Below, piece by piece: positions 1 through 43,382 of a DNA stretch of 43,382 nt (position 1 is its first letter; the number at the start of each line of letters is the position of its first letter). Source of the DNA: Lachnospiraceae bacterium. GTDB taxonomy: Bacteria > Bacillota > Clostridia > Lachnospirales > Lachnospiraceae. The DNA is taken from the NCBI GenBank assembly GCA_017440575.1, contig JAFSGY010000080.1:1-43382 (forward strand). The letters are read 5' to 3'. Position numbers and translations under genes: made by a program. The notes beneath the pieces were generated by a model. The model saw nothing but the letters and a program-made list of their open reading frames with translations. It was not told the DNA's origin and made no database searches.

Positions 1-1
1 G

Positions 2-73
2 GCAAAGAGTGCAGGATTATCCAAAGAAGAGATTTTGGAAATGGTAGAAGCTCTTTATGAGAACAACAGATAA
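2..73 (+). CDS. GntR-family regulator (YtrA-like), C-terminal end only
   Basis: The window opens inside a gene; the last 23 codons read AKSAGLSKEEILEMVEALYE then NNR and a TAA stop at 71-73. This resembles the short C-terminal tail of small YtrA/YhcF-type GntR repressors, where a helix of the form 'G.SKEEL...V..LYE' follows the winged helix. The DNA-binding part lies outside the window, so the family call rests on this tail and on context: YtrA-type repressors commonly sit directly upstream of an ABC ATPase and membrane protein that they control, which is exactly the arrangement here. Another small regulator is possible. Confidence 0.5.
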   Translation, partial: AKSAGLSKEEILEMVEALYENNR

Positions 74-101
74 AATAGACATGATACATATAAGAAAGGG
101 C

Positions 102-128
102 GTAATTAGGAAGGTACTGAATAATTAC
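102..128 (+). repeat. 27-bp repeat, copy 1, in an intercistronic leader
   Basis: This 27-mer matches positions 13991-14017 at 25 of 27 bases, with the last 18 bases before its end identical (AAGGTACTGAATAATTAC). The ends are complementary: CGTAATTA at 101-108 pairs with TAATTACG at 122-129, giving an 8-bp hairpin whose loop carries GGAAGG, the only ribosome-binding-like sequence ahead of the ATPase start at 131. Confidence 0.75.
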
Positions 129-130
129 GA

Positions 131-829
131 ATGGGCATAGAGATGTTACTGGAATTTGAACATGTGACGGGGATAAAGAAGCAAAGGTGGAAGCAAAGGG
201 AGAATTTCTGCTTACAGGATATCAGTTTTACATTGGAAGTAGGTTATATTATGGGACTTGCCGGAGAGAATGGAGCCGGTAAGACTACGTTAATTGATTA
301 TATTATGAATCCTCAGCAAAGATATCAGGGAGCGATTCGGATTCAGGGAGAGGATATTCGAATCAATCATGTCAATATGCGGAATAAAGTAGGACTTGTT
401 TCCGAAGAAAATCATTTTTTAGAAGATATGACGATCGGACAAAATGAAGCAATATTAGGGCGATTGTATGATAACTGGGATGGTGAGTGCTTTCGGGATA
501 TGTTGAAAAAAATGGGGTTGACATTAGGGAAAACAGTAGGAAAGCTTTCCAGAGGAGAATGTATGAAGTTTCAGATGGCATTTGCAGCGGCTCATCATCC
601 GGTATTGTATCTGTTAGATGAAGCGACAGCAGGAATGGATCCGGTATTTCGAATTGACTTTTTTAAGATATTACAGGAGATTATTGCTACAGAAGAAGCT
701 TCTGTAATCATGACAAGTCATATACAGGAAGAAATAGACAGGAAAATGGACTTTATTGGAATCATGGAGCAGGGAAGTTTGATTCAGTTTCGTGAGGCAG
801 GAGAGATAAAATATGCAGATAGAGCTTAA
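131..829 (+). CDS. ABC transporter ATP-binding protein (YtrB/BcrA-type)
   Basis: This is a 232-aa stand-alone ABC ATPase that would power an exporter or sensor-type transporter at the cytoplasmic face of the membrane. Visible motifs in order are Walker A GENGAGKTT, a degenerate signature LSRGE in place of LSGGQ, Walker B YLLDEATAGMDP and the switch histidine in MTSH. LSRG-type signatures and an E in place of the Q-loop glutamine (LVSEENHF) are typical of the YtrB/BcrA group of peptide- or antibiotic-responsive transporters. The gene overlaps the next one by 17 bases, so the two are translationally coupled. The start is uncertain: ATG at 131 sits just after a repeat hairpin whose loop holds GGAAGG 16 bases upstream, and ATG at 143 is an in-frame alternative. 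The substrate cannot be read from the sequence. Confidence 0.85.
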   Translation: MGIEMLLEFEHVTGIKKQRWKQRENFCLQDISFTLEVGYIMGLAGENGAGKTTLIDYIMNPQQRYQGAIRIQGEDIRINHVNMRNKVGLVSEENHFLEDMTIGQNEAILGRLYDNWDGECFRDMLKKMGLTLGKTVGKLSRGECMKFQMAFAAAHHPVLYLLDEATAGMDPVFRIDFFKILQEIIATEEASVIMTSHIQEEIDRKMDFIGIMEQGSLIQFREAGEIKYADRA

Positions 830-1319
830 ACAGGAACAGAAAATAGAACAGTTTTTTGAAGAATATTATCGGGTGAAAAAGTGGGATAAGCAGTCGAATG
901 ATATTGTGGCAGGTATTTTTATTATGATACAGATATTGCTGATGGTGTTACCTGTTCATACACTATGGGAGGAAGAAAATAGATGGATTTTGCTGACTTC
1001 CATAGGTACGCTAAGTTTCTGTGCACCGCTTTTCTATATGGCATCGTATCGATTAGTGAAGGAAGGACAGCAAAATGTACAAATGCTTTCTCAGAAGATA
1101 AAATATCTTCCGGTAGATATGCGGGCATTGAAAAAGTGGAGAATACGATTGCTGTTACAGTGGGTGGAAAAGTCATTTCTTGCTTGTATGCTGATACAGC
1201 TGCTGTTTTCGTTAATCATCATTCACAAAATAAGTTGGATGAATGTGGTATATGTTAGTATTGTTGCATTTGTGATTCCGATGTTAAGTAATGGTTTATT
1301 AATTTGGTTGGAAAAATGA
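813..1319 (+). CDS. Small membrane protein, likely partner of the ABC ATPase
   Basis: The 168-aa product has an acidic and basic N-terminal segment of about 30 residues followed by four hydrophobic stretches (roughly residues 31-48, 57-79, 119-141 and 147-165), so it is an integral membrane protein. I recognise no family. It starts inside the end of the ATPase gene (17-base overlap) and ends just before a terminator-like hairpin, so it is the last gene of the regulator-ATPase-membrane protein unit. By position it is the best candidate for the transporter's membrane subunit, although it is smaller than typical six-helix permeases. The protein could alternatively be a small accessory subunit, with another permease encoded upstream of the window. 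Confidence 0.7.
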   Translation: MQIELKQEQKIEQFFEEYYRVKKWDKQSNDIVAGIFIMIQILLMVLPVHTLWEEENRWILLTSIGTLSFCAPLFYMASYRLVKEGQQNVQMLSQKIKYLPVDMRALKKWRIRLLLQWVEKSFLACMLIQLLFSLIIIHKISWMNVVYVSIVAFVIPMLSNGLLIWLEK

Positions 1320-1349
1320 TTTTACTATTTTGTATATAATTGGTACAAT

Positions 1350-1405
1350 AATCTTATCTATGGTTATGAATACATGTTTTGTTTTCATTCATGGATAAGA
1401 TTTTT
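1350..1405 (+). terminator. AT-rich terminator-like hairpin after the ABC operon
   Basis: AATCTTATC at 1350-1358 pairs perfectly with GATAAGATT at 1394-1402, with an inner ATGAAT/ATTCAT pairing and a following T-run. It lies 30 bases after the stop codon. The stem is long but GC-poor, so termination strength is uncertain. Confidence 0.5.
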
Positions 1406-1480
1406 GCATGTAATTGGAAATAAGCTAGCGGTTTACTAGTTTTTATATGAAATAGATATCAAATGATAGAGGTGTTTTGG

Positions 1481-2587
1481 ATGAAGAAAAATAAAGTAAG
1501 AGCACTACTTGGTGTAGGTGCAGTGGTATTGGCTACAGGGGGGTATCTTCTTTGGCCGGAAAAGAAGATATCTGCACCAGAAAATGCGATGGTGTTGGAT
1601 AAGACGAAAATAGAAAATAGTGAGTTTTATTTGAAAGAAGATAATCTGGAAGAGGATATGAAGAATGTCGTAGAGCCTTATCTTAATGAGCGTAAAATGA
1701 CAGGATATTTCAAGGGATATGATGGAGAAGAATTATATTATGAGCAATATCTGTCCGAAGAAGATAAGGGGCATATTGTAGTGGTTCATGGTTTTACAGA
1801 TGCAACCTACAAGTTTCGCGAGGTTATTTATTATTTTTTAAAGAGTGGATATTCTGTTAGTGCCTTAGATCATAGGGGACATGGTTATTCATTCCGAGCG
1901 ATTGATAATTTGTCTATGATATCGATTGACTCCTTTGATGAGTATAAAGATGATTTGAATATCTTTGTAGAGAATGTTGTCAGACCGACATTAAAAACAG
2001 ATGAAAAGCTTTTTGTATATGCTCACTCTATGGGTGGTGGAATAACAGCGCTTCTTTTGGAAGAAGATAATGCTGTTTTTGATGCGGCAGTTCTGACATC
2101 ACCGATGATGGAGATAGAATTCAGCGGAGTACCGAATCATATGGCAATGTTGATTACAAATGGTGCCAATTTGATAGGAAGAGAAGAAAAATATACCATA
2201 GGAAGCAGTGATTATGTAGAGACATATGATTTTGAAAATAGTTCCTATACCAGTGAGGCACGTTATGATTATGTGTCACATCTGGGGGCCTCCGATGAAA
2301 GGTATCGAATGAGCGGAGGAAATTATAAATGGCTCAGTGCTGCAGTAGATGCGACAAAGAGCATTCGTGAAAACGCAGAGAAATATACAACAGATACGTT
2401 ATTATTTCAGGCGAAAATGGACACAACAGTAGGACCGAATGGACAGAATGAGTTTGCAACCAGGGCATCGAATGTACAGCTGATTGTTGTGGAGGATGCT
2501 AAGCATAGTATTCTTTTTACCGATAATGAAACTTTTATCCCATATATGAATACGATTTTAGAATTTTATGAAGAACATTTACAATAG
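1481..2587 (+). CDS. Alpha/beta hydrolase, lysophospholipase/monoacylglycerol lipase-like, membrane-anchored
   Basis: The product is a serine hydrolase of the PldB/monoglyceride lipase type (hydrolase_4 family). Ahead of the fold is an uncleaved-looking signal anchor, MKKNKVRALLGVGAVVLATG, which would place the enzyme outside the membrane. The nucleophile elbow is AHSMGGG, preceded by VVVHGFTDATYKF (oxyanion region) and ALDHRGHGYS; the late DTTVGP and AKHSILF segments supply the expected Asp and His. An upstream in-frame ATG at 1463 exists, but GAGGTG at 1469-1474 places the best ribosome binding site 6 bases ahead of ATG 1481, which gives 368 residues. It is followed after 27 bases by a HAD phosphatase, probably cotranscribed. 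The substrate is not predictable beyond an ester of a lipid or small molecule. Confidence 0.85.
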   Translation: MKKNKVRALLGVGAVVLATGGYLLWPEKKISAPENAMVLDKTKIENSEFYLKEDNLEEDMKNVVEPYLNERKMTGYFKGYDGEELYYEQYLSEEDKGHIVVVHGFTDATYKFREVIYYFLKSGYSVSALDHRGHGYSFRAIDNLSMISIDSFDEYKDDLNIFVENVVRPTLKTDEKLFVYAHSMGGGITALLLEEDNAVFDAAVLTSPMMEIEFSGVPNHMAMLITNGANLIGREEKYTIGSSDYVETYDFENSSYTSEARYDYVSHLGASDERYRMSGGNYKWLSAAVDATKSIRENAEKYTTDTLLFQAKMDTTVGPNGQNEFATRASNVQLIVVEDAKHSILFTDNETFIPYMNTILEFYEEHLQ

Positions 2588-2614
2588 ATAGTAAGTAACT
2601 GTTCAGAAAGGATT

Positions 2615-3271
2615 ATGACAGAAATGAGTCAGTTTGATACCGTTATTTTTGATTTGGATGGAACATTATTAGATACGTTGGAGGATTTAACCGATGCTGT
2701 AAATTATGCATTGGGAGCATACAATATGCCTCTGCGGACGATAGAAGAGATTCGATGCTTTGTGGGAAATGGAGTAAGAAATCTGATGCTTCAAGCGGTA
2801 CCGCAAGGAGAGGAAAATCCAAAGTTTGAAGAAGTATTTTCACTTTTTAAAGAATATTATGGAGAACACTGTAATGATAAGACAGGTCCATATTCCGGTG
2901 TAGTGGATTTGATGGCTAAGTTACAGGAAAAGGGCTATGTGATGGGAATCGTATCGAATAAGATTGATTCAGCGGTAAAGGAATTGAATAGCATGTATTT
3001 TGCTGATTATATACAGGTAGCAATTGGTGAGCGAGAGGGCGTTCAGCGTAAGCCAGCACCGGATACGGTATTAGCAGCATTGCAGGAGCTTGGTAAGAAG
3101 AAAGAAACAGCAATTTATGTCGGAGACTCAGAGGTAGACCTGGCAACGGCAAGAAATGTAGGAATTCCTTGTATTTCTGTACTTTGGGGATTCCGTGATA
3201 AGGAATTTCTGGAGAAATGTGGCGCAGATAAATTTGCAATAGAACCTTCTGACGTGTTACGTTTTCTATAA
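2615..3271 (+). CDS. HAD-superfamily hydrolase, phosphoglycolate phosphatase-like
   Basis: This 218-aa protein has the full set of HAD phosphatase motifs: motif I FDLDGTLLDT with the nucleophile and acid aspartates near residues 12-14, motif II IVSNK, motif III lysine in RKPAPD, and motif IV VGDSEVDLATA. Length and cap position match the Gph/PpaX subgroup (phosphoglycolate phosphatase, pyrophosphatase PpaX), which removes phosphate from small metabolites in the cytosol. Sequence alone does not fix the substrate. AAAGG at 2607-2611 lies only 3 bases before ATG 2615 and 12 before the in-frame ATG 2624, so the start may be either. A GTAACTGTTCAG sequence at 2594-2605, in the gap, resembles one end of the repeat element near 13.9 kb. 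Confidence 0.85.
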   Translation: MTEMSQFDTVIFDLDGTLLDTLEDLTDAVNYALGAYNMPLRTIEEIRCFVGNGVRNLMLQAVPQGEENPKFEEVFSLFKEYYGEHCNDKTGPYSGVVDLMAKLQEKGYVMGIVSNKIDSAVKELNSMYFADYIQVAIGEREGVQRKPAPDTVLAALQELGKKKETAIYVGDSEVDLATARNVGIPCISVLWGFRDKEFLEKCGADKFAIEPSDVLRFL

Positions 3272-3276
3272 GTTTG

Positions 3277-3305
3277 TTGTAAAAGAACGTAAGTTGTGAT
3301 AAAAT
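3277..3305 (+). promoter_or_regulatory. Sigma-A-type promoter for the sensor-GGDEF gene
   Basis: TTGTAA at 3277-3282 is followed, after exactly 17 bases, by TAAAAT at 3300-3305, with an extended -10 TG one base upstream. It starts transcription about 70 bases before the GGDEF gene. Confidence 0.6.
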
Positions 3306-3384
3306 GTTAGAAAATTCAGTGTTTATTGATAAGAGTGTGCTGAGTGTTTGAATTTGTGGTTATTCTATTTATGGAGGATAAACG

Positions 3385-5304
3385 ATGAAGAAAATAGCCT
3401 TGGTTATGGATGGGTGGAAACGCTTTTTTACATATGCCTGGCCGTCGGGAATTTTGCAGAGAATCAAGGAAACCGGAGAGGATGTTAATCTTTATATTTT
3501 TAACAGCTCTGGTGATTGGAGCATGGATGAGGATTATAATGTAGGCGAATATAATATTTATAATTTGCCTGATTTTGCAGATTTTGACGGTATCATTTTA
3601 GATATTAATAATATTCGTTATGCTGATGTCGGAATGAGGGTTATTGAAGCGGTAAAGAAATCCGGAAGACCTGCTATTTCTATTGCTAATATAGTAGATG
3701 ATTTTTATTATGTAGGAATTGATAATTATGCAGCAATGCAGGAGATGATAGCGCATCTTCACAAGAAACATGGTTGCAAGCGTTTCTGGTTTGTTATGGG
3801 ACCAGAGGATAATTATGAGAATCAGATTAGAGAACAGGCACTGAGGGACTATTTGTTAGTGAATGAGATTCCTTATCAGGATGAGGACTTCTATTATGAA
3901 AACTATGAGTTTAAGTGTGGCTTTCATGGTTTTAATCAACTGTTAGAGACACACGATGAGGCACCGGATGCGATTATCTGTGCGAATGATAATATCGCAG
4001 TCGGAGTGTGTGAAGCGGCTACGGAGAAGGGATATCGTATTCCGGCAGACTTTTGTGTAAGTGGTTTTGACAATTTTGATAAAGCGAGCTATTTTACACC
4101 ACAGATTTCCACGGTAGGACATATTCGTGAGGAGGTAGGCTATTGCTGTGCAGATGTTTTGATTCGATTGTGGGCAGGAGAGCATGTGCCTCGTTTTAAT
4201 CATACGAAGGCAGAGTGTATTTACTGGGAGAGCTGTGGCTGTCAGTCGAAGCTGGAAATAGATATCCGTAAGCATATTAAGGAGCATATTTTATATGAGC
4301 TTGAAACTTCGGCTTTTGAAGAACAGGTAATTGCTTTAGAATATGAATTGCTTAACTGTAAATCTGTTCGTGAGATGTCGAATCTGATTCCGAAATGTAT
4401 TCCGTCCATGCGTTGCGATGCGATGTATCTGGTGTTGGATGATCATATGAATGATTTTAGGAAGCAGAAGGACTATTATAATCAACGGCTGATTCATGAT
4501 GAGAGCTTTCATGTACAGGGTTATCCAAACCGGATGAACATAGAATTTATCTATGAAAATGGTAAAAGTGTTAATTGTGATGACAAGTCGATAGATAGTC
4601 TTTTTCCAACCTTTGATTATGATAAAGGGGGAACGGATTTCTTATTTATGCCATTACATTTCAGAAATAAAACAGTTGGTTATTTCGTGATTCGTAATGC
4701 GGTATATCTTATGGAGAAACAGTATCTTTTCAAAGTAATGACAGTGCTGACTTCGGCCATGGAGAATCTGCATGAAAAAGAAAAGCTTGAATATATGAAT
4801 CAGGTTTTGGCAGATATGAGTATAAAGGATGCTATGACTGGCTTATATAATCGTCTTGGATATCAGGAGCTCGCATGTAGGTTATTTGAAAAGAGAAAAC
4901 GTGAGAAAAAGAATCTGCTGATTATGTTCGTTGACATGGACAGATTGAAAATAATTAATGATGAGTTTGGTCATGAATATGGTGATACTTCATTAAAGAT
5001 TATTGCAAGGGCTATTCAGAAATGCTGTTCTATGGATTCTATTCCGATTCGAATGGGTGGGGATGAGTTCCTTGTCCTCTATAATATGATGAGTGAAGAA
5101 GAAGCAGATAGGATTGTGAAGCAGATACGTGCAGAGGTAGATGCAGAGGCTGCAATGAAGAAGCTTCCATTCGAGTTGACCTTTAGCGTAGGTTGTATTA
5201 AAACAGATATGAATGAGGATAAGGACTTGGATGCCTATGTAAGAGAAGCAGACGAGATCATGTATGAAGAAAAGAATAGGAAAAAAGCAAATCGCACCTG
5301 TTAA
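3385..5304 (+). CDS. Cytosolic LacI/PBP1-like sensor fused to GGDEF diguanylate cyclase
   Basis: This 639-aa soluble protein should make cyclic di-GMP under control of a bound small ligand. Residues 1 to about 280 read as a periplasmic-binding-protein-like type 1 domain of the LacI/GalR kind (ICANDNIAVGVCEAATEKGY, VSGFDNF), but there is no helix-turn-helix in front and no signal peptide, so it is a cytosolic ligand sensor and not a repressor. A middle section (about 300-455) looks GAF-like. The C-terminal GGDEF domain starts with DAMTGLYNR and has an intact RMGGDEF active site (558-562). The inhibitory RxxD site upstream of GGDEF is absent. The GGAGG box ahead of ATG 3385 is strong. The stop codon lies inside a terminator loop. 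The ligand is unknown; a sugar is plausible from the family. Confidence 0.88.
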   Translation: MKKIALVMDGWKRFFTYAWPSGILQRIKETGEDVNLYIFNSSGDWSMDEDYNVGEYNIYNLPDFADFDGIILDINNIRYADVGMRVIEAVKKSGRPAISIANIVDDFYYVGIDNYAAMQEMIAHLHKKHGCKRFWFVMGPEDNYENQIREQALRDYLLVNEIPYQDEDFYYENYEFKCGFHGFNQLLETHDEAPDAIICANDNIAVGVCEAATEKGYRIPADFCVSGFDNFDKASYFTPQISTVGHIREEVGYCCADVLIRLWAGEHVPRFNHTKAECIYWESCGCQSKLEIDIRKHIKEHILYELETSAFEEQVIALEYELLNCKSVREMSNLIPKCIPSMRCDAMYLVLDDHMNDFRKQKDYYNQRLIHDESFHVQGYPNRMNIEFIYENGKSVNCDDKSIDSLFPTFDYDKGGTDFLFMPLHFRNKTVGYFVIRNAVYLMEKQYLFKVMTVLTSAMENLHEKEKLEYMNQVLADMSIKDAMTGLYNRLGYQELACRLFEKRKREKKNLLIMFVDMDRLKIINDEFGHEYGDTSLKIIARAIQKCCSMDSIPIRMGGDEFLVLYNMMSEEEADRIVKQIRAEVDAEAAMKKLPFELTFSVGCIKTDMNEDKDLDAYVREADEIMYEEKNRKKANRTC

Positions 5305-5317
5305 GGGTGCGATTTTT
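5289..5317. terminator. Bidirectional terminator shared by the GGDEF gene and trkH
   Basis: AAATCGCACC (5289-5298) and GGTGCGATTT (5306-5315) form a 10-bp stem followed by Ts, with an A-run on the other side for minus-strand use. The TAA stop of the plus-strand gene (5302-5304) is in the loop. Confidence 0.85.
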
Positions 5318-5334
5318 GTGATTCTAAGTATTAT

Positions 5335-6777
5335 TTATTGCTTCCTCCAGGTAGTAGGATGGAAGAGAATAAGCATAGGAATAATCTCAAGTCTTCCGGC
5401 AAGCATATCAAACATCAGAATGAATTTTGAGAAAACGGAAAATTCAGAGAAGTTTCCAACGGGTCCTACCATATCAAGTCCGGGACCAATATTATTAAGT
5501 GTGGCAGCAATGGCTGTAAAATTTGTCGTAAAGTCAAAGCCGTTCATGCTTAAGAGTAAAAAAGAACCAACAAAAACGACTACATAAGCCATTAGGAATA
5601 CATTACAGGATCGAATGGTTGTATGTTCGACTCCTTTTTGATCCATTTTCGTGATGCAGATTTGCCTTGGATGAATCTGTTGCTTTAATTCTTTACGTAC
5701 CTGCTTTAAATATAAAGCAATACGTGATACCTTGATACCACCACCGGTTGAGCCGGCACAAGCACCAATAAACATCAGTATAACCATGATGGTACGTGAA
5801 AATTGAGGCCATAAATTGAAGTCTGTGGTTGCATAACCGGTTGTAGTCATGATGGAAGCAACCTGAAAAGCTGCCTGCTGCATACTATGGAAGAATGGTG
5901 CACCATCAACAGCCAGATTTACAGTGATTAATAATACAGCTGTAATGTAAATATAAAAATACCAGCGAACCTCTTCCAGATTGAATGCATTTTTAACCTT
6001 GCGAATCAAGATATAATAATAGAAGGTAAAATTTACTCCAAATAAAAACATAAAGATTGTAATAACGTTTTGCAGATAGGTAGAATAATCACCAATGCTG
6101 CTATTTTTTATACCAAAACCACCAGTGCCGGCTGTGCCGAATGCATGACAGATGGAATCAAATAGAGGCATGCCACCTAATAATAAAAGAATAATTTCAA
6201 TAAGCGTTAATGCAAAATAGATAGCATATAATAAAAATGCAGTCTGCTGCGTCTTAGGAACGAGCTTACCGACAGATGGCCCCGGGCTTTCTGCTTTCAT
6301 TAGGTTCATAGTTGAACCACCCGCCATTGGCAGGATTGCAAGGATGAATACCAATACTCCCATACCACCAATCCAATGACTGAAACTACGCCAGAAAAGA
6401 TTACAATGAGATAGAGCTTCCACGTTTGTTAAAATACTGGATCCTGTGGTAGTAAAACCAGAAATGATCTCAAACAAGGCGTCCGGATAGCTTGGAATAT
6501 CTCCACTAAAGTAAAAAGGAAGCGCTCCAATAAGGCTCATAATAATCCAGCTTAAGGATACGGCAACGAAACCTTCTTTTGCATAAAAGGTACGGCTTTT
6601 TGGCTTAAATATGCGAAAAATGATTCCGAGAAGCAGACAAAATATAGCAACAACAAGATATATCAAAGCATTTTGGCGCTCTCCGTAGAGAAAACCAACC
6701 AGACAGGATGGTAGCATTAGAACGCTTTGTAGCATGACAACATGTCCTAAAATAGAACAAATCATACGATAATTCAT
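5335..6777 (-). CDS. trkH: TrkH-family potassium uptake channel subunit
   Basis: This 480-aa integral membrane protein is the K+-translocating subunit of a Trk/Ktr system. The four pore-loop selectivity motifs of the SKT superfamily are all visible: SGFTTTGSS (about 106-114), GTAGTGGFG (about 214-222), MTTTGYAT (about 310-317) and NNIGPGL (about 428-434), each with the key glycine. It lies 12 bases downstream of trkA on the same strand, so the gating RCK subunit and the channel are cotranscribed and should form one complex. AGAGGTG precedes the start. The system would be driven by the membrane gradient and gated by nucleotide binding to TrkA. Confidence 0.93.
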   Translation of the reverse strand: MNYRMICSILGHVVMLQSVLMLPSCLVGFLYGERQNALIYLVVAIFCLLLGIIFRIFKPKSRTFYAKEGFVAVSLSWIIMSLIGALPFYFSGDIPSYPDALFEIISGFTTTGSSILTNVEALSHCNLFWRSFSHWIGGMGVLVFILAILPMAGGSTMNLMKAESPGPSVGKLVPKTQQTAFLLYAIYFALTLIEIILLLLGGMPLFDSICHAFGTAGTGGFGIKNSSIGDYSTYLQNVITIFMFLFGVNFTFYYYILIRKVKNAFNLEEVRWYFYIYITAVLLITVNLAVDGAPFFHSMQQAAFQVASIMTTTGYATTDFNLWPQFSRTIMVILMFIGACAGSTGGGIKVSRIALYLKQVRKELKQQIHPRQICITKMDQKGVEHTTIRSCNVFLMAYVVVFVGSFLLLSMNGFDFTTNFTAIAATLNNIGPGLDMVGPVGNFSEFSVFSKFILMFDMLAGRLEIIPMLILFHPTTWRKQ

Positions 6778-6789
6778 AATACACCTCTT

Positions 6790-8163
6790 TTATCTTGATG
6801 GATTTTTCAGAATATCTGAAATGTCACGTAGTCCCTTATGAGTAGTAACTACCACAACGGTATCATTTACTTGAATCGTATCACGACCGGATGGTGTGAT
6901 AATCTGATTACCGCGGACAATACAACATATTAGAAGTTCATTTTTAAGCTGTAAGTCCAGCAACGGAATATCCGTAACGGCACTTTGTGTTTCTACATGG
7001 AACTCCAAGGCTTCGACACGATTATCCATTAGGCGGTATAGTGCTTCTACGTTGCTGCCTAAGGAATTATCATGGCTTCTGGCATATTGGAGAATATATT
7101 CTGCCGTAATGTTTTTCGGGGAGATAATACTTCCTACAGGCAGGTCGTCGATTATTTCATTAAGTGTCAAACGATTCATTTTTATAATCTTTTTACACTT
7201 TGCAGAGACCTTATTTGCATAGAGCGACAGGAATACATTTTCTTCATCCATATTGGTCAGGGCAACGAAGGCATCTGTATTGGCAAGTCCTTCTTCCAGC
7301 ATAATGTCATGGTCTGTTGCATCTGCATGAATAATGGTTGCCTTAGGCAGAGCAACACTGAGGAAATCGCAGCGTTCACGATTTTTTTCGACGATTTTAA
7401 CGTGAACTCCAGACTCAAGTAATATTCTTGTCAGATAGTAGGAAATGGTTCCACCGCCTGCAATAATAACATCCTTAATCTCTTTTGTAGAGGAAAGCTT
7501 TGTTGCCTGATGGAAGGTGTGAATCTTTTCTTTTGGCAAAACAACGGAAATGGTATCTCCGGCTTGGAGAATCGTTTCGCCATTTGGAATCGTAACCTTA
7601 TGGTCATGCTCCAAAATACAAATCAAAATATTCTTACCAAATCTTCTGGAGAATTCCATAACCTTCATGTTATGTAGTGGAGAATTTTCCGAGATGGCAA
7701 CACGTAACAGGTCTACACGTCCTTTGGCAAAGGTATCAATTTCCATTGCATCCGGAACCTGAATCAGATGTGCAATTTCTTTTGCGGCAGCAAATTCAGG
7801 ATTTATTGCCATAGCAATACCCATACACTGTTTTAAATAGGCGATTTCTTTAGAATATTCCGGATTGCGTACTCTGGCAATGGTCTGACAGTTACTTGAT
7901 TTTTTGGCAATCAGACAGCTGAGCAGATTGATTTCGTCATCACTGGTAACAGCAATAAATAAGTCGGCTTCCTCTATACCGGCTTCCTGCATGGCAAGAA
8001 AGCTGGTAGCATTACCGACAATGCCCTGAATGTCCATAGCAGACAACGCTGGCTGTAGGCGTTCTGCAGAGATATCTATTAATGTAATGTTGTGATTTTC
8101 GTCATTTAATTGCTGGGCGAGGGCATAACCAACCTTACCACAGCCTGCAATGATGATATTCAT
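6790..8163 (-). CDS. trkA: Trk system potassium uptake regulatory protein TrkA (two RCK domains)
   Basis: This 457-aa cytosolic protein is the nucleotide-binding gate of the TrkH channel. It has two tandem RCK units. The first Rossmann domain begins IIIAGCGKVGYALA at the N-terminus and ends its beta-2 strand with an acidic residue (LIDIS); the second starts VIIAGGGTISYYLTRIL near residue 235 and is followed by VEKNRERC. Each Rossmann fold is followed by a TrkA-C region (about 140-220 and 375-455). Length and duplication fit TrkA and not the single-domain KtrA. The AAGGAG box and a good promoter lie just upstream, and trkH follows at once. Confidence 0.93.
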   Translation of the reverse strand: MNIIIAGCGKVGYALAQQLNDENHNITLIDISAERLQPALSAMDIQGIVGNATSFLAMQEAGIEEADLFIAVTSDDEINLLSCLIAKKSSNCQTIARVRNPEYSKEIAYLKQCMGIAMAINPEFAAAKEIAHLIQVPDAMEIDTFAKGRVDLLRVAISENSPLHNMKVMEFSRRFGKNILICILEHDHKVTIPNGETILQAGDTISVVLPKEKIHTFHQATKLSSTKEIKDVIIAGGGTISYYLTRILLESGVHVKIVEKNRERCDFLSVALPKATIIHADATDHDIMLEEGLANTDAFVALTNMDEENVFLSLYANKVSAKCKKIIKMNRLTLNEIIDDLPVGSIISPKNITAEYILQYARSHDNSLGSNVEALYRLMDNRVEALEFHVETQSAVTDIPLLDLQLKNELLICCIVRGNQIITPSGRDTIQVNDTVVVVTTHKGLRDISDILKNPSR

Positions 8164-8208
8164 GAGATTAGCTCCTTTGTATTGTAATTTACATAACTCT
8201 GATTTAAA

Positions 8209-8237
8209 ATTATACCATATTTATAAAATAATGTACA
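8209..8237 (-). promoter_or_regulatory. Promoter of trkA-trkH
   Basis: On the minus strand a perfect TATAAT (8209-8214) is preceded after 17 bases by TGTACA (8232-8237, a 4 of 6 match to the -35 consensus). It lies 45 bases before the trkA start in a short divergent intergenic region. Confidence 0.65.
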
Positions 8238-8269
8238 TAAAATTGAGTTAATGTATGAGGTATGTAAGC

Positions 8270-9637
8270 ATGAAACTATATGATAAAGCTAAGATAGACT
8301 GGAAGAATCTTCTGTTTGATAATAAGGCGATATTTGTGTTGTTATTTCCAATTATTGTGGAACAGCTTCTGAATTCCTTTATGGGGATGATAGATACTAT
8401 GATGGTAAGTACTGTGGGAAGTGAAGCAATCTCTGCGGTTTCCTTGGTGGACTCGCTGAATAATCTTGTCATTCAGGTCTTTTCAGCTATGGCAGCAGGG
8501 GCGGCGATTATCTGTTCTCAGTATCTTGGAAGTGGTGATAAGAAGGCTTGTAATAAGGCGGCAAGACAGGTTGTGCTTACTGTATTTTTTATATCTATGG
8601 TGTTGATGGTGATATGCTTGATAGGAAGGGAGTCTTTACTCTACCTTATATTTGGAAATGTGGAAGAGGCAGTTATGGAGAATTCACTGGTATATTTTTT
8701 GGTAACGGTGCTGTCTTATCCTTTTTTAGCTCTATTTAATGTAGGAGCAGCATTTTATCGCGCATGTGGAGATTCAAAATTTCCAATGAAGGTGTCCATT
8801 ATCTCAAATATAATCAACATAGTAGGAAATGCATTTTTTATTTATGTCTGTCACTGGGGTGTAGGAGGAGCAGCATTTGCAACCTTATTGTCGAGAATGT
8901 TCTGCACTATTGTTATATTTTATTGTCTTCGCAAACAGAAGCAGGTTATTGTAATACGTGATTATATGAAGCTCAGACCTGACTGGCCTTTGATATGGAA
9001 GATTATGGCAATAGGAATTCCGGCTGGTATTGAAAATGGCATGTTTCAGTTTGGCAAGCTTGCCATTCAGTCCACGGTATCGGCTATGGGAACAACTGCG
9101 ATTGCGGCACAGGCGATGACAAATATTATGGAAAATGTGAATGGTATCGCAGGTATTGGTGTAGGAATCGGTCTGATGACAGTCATTGGACAGTGCATGG
9201 GTGCAGGAAGAAAAGAAGAAGCTAAGTACTATATGGTAAAGTTTATTGGAATTGGAGAGGTGGCGATTATACTTTCCTGTCTGTTTGCCTTTGCAATTAC
9301 TAAGCCGGTAACATGGCTTGCAGGCATGGAACCAGAGAGTGCTGCCATGTGCTTTGAGATGGTTACTGCAATTACCATCGTGAAACCGTTATTCTGGGTA
9401 GGTTCGTTTGTCATCGCCTATGGATTAAGAGCCGCAGGAGATGTAAGCTTTTCTATGATTGTATCAACGGCTACTATGTGGTGTTGTAGAGTTGCACTTT
9501 GCGTTTTTCTGGTAAAGGTATTTCATTTTGGTCCAATGGCAGTGTGGATTGGTATGTTTGCAGACTGGATGATTCGAAGTATTATTTTTGGGGCGCGATT
9601 CCTAAGTGGCAAATGGTTGAAGAATCAGGTAATCTAA
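8270..9637 (+). CDS. MATE-family multidrug/cation antiporter
   Basis: The product (455 aa) has the 12-helix layout of the multidrug and toxic compound extrusion family, made of two similar halves. Recognisable signatures are the N-terminal 'FPIIVEQLLNSFMGMIDTMMVS' region (read here in two parts: PIIVEQLLNSFMGMIDT then MMVS) with VGSEAISAVSLVDS, and the second-half IGIPAGIENGMFQFGK with TTAIAAQAMTN. Such proteins export drugs or metabolites in exchange for Na+ or H+. An in-frame ATG at 8255 is possible, but GAGGT at 8257-8261 stands 8 bases before ATG 8270, which I prefer. It is divergent from trkA and has no obvious partner gene. The substrate cannot be predicted. Confidence 0.9.
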   Translation: MKLYDKAKIDWKNLLFDNKAIFVLLFPIIVEQLLNSFMGMIDTMMVSTVGSEAISAVSLVDSLNNLVIQVFSAMAAGAAIICSQYLGSGDKKACNKAARQVVLTVFFISMVLMVICLIGRESLLYLIFGNVEEAVMENSLVYFLVTVLSYPFLALFNVGAAFYRACGDSKFPMKVSIISNIINIVGNAFFIYVCHWGVGGAAFATLLSRMFCTIVIFYCLRKQKQVIVIRDYMKLRPDWPLIWKIMAIGIPAGIENGMFQFGKLAIQSTVSAMGTTAIAAQAMTNIMENVNGIAGIGVGIGLMTVIGQCMGAGRKEEAKYYMVKFIGIGEVAIILSCLFAFAITKPVTWLAGMEPESAAMCFEMVTAITIVKPLFWVGSFVIAYGLRAAGDVSFSMIVSTATMWCCRVALCVFLVKVFHFGPMAVWIGMFADWMIRSIIFGARFLSGKWLKNQVI

Positions 9638-9761
9638 TATGTTGTTAAAAGAGAGCAACTTGATTTTATATTTTCTTATGGAAAAAGTATGAGAAAGTGC
9701 TAATATTAGGAAGGTAGAAAAGGGAACTATAGGTAATATGCATGGTGAAAAGGGAAATGGA

Positions 9762-11072
9762 ATGAGAAAAAAAGATAGGTATTTGTATTTAACGACTTTA
9801 TTACTTGCTTTAGGTGTCACAGGCTGTATGAGAATGCCGGGTGAGGATTCTGCGCAAGTATTCATGTCAGAAAGTGTAGAGGAAACAAATTCAGAAGTTC
9901 TGATAGAACAATTAGATGTGCCTATGACTATGACAACAGAGGTTGAGACACAACAGGATGAAATAGAAACAGTGGAAGAGCCAGAGCCGCAGGAAGTAAG
10001 CCTTGTGATGGTTGGTGATATTCTTATGCACACGAAGGTATATGAGAGTGGACTTATGGAAGATGGTAGTTATAACTATGACCACATGTTTGCACAGGTT
10101 AAAACAGACATTGAGGAAGCGGATATTGCAATCGTGAATCAGGAGGTTATTCTTGGTGGAAGAGAGTTGGGGCTTTCTGGTTATCCGGCATTTAATGCAG
10201 CTTTCGAGGTTGGTGACAGCCTTGTAGATGCAGGCTTTGATGTGATTTTACATGCAACGAATCATGCCCTTGATAAAGGAAAAAAGGGATTGCTCAACTG
10301 TATTCAGTTCTGGGAGGAGCAGTATCCGGATATTGCGGTGTTGGGAATCCACGAATCGGAAGAGGATGCACAGGAGATTTATGTGCAGGAGATAAATGGA
10401 ATTCGAGTTGCAATACTAAATTATACTTACGGGACAAATGGTATTGCATTACCAAAAGATATGCCGTATGCGGTGGAACTATGGGATGAAAAACAAATTG
10501 CAGATGATGTGGTAAGAGCAAAAGAAATAGCAGATTTTATTGTTGTGTGTCCTCATTGGGGAACAGAGTATGTTCTTGAAGAAACTGCAGATCAGAGAAA
10601 AAAGGCACAGTTTCTTGCAGATCTAGGAGTAGATTTGGTTATTGGGACACATCCACATGTGGTAGAACCGGTAAAGTGGGTAAGCGGAGCAGAAGGCAAT
10701 CAGATGTTAGTGTATTACTCTATTGGAAACTTTATTAATGCAACAAGTGGTACTGGAAATGGAAAAGCTGCACGTATGTTAGGTGCAATGGCAGAGGTAA
10801 CAATCGCCATGAATGAAGAAACACAGGAGGCATATATTAGTGAATATGGTATAGAGCCGCTTGTGACTCATAATGTATCTGGCAGTGGGCAGATAACTAC
10901 ATATAAGCTTGTTGATTATACAGAAGAGCTTGCCAAACAGAATGAGATGATATATCAGGATAGAACTTTTTCCAAAGCTTATTGTGAAGATATTAGCAGT
11001 ACCGTTTTTGGAGATTTATATATAGAACAAGAGGAAGGAACAGAAGAAGATGATTATAGCGATGGAGAATGA
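9762..11072 (+). CDS. CapA-family (PGA_cap) lipoprotein
   Basis: This is a secreted, lipid-anchored protein of the CapA/poly-gamma-glutamate synthesis family, which has a calcineurin-like metallophosphatase fold. A short basic N-terminus and hydrophobic stretch lead to the lipobox VTGC (cysteine about residue 22), then an acidic linker of about 60 residues. The CapA core runs from VMVGDILMHTKVYESG through NQEV, HATNHALDKGK, CPHWGTEY and GTHPHVVEPVKW to YSIGNF; Asp, His and Asn residues in these blocks form the family's metal site. ATG 9738 is in frame, but AAGGG 7 bases before ATG 9762 supports the shorter form. No capBC genes are nearby, so capsule synthesis is not supported; a cell-envelope hydrolase role is likely. 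The next gene overlaps its end by 23 bases. Confidence 0.88.
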   Translation: MRKKDRYLYLTTLLLALGVTGCMRMPGEDSAQVFMSESVEETNSEVLIEQLDVPMTMTTEVETQQDEIETVEEPEPQEVSLVMVGDILMHTKVYESGLMEDGSYNYDHMFAQVKTDIEEADIAIVNQEVILGGRELGLSGYPAFNAAFEVGDSLVDAGFDVILHATNHALDKGKKGLLNCIQFWEEQYPDIAVLGIHESEEDAQEIYVQEINGIRVAILNYTYGTNGIALPKDMPYAVELWDEKQIADDVVRAKEIADFIVVCPHWGTEYVLEETADQRKKAQFLADLGVDLVIGTHPHVVEPVKWVSGAEGNQMLVYYSIGNFINATSGTGNGKAARMLGAMAEVTIAMNEETQEAYISEYGIEPLVTHNVSGSGQITTYKLVDYTEELAKQNEMIYQDRTFSKAYCEDISSTVFGDLYIEQEEGTEEDDYSDGE

Positions 11073-12195
11073 GGAAGAACGGCCTGAGAAGGAACGAGCC
11101 ATTGTACAAACGATGAAAGGACTTGTAAGCTTTCCGATGGCGGAGTCAGAAGAATTGATTGATATGGAGAGAAATCTGAAAAGTGCACAGCGCATTATCA
11201 GTCATATGGGAAGCCAGATTCAGGATTTATTAGATTATACAAAAATGGAAAAGGGATTGCGAAAACCTAAAAAACAATCCTTTTCCATGGAGGATTTCCG
11301 TAAGCAGATAGAATATCTGCTCCAGCCAATGTGTGAAGATAAAAATCTTACATATGAGATTGATTTTAGCAAAATGGAGGATGTATCCATAAAAACAGAT
11401 AAAGGAATGCTGGTGCAGTTATTTTGGCAGCTTTTAGATAACGCGGCTCAGTATTCTGATGAGGGCGATAAGATTTTATTTGAAGCATATACAGTTGCGT
11501 TGTCCTCAAAGGAGATTACTAACTGCTTTGTTGTGAGAGACAATGGAGTGGGTATGAGTAAGTCATTTTTAGAGCATGTGTTTGAACCTTTTATGCGAGA
11601 GAAAAATAAAATGTCGAATCTTGTAGATGGGACAGGTTTGGGGTTGTACATTGTTCGTCAGCTTGTAAAATTAATGAATGGTGAAATACAGATAGAGTCA
11701 GAGGTAGATAGGGGAACAAGTGTTACGGTAAAGCTGACCTTTCCGATTTGTAAAAGTGCGAATAAAGGAAGAACTGTAAAACAAGAGGACTTGTCCATAT
11801 TAAAAGGAAAAAGAGTTATCCTATGTGAAGAGAATCCTGAAAATGAAGAACAAACGCGCAGATGTTTGGAAAAGGCAGGAATGATTGTAGAGGTAGCTGA
11901 GAATGGGCAGGAAGTAATTGAACGGTTTCAGCAAAGTGAACCCTATTACTATGATGTGATTCTGATAAACGTCAGAATGTCAGGTATGAATGGATTTGAA
12001 ATAACAAATGGAATTCGTCAGTTGGATAGAAATGATGCTTATTTGATACCGATCATTGCACTTATTGTGGATACCTATGATGAGAGCATTGCAACACCAA
12101 TTGCTGGAGGTATGGATGCACAAATAGAAGAGCCGATTGACATTAGCGAATTATTAGTGCCTTTGCGCGAATTTTGGGAAAAATACAAAGAATAA
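11050..12195 (+). CDS. Degenerate hybrid histidine kinase-like protein
   Basis: The 381-aa cytosolic product keeps the shape of a hybrid sensor kinase without its phosphotransfer chemistry. Residues about 12-68 resemble the dimerisation helices; aligned by eye with the intact kinase at 23051, the phospho-acceptor histidine position is Arg17. The ATPase domain looks intact: N-box LLDNAAQYS, G1 RDNGVGM, G2 DGTGLGLYIV. The receiver domain (about 254-375) has Glu-Glu for the acidic pair (VILCEEN), Asn307 at the phospho-Asp position (ILINVRM), and Glu361 for the conserved lysine (QIEEPID). There is no membrane segment. It overlaps the CapA-like gene by 23 bases, so production is coupled. It may act as an ATP-dependent scaffold or modulate other kinases; that role is inference. 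Confidence 0.8.
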   Translation: MIIAMENEEERPEKERAIVQTMKGLVSFPMAESEELIDMERNLKSAQRIISHMGSQIQDLLDYTKMEKGLRKPKKQSFSMEDFRKQIEYLLQPMCEDKNLTYEIDFSKMEDVSIKTDKGMLVQLFWQLLDNAAQYSDEGDKILFEAYTVALSSKEITNCFVVRDNGVGMSKSFLEHVFEPFMREKNKMSNLVDGTGLGLYIVRQLVKLMNGEIQIESEVDRGTSVTVKLTFPICKSANKGRTVKQEDLSILKGKRVILCEENPENEEQTRRCLEKAGMIVEVAENGQEVIERFQQSEPYYYDVILINVRMSGMNGFEITNGIRQLDRNDAYLIPIIALIVDTYDESIATPIAGGMDAQIEEPIDISELLVPLREFWEKYKE

Positions 12196-12283
12196 AAGAA
12201 AATAGTGGAAATTATGTCAACTTTGTGTATACTATTTTATAGACGGAACATTCGTTAAAAATAAAAAATAGGGGAGAGTTGAT

Positions 12284-13762
12284 ATGTTAATTTTACTTAT
12301 TGTAGTGATTCTATTAATTGCATTGTTATGTGCAGGTTATGTAAAGGCGCCACCTGATATGGCTTTTATCATTTCAGGTATTAAGAAAAAGTCTAAGATT
12401 GTGATTGGTAAGGCGAGCATTCGTATTCCGTTCTTTGAGAGACTGGATAAGCTGAATCTGCGTCTGATTCCGATTGACGTAAAGACTAGTAATGCAGTAC
12501 CAACAGCTGATTACATTAACATTAATGTAGATGCAACAGTCAATGTAAAGATTAGTAATGAGCCTGATAAGCTCAGACTTGCTGCTGAGAATTTCCTGAA
12601 CAAAAACACAGAGTATATTGCAAGTGTTGCTAGAGAGGTTCTGGAAGGTAATGTTCGTGAAATCGTTGGTAAGATGAAGCTTGAAGAGATGGTTTCAGAC
12701 CGTCAGAAATTTGCTACTCTTGTAAAAGAGAATGCAGAGCCTGACCTTGCAGCGATGGGACTTGATATCATCAGCTTTAATGTACAGAATTTCGTAGATG
12801 GTAATGAAGTAATTGAGAATCTGGGTATTGATAATATTGTTCGTATCAAGAAATCAGCAGCCATTGCACGAGCAGAGAGTGAGAGAGATATTAAGGTTGC
12901 TCAGGCGAATGCAGATAAGGAGGCGAATGATGCTTCTGTAGCGGCTGAGACAGAGATTGCTAAGAAGCAGAATGAACTTGCTATCAAGAAGTCGGAATTA
13001 CAGATGGAATCTGATACTAAGAAGGCTATGGCAGATGCGGCTTATGAGATTCAGAAGGAAGAACAGCGTAAGACCATCGAAATCGCAACAGCCAATGCTG
13101 ATATTGCAAGACAGGAAAGAGAGATTGAATTGAAGCAGAAGGAGGTTGCTGTTACAGAGCAGGCTTTGGAGGCTGAGATTAAGAAAAAGGCAGAGGCTGA
13201 CAAATATGCAACACAGCAGAGAGCCGATGCCGAGCTGTATCAGAGACAGAAGGATGCAGAGGCAAAACAGTTTGAAGCACAGCGTGAAGCTGAGGCAAGA
13301 AAAGCACAGGCAGAAGCTGACCGTTTTGCGAAAGAACAGGAGGCAGCAGGTATTCGTGCAGTCGGTGAAGCGGAAGCATCTGCAATTCAGGCAAAGGGTA
13401 TTGCGGAAGCAGAAGCTATGGAGAAGAAAGCAGAGGCATATGCAAAGTATAACAAGGCAGCTGTCGCTGAGATGATGATTAAGGTTCTTCCTGATATTGC
13501 AGGTAAGATTGCAGAGCCACTTACCCAGATTGATAAGATTACCATTATTGGTGGTGGAGAAGGAAGCAATGGAGTAGAACAGGTTGCTGGTAATGTTCCG
13601 GCAGTTATGACAAAGCTCTTTGAATCCATGAAGGAAACAACAGGTATTGATCTTGCAGATATTATTAAGGCAGATTCTTATGATGCTGCTGTAAATCGTA
13701 ATATTACCGTAAATGGTCTGGACAGTGTGAATCTTGTTGTAACAGATAAAAAAACAGAATAA
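12284..13762 (+). CDS. Flotillin-like SPFH-domain membrane scaffold protein
   Basis: This 492-aa protein has one N-terminal membrane segment (about residues 2-20), an SPFH/band 7 domain (about 21-190, with APPDMAFIISG at its start) and a long helical region rich in Glu, Ala and Lys (about 190-400, full of 'AEA' steps), the layout of FloT/YuaG-type flotillins. A glycine-containing tail follows. Flotillins oligomerise at the membrane inner face and organise ordered lipid domains that support signalling and secretion proteins. Its start has GGGGAG 6 bases upstream. No NfeD-type partner, which often neighbours flotillin genes, is present. The gene ends at its own terminator and seems to be transcribed alone; a TATACT at 12228-12233 is a possible -10 without a clear -35. 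Confidence 0.93.
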   Translation: MLILLIVVILLIALLCAGYVKAPPDMAFIISGIKKKSKIVIGKASIRIPFFERLDKLNLRLIPIDVKTSNAVPTADYININVDATVNVKISNEPDKLRLAAENFLNKNTEYIASVAREVLEGNVREIVGKMKLEEMVSDRQKFATLVKENAEPDLAAMGLDIISFNVQNFVDGNEVIENLGIDNIVRIKKSAAIARAESERDIKVAQANADKEANDASVAAETEIAKKQNELAIKKSELQMESDTKKAMADAAYEIQKEEQRKTIEIATANADIARQEREIELKQKEVAVTEQALEAEIKKKAEADKYATQQRADAELYQRQKDAEAKQFEAQREAEARKAQAEADRFAKEQEAAGIRAVGEAEASAIQAKGIAEAEAMEKKAEAYAKYNKAAVAEMMIKVLPDIAGKIAEPLTQIDKITIIGGGEGSNGVEQVAGNVPAVMTKLFESMKETTGIDLADIIKADSYDAAVNRNITVNGLDSVNLVVTDKKTE

Positions 13763-13778
13763 TATGATACATATATAT

Positions 13779-13820
13779 AAGAAAGACAGTTTTTGAAAAG
13801 GGCTGTCTTTCTTAATTTTT
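13779..13820 (+). terminator. Terminator of the flotillin gene
   Basis: AAGAAAGACAG (13779-13789) pairs perfectly with CTGTCTTTCTT (13803-13813), an 11-bp stem followed by AATTTTT. Confidence 0.88.
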
Positions 13821-13884
13821 ATGAAATAAAATGAAAAGGGTTAACTTTACATAATATGCGTCGATATATATTATAAAGTATTAT

Positions 13885-14017
13885 GTAACTATTCAGGTAG
13901 GTCGAAACATTTACTGCTGAGACCGTAAGAAAATGATACAGAAAGCAAAAATCTCATCGCTGAAAGCGATTTAAAAAGGATTTTTGCATTGTAATTGTGA
14001 AGGTACTGAATAATTAC
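13885..14017. repeat. 133-bp inverted-repeat-bounded element (MITE-like or structured leader), with 27-bp repeat copy 2
   Basis: The element is bounded by GTAACTATTCAG (13885-13896) and CTGAATAATTAC (14006-14017), inverted copies with one mismatch. Inside it, GCAAAAATC (13945-13953) pairs with GATTTTTGC (13979-13987) around a perfect inner hairpin, ATCGCT/AGCGAT with a GAA loop (13956-13970). Its last 27 bases (13991-14017) match 102-128 at 25 of 27 positions. It has no ORF and lies in the leader of the gene at 14053. It may be a miniature mobile element or a structured RNA leader; the sequence does not decide. Confidence 0.55.
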
Positions 14018-14052
14018 AGCATTATAAAAACAGAAAAAGGGGAGAGACAAGT

Positions 14053-14871
14053 ATGGTAATAAGGGGAACAAGAACATCTCTTGCAAGGGCAAGAATGATT
14101 CGTAGTGCAAGAAGAAGCAGAAGTGGTAAGATGTTTAATAGAAGAACTTCAGGAAATACATCTTCCAGACTGAACAGTTCTTCAAGAACAAATAACACAA
14201 GCGAGACGAAGCAAACCAAGAAGATAGCGTTGTATGAGGAAGTGCAGAAGGCAGCAGACGATATGCAGAAGACTGCAAAAGCTTTGTTAGAACTTGGAAA
14301 AGCCAAGACGGAAACAGCAGCCAAAACAGACAGTGCAACTACGTCAGAAACAGCAAGTAAGACAGACAGCACAACTACGCCGGAAACAGCAACTAAGACA
14401 GATAACACAGCAACGACAACTCAGACAAAAGAAAAGACAGAAGAGGAGCAAAAGAAAGAAATTATTGCCGGTGTGAAGGATTTTGTAGAGCAGTATAACA
14501 TTATTTATAAGAATCTGGATGAGCTTGGTGGCTCGGTTAATACAGTATTTTTAAGCAAGCTAAAACAGCTTATGGGTAATTGTGAGGAAGAATTAAAAAA
14601 GACAGGTGTATCCATTAATAGGGATGGTACATTGTCTGTTACAGCAAAGACCTTAGAAAGTACAGATTTGAATACTTTGAAAGCGGTATATTGCAAGAGT
14701 AATGGAATTGTGGATAAATTAGCAGACAGAGCAGAAAATATTGAGAGCAATGCAGCTTCAACGATTCAGGTTATGAATCGTATGTACGGAACCCAGAGTT
14801 CTTATAATAAGTATGGAACGAGCAGTGCTTATTATGGCAACAATGGAAGCTGGTATAATGCAATCGGATAA
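14053..14871 (+). CDS. Uncharacterised protein with a FliD C-terminus-like region
   Basis: The 272-aa product has three parts. Residues 1-55 are very basic and Ser/Asn rich (RARMIRSARRSRSG), with no signal peptide. Residues about 57-135 form a short helix then a low-complexity Thr/Lys linker containing three 12-residue repeats of the type ETASKTDSTTTP. Residues about 138-240 resemble the C-terminal region of the flagellar cap protein FliD: VKDFVEQYN, a Leu-rich helix, then KTGVSINRDGTLSV and helices. The end is Tyr/Ser/Gly/Asn rich. No flagellar genes are adjacent, and at 272 residues it lacks the FliD N-terminus and hook-binding part. GGGGAG stands 8 bases before the start. The FliD link is recognition by eye and function is unknown. 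Confidence 0.7.
   Translation: MVIRGTRTSLARARMIRSARRSRSGKMFNRRTSGNTSSRLNSSSRTNNTSETKQTKKIALYEEVQKAADDMQKTAKALLELGKAKTETAAKTDSATTSETASKTDSTTTPETATKTDNTATTTQTKEKTEEEQKKEIIAGVKDFVEQYNIIYKNLDELGGSVNTVFLSKLKQLMGNCEEELKKTGVSINRDGTLSVTAKTLESTDLNTLKAVYCKSNGIVDKLADRAENIESNAASTIQVMNRMYGTQSSYNKYGTSSAYYGNNGSWYNAIG
14311..14418 (+). repeat. Three 36-bp tandem repeats inside the gene
   Basis: Three in-frame units start at 14311, 14347 and 14383, each beginning GAAACAGCA and encoding ETA.KTD plus a Ser/Asn, Thr and Ala tail. Such in-frame repeats can change copy number between strains by slippage, altering linker length. Confidence 0.85.
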
Positions 14872-14895
14872 AGGTATAAGGATTAGAAAAGAAAG

Positions 14896-14937
14896 AATCC
14901 GTCCCCGTATTAGGAACGGATTTTTTTCTTTTCTTTT
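14896..14937. terminator. Bidirectional terminator between convergent genes
   Basis: AATCCGTCCC (14896-14905) pairs with GGAACGGATT (14923-14932), 9 of 10, followed by a T-run. The TAA stop of the minus-strand cyclase (14910-14912) lies in the loop. Confidence 0.8.
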
Positions 14938-16508
14938 TTATTGATATACATACTTTTATCAGCTCTGCTTTGTGTATCATCTAGCTTTTTGTCAATGGAA
15001 GAATCAAAAACAGCATATCCGTATGCTATTTGCATATGGATGTTTTTTTGCCTTGCATTGAAAGAATCGATAGACCATTCCATAAGATTGAAATAGTAAC
15101 GAAAATCAAAATGTGATGCCTTTTCAATAATTACCACAAATTCATCACCGCCTACACGATAGCATTTACCTACATGTGCAAAGGTGTTGGAAATGATTTT
15201 TGCGGAGTTGACAATGTATTCGTCACCAATATTGTGTCCGAGTGTGTCATTAATCTGTTTCAGATTATTTAAGTCGAGATTAATTATGGCAATATCGTCC
15301 GGTGAAGAAGATAGTATCTCGAAGTCACGGTGAAAGGCAGTACGGTTTGACATTTTTGTCATCTGGTCTGTAAAGGCAAGACGTTGATAAGTATTGGCTT
15401 TTCTTCCGAGTTTCATAAGAGATGCTGAGTCTTTAACGGATGTGAAGCCAAGAATAATAACATAAAGTAAAAAACCGACACGACCAAAGGTGTTGCAATC
15501 TCTGAAACCAAGATAGAAGGCAAAGAGATCTAATCCGGAGGCAATAGCACAGATACAAATACAGAGTAAATGTATTTTGACATTTGTAGAATTATGCCGT
15601 TTTTTTAACAGCTTAATAGAGCAGTATAGTACAAGTGCTAATAAAATGATTATCATAATATGTGTTGACCATAAAGTATTGCGTAAGTCCACCAATTTGA
15701 ACATTTGTAGGATGAGGCAAAGGGCTATTTGAATGACATCTGCAATACAGTAGATATCCCATATTTTGCTATTGTCCTCATAATGTGATTTTACAAATAA
15801 TGCAAATGGTAAAGGCAGTAGCATGAGCGAAATAAAAGCAATATAAGAACTAATAATATTGTTTCTCATCAGTAAAACGGAGAAGCTGCTTTCGTTGGCT
15901 GACCAAACGGATAGAAAAATTGCAAAAACACCAAGCTGAAGAAGGTTCAGCTTAATAGGCAGATGGAAACGGATATAAAGCCAATAGATAATCATACATA
16001 TGCCAATGCATAAAATGATAAAGCAAAGTAAAAAGGAAGTAATATTTTCATTGATTATTTGAGATACGATTGCCGGAATACTGCCAGAGTAGAATTCAGG
16101 AATCTTTTCGGCATACCCGTCATAGGGTGATGTAAAATTAATAATCAAATGACAGTCTGCTTTGGGAAGTGTTACGAAGTTCCAATTATAACCGGATGTA
16201 ACGGCAAACGGATTATTGTTATTAATCGGATATTCATAAATTAGCAAATTGTCGCAATAGATAGTCACATCCTGATGTATAGTATAAAATGCCAGTACAT
16301 TGTTGATAGTGGGGATGGAAGAGATATCACCTTCCAATGTAACGACATCTCCATGAGGACGTATCAGATAATCATCCCACAGAACGACATCACTGGAAGA
16401 AACATATTGTCTTGTATTATGGGTTGCATCAAAGATGCCAATATAAGTTAAAAAGAAGAAAGCAAAAAAGAATAGAATGGTATATATTATAAAATAAGTT
16501 TTTTTCAT
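14910..16508 (-). CDS. Membrane diguanylate cyclase, 7TM-type sensor with GGDEF
   Basis: This 532-aa protein should synthesise cyclic di-GMP in response to an outside signal. After one N-terminal membrane segment (about 5-25) comes an extracytoplasmic domain of about 140 residues, then seven closely spaced hydrophobic segments (about 165-375), the layout of 7TMR-DISM receptors. A GGDEF domain ends the protein: DQMTKMSNRTAFHRD opens it, INLDLNNLKQINDTLGHNIGDEY supplies the metal Asp and substrate-binding residues, and the active site RVGGDEF is intact (453-457). The RxxD inhibitory site is absent, so feedback by the product through that site is unlikely. AGGAG precedes ATG 16508. It converges on the FliD-like gene and diverges from the AI-2E transporter gene. 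Confidence 0.88.
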   Translation of the reverse strand: MKKTYFIIYTILFFFAFFFLTYIGIFDATHNTRQYVSSSDVVLWDDYLIRPHGDVVTLEGDISSIPTINNVLAFYTIHQDVTIYCDNLLIYEYPINNNNPFAVTSGYNWNFVTLPKADCHLIINFTSPYDGYAEKIPEFYSGSIPAIVSQIINENITSFLLCFIILCIGICMIIYWLYIRFHLPIKLNLLQLGVFAIFLSVWSANESSFSVLLMRNNIISSYIAFISLMLLPLPFALFVKSHYEDNSKIWDIYCIADVIQIALCLILQMFKLVDLRNTLWSTHIMIIILLALVLYCSIKLLKKRHNSTNVKIHLLCICICAIASGLDLFAFYLGFRDCNTFGRVGFLLYVIILGFTSVKDSASLMKLGRKANTYQRLAFTDQMTKMSNRTAFHRDFEILSSSPDDIAIINLDLNNLKQINDTLGHNIGDEYIVNSAKIISNTFAHVGKCYRVGGDEFVVIIEKASHFDFRYYFNLMEWSIDSFNARQKNIHMQIAYGYAVFDSSIDKKLDDTQSRADKSMYINKKEKKKIRS

Positions 16509-16558
16509 TTTAATCTCCTGCTTGTAAAATTGTCAAATAGATGGACATATTTTATTTC

Positions 16559-16564
16559 ATTATA
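16559..16564 (-). promoter_or_regulatory. Candidate -10 box of the membrane cyclase gene
   Basis: A perfect TATAAT is present on the minus strand 50 bases ahead of the start codon. No good -35 box is seen at 16-18 bases, so an activator may be needed or the match may be chance in AT-rich DNA. Confidence 0.35.
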
Positions 16565-16646
16565 GCACTTTTTTTGAGGCTATACCATTAAAAATAAGAA
16601 AATATAAAATATGAAATTAATTTATACATATTTTAGAAAAATAACC

Positions 16647-16675
16647 TTGCACAGTATTTATAGAATGAATAAAAT
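16647..16675 (+). promoter_or_regulatory. Sigma-A-type promoter of the AI-2E transporter gene
   Basis: TTGCAC (16647-16652) is followed after 17 bases by TAAAAT (16670-16675). Transcription would start near 16682, before the GAGGAG ribosome binding site that selects ATG 16706. Confidence 0.7.
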
Positions 16676-16705
16676 AGAAATAGAATGAAAAATGAGGAGC
16701 GGAAC

Positions 16706-17932
16706 ATGGGATTTGATAGAGAAAAATTAAAACAAATAAGAAGAATGATATTGTATATTGCACTCATTGTACTGGTTTTGATTTATAGTGATGAAGTGTT
16801 TGGTGCAATAGGAGTGTTTATTGGTTTTATGAAACCATTTATTTATGGTGGGGTGATAGCCTTCATCTTAAATATACCGTTGCGTTTCATAGAGAATAGA
16901 ATATTTAGGAAATGGACAGGCAAGTTGGCAGAAAAACTGAAACGTCCGATAGGAATTGTACTGAGTATTTTGTTTGTCGTATTGATTCTGAATATCGTTA
17001 TTATGACAGTTGCACCGCAGCTGGGGAAAACGCTGGTAGAGCTTGGAACGCAGATTCCGGTGTTTGCAGAAGAGGTTGTAGTTAAGCTGGAAGCTGTCAG
17101 TGTAGAATATCCGCAATTGGAAAAGTATGTAGCAGATTTAGAAAATATAGAAATAGATTGGCAGTCTGCATTGGATAGCCTGATACAGTTTTTGAAAAAT
17201 GGAATGACGAATGTTCTTTCATCAACAGTAACGATGGCGGGAAGCATTATTGGTGGAGTCATGAATTTGTTTATTGGATTCATCTTTGCTATCTATATTT
17301 TGGGGCAGAAGGAAGTTCTGTGTAATCAGGGGAAGAGAATTGTTTCGGCATTTTGTTCAGAAAGAGCAGAACGTTTTGTATTAAAGGTATGTTCTATAGC
17401 AAATAGAAATTTTTCGAATTTTATTAGTGGTCAGTGTACAGAGGCTGTCATTCTTGGAAGCATGTTTGTGATTGCGATGACTATTTTTAGGATGCCATAT
17501 GCTCTTTTGGTTGGTGTTCTGATTGCTTTTACCGCGTTAATACCAATCGTAGGTGCTTTTATAGGATGCTTTGTAGGTGCTTTTTTGATTATGGTAAATA
17601 ACCCGATGCAGGCGCTTATCTTTATCGTTATGTTCCTCGTTATTCAGCAGATTGAAGGAAATCTTATTTATCCAAAGGTTGTGGGTAATAAGGTCGGACT
17701 TCCTTCTATCTGGGTATTGATGGCGGTAAGTATCGGTGGAAGCCTTTTTGGTGTGGCAGGTATGCTGTTTTTTATTCCATTAATATCGACCTTTTATATA
17801 TTGCTTCGTGATACGGTAAATGAGAGAAATGCCAGAAAACAGAAAAAAGAGAAGAAACCATATTATCATAATACAGGTAATAAGAAGAAATATTATAAAT
17901 CGAATCATAATCAAGGAAAAAAGGATGTCTGA
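16706..17932 (+). CDS. AI-2E family (PerM/YdbI-type) membrane transporter
   Basis: This 408-aa integral membrane protein belongs to the AI-2E/TerC-unrelated PerM family, whose members include TqsA, a proposed autoinducer-2 exporter, and Na+/H+ antiporters. It shows an N-terminal two-helix block (about 18-60), a third helix, an extended soluble segment (about 100-165), and a C-terminal helical bundle with the family's conserved block GVLIAFTALIPIVGAFIGCF and later GNLIYPKVVGNKVGLP, the most diagnostic motif. The tail is very Lys and Tyr rich. ATG 16685 is in frame, but GAGGAG 6 bases ahead of ATG 16706 and the mapped promoter favour the later start. The transported compound is not predictable. 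The gene stands alone between a promoter and a terminator. Confidence 0.88.
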   Translation: MGFDREKLKQIRRMILYIALIVLVLIYSDEVFGAIGVFIGFMKPFIYGGVIAFILNIPLRFIENRIFRKWTGKLAEKLKRPIGIVLSILFVVLILNIVIMTVAPQLGKTLVELGTQIPVFAEEVVVKLEAVSVEYPQLEKYVADLENIEIDWQSALDSLIQFLKNGMTNVLSSTVTMAGSIIGGVMNLFIGFIFAIYILGQKEVLCNQGKRIVSAFCSERAERFVLKVCSIANRNFSNFISGQCTEAVILGSMFVIAMTIFRMPYALLVGVLIAFTALIPIVGAFIGCFVGAFLIMVNNPMQALIFIVMFLVIQQIEGNLIYPKVVGNKVGLPSIWVLMAVSIGGSLFGVAGMLFFIPLISTFYILLRDTVNERNARKQKKEKKPYYHNTGNKKKYYKSNHNQGKKDV

Positions 17933-17949
17933 TAGCGGGCATCTTTTTT
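17917..17949 (+). terminator. Terminator overlapping the end of the AI-2E transporter gene
   Basis: AAAAAAGGATGTC pairs with GGCATCTTTTTT through a stem with G-T wobbles; the T-run is at 17944-17949. The stop codon TGA (17930-17932) begins the loop. Confidence 0.75.
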
Positions 17950-17988
17950 ATATGGGCGAATTCACATTGTATAATTGTTTTATTTTGG

Positions 17989-18017
17989 TTGAATTAAATA
18001 AACAGTTAATGTAAAAT
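17989..18017 (+). promoter_or_regulatory. Promoter of the binding protein-chemoreceptor pair
   Basis: TTGAAT (17989-17994) and TAAAAT (18012-18017) are separated by exactly 17 bases, about 90 bases before the GTG start of the solute-binding protein. Confidence 0.6.
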
Positions 18018-18106
18018 ATAAGTAATGTATATTCAGATAAATACAGATGAAATAAAATAAAAACTCAAAATATAGTCATAAGACTGTTGGGAAAGGGAGA
18101 ATTAGC

Positions 18107-19393
18107 GTGAAAAAGAAATTACTTGCGTTATTGCTGTCGGGATCTGTATTATCAATGACGTTGGCTGGATGTGGTAATAGTCAGGCAACGGAAGAGATAA
18201 CAGTAACAGAGAATGAAAATGTAGAAACAAAACAGGATGAGGGGCTTGAATCAGGTAAGGTTGAACTGACTGTCTGGGCAGAAGAAAACAATTTTGAAAT
18301 GCTAGAGGGAATGTTTGAAACCTTCAAGCAGGAGTATGCAGGACAAGCGGAATTTGAGATTACACTTGTTCAGCAGGCAGATGCAGAAACAAAAAATGTT
18401 ATGCTGGGTGATATTCACAATGCGGCAGACGTGGTATCCTTACCGGATGACCAGTTACTTGGTATGATTGCAGCAGGAGCGTTATCACCGGTTCCGAATG
18501 CAGATGAAGTGAGCAAGGCTAATCTGGCAGAAGCAGTTGCGGCAGCTACGTATAAGGATACTTTGTTTGCTTATCCATATACAGCGGATAATGGCTATTT
18601 CCTGTATTATGATAAGGATTATTTTACAGAAGCAGATGTTCAGACACTGGATGGTATCTTAGCAGTAGCAGAAGCAAACGAGAAAAAGTTTTCGATGGAG
18701 TTCAGCTCCGGATGGTATTTGTACTCTTTCTTTGGCGGAACAGGTATGGAATTTGGAATTAATGAAGATGGAGTTACGAACTACTGTAACTGGAATACCA
18801 CAGAAGGTGCTGTAAAGGGTACTGATGTTGCGGAGGCACTGCTGAAGATTACGGCAAGTCCGTCGTTTTTATCACAGGGAGATAGTCTTTTTGTAGAAGG
18901 AGCTGCTTCCGGAGAAGTAATTGCGGGAATCAGTGGTGTTTGGAATGCGGTTGCTATTCAGGAGGCATGGGGAAAAGATTATGGAGCATGTAAGCTTCCT
19001 ACCTATACTTGTGCAGGTAAGCAGATTCAGATGTCATCCTTTACCGGATATAAGTTGATGGGTGTGAATGCATATTCAGACCATGTGGAATGGGCTCATA
19101 AGCTGGCAGATTGGATTACAAATGAACAGAATCAGACGGTTCGGTTTGAACAGAGAAGTCAAGGACCTTCTAATATTAAGGCAGCAGCTTCGGATGCAGT
19201 TGCAAAGGTTCCTGCTATAGCAGCAGTTATTGAACAGTCACAATATGGTACCTTGCAGAGAGTAGGTAATCTATATTGGGATGCATGTACTAGATTCTCA
19301 GAAACAATTGTAGCAGGTAATCCGAATGGTCTGCCACTACAGGATATTATGGATAATATGGTTGCCGGTATTACGGCTTCAACAGTACAATAA
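18107..19393 (+). CDS. Extracellular solute-binding lipoprotein (MalE-like, ABC family 1)
   Basis: This 428-aa protein is a secreted, lipid-anchored binding protein of the sugar-binding family 1 fold. The signal is typical: KKKLLALLLSG, a hydrophobic core, and lipobox LAGC with the lipidated Cys near residue 22, followed by an acidic linker. VELTVWAEENNFEMLEGMFE opens the mature domain, as in maltodextrin-binding proteins, and ISGVWNAVAIQEAWG and GYKLMGVNAYSDHVEWA are family-like blocks. The start is GTG at 18107 with GGGAG 7 bases upstream. No permease or ATPase gene is present; instead a chemoreceptor follows 15 bases later, suggesting that this protein may present its ligand to that receptor. 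It could also serve a transporter encoded elsewhere. Confidence 0.88.
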   Translation: MKKKLLALLLSGSVLSMTLAGCGNSQATEEITVTENENVETKQDEGLESGKVELTVWAEENNFEMLEGMFETFKQEYAGQAEFEITLVQQADAETKNVMLGDIHNAADVVSLPDDQLLGMIAAGALSPVPNADEVSKANLAEAVAAATYKDTLFAYPYTADNGYFLYYDKDYFTEADVQTLDGILAVAEANEKKFSMEFSSGWYLYSFFGGTGMEFGINEDGVTNYCNWNTTEGAVKGTDVAEALLKITASPSFLSQGDSLFVEGAASGEVIAGISGVWNAVAIQEAWGKDYGACKLPTYTCAGKQIQMSSFTGYKLMGVNAYSDHVEWAHKLADWITNEQNQTVRFEQRSQGPSNIKAAASDAVAKVPAIAAVIEQSQYGTLQRVGNLYWDACTRFSETIVAGNPNGLPLQDIMDNMVAGITASTVQ

Positions 19394-19408
19394 TAGGAGG
19401 AAGAAAAG

Positions 19409-21145
19409 ATGGGAAAGAAAAGACGTATAAGCATTACAACCGTTATTCTGATTCCGGTTTTTGTACTAGGAATTGTATGTGTGATTTCCAGTGCTCAGGC
19501 TATTTCTAATATAAAGAAAGTAAATGCGAATGCAAGTGAGATTGCAGATGAATATATGACCAGTATTTCTAAACTGAGTGAGATTCAGAAGGAGACACAA
19601 GCAGTACATAGTAAAGGATTATCTCATATTATAGCAACAGATCTTGATACCATGATTGCCATGGTAGACTCTATCAGAGCAGAACAAAAGGTCTTGGAAG
19701 GATATCTTGATGAATATGAGAAGAATTATTTATTAGAAGAGGATAGAACAGCCTTTGAATTAATTGTAAGCAATTATGAGGGAATGAAATACGAGATTGC
19801 TAATATGATGGCATATAGTGCAAATAATGAGAAGGTTGCAGCACATGATCTCGCAAATGGATTGATTGCAGAATACAGTAATGCGATTCAGGAACAGATT
19901 GAGTTGATTAATAGTAATGCAACAGCGGCAGCGGCTGATACAAGAACGCAGCTGTCAGATGTATATAATAGTTCTGTTGTAAGCGGTTTTATTACAATAG
20001 GGGTCAGTGTATTATCATTAGCAGCTTCCTTGCTTTGCGTATTGGTTCTGGTTATCAGACCAATTGCAGGAACCAATAAGCAGATTAGAAATATTATCTC
20101 TGATATTGACAGAAATGAAGGCGATTTAACAAAGCGTGTTAATATTGCAGCGATTCGAGAAGTAGCCGAGCTTGGAAATGGTTTTAATACCTTTATGGAT
20201 AAATTACAGAATATCTTGAAGCTGATTATTGAGAACACAAACGAAATGAGAGTTGTAGTGGATGAGGTTCAGGAAAGTGTGCGCACTTCGAATGACAGTG
20301 CGTCAGACCTTTCAGCAGTAACAGAAGAGCTTGCGGCAACGATGCAGGAGGTAGGAAATTCTACTGGAGTTATTAATCGAAATGTAGATTCTGTTCGTAG
20401 TGAGGTTGAGGAAATTGCAGATAAGTCCAGCAGCATTAATGAGTATTCCAAAGGCATGAAGGTAAATGCAGATAAGATGGAAAATGATGCAAAGTCAACC
20501 ATGCAGGAAACAGGTACAAAGGTACAAGAGATTCTTGATGTATTGAATCAGGCGATTGAAGACAGTAAGAGTGTAGATCAGGTTAACAGTCTTACAAATG
20601 AAATTCTTAGTATTTCAAGCCAGACGAATCTTCTTGCGTTAAATGCTTCTATTGAGGCTGCAAGAGCAGGAGAAGCAGGAAAAGGCTTTGCAGTAGTTGC
20701 GGATGAGATTCGTCAATTGGCAGATTCAAGCCGTGATACAGCAAACAGAATTCAGGAAATCAACGTTGTTGTTACACAGGCAGTACATAATCTTGCTGGC
20801 AATGCGAATAACCTTGTAGAGTATCTGAATGAATCCATTCTTCCTGAATTTGGGAATTTCGTGGAAAGTGGTGTTCAGTATAGAGAGAATGCAGCCTATA
20901 TTGAAGGTGTAATGAACGAATTTGCAGAAAAAACCGATGCTTTGAAAAAAGCAATGGATGAAATTGCAACCTCTATTAATACCATTACAAATGCAATTGA
21001 TGAAGGTGCAGAGGGTGTTAACGGAGCAGCAGAGAGCACACAGATGCTTGTTGTGGATATGGAGAAGATTAGTAATCGTATGGATGTAAACGAAAAGATT
21101 GCAGGTGTTCTTCAACAGGGAACCGCTATTTTTACAAAATTTTAA
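19409..21145 (+). CDS. Methyl-accepting chemotaxis protein
   Basis: This 578-aa transmembrane chemoreceptor has a first membrane helix (about 8-28), an extracytoplasmic four-helix-bundle-like domain (about 30-190), a second membrane helix (about 192-216), a HAMP segment (about 217-275, with NEGDLTKRV) and a cytoplasmic signalling coiled coil. The hairpin tip that binds CheA and CheW is clear: [20 protein letters not shown] then [20 protein letters not shown]. Gln/Glu pairs in the flanking helices are likely methylation sites. AGGAGG lies 8 bases ahead of ATG. It is cotranscribed with the binding protein 15 bases upstream, so the receptor may detect ligand-loaded binding protein. A long hairpin follows it. 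Confidence 0.95.
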
Positions 21146-21164
21146 ATTACTGGCATGATGATGG

Positions 21165-21215
21165 AATCACGGTCACTCTGGATAACTTGTATAAGAGAAA
21201 CAGAGGACCGTGATT
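21165..21215 (+). terminator. Long hairpin after the chemoreceptor gene
   Basis: AATCACGGTC (21165-21174) pairs perfectly with GACCGTGATT (21206-21215), with an inner CTCTG/CAGAG stem. The following T-run is broken (TACATTTTAT), so it is a probable terminator with an atypical tail. Confidence 0.65.
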
Positions 21216-21333
21216 TACATTTTATATAGAGTCTGCTAGACTTAAAGTGTTGGTAATTGTATAGGAATTGTGTGTTAAGCTTGTATAATTACGAATATTT
21301 TGAACATGGATGGAAAAAGAGGTCAGACAGAAT

Positions 21334-21960
21334 ATGAAGAGATGCATTATCATAGGAGCAGGCGAATTCTACGAAAAAATATGGGATTATGAGAAAGAGG
21401 ATTTCCTGATTGCGGCAGATGGTGGCTTTGAACATCTTAGAAAGATGGGAGTAATGCCGAATCTGTTAATTGGTGATATGGATTCGATAGAGCAGGAATA
21501 TACTGGTCTTGAAGTAGAGGTTAAGCGACTTCCGCGGGAAAAGGATGATACGGATATGTTGGCAGCAATTAAAGAAGGTCTTGCGCAGGGATGTAAGGAA
21601 TTTATCATCTATGGAGCTTTAGGTGGAGAACGCATCGATCATTCTATTGCAAATTTGCAATGCCTGTTATATCTGCATCAGCATGGCGCGAAGGGGATAT
21701 TATATGGAGCACATGACAGAATAGAACTGTTATGTGATGGAAAAATAGAGTATCCGGCGACGATGAAGGGAATCCTTTCGGTGTTTGCCTTTTTCGGAGA
21801 TGCCAAGGGTGTGACAGAGCAGGGATTAAAATATTCTGTTCAGGATACGACGATAAAAATGGAATTTCCGATTGGAATTAGTAATGAATTTATCGGTAAG
21901 GAGAGCATGATAGAGGTAAAGGATGGCATGTTGCTGGTATGTATCCATGAAATAGATTAA
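21334..21960 (+). CDS. thiN: Thiamine pyrophosphokinase
   Basis: This enzyme transfers pyrophosphate from ATP to thiamine to give thiamine diphosphate in the cytosol. The 208-aa product shows the family's signature acidic blocks in order: IAADGGFEHL, IGDMDSI, KDDTDMLAAI and GALGGERIDHSIANLQCL, which bind Mg-ATP and thiamine, followed by the C-terminal beta domain (KGILSVFAFFGDAKGVTEQGL). ATG 21310 opens the same frame, but AAGAGGT at 21317-21323 lies inside it, 10 bases before ATG 21334, so I choose the later start. No TPP riboswitch is seen upstream. In many Firmicutes this gene follows rsgA and rpe; neither is next to it here. Confidence 0.92.
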   Translation: MKRCIIIGAGEFYEKIWDYEKEDFLIAADGGFEHLRKMGVMPNLLIGDMDSIEQEYTGLEVEVKRLPREKDDTDMLAAIKEGLAQGCKEFIIYGALGGERIDHSIANLQCLLYLHQHGAKGILYGAHDRIELLCDGKIEYPATMKGILSVFAFFGDAKGVTEQGLKYSVQDTTIKMEFPIGISNEFIGKESMIEVKDGMLLVCIHEID

Positions 21961-22007
21961 GTAGAATGATAAACACCTGTAGTAAGACGTATGGCGAGGA
22001 GTAATAT

Positions 22008-23045
22008 ATGATTTATACATTTTCACAATGGTTATTTTTCTTTTATATTTATTGTTTTATTGGTTGGATATGGGAGACCTGCTATGTCAGTGTGATGCAG
22101 GCAAAATGGGTGAACCGTGGATTTATGCGGGGACCATTTCTTCCGATTTATGGTTCGGGAGCTATTATCATACTTATTTTTACGTTGCCATTTCGAACAC
22201 AGGCGATTCCCGTGTTTTTCTTTGGAATGATAAGTGCGACGATATTGGAATATTGTACTGGTGCGGCGATGGAGAGGCTTTTTCATGTTCGTTATTGGGA
22301 TTATACGGGTAAGCCATTTAATGTAAACGGGCATATTTGTCTGATTTCTTCTTTGGCATGGGGGGGATTTTCCGTTATTCTTACCTTATATGGACATACT
22401 CCGATAGAAGGCTTTGTGCTCGGAATGAATCATAATCTGTTAGAATTTTTGGTGTTTATCCTGACAGTGGTAATATCGGTTGATATGTTTGAATCAGTAA
22501 GAGAGGCTTTGAACTTAAAGGAAATGCTGTTAAGCTTGGAGGAAAATAATGCGGAATTTAGAAGAATCCAGAAGCATATGGAAGTGATACAGGCATTTTA
22601 TGGAGCAGAGCTTAAGGAGAAGTCAGAGGTTGGCTTGAAGAAACTGAATGCGGCGATTTTTTCCGGTAAGGAATGGTATGATAAATATGGCATACATAAG
22701 AATCGTAAAAGTGTTACCAAGGCAGTATTTCTTGCTAACTTGGAGCGCACAAGAGCCTTGAAGGAAGAAACTTTACGACATCTGAGCGAGACCATGGAAG
22801 CGTATGCAGAGAAGATGAAGGGGTTTACGGAAAAGGATGAATCCGTATTGCAGGCGATTTCAGAGGCAAGAAGTATTATTTCTGGACAGAAACATAATAT
22901 TTTGAATATGAAAAATAAAGAATATGTCAGATTGAGAGCTTTATTGAAGAGAAATCCACATGCAGTATCTAGGATGCATGAGAACGCTTTTTACGAGATT
23001 ATGGAGATTACGGAAGAAGAAACATCAGATGAACCAAGGAGGTAG
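22008..23045 (+). CDS. Putative ABC transporter permease-like protein (CmpB/type IV family)
   Basis: The N-terminal part (about residues 1-165) carries five to six hydrophobic segments and the hallmark start of the ABC_trans_CmpB family: FYIYCFIGWIWETCYVS, then NRGFMRGPFLPIYGSGAI, then EYCTGAAMERLF. A predicted cytosolic helical region of about 180 residues, rich in Glu and Lys, follows; this is longer than in many family members. Despite the family name, biochemical function is unknown and no ATPase is adjacent. GAGGAG precedes the start by 6 bases. Its end contains the ribosome binding site of the hybrid kinase gene, which starts 5 bases later, so the two are very likely coupled and might share a signal. 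Confidence 0.75.
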   Translation: MIYTFSQWLFFFYIYCFIGWIWETCYVSVMQAKWVNRGFMRGPFLPIYGSGAIIILIFTLPFRTQAIPVFFFGMISATILEYCTGAAMERLFHVRYWDYTGKPFNVNGHICLISSLAWGGFSVILTLYGHTPIEGFVLGMNHNLLEFLVFILTVVISVDMFESVREALNLKEMLLSLEENNAEFRRIQKHMEVIQAFYGAELKEKSEVGLKKLNAAIFSGKEWYDKYGIHKNRKSVTKAVFLANLERTRALKEETLRHLSETMEAYAEKMKGFTEKDESVLQAISEARSIISGQKHNILNMKNKEYVRLRALLKRNPHAVSRMHENAFYEIMEITEEETSDEPRR

Positions 23046-23050
23046 GATGA

Positions 23051-24835
23051 TTGAATATCATACGCAGGTTTGGGGAATGGATAGATGAAAAATATCGAAC
23101 GCTTGATACACAGAGATTGGTTATGAATGCAATTCTGATTATTTCATTGTCGGCGTTGGTAGTCTTAATCAGCACAGAAGCAATGATGTATAGGGAAGAA
23201 GAAAGTGGTATCTTAGGGCTTTTTCTGATTATGCTGTTTTTAATGATTATGCTTTTGCTGGTCAATGTGTATCCGCAGAAGATAGGATTATGGTCAGCGA
23301 TTGTAACAATTCCGATTAATTTTGTATTTTTCCCATATCAATTTCTGATTGCTTCAGGTGGTGGAATCAAATCGGGTATGCCGATTTGGCTGACATTTGG
23401 GATTTTACTTGTATTTTTAATGACGGAGGGAATCTATTTTAAGATTTTATTACCATTGACGTTATTAGTAAATACAGGAATGATGATGTGGGCGTATCTG
23501 AACCCGGAGTTTGTACCGGAGAGAATGCTAAGAAATTATTATTATAATGATAATCTGATAGCGATGCTGGTGGTTGGTTGTTCCTGCGGTTTTGTATTGA
23601 AGTATCAGAAGATAGTGCAGAAGCGGCAGACACAGGTAATCGAGATTGCAAGACTAGCAGCGGAGCAGGAGAAGCAGAATGCGCAAAAAGCCAATCAGGC
23701 AAAGAGCAACTTCCTTACCAATATGTCACATGACATCAGAACGCCAATGAATGCGATTGTGGGAATGACAGATATTGCAAAGTATCATATTGATGATAAA
23801 GAGAAAGTAATGGAATGTCTGCAAGTAATCAATGCGTCATCCACACAGCTTTTTCAACTTCTCAATAATGTACTTGATATGTCGGAGATTGAGACACAGG
23901 GATTAAAGCTAAAGGAGATACCTTTTAATCTGGAGGAGCTTCTTGAAAATATAGAAGTTGTGGTCTGGCAGAGTGCAAGGAATAAGAAGATTGACCTGCA
24001 ATTTTATACGGATATTAAAAGTGGCAATTTGATTGGAGATCATGTCAGGTTACGCCAGATTCTGATGAATATTATTGGCAATAGTGTTAAGTTTACTCCG
24101 GCAGAAGGGCGCATTACGATTTCTGCAAGGCAGGTTGATAATGAAATGGATGAATTTGCTAATTTTGTATTTGAGATTGAAGATACAGGAATCGGCATGT
24201 CTCAGGAATTCATTGATAAGATATTTAACCGGTTTGAGCGTGAAGAAGGTCAGGATGTGAAAAAAATAGAAGGTAATGGCATAGGTATGAGCATTACCAA
24301 GGGCATTGCTGATGCGATGGGAGCAACGATTCAGGTTCAGAGCAAGCAGGGTGAAGGAAGTAAATTCACAATATACCTAAGAATGAAGGTGAATCAGAAT
24401 AGCAAAGAGGCAATGAAAAAGGATAAGGATGGAAGTATTGCCTTTGACGCATCCGGTAAGAAGATTCTGATTGTAGAAGATAATGAGATTAATATGGAAA
24501 TCATTAAGGGAATTCTGGAGCGAACCAAGGCGAAGATTGTCTGTGCATGGAGTGCAGAAGAGGCCTTGGAGATTATCGAGAATCAAGGCAAGGATTTCTT
24601 TGATATTATATTCATGGATATACAGCTTCCGGGTATGGATGGGTATAGTGCGGCGAGAAATATTCGCTGTCTGCCAAGGGAAGAGGCTATGACGGTACCG
24701 ATTCTTGCAATGACAGCCAATGCCTTTTCACAGGATGTAGAGAAAGCATTTCATGCAGGTATGAATGCACATATTGCAAAGCCGATTGATGTAGATGAGC
24801 TATTTCAAAAGCTGTATCATTTCTTATATACATAG
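23051..24835 (+). CDS. Hybrid histidine kinase with receiver domain
   Basis: This 594-aa membrane sensor kinase starts at TTG, supported by AGGAGGT at 23038-23044 overlapping the previous stop. Five or so hydrophobic segments (about 25-180) form an integral membrane sensor without a large external domain. Then come a coiled-coil linker, the HisKA box NMSHDIRTPMNAIVG with His227, and the ATPase domain: N-box IIGNSVKFTP, G1 EDTGIGM and G2 GNGIGMSI. The C-terminal receiver has Asp523 (IIFMDIQLPGMDG), the acidic pair in VEDN and the lysine in AKPID. All catalytic residues are present, in contrast to the kinase-like protein at 11050. The output partner is not encoded nearby. Confidence 0.93.
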   Translation: MNIIRRFGEWIDEKYRTLDTQRLVMNAILIISLSALVVLISTEAMMYREEESGILGLFLIMLFLMIMLLLVNVYPQKIGLWSAIVTIPINFVFFPYQFLIASGGGIKSGMPIWLTFGILLVFLMTEGIYFKILLPLTLLVNTGMMMWAYLNPEFVPERMLRNYYYNDNLIAMLVVGCSCGFVLKYQKIVQKRQTQVIEIARLAAEQEKQNAQKANQAKSNFLTNMSHDIRTPMNAIVGMTDIAKYHIDDKEKVMECLQVINASSTQLFQLLNNVLDMSEIETQGLKLKEIPFNLEELLENIEVVVWQSARNKKIDLQFYTDIKSGNLIGDHVRLRQILMNIIGNSVKFTPAEGRITISARQVDNEMDEFANFVFEIEDTGIGMSQEFIDKIFNRFEREEGQDVKKIEGNGIGMSITKGIADAMGATIQVQSKQGEGSKFTIYLRMKVNQNSKEAMKKDKDGSIAFDASGKKILIVEDNEINMEIIKGILERTKAKIVCAWSAEEALEIIENQGKDFFDIIFMDIQLPGMDGYSAARNIRCLPREEAMTVPILAMTANAFSQDVEKAFHAGMNAHIAKPIDVDELFQKLYHFLYT

Positions 24836-24861
24836 ACATTATTAAATGATTAATTGACAGG

Positions 24862-26061
24862 ATGAGAAAGATTATGAAAAGTGAGAGATTAAAGAGACTT
24901 GGTGAGATTTTAGAGGAAAGCGTAGCAAAACAGGAGATAGCAGGTGGCAATCTTTGTGTCATGCACAAAGGTCAGGAAGTGTATTATGCACAGGCAGGAT
25001 ATGCGAATATTGCAGAAAAGAAGAAAATGGAACGAGATACGATTGTAAGACTCTATTCTATGAGTAAACCTGTTACAGCGGCGGCAGTCATGCTCTTGGT
25101 GGAGCGTGGAGTGATTGATTTATGGGATCCATTGGAAAAGTATATTCCTGAGTTTGCTAATGCGACAGTAACGGCAGATAGATGGATAGACAAGGGGGCT
25201 GTCAAGGTAAAGCGCTCCGTGACGGTTAAGGATTGTATGAATATGACTTCCGGGCTGCCTTATGGTGGTGACGCGGATATTTCCAGTAACGATGTTGGAA
25301 TAGTATTCGAAGAACTGGACAAGAGATTGTACACAGACAAGCCAATGACCACGGTAGAGCTGGCAAAGAGACTTGGCGGTTGCAGATTGGATTTTCAGCC
25401 GGGTGAGGGCTGGAGATATGGAACCAGTGCAGATGTATTAGGCGCTGTAGTAGAAGTGGCAAGTGGTAGGCGTTTTGGAGCTTTTTTGGAGAAGGAATTC
25501 TTTCAACCTCTGGGTATGAAGGATACAGGATTTTCTGTGTCGGATGATAAGAAGGACAGACTGGCAGTAGTCTATGAAAGTACTTCGGAGGGGCTGGTAG
25601 AATATCATGGAAATCACTTAGGAATCTGTAATCATATGGATACAAAGATTGTCTTTGAGTCCGGCGGTGCAGGGCTGGTGTCTACACTGGATGATTATTG
25701 GCGTTTTACGCAGATGCTGATGCAAAAGGGGAGCTTTGATGGAAAGGAAATCCTTGCACCGAAAACGGTTGAGTATCTGGCAGGCTGTCATTTACAGCCA
25801 CAGCAACAGGTGATGATGAAGGATTGGGAGAATTTGTATGGCTTTTCGTATGGAAATCTGATGAGAGTATTAGTTGATCCGTCACTTACTATATTTAATG
25901 GTTCAGTGGGAGAATACGGATGGGATGGATGGCTTGGACCATATTTTGCGAATATGCCAAAGGAAGAAACAACCTTCCTTATGACAGTTCAGAGAAAAGA
26001 CAGTGGAACCTTTACGTTGACAAGAAAGCTTAGAAATGCTTTGGCGGCGGCGTTTGAATAA
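24862..26061 (+). CDS. Serine hydrolase of the beta-lactamase/class C esterase family
   Basis: The 399-aa product belongs to the beta-lactamase-related family that includes EstB-type esterases and D-aminopeptidase-like enzymes. The nucleophile motif SxxK is visible as SMSK in RLYSMSKPVTAAAVM (Ser near residue 69), the second motif as YGTSADVLG (Tyr near 193), and a late GGAGLVSTLDDYWRF block is typical of the family. There is no signal peptide, so it is cytosolic and unlikely to be a resistance beta-lactamase. The start is not settled: ATG 24862 or the in-frame ATG 24874; neither has a strong ribosome binding site. It is 26 bases after the hybrid kinase gene and may be cotranscribed with it. 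The substrate is unknown. Confidence 0.87.
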   Translation: MRKIMKSERLKRLGEILEESVAKQEIAGGNLCVMHKGQEVYYAQAGYANIAEKKKMERDTIVRLYSMSKPVTAAAVMLLVERGVIDLWDPLEKYIPEFANATVTADRWIDKGAVKVKRSVTVKDCMNMTSGLPYGGDADISSNDVGIVFEELDKRLYTDKPMTTVELAKRLGGCRLDFQPGEGWRYGTSADVLGAVVEVASGRRFGAFLEKEFFQPLGMKDTGFSVSDDKKDRLAVVYESTSEGLVEYHGNHLGICNHMDTKIVFESGGAGLVSTLDDYWRFTQMLMQKGSFDGKEILAPKTVEYLAGCHLQPQQQVMMKDWENLYGFSYGNLMRVLVDPSLTIFNGSVGEYGWDGWLGPYFANMPKEETTFLMTVQRKDSGTFTLTRKLRNALAAAFE

Positions 26062-26093
26062 GGTGGTTGTATGGTGAGTAGGTTTAATACAAC

Positions 26094-26131
26094 AAAATGG
26101 AGTGGTGTCTGAAAGGACAGCACTCCATTTT
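26094..26131. terminator. Bidirectional terminator between the serine hydrolase and ABC exporter genes
   Basis: AAAATGGAGTG (26094-26104) pairs perfectly with CACTCCATTTT (26121-26131), with an inner TGTC/GACA pairing. A and T runs on both sides allow use by both convergent genes. Confidence 0.88.
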
Positions 26132-26138
26132 CGTGTCA

Positions 26139-27917
26139 TTAGATAATATCCTGTAACTGAGCCATTTGCAGCTTGTAATAGGCTCCTTTTTTTGCCATGA
26201 GAGTTTCATGGTTTCCTTCCTCTAAGATACCGCCATTGTCGATAACAAAGATTCGGTCTGCCTTTTGAATCGTGGATAGTCGATGGGCAATGACGAATGA
26301 AGTACGTCCTTTCAATAATGCCTCAATTCCCTCTTGCACGAGCAATTCGGTTTTCGTATCAATGCTGGAGGTTGCTTCGTCCAAAATCAGAATCTTTGGC
26401 ATACTTACCATCGTTCTGGCAAATGCAAGGAGCTGCTTTTGTCCAACGGATAAGCCGCCTCCTCGTTCCTCTAGGACTGTGTCGTATTGCTTCGGAAGCT
26501 TCATGATAAAGTCATGCGCATGAACCGCTTTGGCTGCAGCAATGATTTCTTCCTCTGTAGCATCCAGCTTTCCATAGGCGATATTCTCATGAATCGTTCC
26601 TGTGAAAAGAAAATTATCCTGTGTCATGATTCCCATTTGCTTACGGAGACTTTCAATACTGACAGATTTGATGTCATGTCCATCTATTTTTATAGTTCCT
26701 TCCTGAATGTCATAAAAACGACTGATAAGATTAACAATGGTAGTCTTGCCGGCACCGGTTGGACCTACGAGAGCGATGGTTTCGCCCGGTTTAATATGAA
26801 AGCTGACATTTTGTAATACCTTTGTATTTTCGTCATAGGAGAAGGTAACCTGTTCAAAGTCAACAGAACCTTCAATAGGAGGCATTTCTGTTACATTTTG
26901 AGCATCAGTAATCTCAGCCTTGGTGTCAAGGATTTCAAAGATTCTCTCAGCGCCTGATATATTTGTAATCAGCTGATTGTAGAAATTACTAAGGTTCATA
27001 ATCGGCTGCCAGAACATGGTAATATAGGTTCCGAATGCGATAAGAGTACCAATAGATACTTTTTCCACACCTAAGATGACGATACCAGTATACCAGAGTG
27101 ATACACAGCCAAAGCCCCAGCAGAAGTCTACGACAGAGCCGAAGGCATCGGCATATAAAACTGCATCCATAAAGGAACCACGATGTTCCTTGATAAGCGT
27201 ATGGAAGGTATTTCTTGTTTCCTTTTCGGCATGAAAGCTCTGAATGATACGAATACCGGATAAGTCCTCATGTACAAAGGCATTCAGATTAGATGATTTT
27301 TTCCTATGTATTTGCCATCTTGCATGGGAACGTGACTGAATAAACCAGACTCCTACAATCATAAATGGAATACTGATTAAGGATGCAGCTGCAAGCAGTG
27401 GATTCTTGACAAACATAATGATAACAACAGCACAAAGAGTAATGAAGTCAGGAATCAGAGTCGTTACACTGTTTGACAGGACATCTTTGAGTGAGTTAAT
27501 ATCACCAATAATTCTAGCCAGAATCTTACCAGTTGGTCTACTGTCAAAAAATTTAAAGTCTAAGGTCTGAATATGTGTGTAAAGCTGCTGACGGATATTT
27601 ACCAGTACATTGTTACAGACCTTTGCCATTACATACATTCTGACCTTTACTAAGACGATTAGAATCAGATTAAGGGCAATAGCGATAGCGGCAATGCGGT
27701 ATAGTCCTTGAAAATCTTTTACGGATATGTGTTTATCTATCGCAGCTTCCATAAGAAGTGGATTTACAAGGCTGACACCAACACAATATGCCATAATCAG
27801 CAGCACGCCAAGGATTGGCAGCTTATATTGTAAAAGATAGGAGAATAGTCGTCCGAGTGTCTTGAGCTTGCTGACCTCGACGAGATTCTCATCTTCCTTG
27901 AATGAGTTAATAGGCAC
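26139..27917 (-). CDS. ABC exporter half-transporter, subunit with catalytic Glu and altered signature
   Basis: This 592-aa half-transporter has six membrane helices (about 25-330) and a C-terminal ATPase domain: Walker A GPTGAGKTT, Walker B ILILDEATSSID with catalytic Glu514, and switch His in VIAHRLST. Its signature reads LSVGQ (489-493) and not LSGGQ. Its partner upstream has the opposite pattern, so together they form one competent and one degenerate ATP site, as in heterodimeric multidrug exporters such as BmrCD, LmrCD and TM287/288. The start is GTG 27917 with AGGAGG 7 bases upstream, inside the end of the partner gene. Two bases separate the genes. Substrates are likely drugs, lipids or peptides. 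Confidence 0.92.
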   Translation of the reverse strand: MPINSFKEDENLVEVSKLKTLGRLFSYLLQYKLPILGVLLIMAYCVGVSLVNPLLMEAAIDKHISVKDFQGLYRIAAIAIALNLILIVLVKVRMYVMAKVCNNVLVNIRQQLYTHIQTLDFKFFDSRPTGKILARIIGDINSLKDVLSNSVTTLIPDFITLCAVVIIMFVKNPLLAAASLISIPFMIVGVWFIQSRSHARWQIHRKKSSNLNAFVHEDLSGIRIIQSFHAEKETRNTFHTLIKEHRGSFMDAVLYADAFGSVVDFCWGFGCVSLWYTGIVILGVEKVSIGTLIAFGTYITMFWQPIMNLSNFYNQLITNISGAERIFEILDTKAEITDAQNVTEMPPIEGSVDFEQVTFSYDENTKVLQNVSFHIKPGETIALVGPTGAGKTTIVNLISRFYDIQEGTIKIDGHDIKSVSIESLRKQMGIMTQDNFLFTGTIHENIAYGKLDATEEEIIAAAKAVHAHDFIMKLPKQYDTVLEERGGGLSVGQKQLLAFARTMVSMPKILILDEATSSIDTKTELLVQEGIEALLKGRTSFVIAHRLSTIQKADRIFVIDNGGILEEGNHETLMAKKGAYYKLQMAQLQDII

Positions 27918-27919
27918 GG

Positions 27920-29656
27920 TTATGCCTCCTTTCTGCTGGGTGCTCCGTACTGGGAGCAGTAAGTGGTATAATATAACCCTTCCAGCGCCATGAGCTCTTC
28001 ATGGGTGCCACGTTCGGCAATGGAACCGTTTTCTAATACAATGATTTCATCGGCATGGCGAACGGCACTGATTCGGTGGGCTATGATAAGCTTTGTTGTA
28101 TTTTGTAATTCGTGTAATGTTTTTTGGATTTCATGCTCTGTTTCCATATCAAGGGCAGAGGTGGAGTCATCCATAACCAGAATTGGTGAATTTTTTGCAA
28201 AGGCTCTGGCAATGCTGATTCGCTGCTTCTGACCGCCGGAAAGTCCGACACCTCGTTCGCCGATGATGGTTTCATAGGCATCATCCATCTTTTCGATAAA
28301 GCCACTTGCCTGTGCAGCCTTGGAAGCATTGCGTACCATAGTTGCATCTATGTAATCTTTTTTTCCAAGCTTCACATTCTCGGTAATGGTATCAGAGAAT
28401 AAGAAAACATCCTGCATGACAAGAGAGATGCTTCCTCGTAACTGCTCTAACGAAAGCTCTCTAATGTCGACGTTGTCTAATAAAATCTTTCCATCGGTGG
28501 CATCGTATAGTCTTTGTAATAATTGAATAACAGAAGTTTTTCCGGCTCCGGTTGCGCCCATGATACCAATTGTTTTACCTGGTTCTACTACAAAGGAAAT
28601 ATCATGCAAAATCTCGTGCATATCTTCCTTATGGAAGGAAACGTGGGAGAATTCGATTTTTCCCTGTACGGTATTGAGAGTAATAGGATTTTCGGGTTCC
28701 AGAATGGCAGGAACTTCGTTGTAAATCTTCTGTATTTTCTTATTAGATGCAATACCTGCGGATAAGTCATTCGACAGCCAGCCAAGCATTTCCATAGGCC
28801 ATACAATATTGTTGGAATATTCAATAAAGGCACCCAGAACACCAAGAGTGATGACATCCTGCATCACAAGTCGTCCCCCAAGTAACAGCATAAGCATTGG
28901 CAGAAGCTTTGTAATAATCTGGAAAAATGGATAGTATTTTACAAAGACCTTGGATTGTTGCATATTTAACTCGTAGTAGCGCTTATTATGGGAAAGGAAC
29001 TTCTTGATTTCAAAACGTTCCCTTGCAAAGGCCTTTACGGTACGGACTCCGGCAAGATTTTCCTCGGCTACGGTATTCAGCTTTGCATTTTCTTCACTGA
29101 TTTCTTCATATATTTCTCCAAGCTTTTTCTCCATTTTTAATGCAATGAAAGCGCAGAGAATCATAGCACAGGTTGGAATGACGGCAAGGGATGCATTCAG
29201 ACTGTACATACAGCAAAGAACGACAGTAGTATGGTAAATAACCTCAATTACCAGCATTCCGACATAGGACATGGTATTCCATACACGGTCAACATCGTCC
29301 TTGACACGAGCCATCAGCTCGCCGGTGTTATTCTTATCAAAAAAGTTACAGCTAAGACTCTGAATATGGTCAAACAGCTCCTTTCTCATTTCAGAAGCAA
29401 TTTTAGAGCCAGCTTTATCGAAGGTATATTCCTTCGTGTATTGAAAAATACATCTGCCGACACCGACGCATAGGATTCCACCGAGCAAATAGGGCAGAAG
29501 TGAGATGTTTCCGCCAAGGATAACATCATCAATAATATGCATCGTCAGCATGGGTGACAGCATATCCAGTGATACGCTGATTAACAGGGATAGAATGGCA
29601 AACGCGTAAGACCATTTATATTCCCAAATATAGGTTGATAGTTTCTTTCTTTTCAT
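27920..29656 (-). CDS. ABC exporter half-transporter, subunit with degenerate catalytic site
   Basis: This 578-aa half-transporter has six membrane helices (about 15-310) and an ATPase domain with Walker A GATGAGKTS, canonical signature LSGGQ (472-476), Walker B ILVMDDSTSALD and switch His in IIAHRIS. The residue after the Walker B aspartate is Asp497 where active sites have Glu, so this subunit's own ATP site hydrolyses poorly; its signature completes the active site of the partner at 26139. This is the classical split of heterodimeric exporters. ATG 29656 is the only reasonable start, but GGAGGG lies 14 bases upstream, unusually far. A leader ORF, a terminator and an inverted-repeat promoter lie upstream at 29764-29994. 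Confidence 0.92.
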   Translation of the reverse strand: MKRKKLSTYIWEYKWSYAFAILSLLISVSLDMLSPMLTMHIIDDVILGGNISLLPYLLGGILCVGVGRCIFQYTKEYTFDKAGSKIASEMRKELFDHIQSLSCNFFDKNNTGELMARVKDDVDRVWNTMSYVGMLVIEVIYHTTVVLCCMYSLNASLAVIPTCAMILCAFIALKMEKKLGEIYEEISEENAKLNTVAEENLAGVRTVKAFARERFEIKKFLSHNKRYYELNMQQSKVFVKYYPFFQIITKLLPMLMLLLGGRLVMQDVITLGVLGAFIEYSNNIVWPMEMLGWLSNDLSAGIASNKKIQKIYNEVPAILEPENPITLNTVQGKIEFSHVSFHKEDMHEILHDISFVVEPGKTIGIMGATGAGKTSVIQLLQRLYDATDGKILLDNVDIRELSLEQLRGSISLVMQDVFLFSDTITENVKLGKKDYIDATMVRNASKAAQASGFIEKMDDAYETIIGERGVGLSGGQKQRISIARAFAKNSPILVMDDSTSALDMETEHEIQKTLHELQNTTKLIIAHRISAVRHADEIIVLENGSIAERGTHEELMALEGLYYTTYCSQYGAPSRKEA

Positions 29657-29720
29657 GATGTGTTAATGTTCCCTCCTCATGTATGTAATGAATACTCTCC
29701 GGGTATTACGAATCAACGCT

Positions 29721-29760
29721 GTACTAGACGCATGTAGCATAGCTGTATACGTCTGTGTAC
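29721..29760 (-). other. Imperfect hairpin between leader terminator and exporter start
   Basis: On the minus strand GTACACAGACG is followed by CGTCT and AGTAC, forming a stem with one bulge. It sits downstream of the terminator, so it is present only in read-through transcripts and might stabilise them or affect initiation. The function is unknown. Confidence 0.35.
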
Positions 29761-29763
29761 ATG

Positions 29764-29794
29764 AAAAAACCACGATATAAAAACTACCGTGGTT
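29764..29794 (-). terminator. Leader terminator (attenuator) ahead of the ABC exporter genes
   Basis: On the minus strand AACCACGGTA pairs with TATCGTGGTT (10 pairs including one G-T), with a 7-base loop, and ends in TTTTTT. It lies between the 27-codon leader ORF and the exporter genes, 110 bases before the first of them. There is no other gene to terminate, so conditional read-through is the natural explanation. Confidence 0.8.
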
Positions 29795-29842
29795 CAGAAT
29801 CAAAATATGTATTCTAATATATGACATTCATGTTTGGTGATA

Positions 29843-29926
29843 TTATGAATGACAACACCCAGAGGTAATTTTTGTATTTAACTTTGTTAAGTTGTTGTTT
29901 GTGTTATAAACTACATTAATGAACAT
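29843..29926 (-). CDS. 27-residue leader peptide ORF ahead of the ABC exporter
   Basis: This small ORF is too short for routine gene calls. It begins at ATG 29926 with a near-perfect AAGGAGGT box 6 bases upstream and ends TAA at 29843. The peptide begins MFINVVYNTNNNLTK and ends KITSGCCHS; it has no signal peptide or membrane helix. The end of the ORF can form a hairpin with bases just after it (CATTCAT overlapping the stop with ATGAATG). About 50 bases beyond is an intrinsic terminator, then the exporter genes. This is the layout of ribosome-mediated attenuators such as bmrB-bmrCD of Bacillus subtilis, in which ribosome stalling in the leader prevents termination. Alternatives are a secreted or modified peptide exported by the pair. 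Confidence 0.65.
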   Translation of the reverse strand: MFINVVYNTNNNLTKLNTKITSGCCHS

Positions 29927-29953
29927 AATTTTACCTCCTTTTCTTAAAAATTG

Positions 29954-29994
29954 TGTAACTATTCATTATCTTTATAGTTACAAATTTGTGTTCA
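29954..29994 (-). promoter_or_regulatory. Promoter with overlapping inverted repeat (operator candidate) for the leader ORF and exporter
   Basis: On the minus strand TGAACA (29989-29994) and GATAAT (29965-29970) are 18 bases apart, a plausible promoter. A perfect 9-bp inverted repeat, TGTAACTAT (29954-29962) and ATAGTTACA (29974-29982) with an 11-base centre, straddles the -10 box, a position suited to a repressor. One arm extends to GTAACTATTCA, which also occurs at the end of the element at 13885, so it could alternatively be repeat-derived. Confidence 0.5.
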
Positions 29995-30181
29995 GTGACA
30001 TTTATTAACTTACGCCCATAAAATTGATTTGTCAATAAAAAATTAAAAAGATTATGAATTATAAAAAACTTTGCGCCGATTGAATGTGTTTTTTGATATA
30101 TATAGTGAATTGAAAGGTTTTGGTTTGTTGTGTGAACAGAAACAGGCTTGGAAAAATGATACAAAATGACGAATAATCTTA

Positions 30182-30210
30182 TTGCGATTTGCACAAAAAA
30201 CAGTTATACT
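30182..30210 (+). promoter_or_regulatory. Sigma-A-type promoter of gpmI
   Basis: TTGCGA (30182-30187), 17 bases, then TATACT (30205-30210). The leader contains an ACAGTT/AACTGT hairpin, then AAAGGAG 8 bases before the gpmI start. I see nothing recognisable in the stretch before it (about 29995-30181). Confidence 0.7.
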
Positions 30211-30286
30211 CGTGAATAGATACGCGTAGCGTAGCAAAGAGAATCACAGTTTATAGAACTGTAAAGATAGAAAAGGAGAATGAAAA

Positions 30287-31834
30287 ATGAGCAAGAAAAC
30301 CACAGTATTAATGATTCTTGATGGTTACGGACTGAATGACAAGGCAGAGCATAACGCTGTAGCAGAAGCTAAGACACCTGTAATGGATAAGTTGATGAAG
30401 GAATATCCATTCGTTAGAGGAAATGCAAGCGGTATGGCAGTAGGTCTTCCGGACGGTCAGATGGGTAACTCAGAAGTAGGACATCTGAACATGGGTGCAG
30501 GAAGAATCGTATATCAGGAGCTTACCAGAATTACTAAGGAGATTCAGGATGGTACTTTCTTTGAGAATCCTGCTTTATTAGAGGCAGTTAATAACTGTAA
30601 GGAGAAGAATTCTGCACTTCATTTATTTGGTTTATTATCTGATGGTGGTGTTCACAGCCATAATACACATCTCTATGGATTATTAGAGCTTGCTAAGAAG
30701 AATGGTTTATCAGAAGTATTTGTACACTGCTTCTTAGATGGACGTGATACTCCTCCTGCATCAGGCAAGGGCTTTGCAGAAGAGTTAGAAGCTAAGATGG
30801 CTGAAATTGGTGTTGGTAAGATTGCTTCTGTTATGGGACGTTACTATGCAATGGACAGAGATAACAACTATGATCGTGTACAGCTTGCATACAATGCTAT
30901 GACAAAGGGTGAAGGCGAGACAGCAGCATCTGGTCCCGCAGCTATCCAGCAGTCTTATGACAATGACAAGACAGATGAGTTCGTAATGCCAACAGTTGTT
31001 ACCGAAAACGGACAGGCAATTGCTACGATTAAGGATGGCGATTCTGTTATTTTCTTCAACTTCAGACCAGATAGAGCAAGAGAGATTACAAGAGCATTCT
31101 GTGATAATGACAGCGAGTTCCAGGGCTTTGACAGAAAGAGACCTGAGATTAAGTTTGTATGTTTCTCAGAATATGACCCTACGATTCCAAACAAGTCTGT
31201 TGCATTCCACAAGATTGCAGTAACCAATACTTTTGGTGAGTGGCTTGCAGCTAACAATATGACACAGGCAAGAATCGCTGAGACAGAGAAGTATGCTCAT
31301 GTAACATTCTTCTTCAATGGTGGTGTAGAAGAGCCTAACAAGGATGAGGATAGAGTACTTGTTCCTTCTCCAAAGGAAGTAGCTACTTATGACCTTAAGC
31401 CAGAGATGAGTGCATATGCTGTTTGTGATAAGTTAACAGATGCTATCAAGTCCGGTAAGTATGATGTGATTATCATTAACTTCGCTAACCCTGATATGGT
31501 TGGACATACAGGTGTAGAAGATGCAGCAATCAAGGCAGTAGAAGCTGTTGATGAATGTGTAGGAAAGGCAGTAGAGGCTATTCTTGCAGTAGATGGCACT
31601 ATGTTCATCTGTGCTGACCATGGTAATGCAGAACAGCTCGTTGATTATGAGACAGGTGCACCATTTACAGCACATACAACCAATCAGGTTCCATTTATCT
31701 TAGTAAATTATGACAAGGATTACACATTAAGAGAGGGTGGATGCCTTGCAGATATCGTTCCTACTTTAATTGAGACAATGGGAATGACACAGCCTGCTGA
31801 AATGACAGGTAAGTCATTATTGATTAAGAAATAA
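30287..31834 (+). CDS. gpmI: 2,3-bisphosphoglycerate-independent phosphoglycerate mutase
   Basis: This glycolytic enzyme interconverts 3- and 2-phosphoglycerate in the cytosol using two Mn2+ ions and a phosphoserine intermediate. The 515-aa length is normal. The N-terminal metal ligand is in LMILDGYGLND (Asp near residue 12), the catalytic serine is Ser62 in GNSEVGHLNMGAGR, the transferase domain shows VHCFLDGRDTPPASG and MGRYYAMDRDNNYDR, and late metal ligands are in NFANPDMVGHTG and ADHGNAEQL. Codon use shifts to highly expressed preferences (many CTT, GCA, AAG codons), fitting a glycolytic gene. It has its own promoter and terminator. Enolase, which uses its product, is two genes downstream. 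Confidence 0.97.
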   Translation: MSKKTTVLMILDGYGLNDKAEHNAVAEAKTPVMDKLMKEYPFVRGNASGMAVGLPDGQMGNSEVGHLNMGAGRIVYQELTRITKEIQDGTFFENPALLEAVNNCKEKNSALHLFGLLSDGGVHSHNTHLYGLLELAKKNGLSEVFVHCFLDGRDTPPASGKGFAEELEAKMAEIGVGKIASVMGRYYAMDRDNNYDRVQLAYNAMTKGEGETAASGPAAIQQSYDNDKTDEFVMPTVVTENGQAIATIKDGDSVIFFNFRPDRAREITRAFCDNDSEFQGFDRKRPEIKFVCFSEYDPTIPNKSVAFHKIAVTNTFGEWLAANNMTQARIAETEKYAHVTFFFNGGVEEPNKDEDRVLVPSPKEVATYDLKPEMSAYAVCDKLTDAIKSGKYDVIIINFANPDMVGHTGVEDAAIKAVEAVDECVGKAVEAILAVDGTMFICADHGNAEQLVDYETGAPFTAHTTNQVPFILVNYDKDYTLREGGCLADIVPTLIETMGMTQPAEMTGKSLLIKK

Positions 31835-31870
31835 GAATAATTGAATGCATAGGAAATGCTATGTTCTACC

Positions 31871-31904
31871 AGAGTCATGTGAATGAATCACATGGCTCTT
31901 TTTT
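31871..31904 (+). terminator. Terminator of gpmI
   Basis: AGAGTCATGTGA (31871-31882) pairs with TCACATGGCTCT (31888-31899), 12 pairs with one G-T, and is followed by six Ts. Confidence 0.9.
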
Positions 31905-32007
31905 CTTGGTGATTGCCAGTATTTTTTTACGTGTATGTACTGTGAATAGATTATGTTCACTCAATTTTGAGATATACAGTGTGGTTAACTGAAAAAAAGA
32001 TAAAATA

Positions 32008-32037
32008 TTGAAAGATGTCGAAAATTGATGCTATAAT
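32008..32037 (+). promoter_or_regulatory. Promoter of the EAL phosphodiesterase gene
   Basis: TTGAAA (32008-32013), 18 bases, then a perfect TATAAT (32032-32037), about 85 bases before the start codon. Confidence 0.65.
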
Positions 32038-32121
32038 ATAAATATTAAGCAGGTATTCCTGTATACGATAAGATTACAATAAGCACATATAATGGGCTTA
32101 GGATATAGGAGATGAGGTTGT

Positions 32122-34050
32122 GTGGTACATATGAGGTTTGCATATAATTTGTTAATAATCAATTTATTGTTTGTATGTCTGTGGTTTGCATATGCCAGTG
32201 TAAAAAGTAATGCATATTACAGGAAAATATTCCGTTGCCTTATGTGGGCTGGTGTTTTTATGTATGCGAATCGCATGTTTGAAATAGGTATGCAAGATGG
32301 GTTTATTTCTTGCAATGACATCCTGCTAAATATAGAACGGATAATTCATTATGTATTAACGGTAGTTATTTATGAATTATATGCATTCTTTATGTTTTGC
32401 CTTATTGACCAGTTTCAATATTTCCCAAAGTGGAAAAAAATGCTATTGTTTCTACCTGGAACTTTTATGTGCTTGATGATTATTACTTCACCGATTACGC
32501 ATTTGATTTTTTATGTGGAAGATGGAATTTGCCATGAAGGTATATTATTTTGGTTGATGTCGTTTATCAGAGCTTCTTATGCGATTGTTGCTACGGTTCA
32601 TGCGATTGTGAAGAGACACCTGATGCCTAGAATTTTTGGGCAAAGTGTTATCTTGGTGGCTTTTTTTGCGGTTATTCAGGGAGTTGTTTTTTGGAGTTCC
32701 CATGATGAAACCTTATATTACACTACCTTAATCGTAAATATCATTACCTTTCTCTTGGCACTGACTGTTGTAGAGTTCTATAAAGATGGTTTGACTGGAC
32801 TGTTGAATAGAGAAGCATTTGAGCAGTATGCGCAAAAGGAAATTGGACGTAAGGGGCATAAGGCTGTATATTTGGTAAAATTGAAAAATTATGAATATAT
32901 TAAGGAGAATTGCCGTGAAACATCACTGCTTACAGTGATAAAAAATCTGGGAGAATGTATAAAAGAATATGCAACGCTTCCATCAGTTTATTATTTGGGA
33001 GTAGGCCGATATGCTGTTATTGTTCATAAACGTGACAAATTCGTAGAAGAGGATTTTTTTGATAAGTTAAGAGAACGTTTTGATATTACCTTTGATTTGA
33101 ATGGAATTCATATTCATTTGAATTTATTTATTGCGGTTATGAATATGGATAACGGGAAGATTACTACGGATAATTTCTATAAGTATTTTTCGGCATGTGA
33201 TGATATCAAATATCGTAGTAAGGAGCCGATAGAAGTAGTTTATAGTGATAGTCTTGGCATTGACCAGCTGCAACGTTATCGTAATGTAGAAGAAGCAATT
33301 GAAAGAGCTTTGGTTGAGAAGGAATTTCGAATTTTCTATCAGCCTATTGTATCTACGGAAAATAGGAAGATTATCTCTGCCGAAGCCTTGATCCGACTGA
33401 ATGATAGAGTACTTGGATACATTTCACCAGAGGAATTTATACCGATATCAGAGAGTAATGGAAAAATTATGGAAATCAGTGAGTATGTCATTGATAATGT
33501 ATTTCGTTTTGTAAGGGATAATCCGTTAAAGGATATGGGTATTGAATTTATAGAATTGAACCTTTCTGTTATGCAGTGTATGGATAAAAAGCTGACTGAG
33601 AAATTGGAGTATTATACCAACAAGTATGCAGTTGATCCAAAGCAGATTAATCTTGAGATTACAGAGACTGCTGCCATTTTTGATGAAGAAAGACTTAGAC
33701 GCCAGTTAGCGAAGATTAAGCAGTTGGGCTTTAGTTTCTCTTTGGATGACTATGGAACAGGTTACTCAAATCTAGTTCGAGTGCTAGAATACCCGGTTGA
33801 TGTAATCAAGCTAGATAAGAGCATTGTATGGAGTGCATTCCATGACAGGGATAATTTTGTGACCTTGAGGAATCTTATTTCCATGTTTCATGATGTGAGA
33901 AGAAAGATTGTCGCAGAAGGTGTAGAAAGTGAAGAGCAGATGATAACACTGACGGAGCTAGGTTGTGATTATTTACAGGGATATTATTATTCAAAGCCTG
34001 TCAGTGAAGAAGAATTTCTTGCTTTTGTCGCAAGATACAATATTATATAG
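32122..34050 (+). CDS. Membrane c-di-GMP phosphodiesterase (7TM, degenerate GGDEF, EAL)
   Basis: This 642-aa protein should degrade cyclic di-GMP. About seven hydrophobic segments (residues 5-215) form the membrane sensor. A GGDEF-like domain follows (DGLTGLLNREAFEQ) but its active site reads GVGRY, so it is catalytically dead and probably regulatory. The EAL domain is complete: EAL at 421-423, Asn480, Glu512, Asp542-Asp543 (LDDYGTGYS), Lys563, Glu599 (VAEGVES) and Gln619. The start is GTG 32122 with AGGAG 10 bases upstream; ATG 32131 is the alternative. It lies between gpmI and eno and opposes the two diguanylate cyclases of the window. Confidence 0.92.
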   Translation: MVHMRFAYNLLIINLLFVCLWFAYASVKSNAYYRKIFRCLMWAGVFMYANRMFEIGMQDGFISCNDILLNIERIIHYVLTVVIYELYAFFMFCLIDQFQYFPKWKKMLLFLPGTFMCLMIITSPITHLIFYVEDGICHEGILFWLMSFIRASYAIVATVHAIVKRHLMPRIFGQSVILVAFFAVIQGVVFWSSHDETLYYTTLIVNIITFLLALTVVEFYKDGLTGLLNREAFEQYAQKEIGRKGHKAVYLVKLKNYEYIKENCRETSLLTVIKNLGECIKEYATLPSVYYLGVGRYAVIVHKRDKFVEEDFFDKLRERFDITFDLNGIHIHLNLFIAVMNMDNGKITTDNFYKYFSACDDIKYRSKEPIEVVYSDSLGIDQLQRYRNVEEAIERALVEKEFRIFYQPIVSTENRKIISAEALIRLNDRVLGYISPEEFIPISESNGKIMEISEYVIDNVFRFVRDNPLKDMGIEFIELNLSVMQCMDKKLTEKLEYYTNKYAVDPKQINLEITETAAIFDEERLRRQLAKIKQLGFSFSLDDYGTGYSNLVRVLEYPVDVIKLDKSIVWSAFHDRDNFVTLRNLISMFHDVRRKIVAEGVESEEQMITLTELGCDYLQGYYYSKPVSEEEFLAFVARYNII

Positions 34051-34061
34051 AAACGAATAGC

Positions 34062-35473
<1,412 letters not shown>

Positions 35474-35478
35474 GATAT

Positions 35479-35501
35479 AAAACCGCCTTAGGGCGGTTTT
35501 T
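35479..35501 (+). terminator. Terminator of eno
   Basis: AAAACCGCC and GGCGGTTTT form a tight stem around a four-base loop, ending in TTTTT. Confidence 0.92.
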
Positions 35502-35515
35502 ACATGTAAGCTGAA

Positions 35516-35570
35516 TTTACATAAACTTTACACAACTATGATTTTGCATTTTACATAGGGAGGGTATTCT
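35516..35570 (+). promoter_or_regulatory. Pho box and promoter of pstSCAB-phoU
   Basis: TTTACA occurs at 35516-35521 and 35527-35532, an 11-bp period typical of PhoP/PhoB sites, and again at 35550-35555. A -10-like TATTCT follows at 35565-35570 without a good -35, as expected for a promoter that needs the response regulator. A CGAATG/CATTCG hairpin (35579-35600) lies in the leader. Phosphate starvation control is inferred. Confidence 0.65.
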
Positions 35571-35656
35571 AGGTTCAACGAATGAAAAAAAAGACATTCG
35601 AAATAGAATCATAATGGATTGACCCGATGGGAGGTACAATCCGAGGAGGAGAAATT

Positions 35657-36574
35657 ATGAAGAGAACGACATTAACAAAAAGTATGGCAGTGGCAATGAC
35701 AGCAGCAATGGTAGTAGGACTTACCGCATGTGGAAGTGCAAAGGAAGAGAAACAGATAACGACACAGAATATTCAGCCGGAACAAGTGGCAGCTGAGGCG
35801 TCAGTAACAGACAATGCTTTAGAAGCGACAACAGATGTATCAGGAACAATTACCATGGCAGGAAGTACATCGATGGAGAAGCTTGCAAATGCAGTTGCAG
35901 AGAGCTTTATGGCAAAATATCCAAATGTTACAGTAACAGCTGAGTTTACTGGTTCATCAGCAGGAATTGAGTCTGTTCTTGCAGGAAGTGTAAACATTGG
36001 TAATGCATCCAGAGCATTGAAGGATAGTGAGAAGGAAAGTGGTGCTGTAGAAAATATAGTAGCAATCGATGGTATTGCAGTAGTAACAGATTCGGCAAAT
36101 GCAGTAGCAGATTTGACCAAGGAACAGCTTGTCAGCATTTATACTGGGCAGACAACAAACTGGAGTGAGCTTGGTGGAGTAGATTCCGCAATCGTAGTAG
36201 TAGGACGTGAGGCAGGTTCTGGTACAAGAGGTGCATTCGAAGAGCTTCTTGAAATCGAAGATCAGTGTACATACGCAAACGAGTTAGATTCTACAGGAGC
36301 AGTTATGGCAAAAGTGTCTTCTACACCGGGCGCAATCGGATATGTATCCTTAGATGTTATTGATGAGACAGTAAAAGCATTCTCTTTAGAAGGTGTGGAA
36401 GCAACAGCAGAGAATATTAAGGCAGGCAACTACTTCCTAAGTAGACCATTTGTAATGGCAACAAAGGGAGAAATCGCAGAACAGGATGCAGCGGTACAGG
36501 AGTTGTTTAATTATCTGTCATCGGAAGAAGGTAAGGAAGTAATCAAGGCAGTAGGGCTTATTACAGTAGACTAG
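35657..36574 (+). CDS. pstS: Phosphate ABC transporter substrate-binding lipoprotein
   Basis: PstS binds phosphate outside the membrane and delivers it to PstCA. The 305-aa product has a lipoprotein signal with lipobox LTAC (Cys near residue 25), a Gln/Ala/Thr-rich linker, then the binding domain: ITMAGSTSMEKLANAVAESF, VTAEFTGSSAGIESVLAG, IGNASRALKDSEK and VVGREAGSGTRGAFEELL, whose Ser, Thr, Arg and Asp residues bind phosphate. ATG 35627 is in frame, but AGGAGGAG 5 bases before ATG 35657 and the position of the signal peptide fix the later start. It is the first gene of pstSCAB-phoU, behind the Pho box. Confidence 0.95.
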   Translation: MKRTTLTKSMAVAMTAAMVVGLTACGSAKEEKQITTQNIQPEQVAAEASVTDNALEATTDVSGTITMAGSTSMEKLANAVAESFMAKYPNVTVTAEFTGSSAGIESVLAGSVNIGNASRALKDSEKESGAVENIVAIDGIAVVTDSANAVADLTKEQLVSIYTGQTTNWSELGGVDSAIVVVGREAGSGTRGAFEELLEIEDQCTYANELDSTGAVMAKVSSTPGAIGYVSLDVIDETVKAFSLEGVEATAENIKAGNYFLSRPFVMATKGEIAEQDAAVQELFNYLSSEEGKEVIKAVGLITVD

Positions 36575-36626
36575 TTAGTATAGTGTGAAAAGTTCAGAAA
36601 CAGGGAATTTTTCATGGAGGATTTAT

Positions 36627-37568
36627 ATGGACGTGAAAACAATGAATCAATCGTTTTCGATAATTGAAGATAAAAAGTCCAAGGCATTGTTGGAAGAGGT
36701 AATGAAATACCTCTTCCTAGTATGTGCCTTTTTTGCGGTACTTGCAGTGTTTTCGATTACACTGTATATGATTTTAAATGGGACGCCGGCATTGTTCAAG
36801 GTGGGGCTAAAAGAGATTTTATTTGAAACACAATGGGCGCCGACAGCAGCAGAACCTAAATACGGCATTTTATATGTGATTCTGACCTCTATTGTGGGTA
36901 CGGCTTGTGCAGTTTTGATAGGGGTACCAATTGGTGTGCTGACAGCAGTATTTATAGCAGAGGTAGCACCGAAAAAAATAGCGGCAATTGTAAAGCCGGC
37001 AGTTGAATTGTTGGCAGGAATTCCGTCGGTTATTTATGGATTACTTGGAATTATGATATTGAATCCGCTTATGTATAAGTTGGAATTGACTATTTTCAAG
37101 GATTCTGAGACACATCAGTTTACTGGTGGTTCGAATCTAATCTCTGCGATTATCGTGTTGGCAATTATGATTTTGCCGACCGTTATTAATATTAGTGAAT
37201 CTGCAATCAGAGCTGTTCCAAGAGATTTAAGAAGTGCTTCCTTAGCTCTCGGAGCTTCCAAAATACAGACGATTTTTAAGGTTGTATTGCCGGTTGCTAA
37301 ATCAGGTATTGCATCAGCCGTTGTACTCGGAGTAGGGCGTGCGATTGGTGAGGCGATGGCAATTACTTTGGTATCGGGAAGTTCTGTAAATATTCCACTG
37401 CCATTTAATTCTGTACGATTTCTGACGACGGCAATTGTAGCAGAAATGGGATATGCGGCAGACCAGCATAGAGAAGTATTGTTTACGATAGGATTGATTC
37501 TGTTTGCATTCATTATGCTTGTAAATACAACGTTTGCAAGGATATTAAATGGTAAGGATGAAAAATAA
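36627..37568 (+). CDS. pstC: Phosphate ABC transporter permease PstC
   Basis: This 313-aa membrane protein pairs with PstA to form the phosphate channel. Six hydrophobic segments are visible, the family's ELLAGIPSVIYGLLGI block lies near residue 130, and the ATPase-contact EAA-type loop appears as LRSASLALGASKIQTIFKVV. A longer frame opens with GTG 36585, but GGAGG 6 bases before ATG 36627 makes the shorter form likely, and it matches usual PstC length. It lies 52 bases after pstS and 58 before pstA. Confidence 0.95.
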   Translation: MDVKTMNQSFSIIEDKKSKALLEEVMKYLFLVCAFFAVLAVFSITLYMILNGTPALFKVGLKEILFETQWAPTAAEPKYGILYVILTSIVGTACAVLIGVPIGVLTAVFIAEVAPKKIAAIVKPAVELLAGIPSVIYGLLGIMILNPLMYKLELTIFKDSETHQFTGGSNLISAIIVLAIMILPTVINISESAIRAVPRDLRSASLALGASKIQTIFKVVLPVAKSGIASAVVLGVGRAIGEAMAITLVSGSSVNIPLPFNSVRFLTTAIVAEMGYAADQHREVLFTIGLILFAFIMLVNTTFARILNGKDEK

Positions 37569-37626
37569 TTTTGTCTGTTTGGTAAAGAAAATATAGCGGA
37601 ACAGAAAAGTAATTTGGAGGAGCGAA

Positions 37627-38547
37627 GTGGAAAGAGTGATTGTATTACCGGGGCTCGGTGAATTTGAAAAAAAGGAAAATAACAGTATACAGAAAAAGGG
37701 TACAAGAGTCGCAGATGATATTATGTATGTATTCATCTATCTGTCTGCCGGGATTGCAGTGGCATTATTAATAGGAATTCTGGGATATGTGTTTACTAGA
37801 GGGATTAAGGAAGTAAATTGGACGTTTTTAACTTCGGTTACCAGCGTTTTAAAGGGAACAACAGGAATAGCGGGTAATATTTTGAATACTATTTATATGG
37901 TTGTACTAACATTGCTAATTGCAGCCCCGATTGGAATAGGCTCAGCCATTTATCTGAACGAATATGCAAAGCCTGGAAAATTGATAAAGATGATTCAGTT
38001 TACAACAGAAACCTTATCGGGAATTCCATCTATCATTTTTGGCTTGTTTGGTATGGTTTTCTTCGGAACTACACTTGGTTTTGGCTATTCTTTGTTAACA
38101 GGTTCGTTGACACTTGCAATCATGGTACTGCCATTGATTACGAGAAATACGCAGGAAGCTTTAAAAACGGTTCCTGACAGTTATCGAAGTGGAGCGCTTG
38201 GAATGGGAGCAACAAAGTGGTATATGATTCGGACTATTTTGCTTCCGTCAGCACTTCCGGGAATTGTAACAGGTGTCATTCTTGCCATTGGACGTATTGT
38301 TGGTGAATCAGCAGCGTTACTATTTACGGCAGGAAGTGGCTTTTTACTGCCAAGAACGGCACAAGGGTATCTGACCAAGATATTAGAGTCAGGTGGAACA
38401 TTGACCATCCAGTTATATCTGTCTATGTCAAAGGGGCAGTATGATGTGGCTTTTGGAATTGCAGTGGTCTTGCTGGTAATTGTGTTGGTGATTAATTTCC
38501 TGACTAAGGTATTGGCAAGCAGGCTGGATGTAAACAGACAGAAGTGA
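37627..38547 (+). CDS. pstA: Phosphate ABC transporter permease PstA
   Basis: This is the second membrane subunit of the phosphate transporter, 306 aa. Conserved blocks are IGIGSAIYLNEYA, ETLSGIPSIIFGLFGMVFF and the coupling loop YRSGALGMGATKWYMIRTI that contacts PstB. The start is GTG 37627 with GGAGGAG 4 bases upstream. The N-terminal 25 residues before the first helix (with LPGLGEFEKKE) are charged and of unknown role. A 74-base gap separates it from pstB. Confidence 0.95.
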   Translation: MERVIVLPGLGEFEKKENNSIQKKGTRVADDIMYVFIYLSAGIAVALLIGILGYVFTRGIKEVNWTFLTSVTSVLKGTTGIAGNILNTIYMVVLTLLIAAPIGIGSAIYLNEYAKPGKLIKMIQFTTETLSGIPSIIFGLFGMVFFGTTLGFGYSLLTGSLTLAIMVLPLITRNTQEALKTVPDSYRSGALGMGATKWYMIRTILLPSALPGIVTGVILAIGRIVGESAALLFTAGSGFLLPRTAQGYLTKILESGGTLTIQLYLSMSKGQYDVAFGIAVVLLVIVLVINFLTKVLASRLDVNRQK

Positions 38548-38621
38548 TTTCAAAGAATGGTGTGAAATATCGTGCGAGCAGGTCAAGGCTTACACGTTGA
38601 AGAAGGGAAAAAAGATATTAG

Positions 38622-39386
38622 ATGATAAATGAAACGGTAAAAATCAGCGCAAAAAATGTAAACCTTTATTATGGCGAGAATCATGCACTGAAAAATATAA
38701 ATATGGACATTAAGAAAAATATGGTTACAGCACTTATCGGACCATCCGGCTGTGGAAAGTCCACCTTTTTAAAAAGTCTGAATCGTATGAATGACTTGGT
38801 TGAAAATGTAAAGATAACTGGTGAGATTACATTGGATAATGAAAATATATATGGAGAAAATGTAGATACGACGTTACTTCGCAAGAAGATTGGTATGGTA
38901 TTCCAGCAGCCGAATCCTTTTCCGATGAGCATCTATGACAATATTGCGTATGGACCAAGGATTCACGGGATTAAGAGTAAAGCAAAGCTGGATGAAATTG
39001 TGGAGGAGAGTCTTCGAGGAGCGGCTATTTTTGATGAGGTAAAGGATAGACTGAAAAAATCAGCATTAGGACTGTCAGGTGGGCAGCAGCAGAGATTATG
39101 TATTGCAAGAGCATTGGCGGTACATCCGGAGGTTTTGCTGATGGATGAACCAACCTCTGCGCTAGACCCGATTTCTACTATGAAGGTAGAGGAACTGATG
39201 GAAGAGCTGAAGAAAAAGTATACGGTAGTTGTGGTAACACACAATATGCAACAGGCAACCCGTGTATCAGATGAAACGGCATTTTTCCTTGTGGGAGAGT
39301 TGGTTGAGTTCGATAAAACAGAGAATATATTTTCCAATCCAAAAAATAAAAAGACAGAAGATTATATTACTGGGAGGTTCGGTTGA
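38622..39386 (+). CDS. pstB: Phosphate ABC transporter ATPase PstB
   Basis: PstB powers phosphate import through PstCA. The 254-aa product has Walker [11 protein letters not shown]-loop [15 protein letters not shown] (a PstB hallmark), signature [14 protein letters not shown], Walker [14 protein letters not shown] and switch His [15 protein letters not shown]. The ribosome binding site is weak (AAGGG about 13 bases upstream), which could lower its yield relative to the permeases. phoU begins one base after its stop codon, so the two are translationally coupled. Confidence 0.96.
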
Positions 39387-39387
39387 T

Positions 39388-40038
39388 ATGCGTACGAAAT
39401 TTGATAAACAGCTTGCTACATTGAAGGAAGAAATGATACATATGGGAAGCATGGTTGAACAGGCGATTGAAATGGCAATTTCTGCATTGGCGAAGCAGGA
39501 TATAGAAAAGGCAAAAAAAACAATTTTATATTTTGAAGAGATTGAGCATAAAGAAAAAGAATTGCAGAATATGTGCTTTCAGATTCTGTTGTCCCAGCAT
39601 CCGGTGGCGAGTGATTTGCGAATGATATCGTCTGCGATTAAGATGATTAATGATATGAAACGAATCGGAGAGCAGGCAGGAGAAATTGCAGAAATCTCTA
39701 TTTATCTGGCAGATGAGGAATACATCAAGAAGCTGGAGCATCTGACGCAGATGGCGAAGGAAACAACGGTTATGGTTATTAACAGTATAGAAGCCTTTGT
39801 TCAGGGGGATGTTGTATTAGCAGACAAAGTTATTCGTTCCGATGATATCGTAGATGATTTGTTTGTTACTGTAAAAAAAGAATTGATTCGTCTTATTCAT
39901 GAAAATCCTTCTTATGGGGAACAGGCAACGGATTTATTAATGATTGCAAAGTATTTTGAGAAAATAGGGGATCATGCTGTAAATATAGCAGAAAAAGTAA
40001 TTTTTGCCATTACTGGAAAAGAGTATGAAGCTTTATAA
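39388..40038 (+). CDS. phoU: Phosphate uptake regulator PhoU
   Basis: PhoU is a cytosolic metal-binding helical protein that links Pst transport to the phosphate two-component system. The 216-aa product has two PhoU three-helix repeats (about 8-100 and 115-205), with the conserved acidic metal motifs ASDLRMISSAIKMINDMKRIG and ATDLLMIAKYFEKIGDHAVNIAE. The frame is open further upstream inside pstB, but GGAGGT 9 bases before ATG 39388 and normal PhoU length fix the start. The Pho two-component genes are not in the window. Confidence 0.95.
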   Translation: MRTKFDKQLATLKEEMIHMGSMVEQAIEMAISALAKQDIEKAKKTILYFEEIEHKEKELQNMCFQILLSQHPVASDLRMISSAIKMINDMKRIGEQAGEIAEISIYLADEEYIKKLEHLTQMAKETTVMVINSIEAFVQGDVVLADKVIRSDDIVDDLFVTVKKELIRLIHENPSYGEQATDLLMIAKYFEKIGDHAVNIAEKVIFAITGKEYEAL

Positions 40039-40056
40039 AAAAATATACAAATATTG

Positions 40057-40085
40057 TTGAAAAAGAAAAAGATTTATGTTAAACT
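40057..40085 (+). promoter_or_regulatory. Promoter of secG
   Basis: TTGAAA (40057-40062), 17 bases, TAAACT (40080-40085), 45 bases before the secG start. Confidence 0.6.
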
Positions 40086-40129
40086 CTACTTCGTGACAGG
40101 ATATCTACCTGGCATTAGGAGGTGTAGAA

Positions 40130-40366
40130 ATGGAAGTTTTAAGAATAGTTCTTACTATTTTGTTAATAATAATATCATTCGTATTTACAGGAATCGTTTT
40201 GATGCAGGAAGGTAAGTCTGCTGGACTTGGAGCAATCAGTGGTGCTGCAGAGACTTACTGGGGAAAGAATAAGGGACGTTCTATGGAAGGTACACTTCAG
40301 AAGCTTACAACCGTATTAGGTATTGCTTTTATTGTACTTTCATTAGTATTAAATCTTAATTTCTAA
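40130..40366 (+). CDS. secG: Preprotein translocase subunit SecG
   Basis: SecG is the small non-essential subunit of the SecYEG protein-export channel. The 78-aa product has two membrane helices (about 2-22 and 56-76) joined by the typical loop LMQEGKSAGLGAISGAAETYWGK (key residues QEGKSAGL and GAAE), which is diagnostic for the family. AGGAGG lies 7 bases before the start. Position ahead of rnr, smpB and ssrA is conserved in many Firmicutes. A strong terminator separates it from rnr. Confidence 0.95.
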   Translation: MEVLRIVLTILLIIISFVFTGIVLMQEGKSAGLGAISGAAETYWGKNKGRSMEGTLQKLTTVLGIAFIVLSLVLNLNF

Positions 40367-40371
40367 CATTC

Positions 40372-40403
40372 AAAACACTCTTTGTAATAAAGAGTGTTTT
40401 TTT
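40372..40403 (+). terminator. Terminator of secG
   Basis: AAAACACTCTTT (40372-40383) pairs perfectly with AAAGAGTGTTTT (40389-40400), 12 bp, 5-base loop, then more Ts. Confidence 0.92.
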
Positions 40404-40404
40404 G

Positions 40405-40449
40405 CGCGAATAAGCAAAGTTCGCGAGGTGCTTATTCGCGTATTTTTTT
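40405..40449 (+). terminator. Second terminator-like hairpin with alternative folds, ahead of rnr
   Basis: CGCGAATAAGC (40405-40415) pairs perfectly with GCTTATTCGCG (40430-40440), followed by TATTTTTTT. The loop contains a third related arm, TTCGCGA (40420-40426), which can pair with either end (CGCGAA/TTCGCG or CGCGA/TCGCG). It may be a backup terminator for secG or a switch in the rnr leader if transcription starts upstream. Confidence 0.65.
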
Positions 40450-40486
40450 AAGATGACACATCATATAATAGAAAGGGGAGATGCAA

Positions 40487-42661
40487 ATGGGAAAAAAAGA
40501 AAATGATAAATCAAATGATAAGAGAAAGAAGATTATCTTAGAGTTAATGGAACAGGAATTCTATGTTCCGATGAAGGAAAAAGAGCTTGCAGTTATGCTT
40601 CAGGTGTCAAAAGAGGACAGAGATGAACTAAATCGCATTATGAACGAGCTTTTGGCAGAGGGTAAGGTTTCTCTTACGAAGAAGGGCAAGTTTATACGTG
40701 CTAAGCGTTCGGAGGATAATCTTGTTGGAACCTTTATTAGTCATCCCAAGGGCTTCGGTTTTGTGGAGATTGAGGGAAGAGAAGAGGATTTATACATTCC
40801 AGAGGGCTTTATAAATGGTGCTTTTCATAAGGATACAGTCAGAGTGGCTCTATTGTCCGGTAAGGGTGGAAAGCGGCAGGAGGCACAGGTTGTAGAAATC
40901 GTTGCCCGCGGTATGAAGCAGATTGTTGGTATTTTTGATAAGAGTAATAAGAACTTTGGTTTTGTAGTTGCAGATAATACTAAGATTAGTAAGGATATTT
41001 TTGTGCCAACAGAACGCTCTAAGGGTGCAGTAACCGGTCATAAGGTAGTCTGTGAGATTACGGATTATGGTAAGGAAAATAGAAAGCCTGAGGGCAAGAT
41101 TGTTGAGATTCTGGGACATGTAAATGATCCGGGAGTCGATATCATGTCGATCGTAAGAGGTTATGAACTGCCAGTAGAGTTTTCAGAGAAGGTTCTTCAT
41201 CAAGCGGAAAACGTGGCCAAGGATGTATCAGAAGCTGATATGGCAGGAAGAACGGATTTGCGAAACGTACAGATGGTTACCATTGATGGTGAGGATGCCA
41301 AGGATTTAGATGATGCTGTCAGTCTGACCAAGGAAGGTGAATATTATAAATTAGGAGTTCACATTGCAGACGTTACCAATTATGTACAGGAGAACTCGGC
41401 GCTTGATTGGGAAGCGAAGACTAGAGGAACTAGTGTATATCTAGTGGACAGGGTTATTCCGATGCTTCCACATACGCTTTCCAATGGAATCTGTTCATTG
41501 AATGCAGGTGTAGAACGATTGGCTTTGAGTTGTCTGATGACGCTTGACAGCAAGGGTGAAGTGGTAGGACATGATATTGTGGAGTCTGTTATCCGAGTAG
41601 ACAGAAGAATGTCATATACTAGTGTGAAGAAGATTCTGGAAGACAAGGATGAGAATGAAATTAGAGAATACGAAGAGTTAGTTCCGATGTTTGAGATGAT
41701 GAAGGAATTAGCAGCTTTATTACGTGAAAAGCGTAGAAAAAGAGGCTCGATTGACTTTGATTTCCCGGAAACCAAGATTATTTTGGATAAAGGAGGGCAT
41801 CCTATTGATATTAAGCCATATGATAGAAATGTGGCAACCAAGATTATTGAAGATTTCATGCTGATTGCCAATGAAACAGTAGCACAGCATTTTTACTGGA
41901 TGGAGCTTCCATTCGTATATCGTACTCATGATAATCCTGATTCGGAGAAGGTGGAGAAGCTTGCAACCTTTATTCGAAATTTTGGTTATACACTGAAAAG
42001 TAAGCAGGATGAAGTTCATCCAAAAGAATTGCAGAAGCTGCTTGCAAAAATAGAAGATACACCGGAGGAGGCTTTGATTAGCCGTTTGACACTTAGAAGT
42101 ATGAAGCAGGCTAAGTATACGGTAGATTGCAGTGGACATTTTGGTCTTGCCTGCCAGTACTATTGTCATTTTACTTCGCCAATTAGACGTTATCCTGATT
42201 TACAGATTCATCGTATTATTAAGGAACAGCTACGTGGAAGAATGAATGAGAAGAGAATCGGGCATTATCAGGAGATTTTACCGGAAGTAGCAAAACATTC
42301 ATCCGAAATGGAGCGTCGTGCTGATGAGGCAGAGCGTGAGACGGATAAGCTGAAAAAGGTAGAGTATATGGAGGAAAGAATCGGAAATATTTACGAGGGT
42401 GTTATTTCTTCCATTACAGCATGGGGAGTATATGTGGAGCTTGAAAATACCATCGAAGGAATGGTTCACGTATCCATGCTGCCGGGTGACTATTTCTATT
42501 ATGATGAGCAGTCCTATGAAATGGTTGGACAGGCTACCGACAAGCGATATAAGCTAGGTGAGCGTATTAAGGTTCGTGTCAATGCAACCGATAAAATAGC
42601 TAGAACCATAGATTTTGTAATCCCGGAAGAATGGGAACTTGAAGAAGAGCAGGAAGGTTAA
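40487..42661 (+). CDS. rnr: Ribonuclease R
   Basis: RNase R is a processive 3' to 5' exoribonuclease that degrades structured and faulty mRNA, including tmRNA-tagged messages, with SmpB. The 724-aa product has an N-terminal winged-helix region (about 8-70), two cold-shock-like OB domains (about 75-230), the RNB catalytic domain with [16 protein letters not shown] (metal-binding Asp residues about 266-276), and a C-terminal S1 domain (about 630-715; [19 protein letters not shown]). The Lys-rich tail often seen is short here. ATG 40481 is in frame but overlaps the ribosome binding site; GGGGAG 6 bases before ATG 40487 is better. smpB follows after 8 bases. Confidence 0.96.
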
Positions 42662-42669
42662 GGAGTAAT

Positions 42670-43137
42670 ATGGCAAAGGAAACCATGAAGCTGGTAGCCA
42701 ATAATAAAAAGGCGTACCATGACTATTTCATCGAAGAAAAATATGAATGTGGCATTGCACTGCATGGAACAGAGGTGAAGTCTCTGCGAATGGGAAAATG
42801 CAGCATTAAGGAATCCTTTGTACGCATCGAAAATGGAGAGGTGTATGTCTATGGCATGCACGTCTCCCCTTATGAAAAAGGTAATATTTTCAACAAGGAT
42901 CCGTTGCGTGTGAAGAAGTTATTATTACATAAGCAGGAAATTAATAAGCTTATTGGCAAGATAAAGGAAAAAGGATATACATTGGTACCATTGCAGGTTT
43001 ACTTTAGCAATGGAAGAGCTAAGATTGAAATCGGTCTGGCAAGAGGTAAGAAGCTCTATGATAAGAGAGATGATATTGCCAAGAAAGACCAAAGACGTGA
43101 AACAGAGCGTGAATTTAAGGTTAAAAATTTATATTAA
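42670..43137 (+). CDS. smpB: SsrA-binding protein SmpB
   Basis: SmpB binds the tRNA-like end of tmRNA and places it in the empty A site of stalled ribosomes. The 155-aa length is normal. Signature blocks are [23 protein letters not shown] (start of the OB barrel; N-K-A, E-GI-L-G conserved), [17 protein letters not shown], the mid block [14 protein letters not shown], and a basic C-terminal tail ([19 protein letters not shown]) that folds as a helix in the mRNA channel. It is 8 bases after rnr and directly upstream of ssrA, its RNA partner. Confidence 0.97.
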
Positions 43138-43139
43138 CA

Positions 43140-43168
43140 TTGACTTTGAGCAATGCATTTAATATAAT
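43140..43168 (+). promoter_or_regulatory. Strong promoter of ssrA
   Basis: TTGACT (43140-43145), exactly 17 bases, then a perfect TATAAT (43163-43168). Transcription would start near 43175, leaving about 67 bases of 5' precursor to be removed by RNase P before the mature end. Confidence 0.8.
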
Positions 43169-43241
43169 AGAAAGGCACTCAATTGCGTGTTAGCTACGTA
43201 AAAGAGTGATTCTTCAGATACAGGTTATCTACACGAAACAC

Positions 43242-43382
43242 GGGGTAGTAAAGGTTTCGACAGGGGGCTTGAAGATGGAGAAGCAGGTCGCAGGCATGCG
43301 TTAATTCCAAAATTAAAATTAAACGCTGAAGATAATTTAGCATTCGCTGCCTAATGGCAGCTGTCCGACTTAGTGCACCTAC
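43242..43382 (+). ncRNA. ssrA: Transfer-messenger RNA, 5' part (cut by window end)
   Basis: tmRNA rescues stalled ribosomes and tags their products for proteolysis. The 5' end GGGGTAGTAAAGGTTTCGACAG matches the conserved acceptor-stem start of bacterial tmRNA. The tag frame begins at GCT 43325, after the usual A-rich upstream region, and encodes AEDNLAFAA with stop TAA at 43352-43354. The stop codon lies in the loop of a perfect hairpin (GCTGCC 43346-43351 with GGCAGC 43356-43361), the helix that follows the tag in tmRNAs. The pseudoknots and 3' tRNA-like half lie beyond the window. The first base of the mature RNA is inferred. Confidence 0.93.

Follow-up and report, generated by a model that had tools for sequence, protein, structure and literature searches.

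Why should a strong intrinsic terminator stand between a very short open reading frame and two ABC exporter genes, with no other gene for it to end? The question is raised by a locus on the minus strand of a 43,382-nucleotide stretch of DNA from a Lachnospiraceae bacterium (the window). A sequence-only reading had proposed that the short frame and the terminator form a leader that attenuates the two-gene exporter, working much as the BmrB leader of Bacillus subtilis does. Here the locus was compared with its counterparts in other genomes and its RNA was modelled. Transcription attenuation at this exporter is likely. Our preferred reading, which we hold at a probability of roughly 0.7, is a trp-type ribosome-mediated attenuator in which the Shine-Dalgarno (SD) sequence of the leader acts as strand 1, and in which the exporter would be turned on by a ribosome that stalls early in the leader.

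The leader, the terminator and the exporter genes

On the minus strand, AAAGGAGGTAAAATT lies immediately 5′ of a leader open reading frame (ORF) of 27 codons plus a stop (29843..29926, with the ATG at 29926 and the stop ending at 29843), whose peptide is MFINVVYNTNNNLTKLNTKITSGCCHS. The leader SD is GGAGGTAA (29931..29938), which sits in the context AAAGGAGG; the SD stretch can also be given as AAAGGAGGTAA. Near the end of the ORF lies a complement of the SD (aSD), AAAAATTACCTCT (29861..29873), and folds predicted for the window place a hairpin (CATTCAT..ATGAATG, 29825..29851) across the stop codon, between the aSD and the terminator. The 5′ arm and loop of the terminator occupy 29779..29795, and its 3′ arm (TCGTGGTTT, 29775-29767) runs into a T-run (29769-29764), the two together spanning 29764..29775. 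The stem (29795-29767) has 11 pairs and a predicted stability of -13.3 kcal/mol. Shuffled sequence gives 0.5 +/- 0.7 terminator-like sites per 1.1 kb and the window has one; a single site of this kind is by itself unremarkable, and this one is lifted above chance because it is conserved among orthologous loci.

Beyond the terminator follow the GGAGG-type SD region of the first exporter gene (GAGGAGGGAAC, 29668..29678) and the two exporter halves, ABC1 (27920..29656, 578 aa) and ABC2 (26139..27917, 592 aa), all on the minus strand. A domain search identified both as ABC_membrane plus ABC_tran proteins (PF00664 and PF00005). ABC1 carries the Walker B sequence ILVMDDST, with Asp-Asp for Asp-Glu, while ABC2 combines the canonical ILILDEAT with the altered signature LSVGQ. 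Aspartate for glutamate after Walker B in one half, together with an altered signature in the other, is the usual pattern of a heterodimer with one degenerate site, and by its motifs the ABC1/ABC2 pair has one such site. Sav1866, TM287/288, BmrC/YheI and BmrD/YheH are among the best bacterial matches of the two proteins in the PDB; eukaryotic P-glycoproteins score higher. A PADLOC scan returned matches to the ATPase domains and nothing else. The minus-strand ORF with its strong SD, the terminator and the two exporter genes had all been described in the sequence-only reading, and each was confirmed. Its remark that the terminator has no other gene to end also held: the sole near gene on the other side, gpmI (30287, plus strand), runs away from the terminator.

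A possible promoter element for the leader is the perfect -35-like hexamer TTGACA at 30030..30035 (minus strand), found by scan without a good -10 at the right spacing; the best promoter-like site upstream of the window leader scored 9/12. Across the orthologous loci described below, a site of at least 10/12 was present within 150 nt upstream in 62 of 84 leaders, compared to 5.5% of shuffled upstream stretches. No transcript start is known at position 29994, the upper end of the interval marked earlier. A 27-nt palindrome, GTAACTATAAAGATAATGAATAGTTAC (29955-29981), separates the -35-like site from the leader SD; it is a diverged copy of a dispersed repeat found at 13 places in the same genome (G000, L007-L019), with 0 places for a reversed control pattern. 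At loci L004 and L006 the palindrome ends a longer repeated stretch that starts with GTAACTGTTCAGTA or a close variant.

Conservation of the leader and of two exclusive pairings

Exporter orthologues were defined by a match at E<=1e-150, which was present in 39 of 200 genomes of the family; 30 of these contributed loci, and 80 further exporter loci from named genomes, almost all Lachnospiraceae by title, brought the total to 110. Removal of two cut loci (L159 and L162) left 108. A fixed rule, which asks for a short ORF preceded by an SD and carrying an SD-complement close to its end, was passed by 88 of the 108, and three of these were removed by eye as coding-like or in the wrong register (L119, L158, L085), which left 85 accepted leaders. 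In 83 of the 85 a terminator lies between the leader and the exporter, at a median distance of 41 nt after the leader stop codon. A comparative search had been suggested by the sequence-only reading, and the conservation of short ORF (85/108) and terminator (83/85) upstream of orthologous exporters supports the BmrB-like attenuator that it had proposed.

Twenty loci failed the rule, six of them with less than 400 nt upstream. In L067, L117 and L163 a leader is visible by eye, and in L058, L122 and L138 a leader is present with its aSD farther from the stop. Inspection of L060 and L103 by eye showed no leader within 420 nt; the remaining failures are L070, L073, L104, L136, L145 and L152. Among the GGAGGCAG group, a second terminator-like hairpin often lies between the first terminator and ABC1 (L078, L079, L081, L153-L156 and others).

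Searches with the window leader itself returned little. Apart from the window, a DNA search of the 200 family genomes found a single short match, in coding-like sequence, and a search of the same genomes with the 27-aa peptide gave 40 weak matches, one of them real (L048), whose leader has little in common with that of the window except the SD, TTACCTCTGG and the terminator. The first exact pattern, run on 397 genomes, matched the window, two places in genome G161 and one in G083, the last taken for chance.

Comparison of these sequences establishes four strands and two pairings between them, alongside the conserved ORF and terminator. Strand 1 is the leader SD, strand 2 the aSD near the leader end, strand 3 the 5′ arm of the terminator and strand 4 its 3′ arm. 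In the window, the SD (29938-29931) faces TTACCTCT (29868-29861) in the anti-antiterminator (1:2), of which it forms the 5′ strand, and AAAAATTACC (29873-29864) faces GGTAGTTTTT (29788-29779) in the antiterminator (2:3). The sequence-only reading had reported no convincing antiterminator; one is present, together with its competitor, and both are backed by comparison. The mutually exclusive pairings 1:2, 2:3 and 3:4 are present by sequence and by comparison of cognate with permuted strands, and their formation is predicted by modelling.

The commonest SD/aSD pair across the leaders is that of the window SD motif with TTACCTC, and a second group of leaders has GAGGCAG with CTGCCTC. Other pairs are CGAGGTAA/TTACCTCG, GAGGTAAC/GTTACCTC and GGGGTAA/TTACCCC, and the changes between the pairing strands are compensatory (GGTAA/TTACC, GGCAG/CTGCC). 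When 67 leader ORFs were picked by their SD alone, all 67 could form at least 6 contiguous pairs with their own SD, G-U pairs included, and 60 at least 7. The helix was individually rare in 33 of the 67, with no more than 25 of 500 codon shuffles as good (10/500 for the window), and was matched in more than 5% of shuffles for the other 34. The accepted leaders had been selected in part for 1:2 pairing, and the covariation and permutation results for 1:2 that follow are conditional on that selection. Among 53 leaders at most 72% alike, a limit that reduces relatedness and does not remove it, the helix score was 19.05 for cognate strands and 15.90 for permuted ones (z 9.3, 0/2000 permutations). 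A 53-row alignment had 89.1% of cells paired, compared to 40-54% with the partner slid; the covariation score (0.184 vs 0.128 shuffled) and the two-sided changes exceeded all 500 shuffles, and further pair types showed no excess (11 vs 11.5). In 54 less related leaders, SD offsets +4, +6 and +7 covaried beyond all 2000 permutations.

In the 2:3 pairing, strand 2 plus the A-rich bases 5′ of the aSD faces the terminator 5′ arm. Many leaders pair ATTACC..CGG with CCG..GGTAAT, and the second group pairs TTCAGTCTGC with GCAGTCTGAA, with one mismatch. The duplex had a cognate mean of -10.96 kcal/mol compared to -7.80 kcal/mol when permuted (53 leaders, z -9.6, 0/2000 permutations); taken leader by leader, no more than 30 of the 53 had a duplex better than 95% of the shuffles of strand 2.

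The rule itself ensures that all 85 leaders have the leader frame open as far as the aSD; the two alternative frames are open over that stretch in 9 and 8 leaders. Beyond the aSD, the stop in frame follows at a median of 16 nt (IQR 16-22), compared to 50 and 39 nt in the other frames. The leaders combine a strong SD, an open frame and a narrow aSD-to-stop distance, and the ORF is probably translated.

Modelled states of the proposed switch and competing explanations

These results suggest a model in which the position of the ribosome decides between the two pairings. With 1:2 formed, strand 3 would be left for strand 4 and transcription would end. A ribosome stopped in the stretch from the start codon to strand 2 would keep strand 1 off strand 2, and the freed strand 2 would take strand 3 before strand 4 exists, such that polymerase would continue into the exporter genes. 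With no ribosome, 1:2 could form and transcription would end; a ribosome that has come to the stop codon, which typically lies 16-22 nt past strand 2, would leave strand 2 just behind it, where 1:2 could again form and lead to termination. The switch would report ribosomes that begin and then slow. With the SD as the anti-antiterminator strand, it should answer to such ribosomes and not to any single peptide, drug or amino acid; when nothing is translated it should stay off. Judging from this design and from BmrCD and VmlR, the signal would most likely be ribosome-targeting drugs; the stalling, the read-through and what is exported we infer.

The folding states were predicted for a transcript that runs from the SD as far as the terminator loop, the point at which strand 4 is about to be made, and the ribosome was represented by a stretch kept unpaired. 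Free RNA was predicted to form 1:2 in 45 of 53 leaders and 2:3 in 8. With a ribosome at the start codon, 2:3 was predicted in 37, and 16 leaders still lacked it; with a ribosome at the stop codon, 2:3 was predicted in 7 and 1:2 in 29. A ribosome placed mid-ORF gave 2:3 in 12/53 and 1:2 in 40/53 when represented as an unpaired stretch only, which lets the helix close round the ribosome, an unlikely event. When the full transcript was modelled at equilibrium, the terminator won on average in each state, with a 2:3 mean of no more than 0.3 pair (L068 being an exception). Since the finished terminator wins at equilibrium, read-through would have to be kinetic. The window is among the exceptions to the general pattern: without a ribosome, 2:3 is predicted at the decision point (12.1 pairs, vs 0.2 for 1:2), and free-RNA folding therefore does not explain its off-state.

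The sequence-only reading had placed the stall near the Gly-Cys-Cys-His-Ser end of the peptide. In a peptide-specific sensor of the erm, mef or bmrB kind, a nascent-peptide motif near the leader end would stall a drug-bound ribosome. A translated leader would fit such a sensor, and a pN/pS of 0.66 for codons 2-19 in 12 close leaders, a mild constraint, makes some peptide constraint possible. The closest-looking ends, those of the window, L086 and L066, have Gly-X-Cys-His in common. However, only 3 of the 85 leaders end in it, and the MRLR stall motif described for macrolide leaders in PMC4335068 occurs in 0 of 88. The peptides vary widely, and the residues that they do share, (K/E)(I/V)TS or VCL, are the coding of TTACCTC or CTGCCTC; the aSD encodes them, so RNA pairing explains the likeness. 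Moreover, a ribosome at the leader end is predicted to favour termination (2:3 in 7/53 at the stop vs 37/53 at the start), such that a stall at Gly-Cys-Cys-His is not supported, and we consider a peptide-specific sensor unlikely. The peptide matches no leader known to us, in agreement with the sequence-only reading, which had not recognised it as related to any known leader; it has 27 codons, compared to 53 in BmrB.

The trp-leader architecture would equally suit an attenuator in which hungry leader codons sense the shortage of one amino acid, and Asn-Asn does precede strand 2 in 18 of 54 leaders, 50 of which contain Asn somewhere. Yet no doubled residue is found in more than a third of the leaders, an A-rich sequence is expected to contain Asn, Ile, Lys and Thr codons, and the regulated gene is an exporter rather than a biosynthetic one, which together make this explanation very improbable. 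We give still less credence to attenuation of translation, in which strand 2 would mask the exporter's own SD and the terminator would be a mere safety stop. The GGAGG-type SD of ABC1 (29678-29668) could take strand 2, and a 364-nt fold of the window joins strand 2 to sequence downstream of the terminator; but across 54 leaders strand 2 pairs with its own ABC1 SD region no better than with those of others (-7.93 kcal/mol vs -8.16 kcal/mol permuted, with 1681/2000 permutations as good or better), and for want of this cognate advantage the pairing was rejected. Just as hard to credit is an SD:aSD helix that only limits leader translation, through autoregulation or RNA stability, ahead of a constitutive terminator that sets low basal expression. 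It would agree with 1:2 being the best supported pairing and with the full terminator being more stable than 2:3 in the model, but a constitutive terminator would not need a 2:3 pairing, and the observed one is cognate-specific too (z -9.6). The ribosome-mediated attenuator with the SD as strand 1 thus remains our preferred reading.

Spread of the element and comparison with known attenuators

A covariance model (R1) was built on the SD to aSD alone, and matches were judged spurious when they lay at the start of long genes, with no terminator or no suitable leader. In the 200 family genomes (E<=0.01), R1 gave 30 matches. Of these, 21 (10 of them training rows) were at this exporter, another 5 lay in other places and had a leader and a terminator, and 4 were spurious. 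Among 80 more family genomes, 5 of 6 matches were at the exporter, three with leader peptides identical to training rows. Across 196 genomes of the class there were 14 matches, 9 of them spurious and 5 ahead of ABC exporters with a terminator; these five include the window and three other families (f41, f42, f47), and the SD/aSD match is clear in the f41 and f47 leaders and not clear in f42. The exporter leaders of L255 (G580, f41) and L258 (G533, f47) have GGAGGTC/GACCTCC and AGGTCGTG/CACGACCT, respectively, quite unlike the SD/aSD of the window. When 29 loci of the class were collected by protein, the closest six (42-52% identity; f1, f15, f42, f54, f64) had a leader with an aSD, and in five of these the terminator was clear as well. 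Leader plus terminator was found in 0 of the other 23, more distant exporter homologues, where L284 has a chance ORF with a complement. Matches cluster at one exporter group with few elsewhere, which suggests that the element marks one exporter clade and occasionally moves.

The five matches away from orthologues lie ahead of a second ABC pair (G161), a 772-aa ABC exporter (G184:C45, L202), rsgA, which encodes a ribosome biogenesis GTPase (G129:C90, L201, leader near 6879-6800 of the contig, with a matching terminator), a 94-aa ORF without a family match (G122:C59, L196) and, at 703 nt, rqcH (NFACT; G144:C5:256092-256188, L197/L243, with a matching terminator and a 54-aa ORF between); the ABC genes of G161 and G184 were named by eye. 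A leader and terminator also precede an ABC_ATPase (PF09818) gene in G073:C39 (L208). G161 has two near-identical leaders with terminators (L055/L215, G161:C105; L048/L066, G161:C28), of which one precedes the orthologous exporter and the other the different ABC half-transporter pair, and the copy extends past the terminator. As a regular target, rqcH was rejected: 145 genomes had a match, and the 30 best rqcH loci among them included a single one with a leader.

More tentatively, and with the odds somewhat against it, the element may represent an attenuator class in Clostridia that measures translation as such, with the SD as switch strand, a nearly free peptide and a gene turned on by any slowing of a started ribosome. 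This class would be ancestral to one exporter clade and now and then copied to other genes, which would include those of further exporters and of ribosome factors (rsgA, and rqcH at 703 nt). If our preferred reading is right, an exporter conserved in gut Lachnospiraceae would have a defined on-switch that is open to testing, and searches for the same pattern could uncover further genes that bacteria link to translation stress.

No account of this leader element or of this exporter's regulation was found in the open-access literature. Rfam 15 (4227 families) gave nothing at gathering threshold on the window leader, and on the loci of 14 relatives one match only, an SRP RNA in L156, away from the leader. 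Sub-threshold matches in the window were judged to be chance (the best, RefA9, had 20 of 49 bits); they did not align the SD with the aSD.

In the trp attenuator of Escherichia coli, strand 1 holds the Trp codons, whereas here it is the leader SD, without a conserved codon run. The likeness lies in the four strands, in the pairings 1:2, 2:3 and 3:4 and in a ribosome whose position would decide between them (PMC4191407). In the erm(K) and mef(E) macrolide attenuators, too, a resistance or efflux gene is preceded by a leader peptide and an intrinsic terminator, but their leaders are short and have the MRLR motif in common (PMC4335068), which the present leaders lack. The ABC-leaders of Naville and Gautheret (2010) likewise precede ABC transporter genes and are predicted to be attenuators that include antiterminators; one stands before a Lactobacillus multidrug exporter operon. 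They are described in PMC2965389 as possible aptamers of undetermined mechanism, and may overlap with the present element.

Closer parallels come from Bacillus subtilis. In the vmlR leader, early stalling on a upstream ORF (uORF) prevents the anti-antiterminator, the antiterminator forms and the gene is read (PMC9226507). That uORF has three codons and lies within stem-loop 1, with its SD single-stranded before stem-loop 1; the product is a soluble ABC-F protein rather than an exporter, and the SD of the gene is additionally masked (PMC9226507). The bmrB leader of bmrCD, where leader translation is required and 50S drugs induce, likewise has a leader ORF, a terminator with a predicted antiterminator and anti-antiterminator, and a heterodimeric ABC exporter downstream (PMC4191407); by the PDB sequence matches noted above, the two-gene exporter of the window is of the BmrCD kind. 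BmrB has 53 codons with the terminator inside the ORF (PMC4191407), whereas the 27-codon ORF of the window ends at 29843, ahead of a terminator that starts at 29795. The description of the anti-antiterminator in PMC4191407 does not place the leader SD in it and leaves the function of that structure unclear; here the SD is strand 1. The present element thus differs from the attenuators of trp, bmrB and vmlR in using the leader SD as strand 1 and in having no stall motif common to its peptides.
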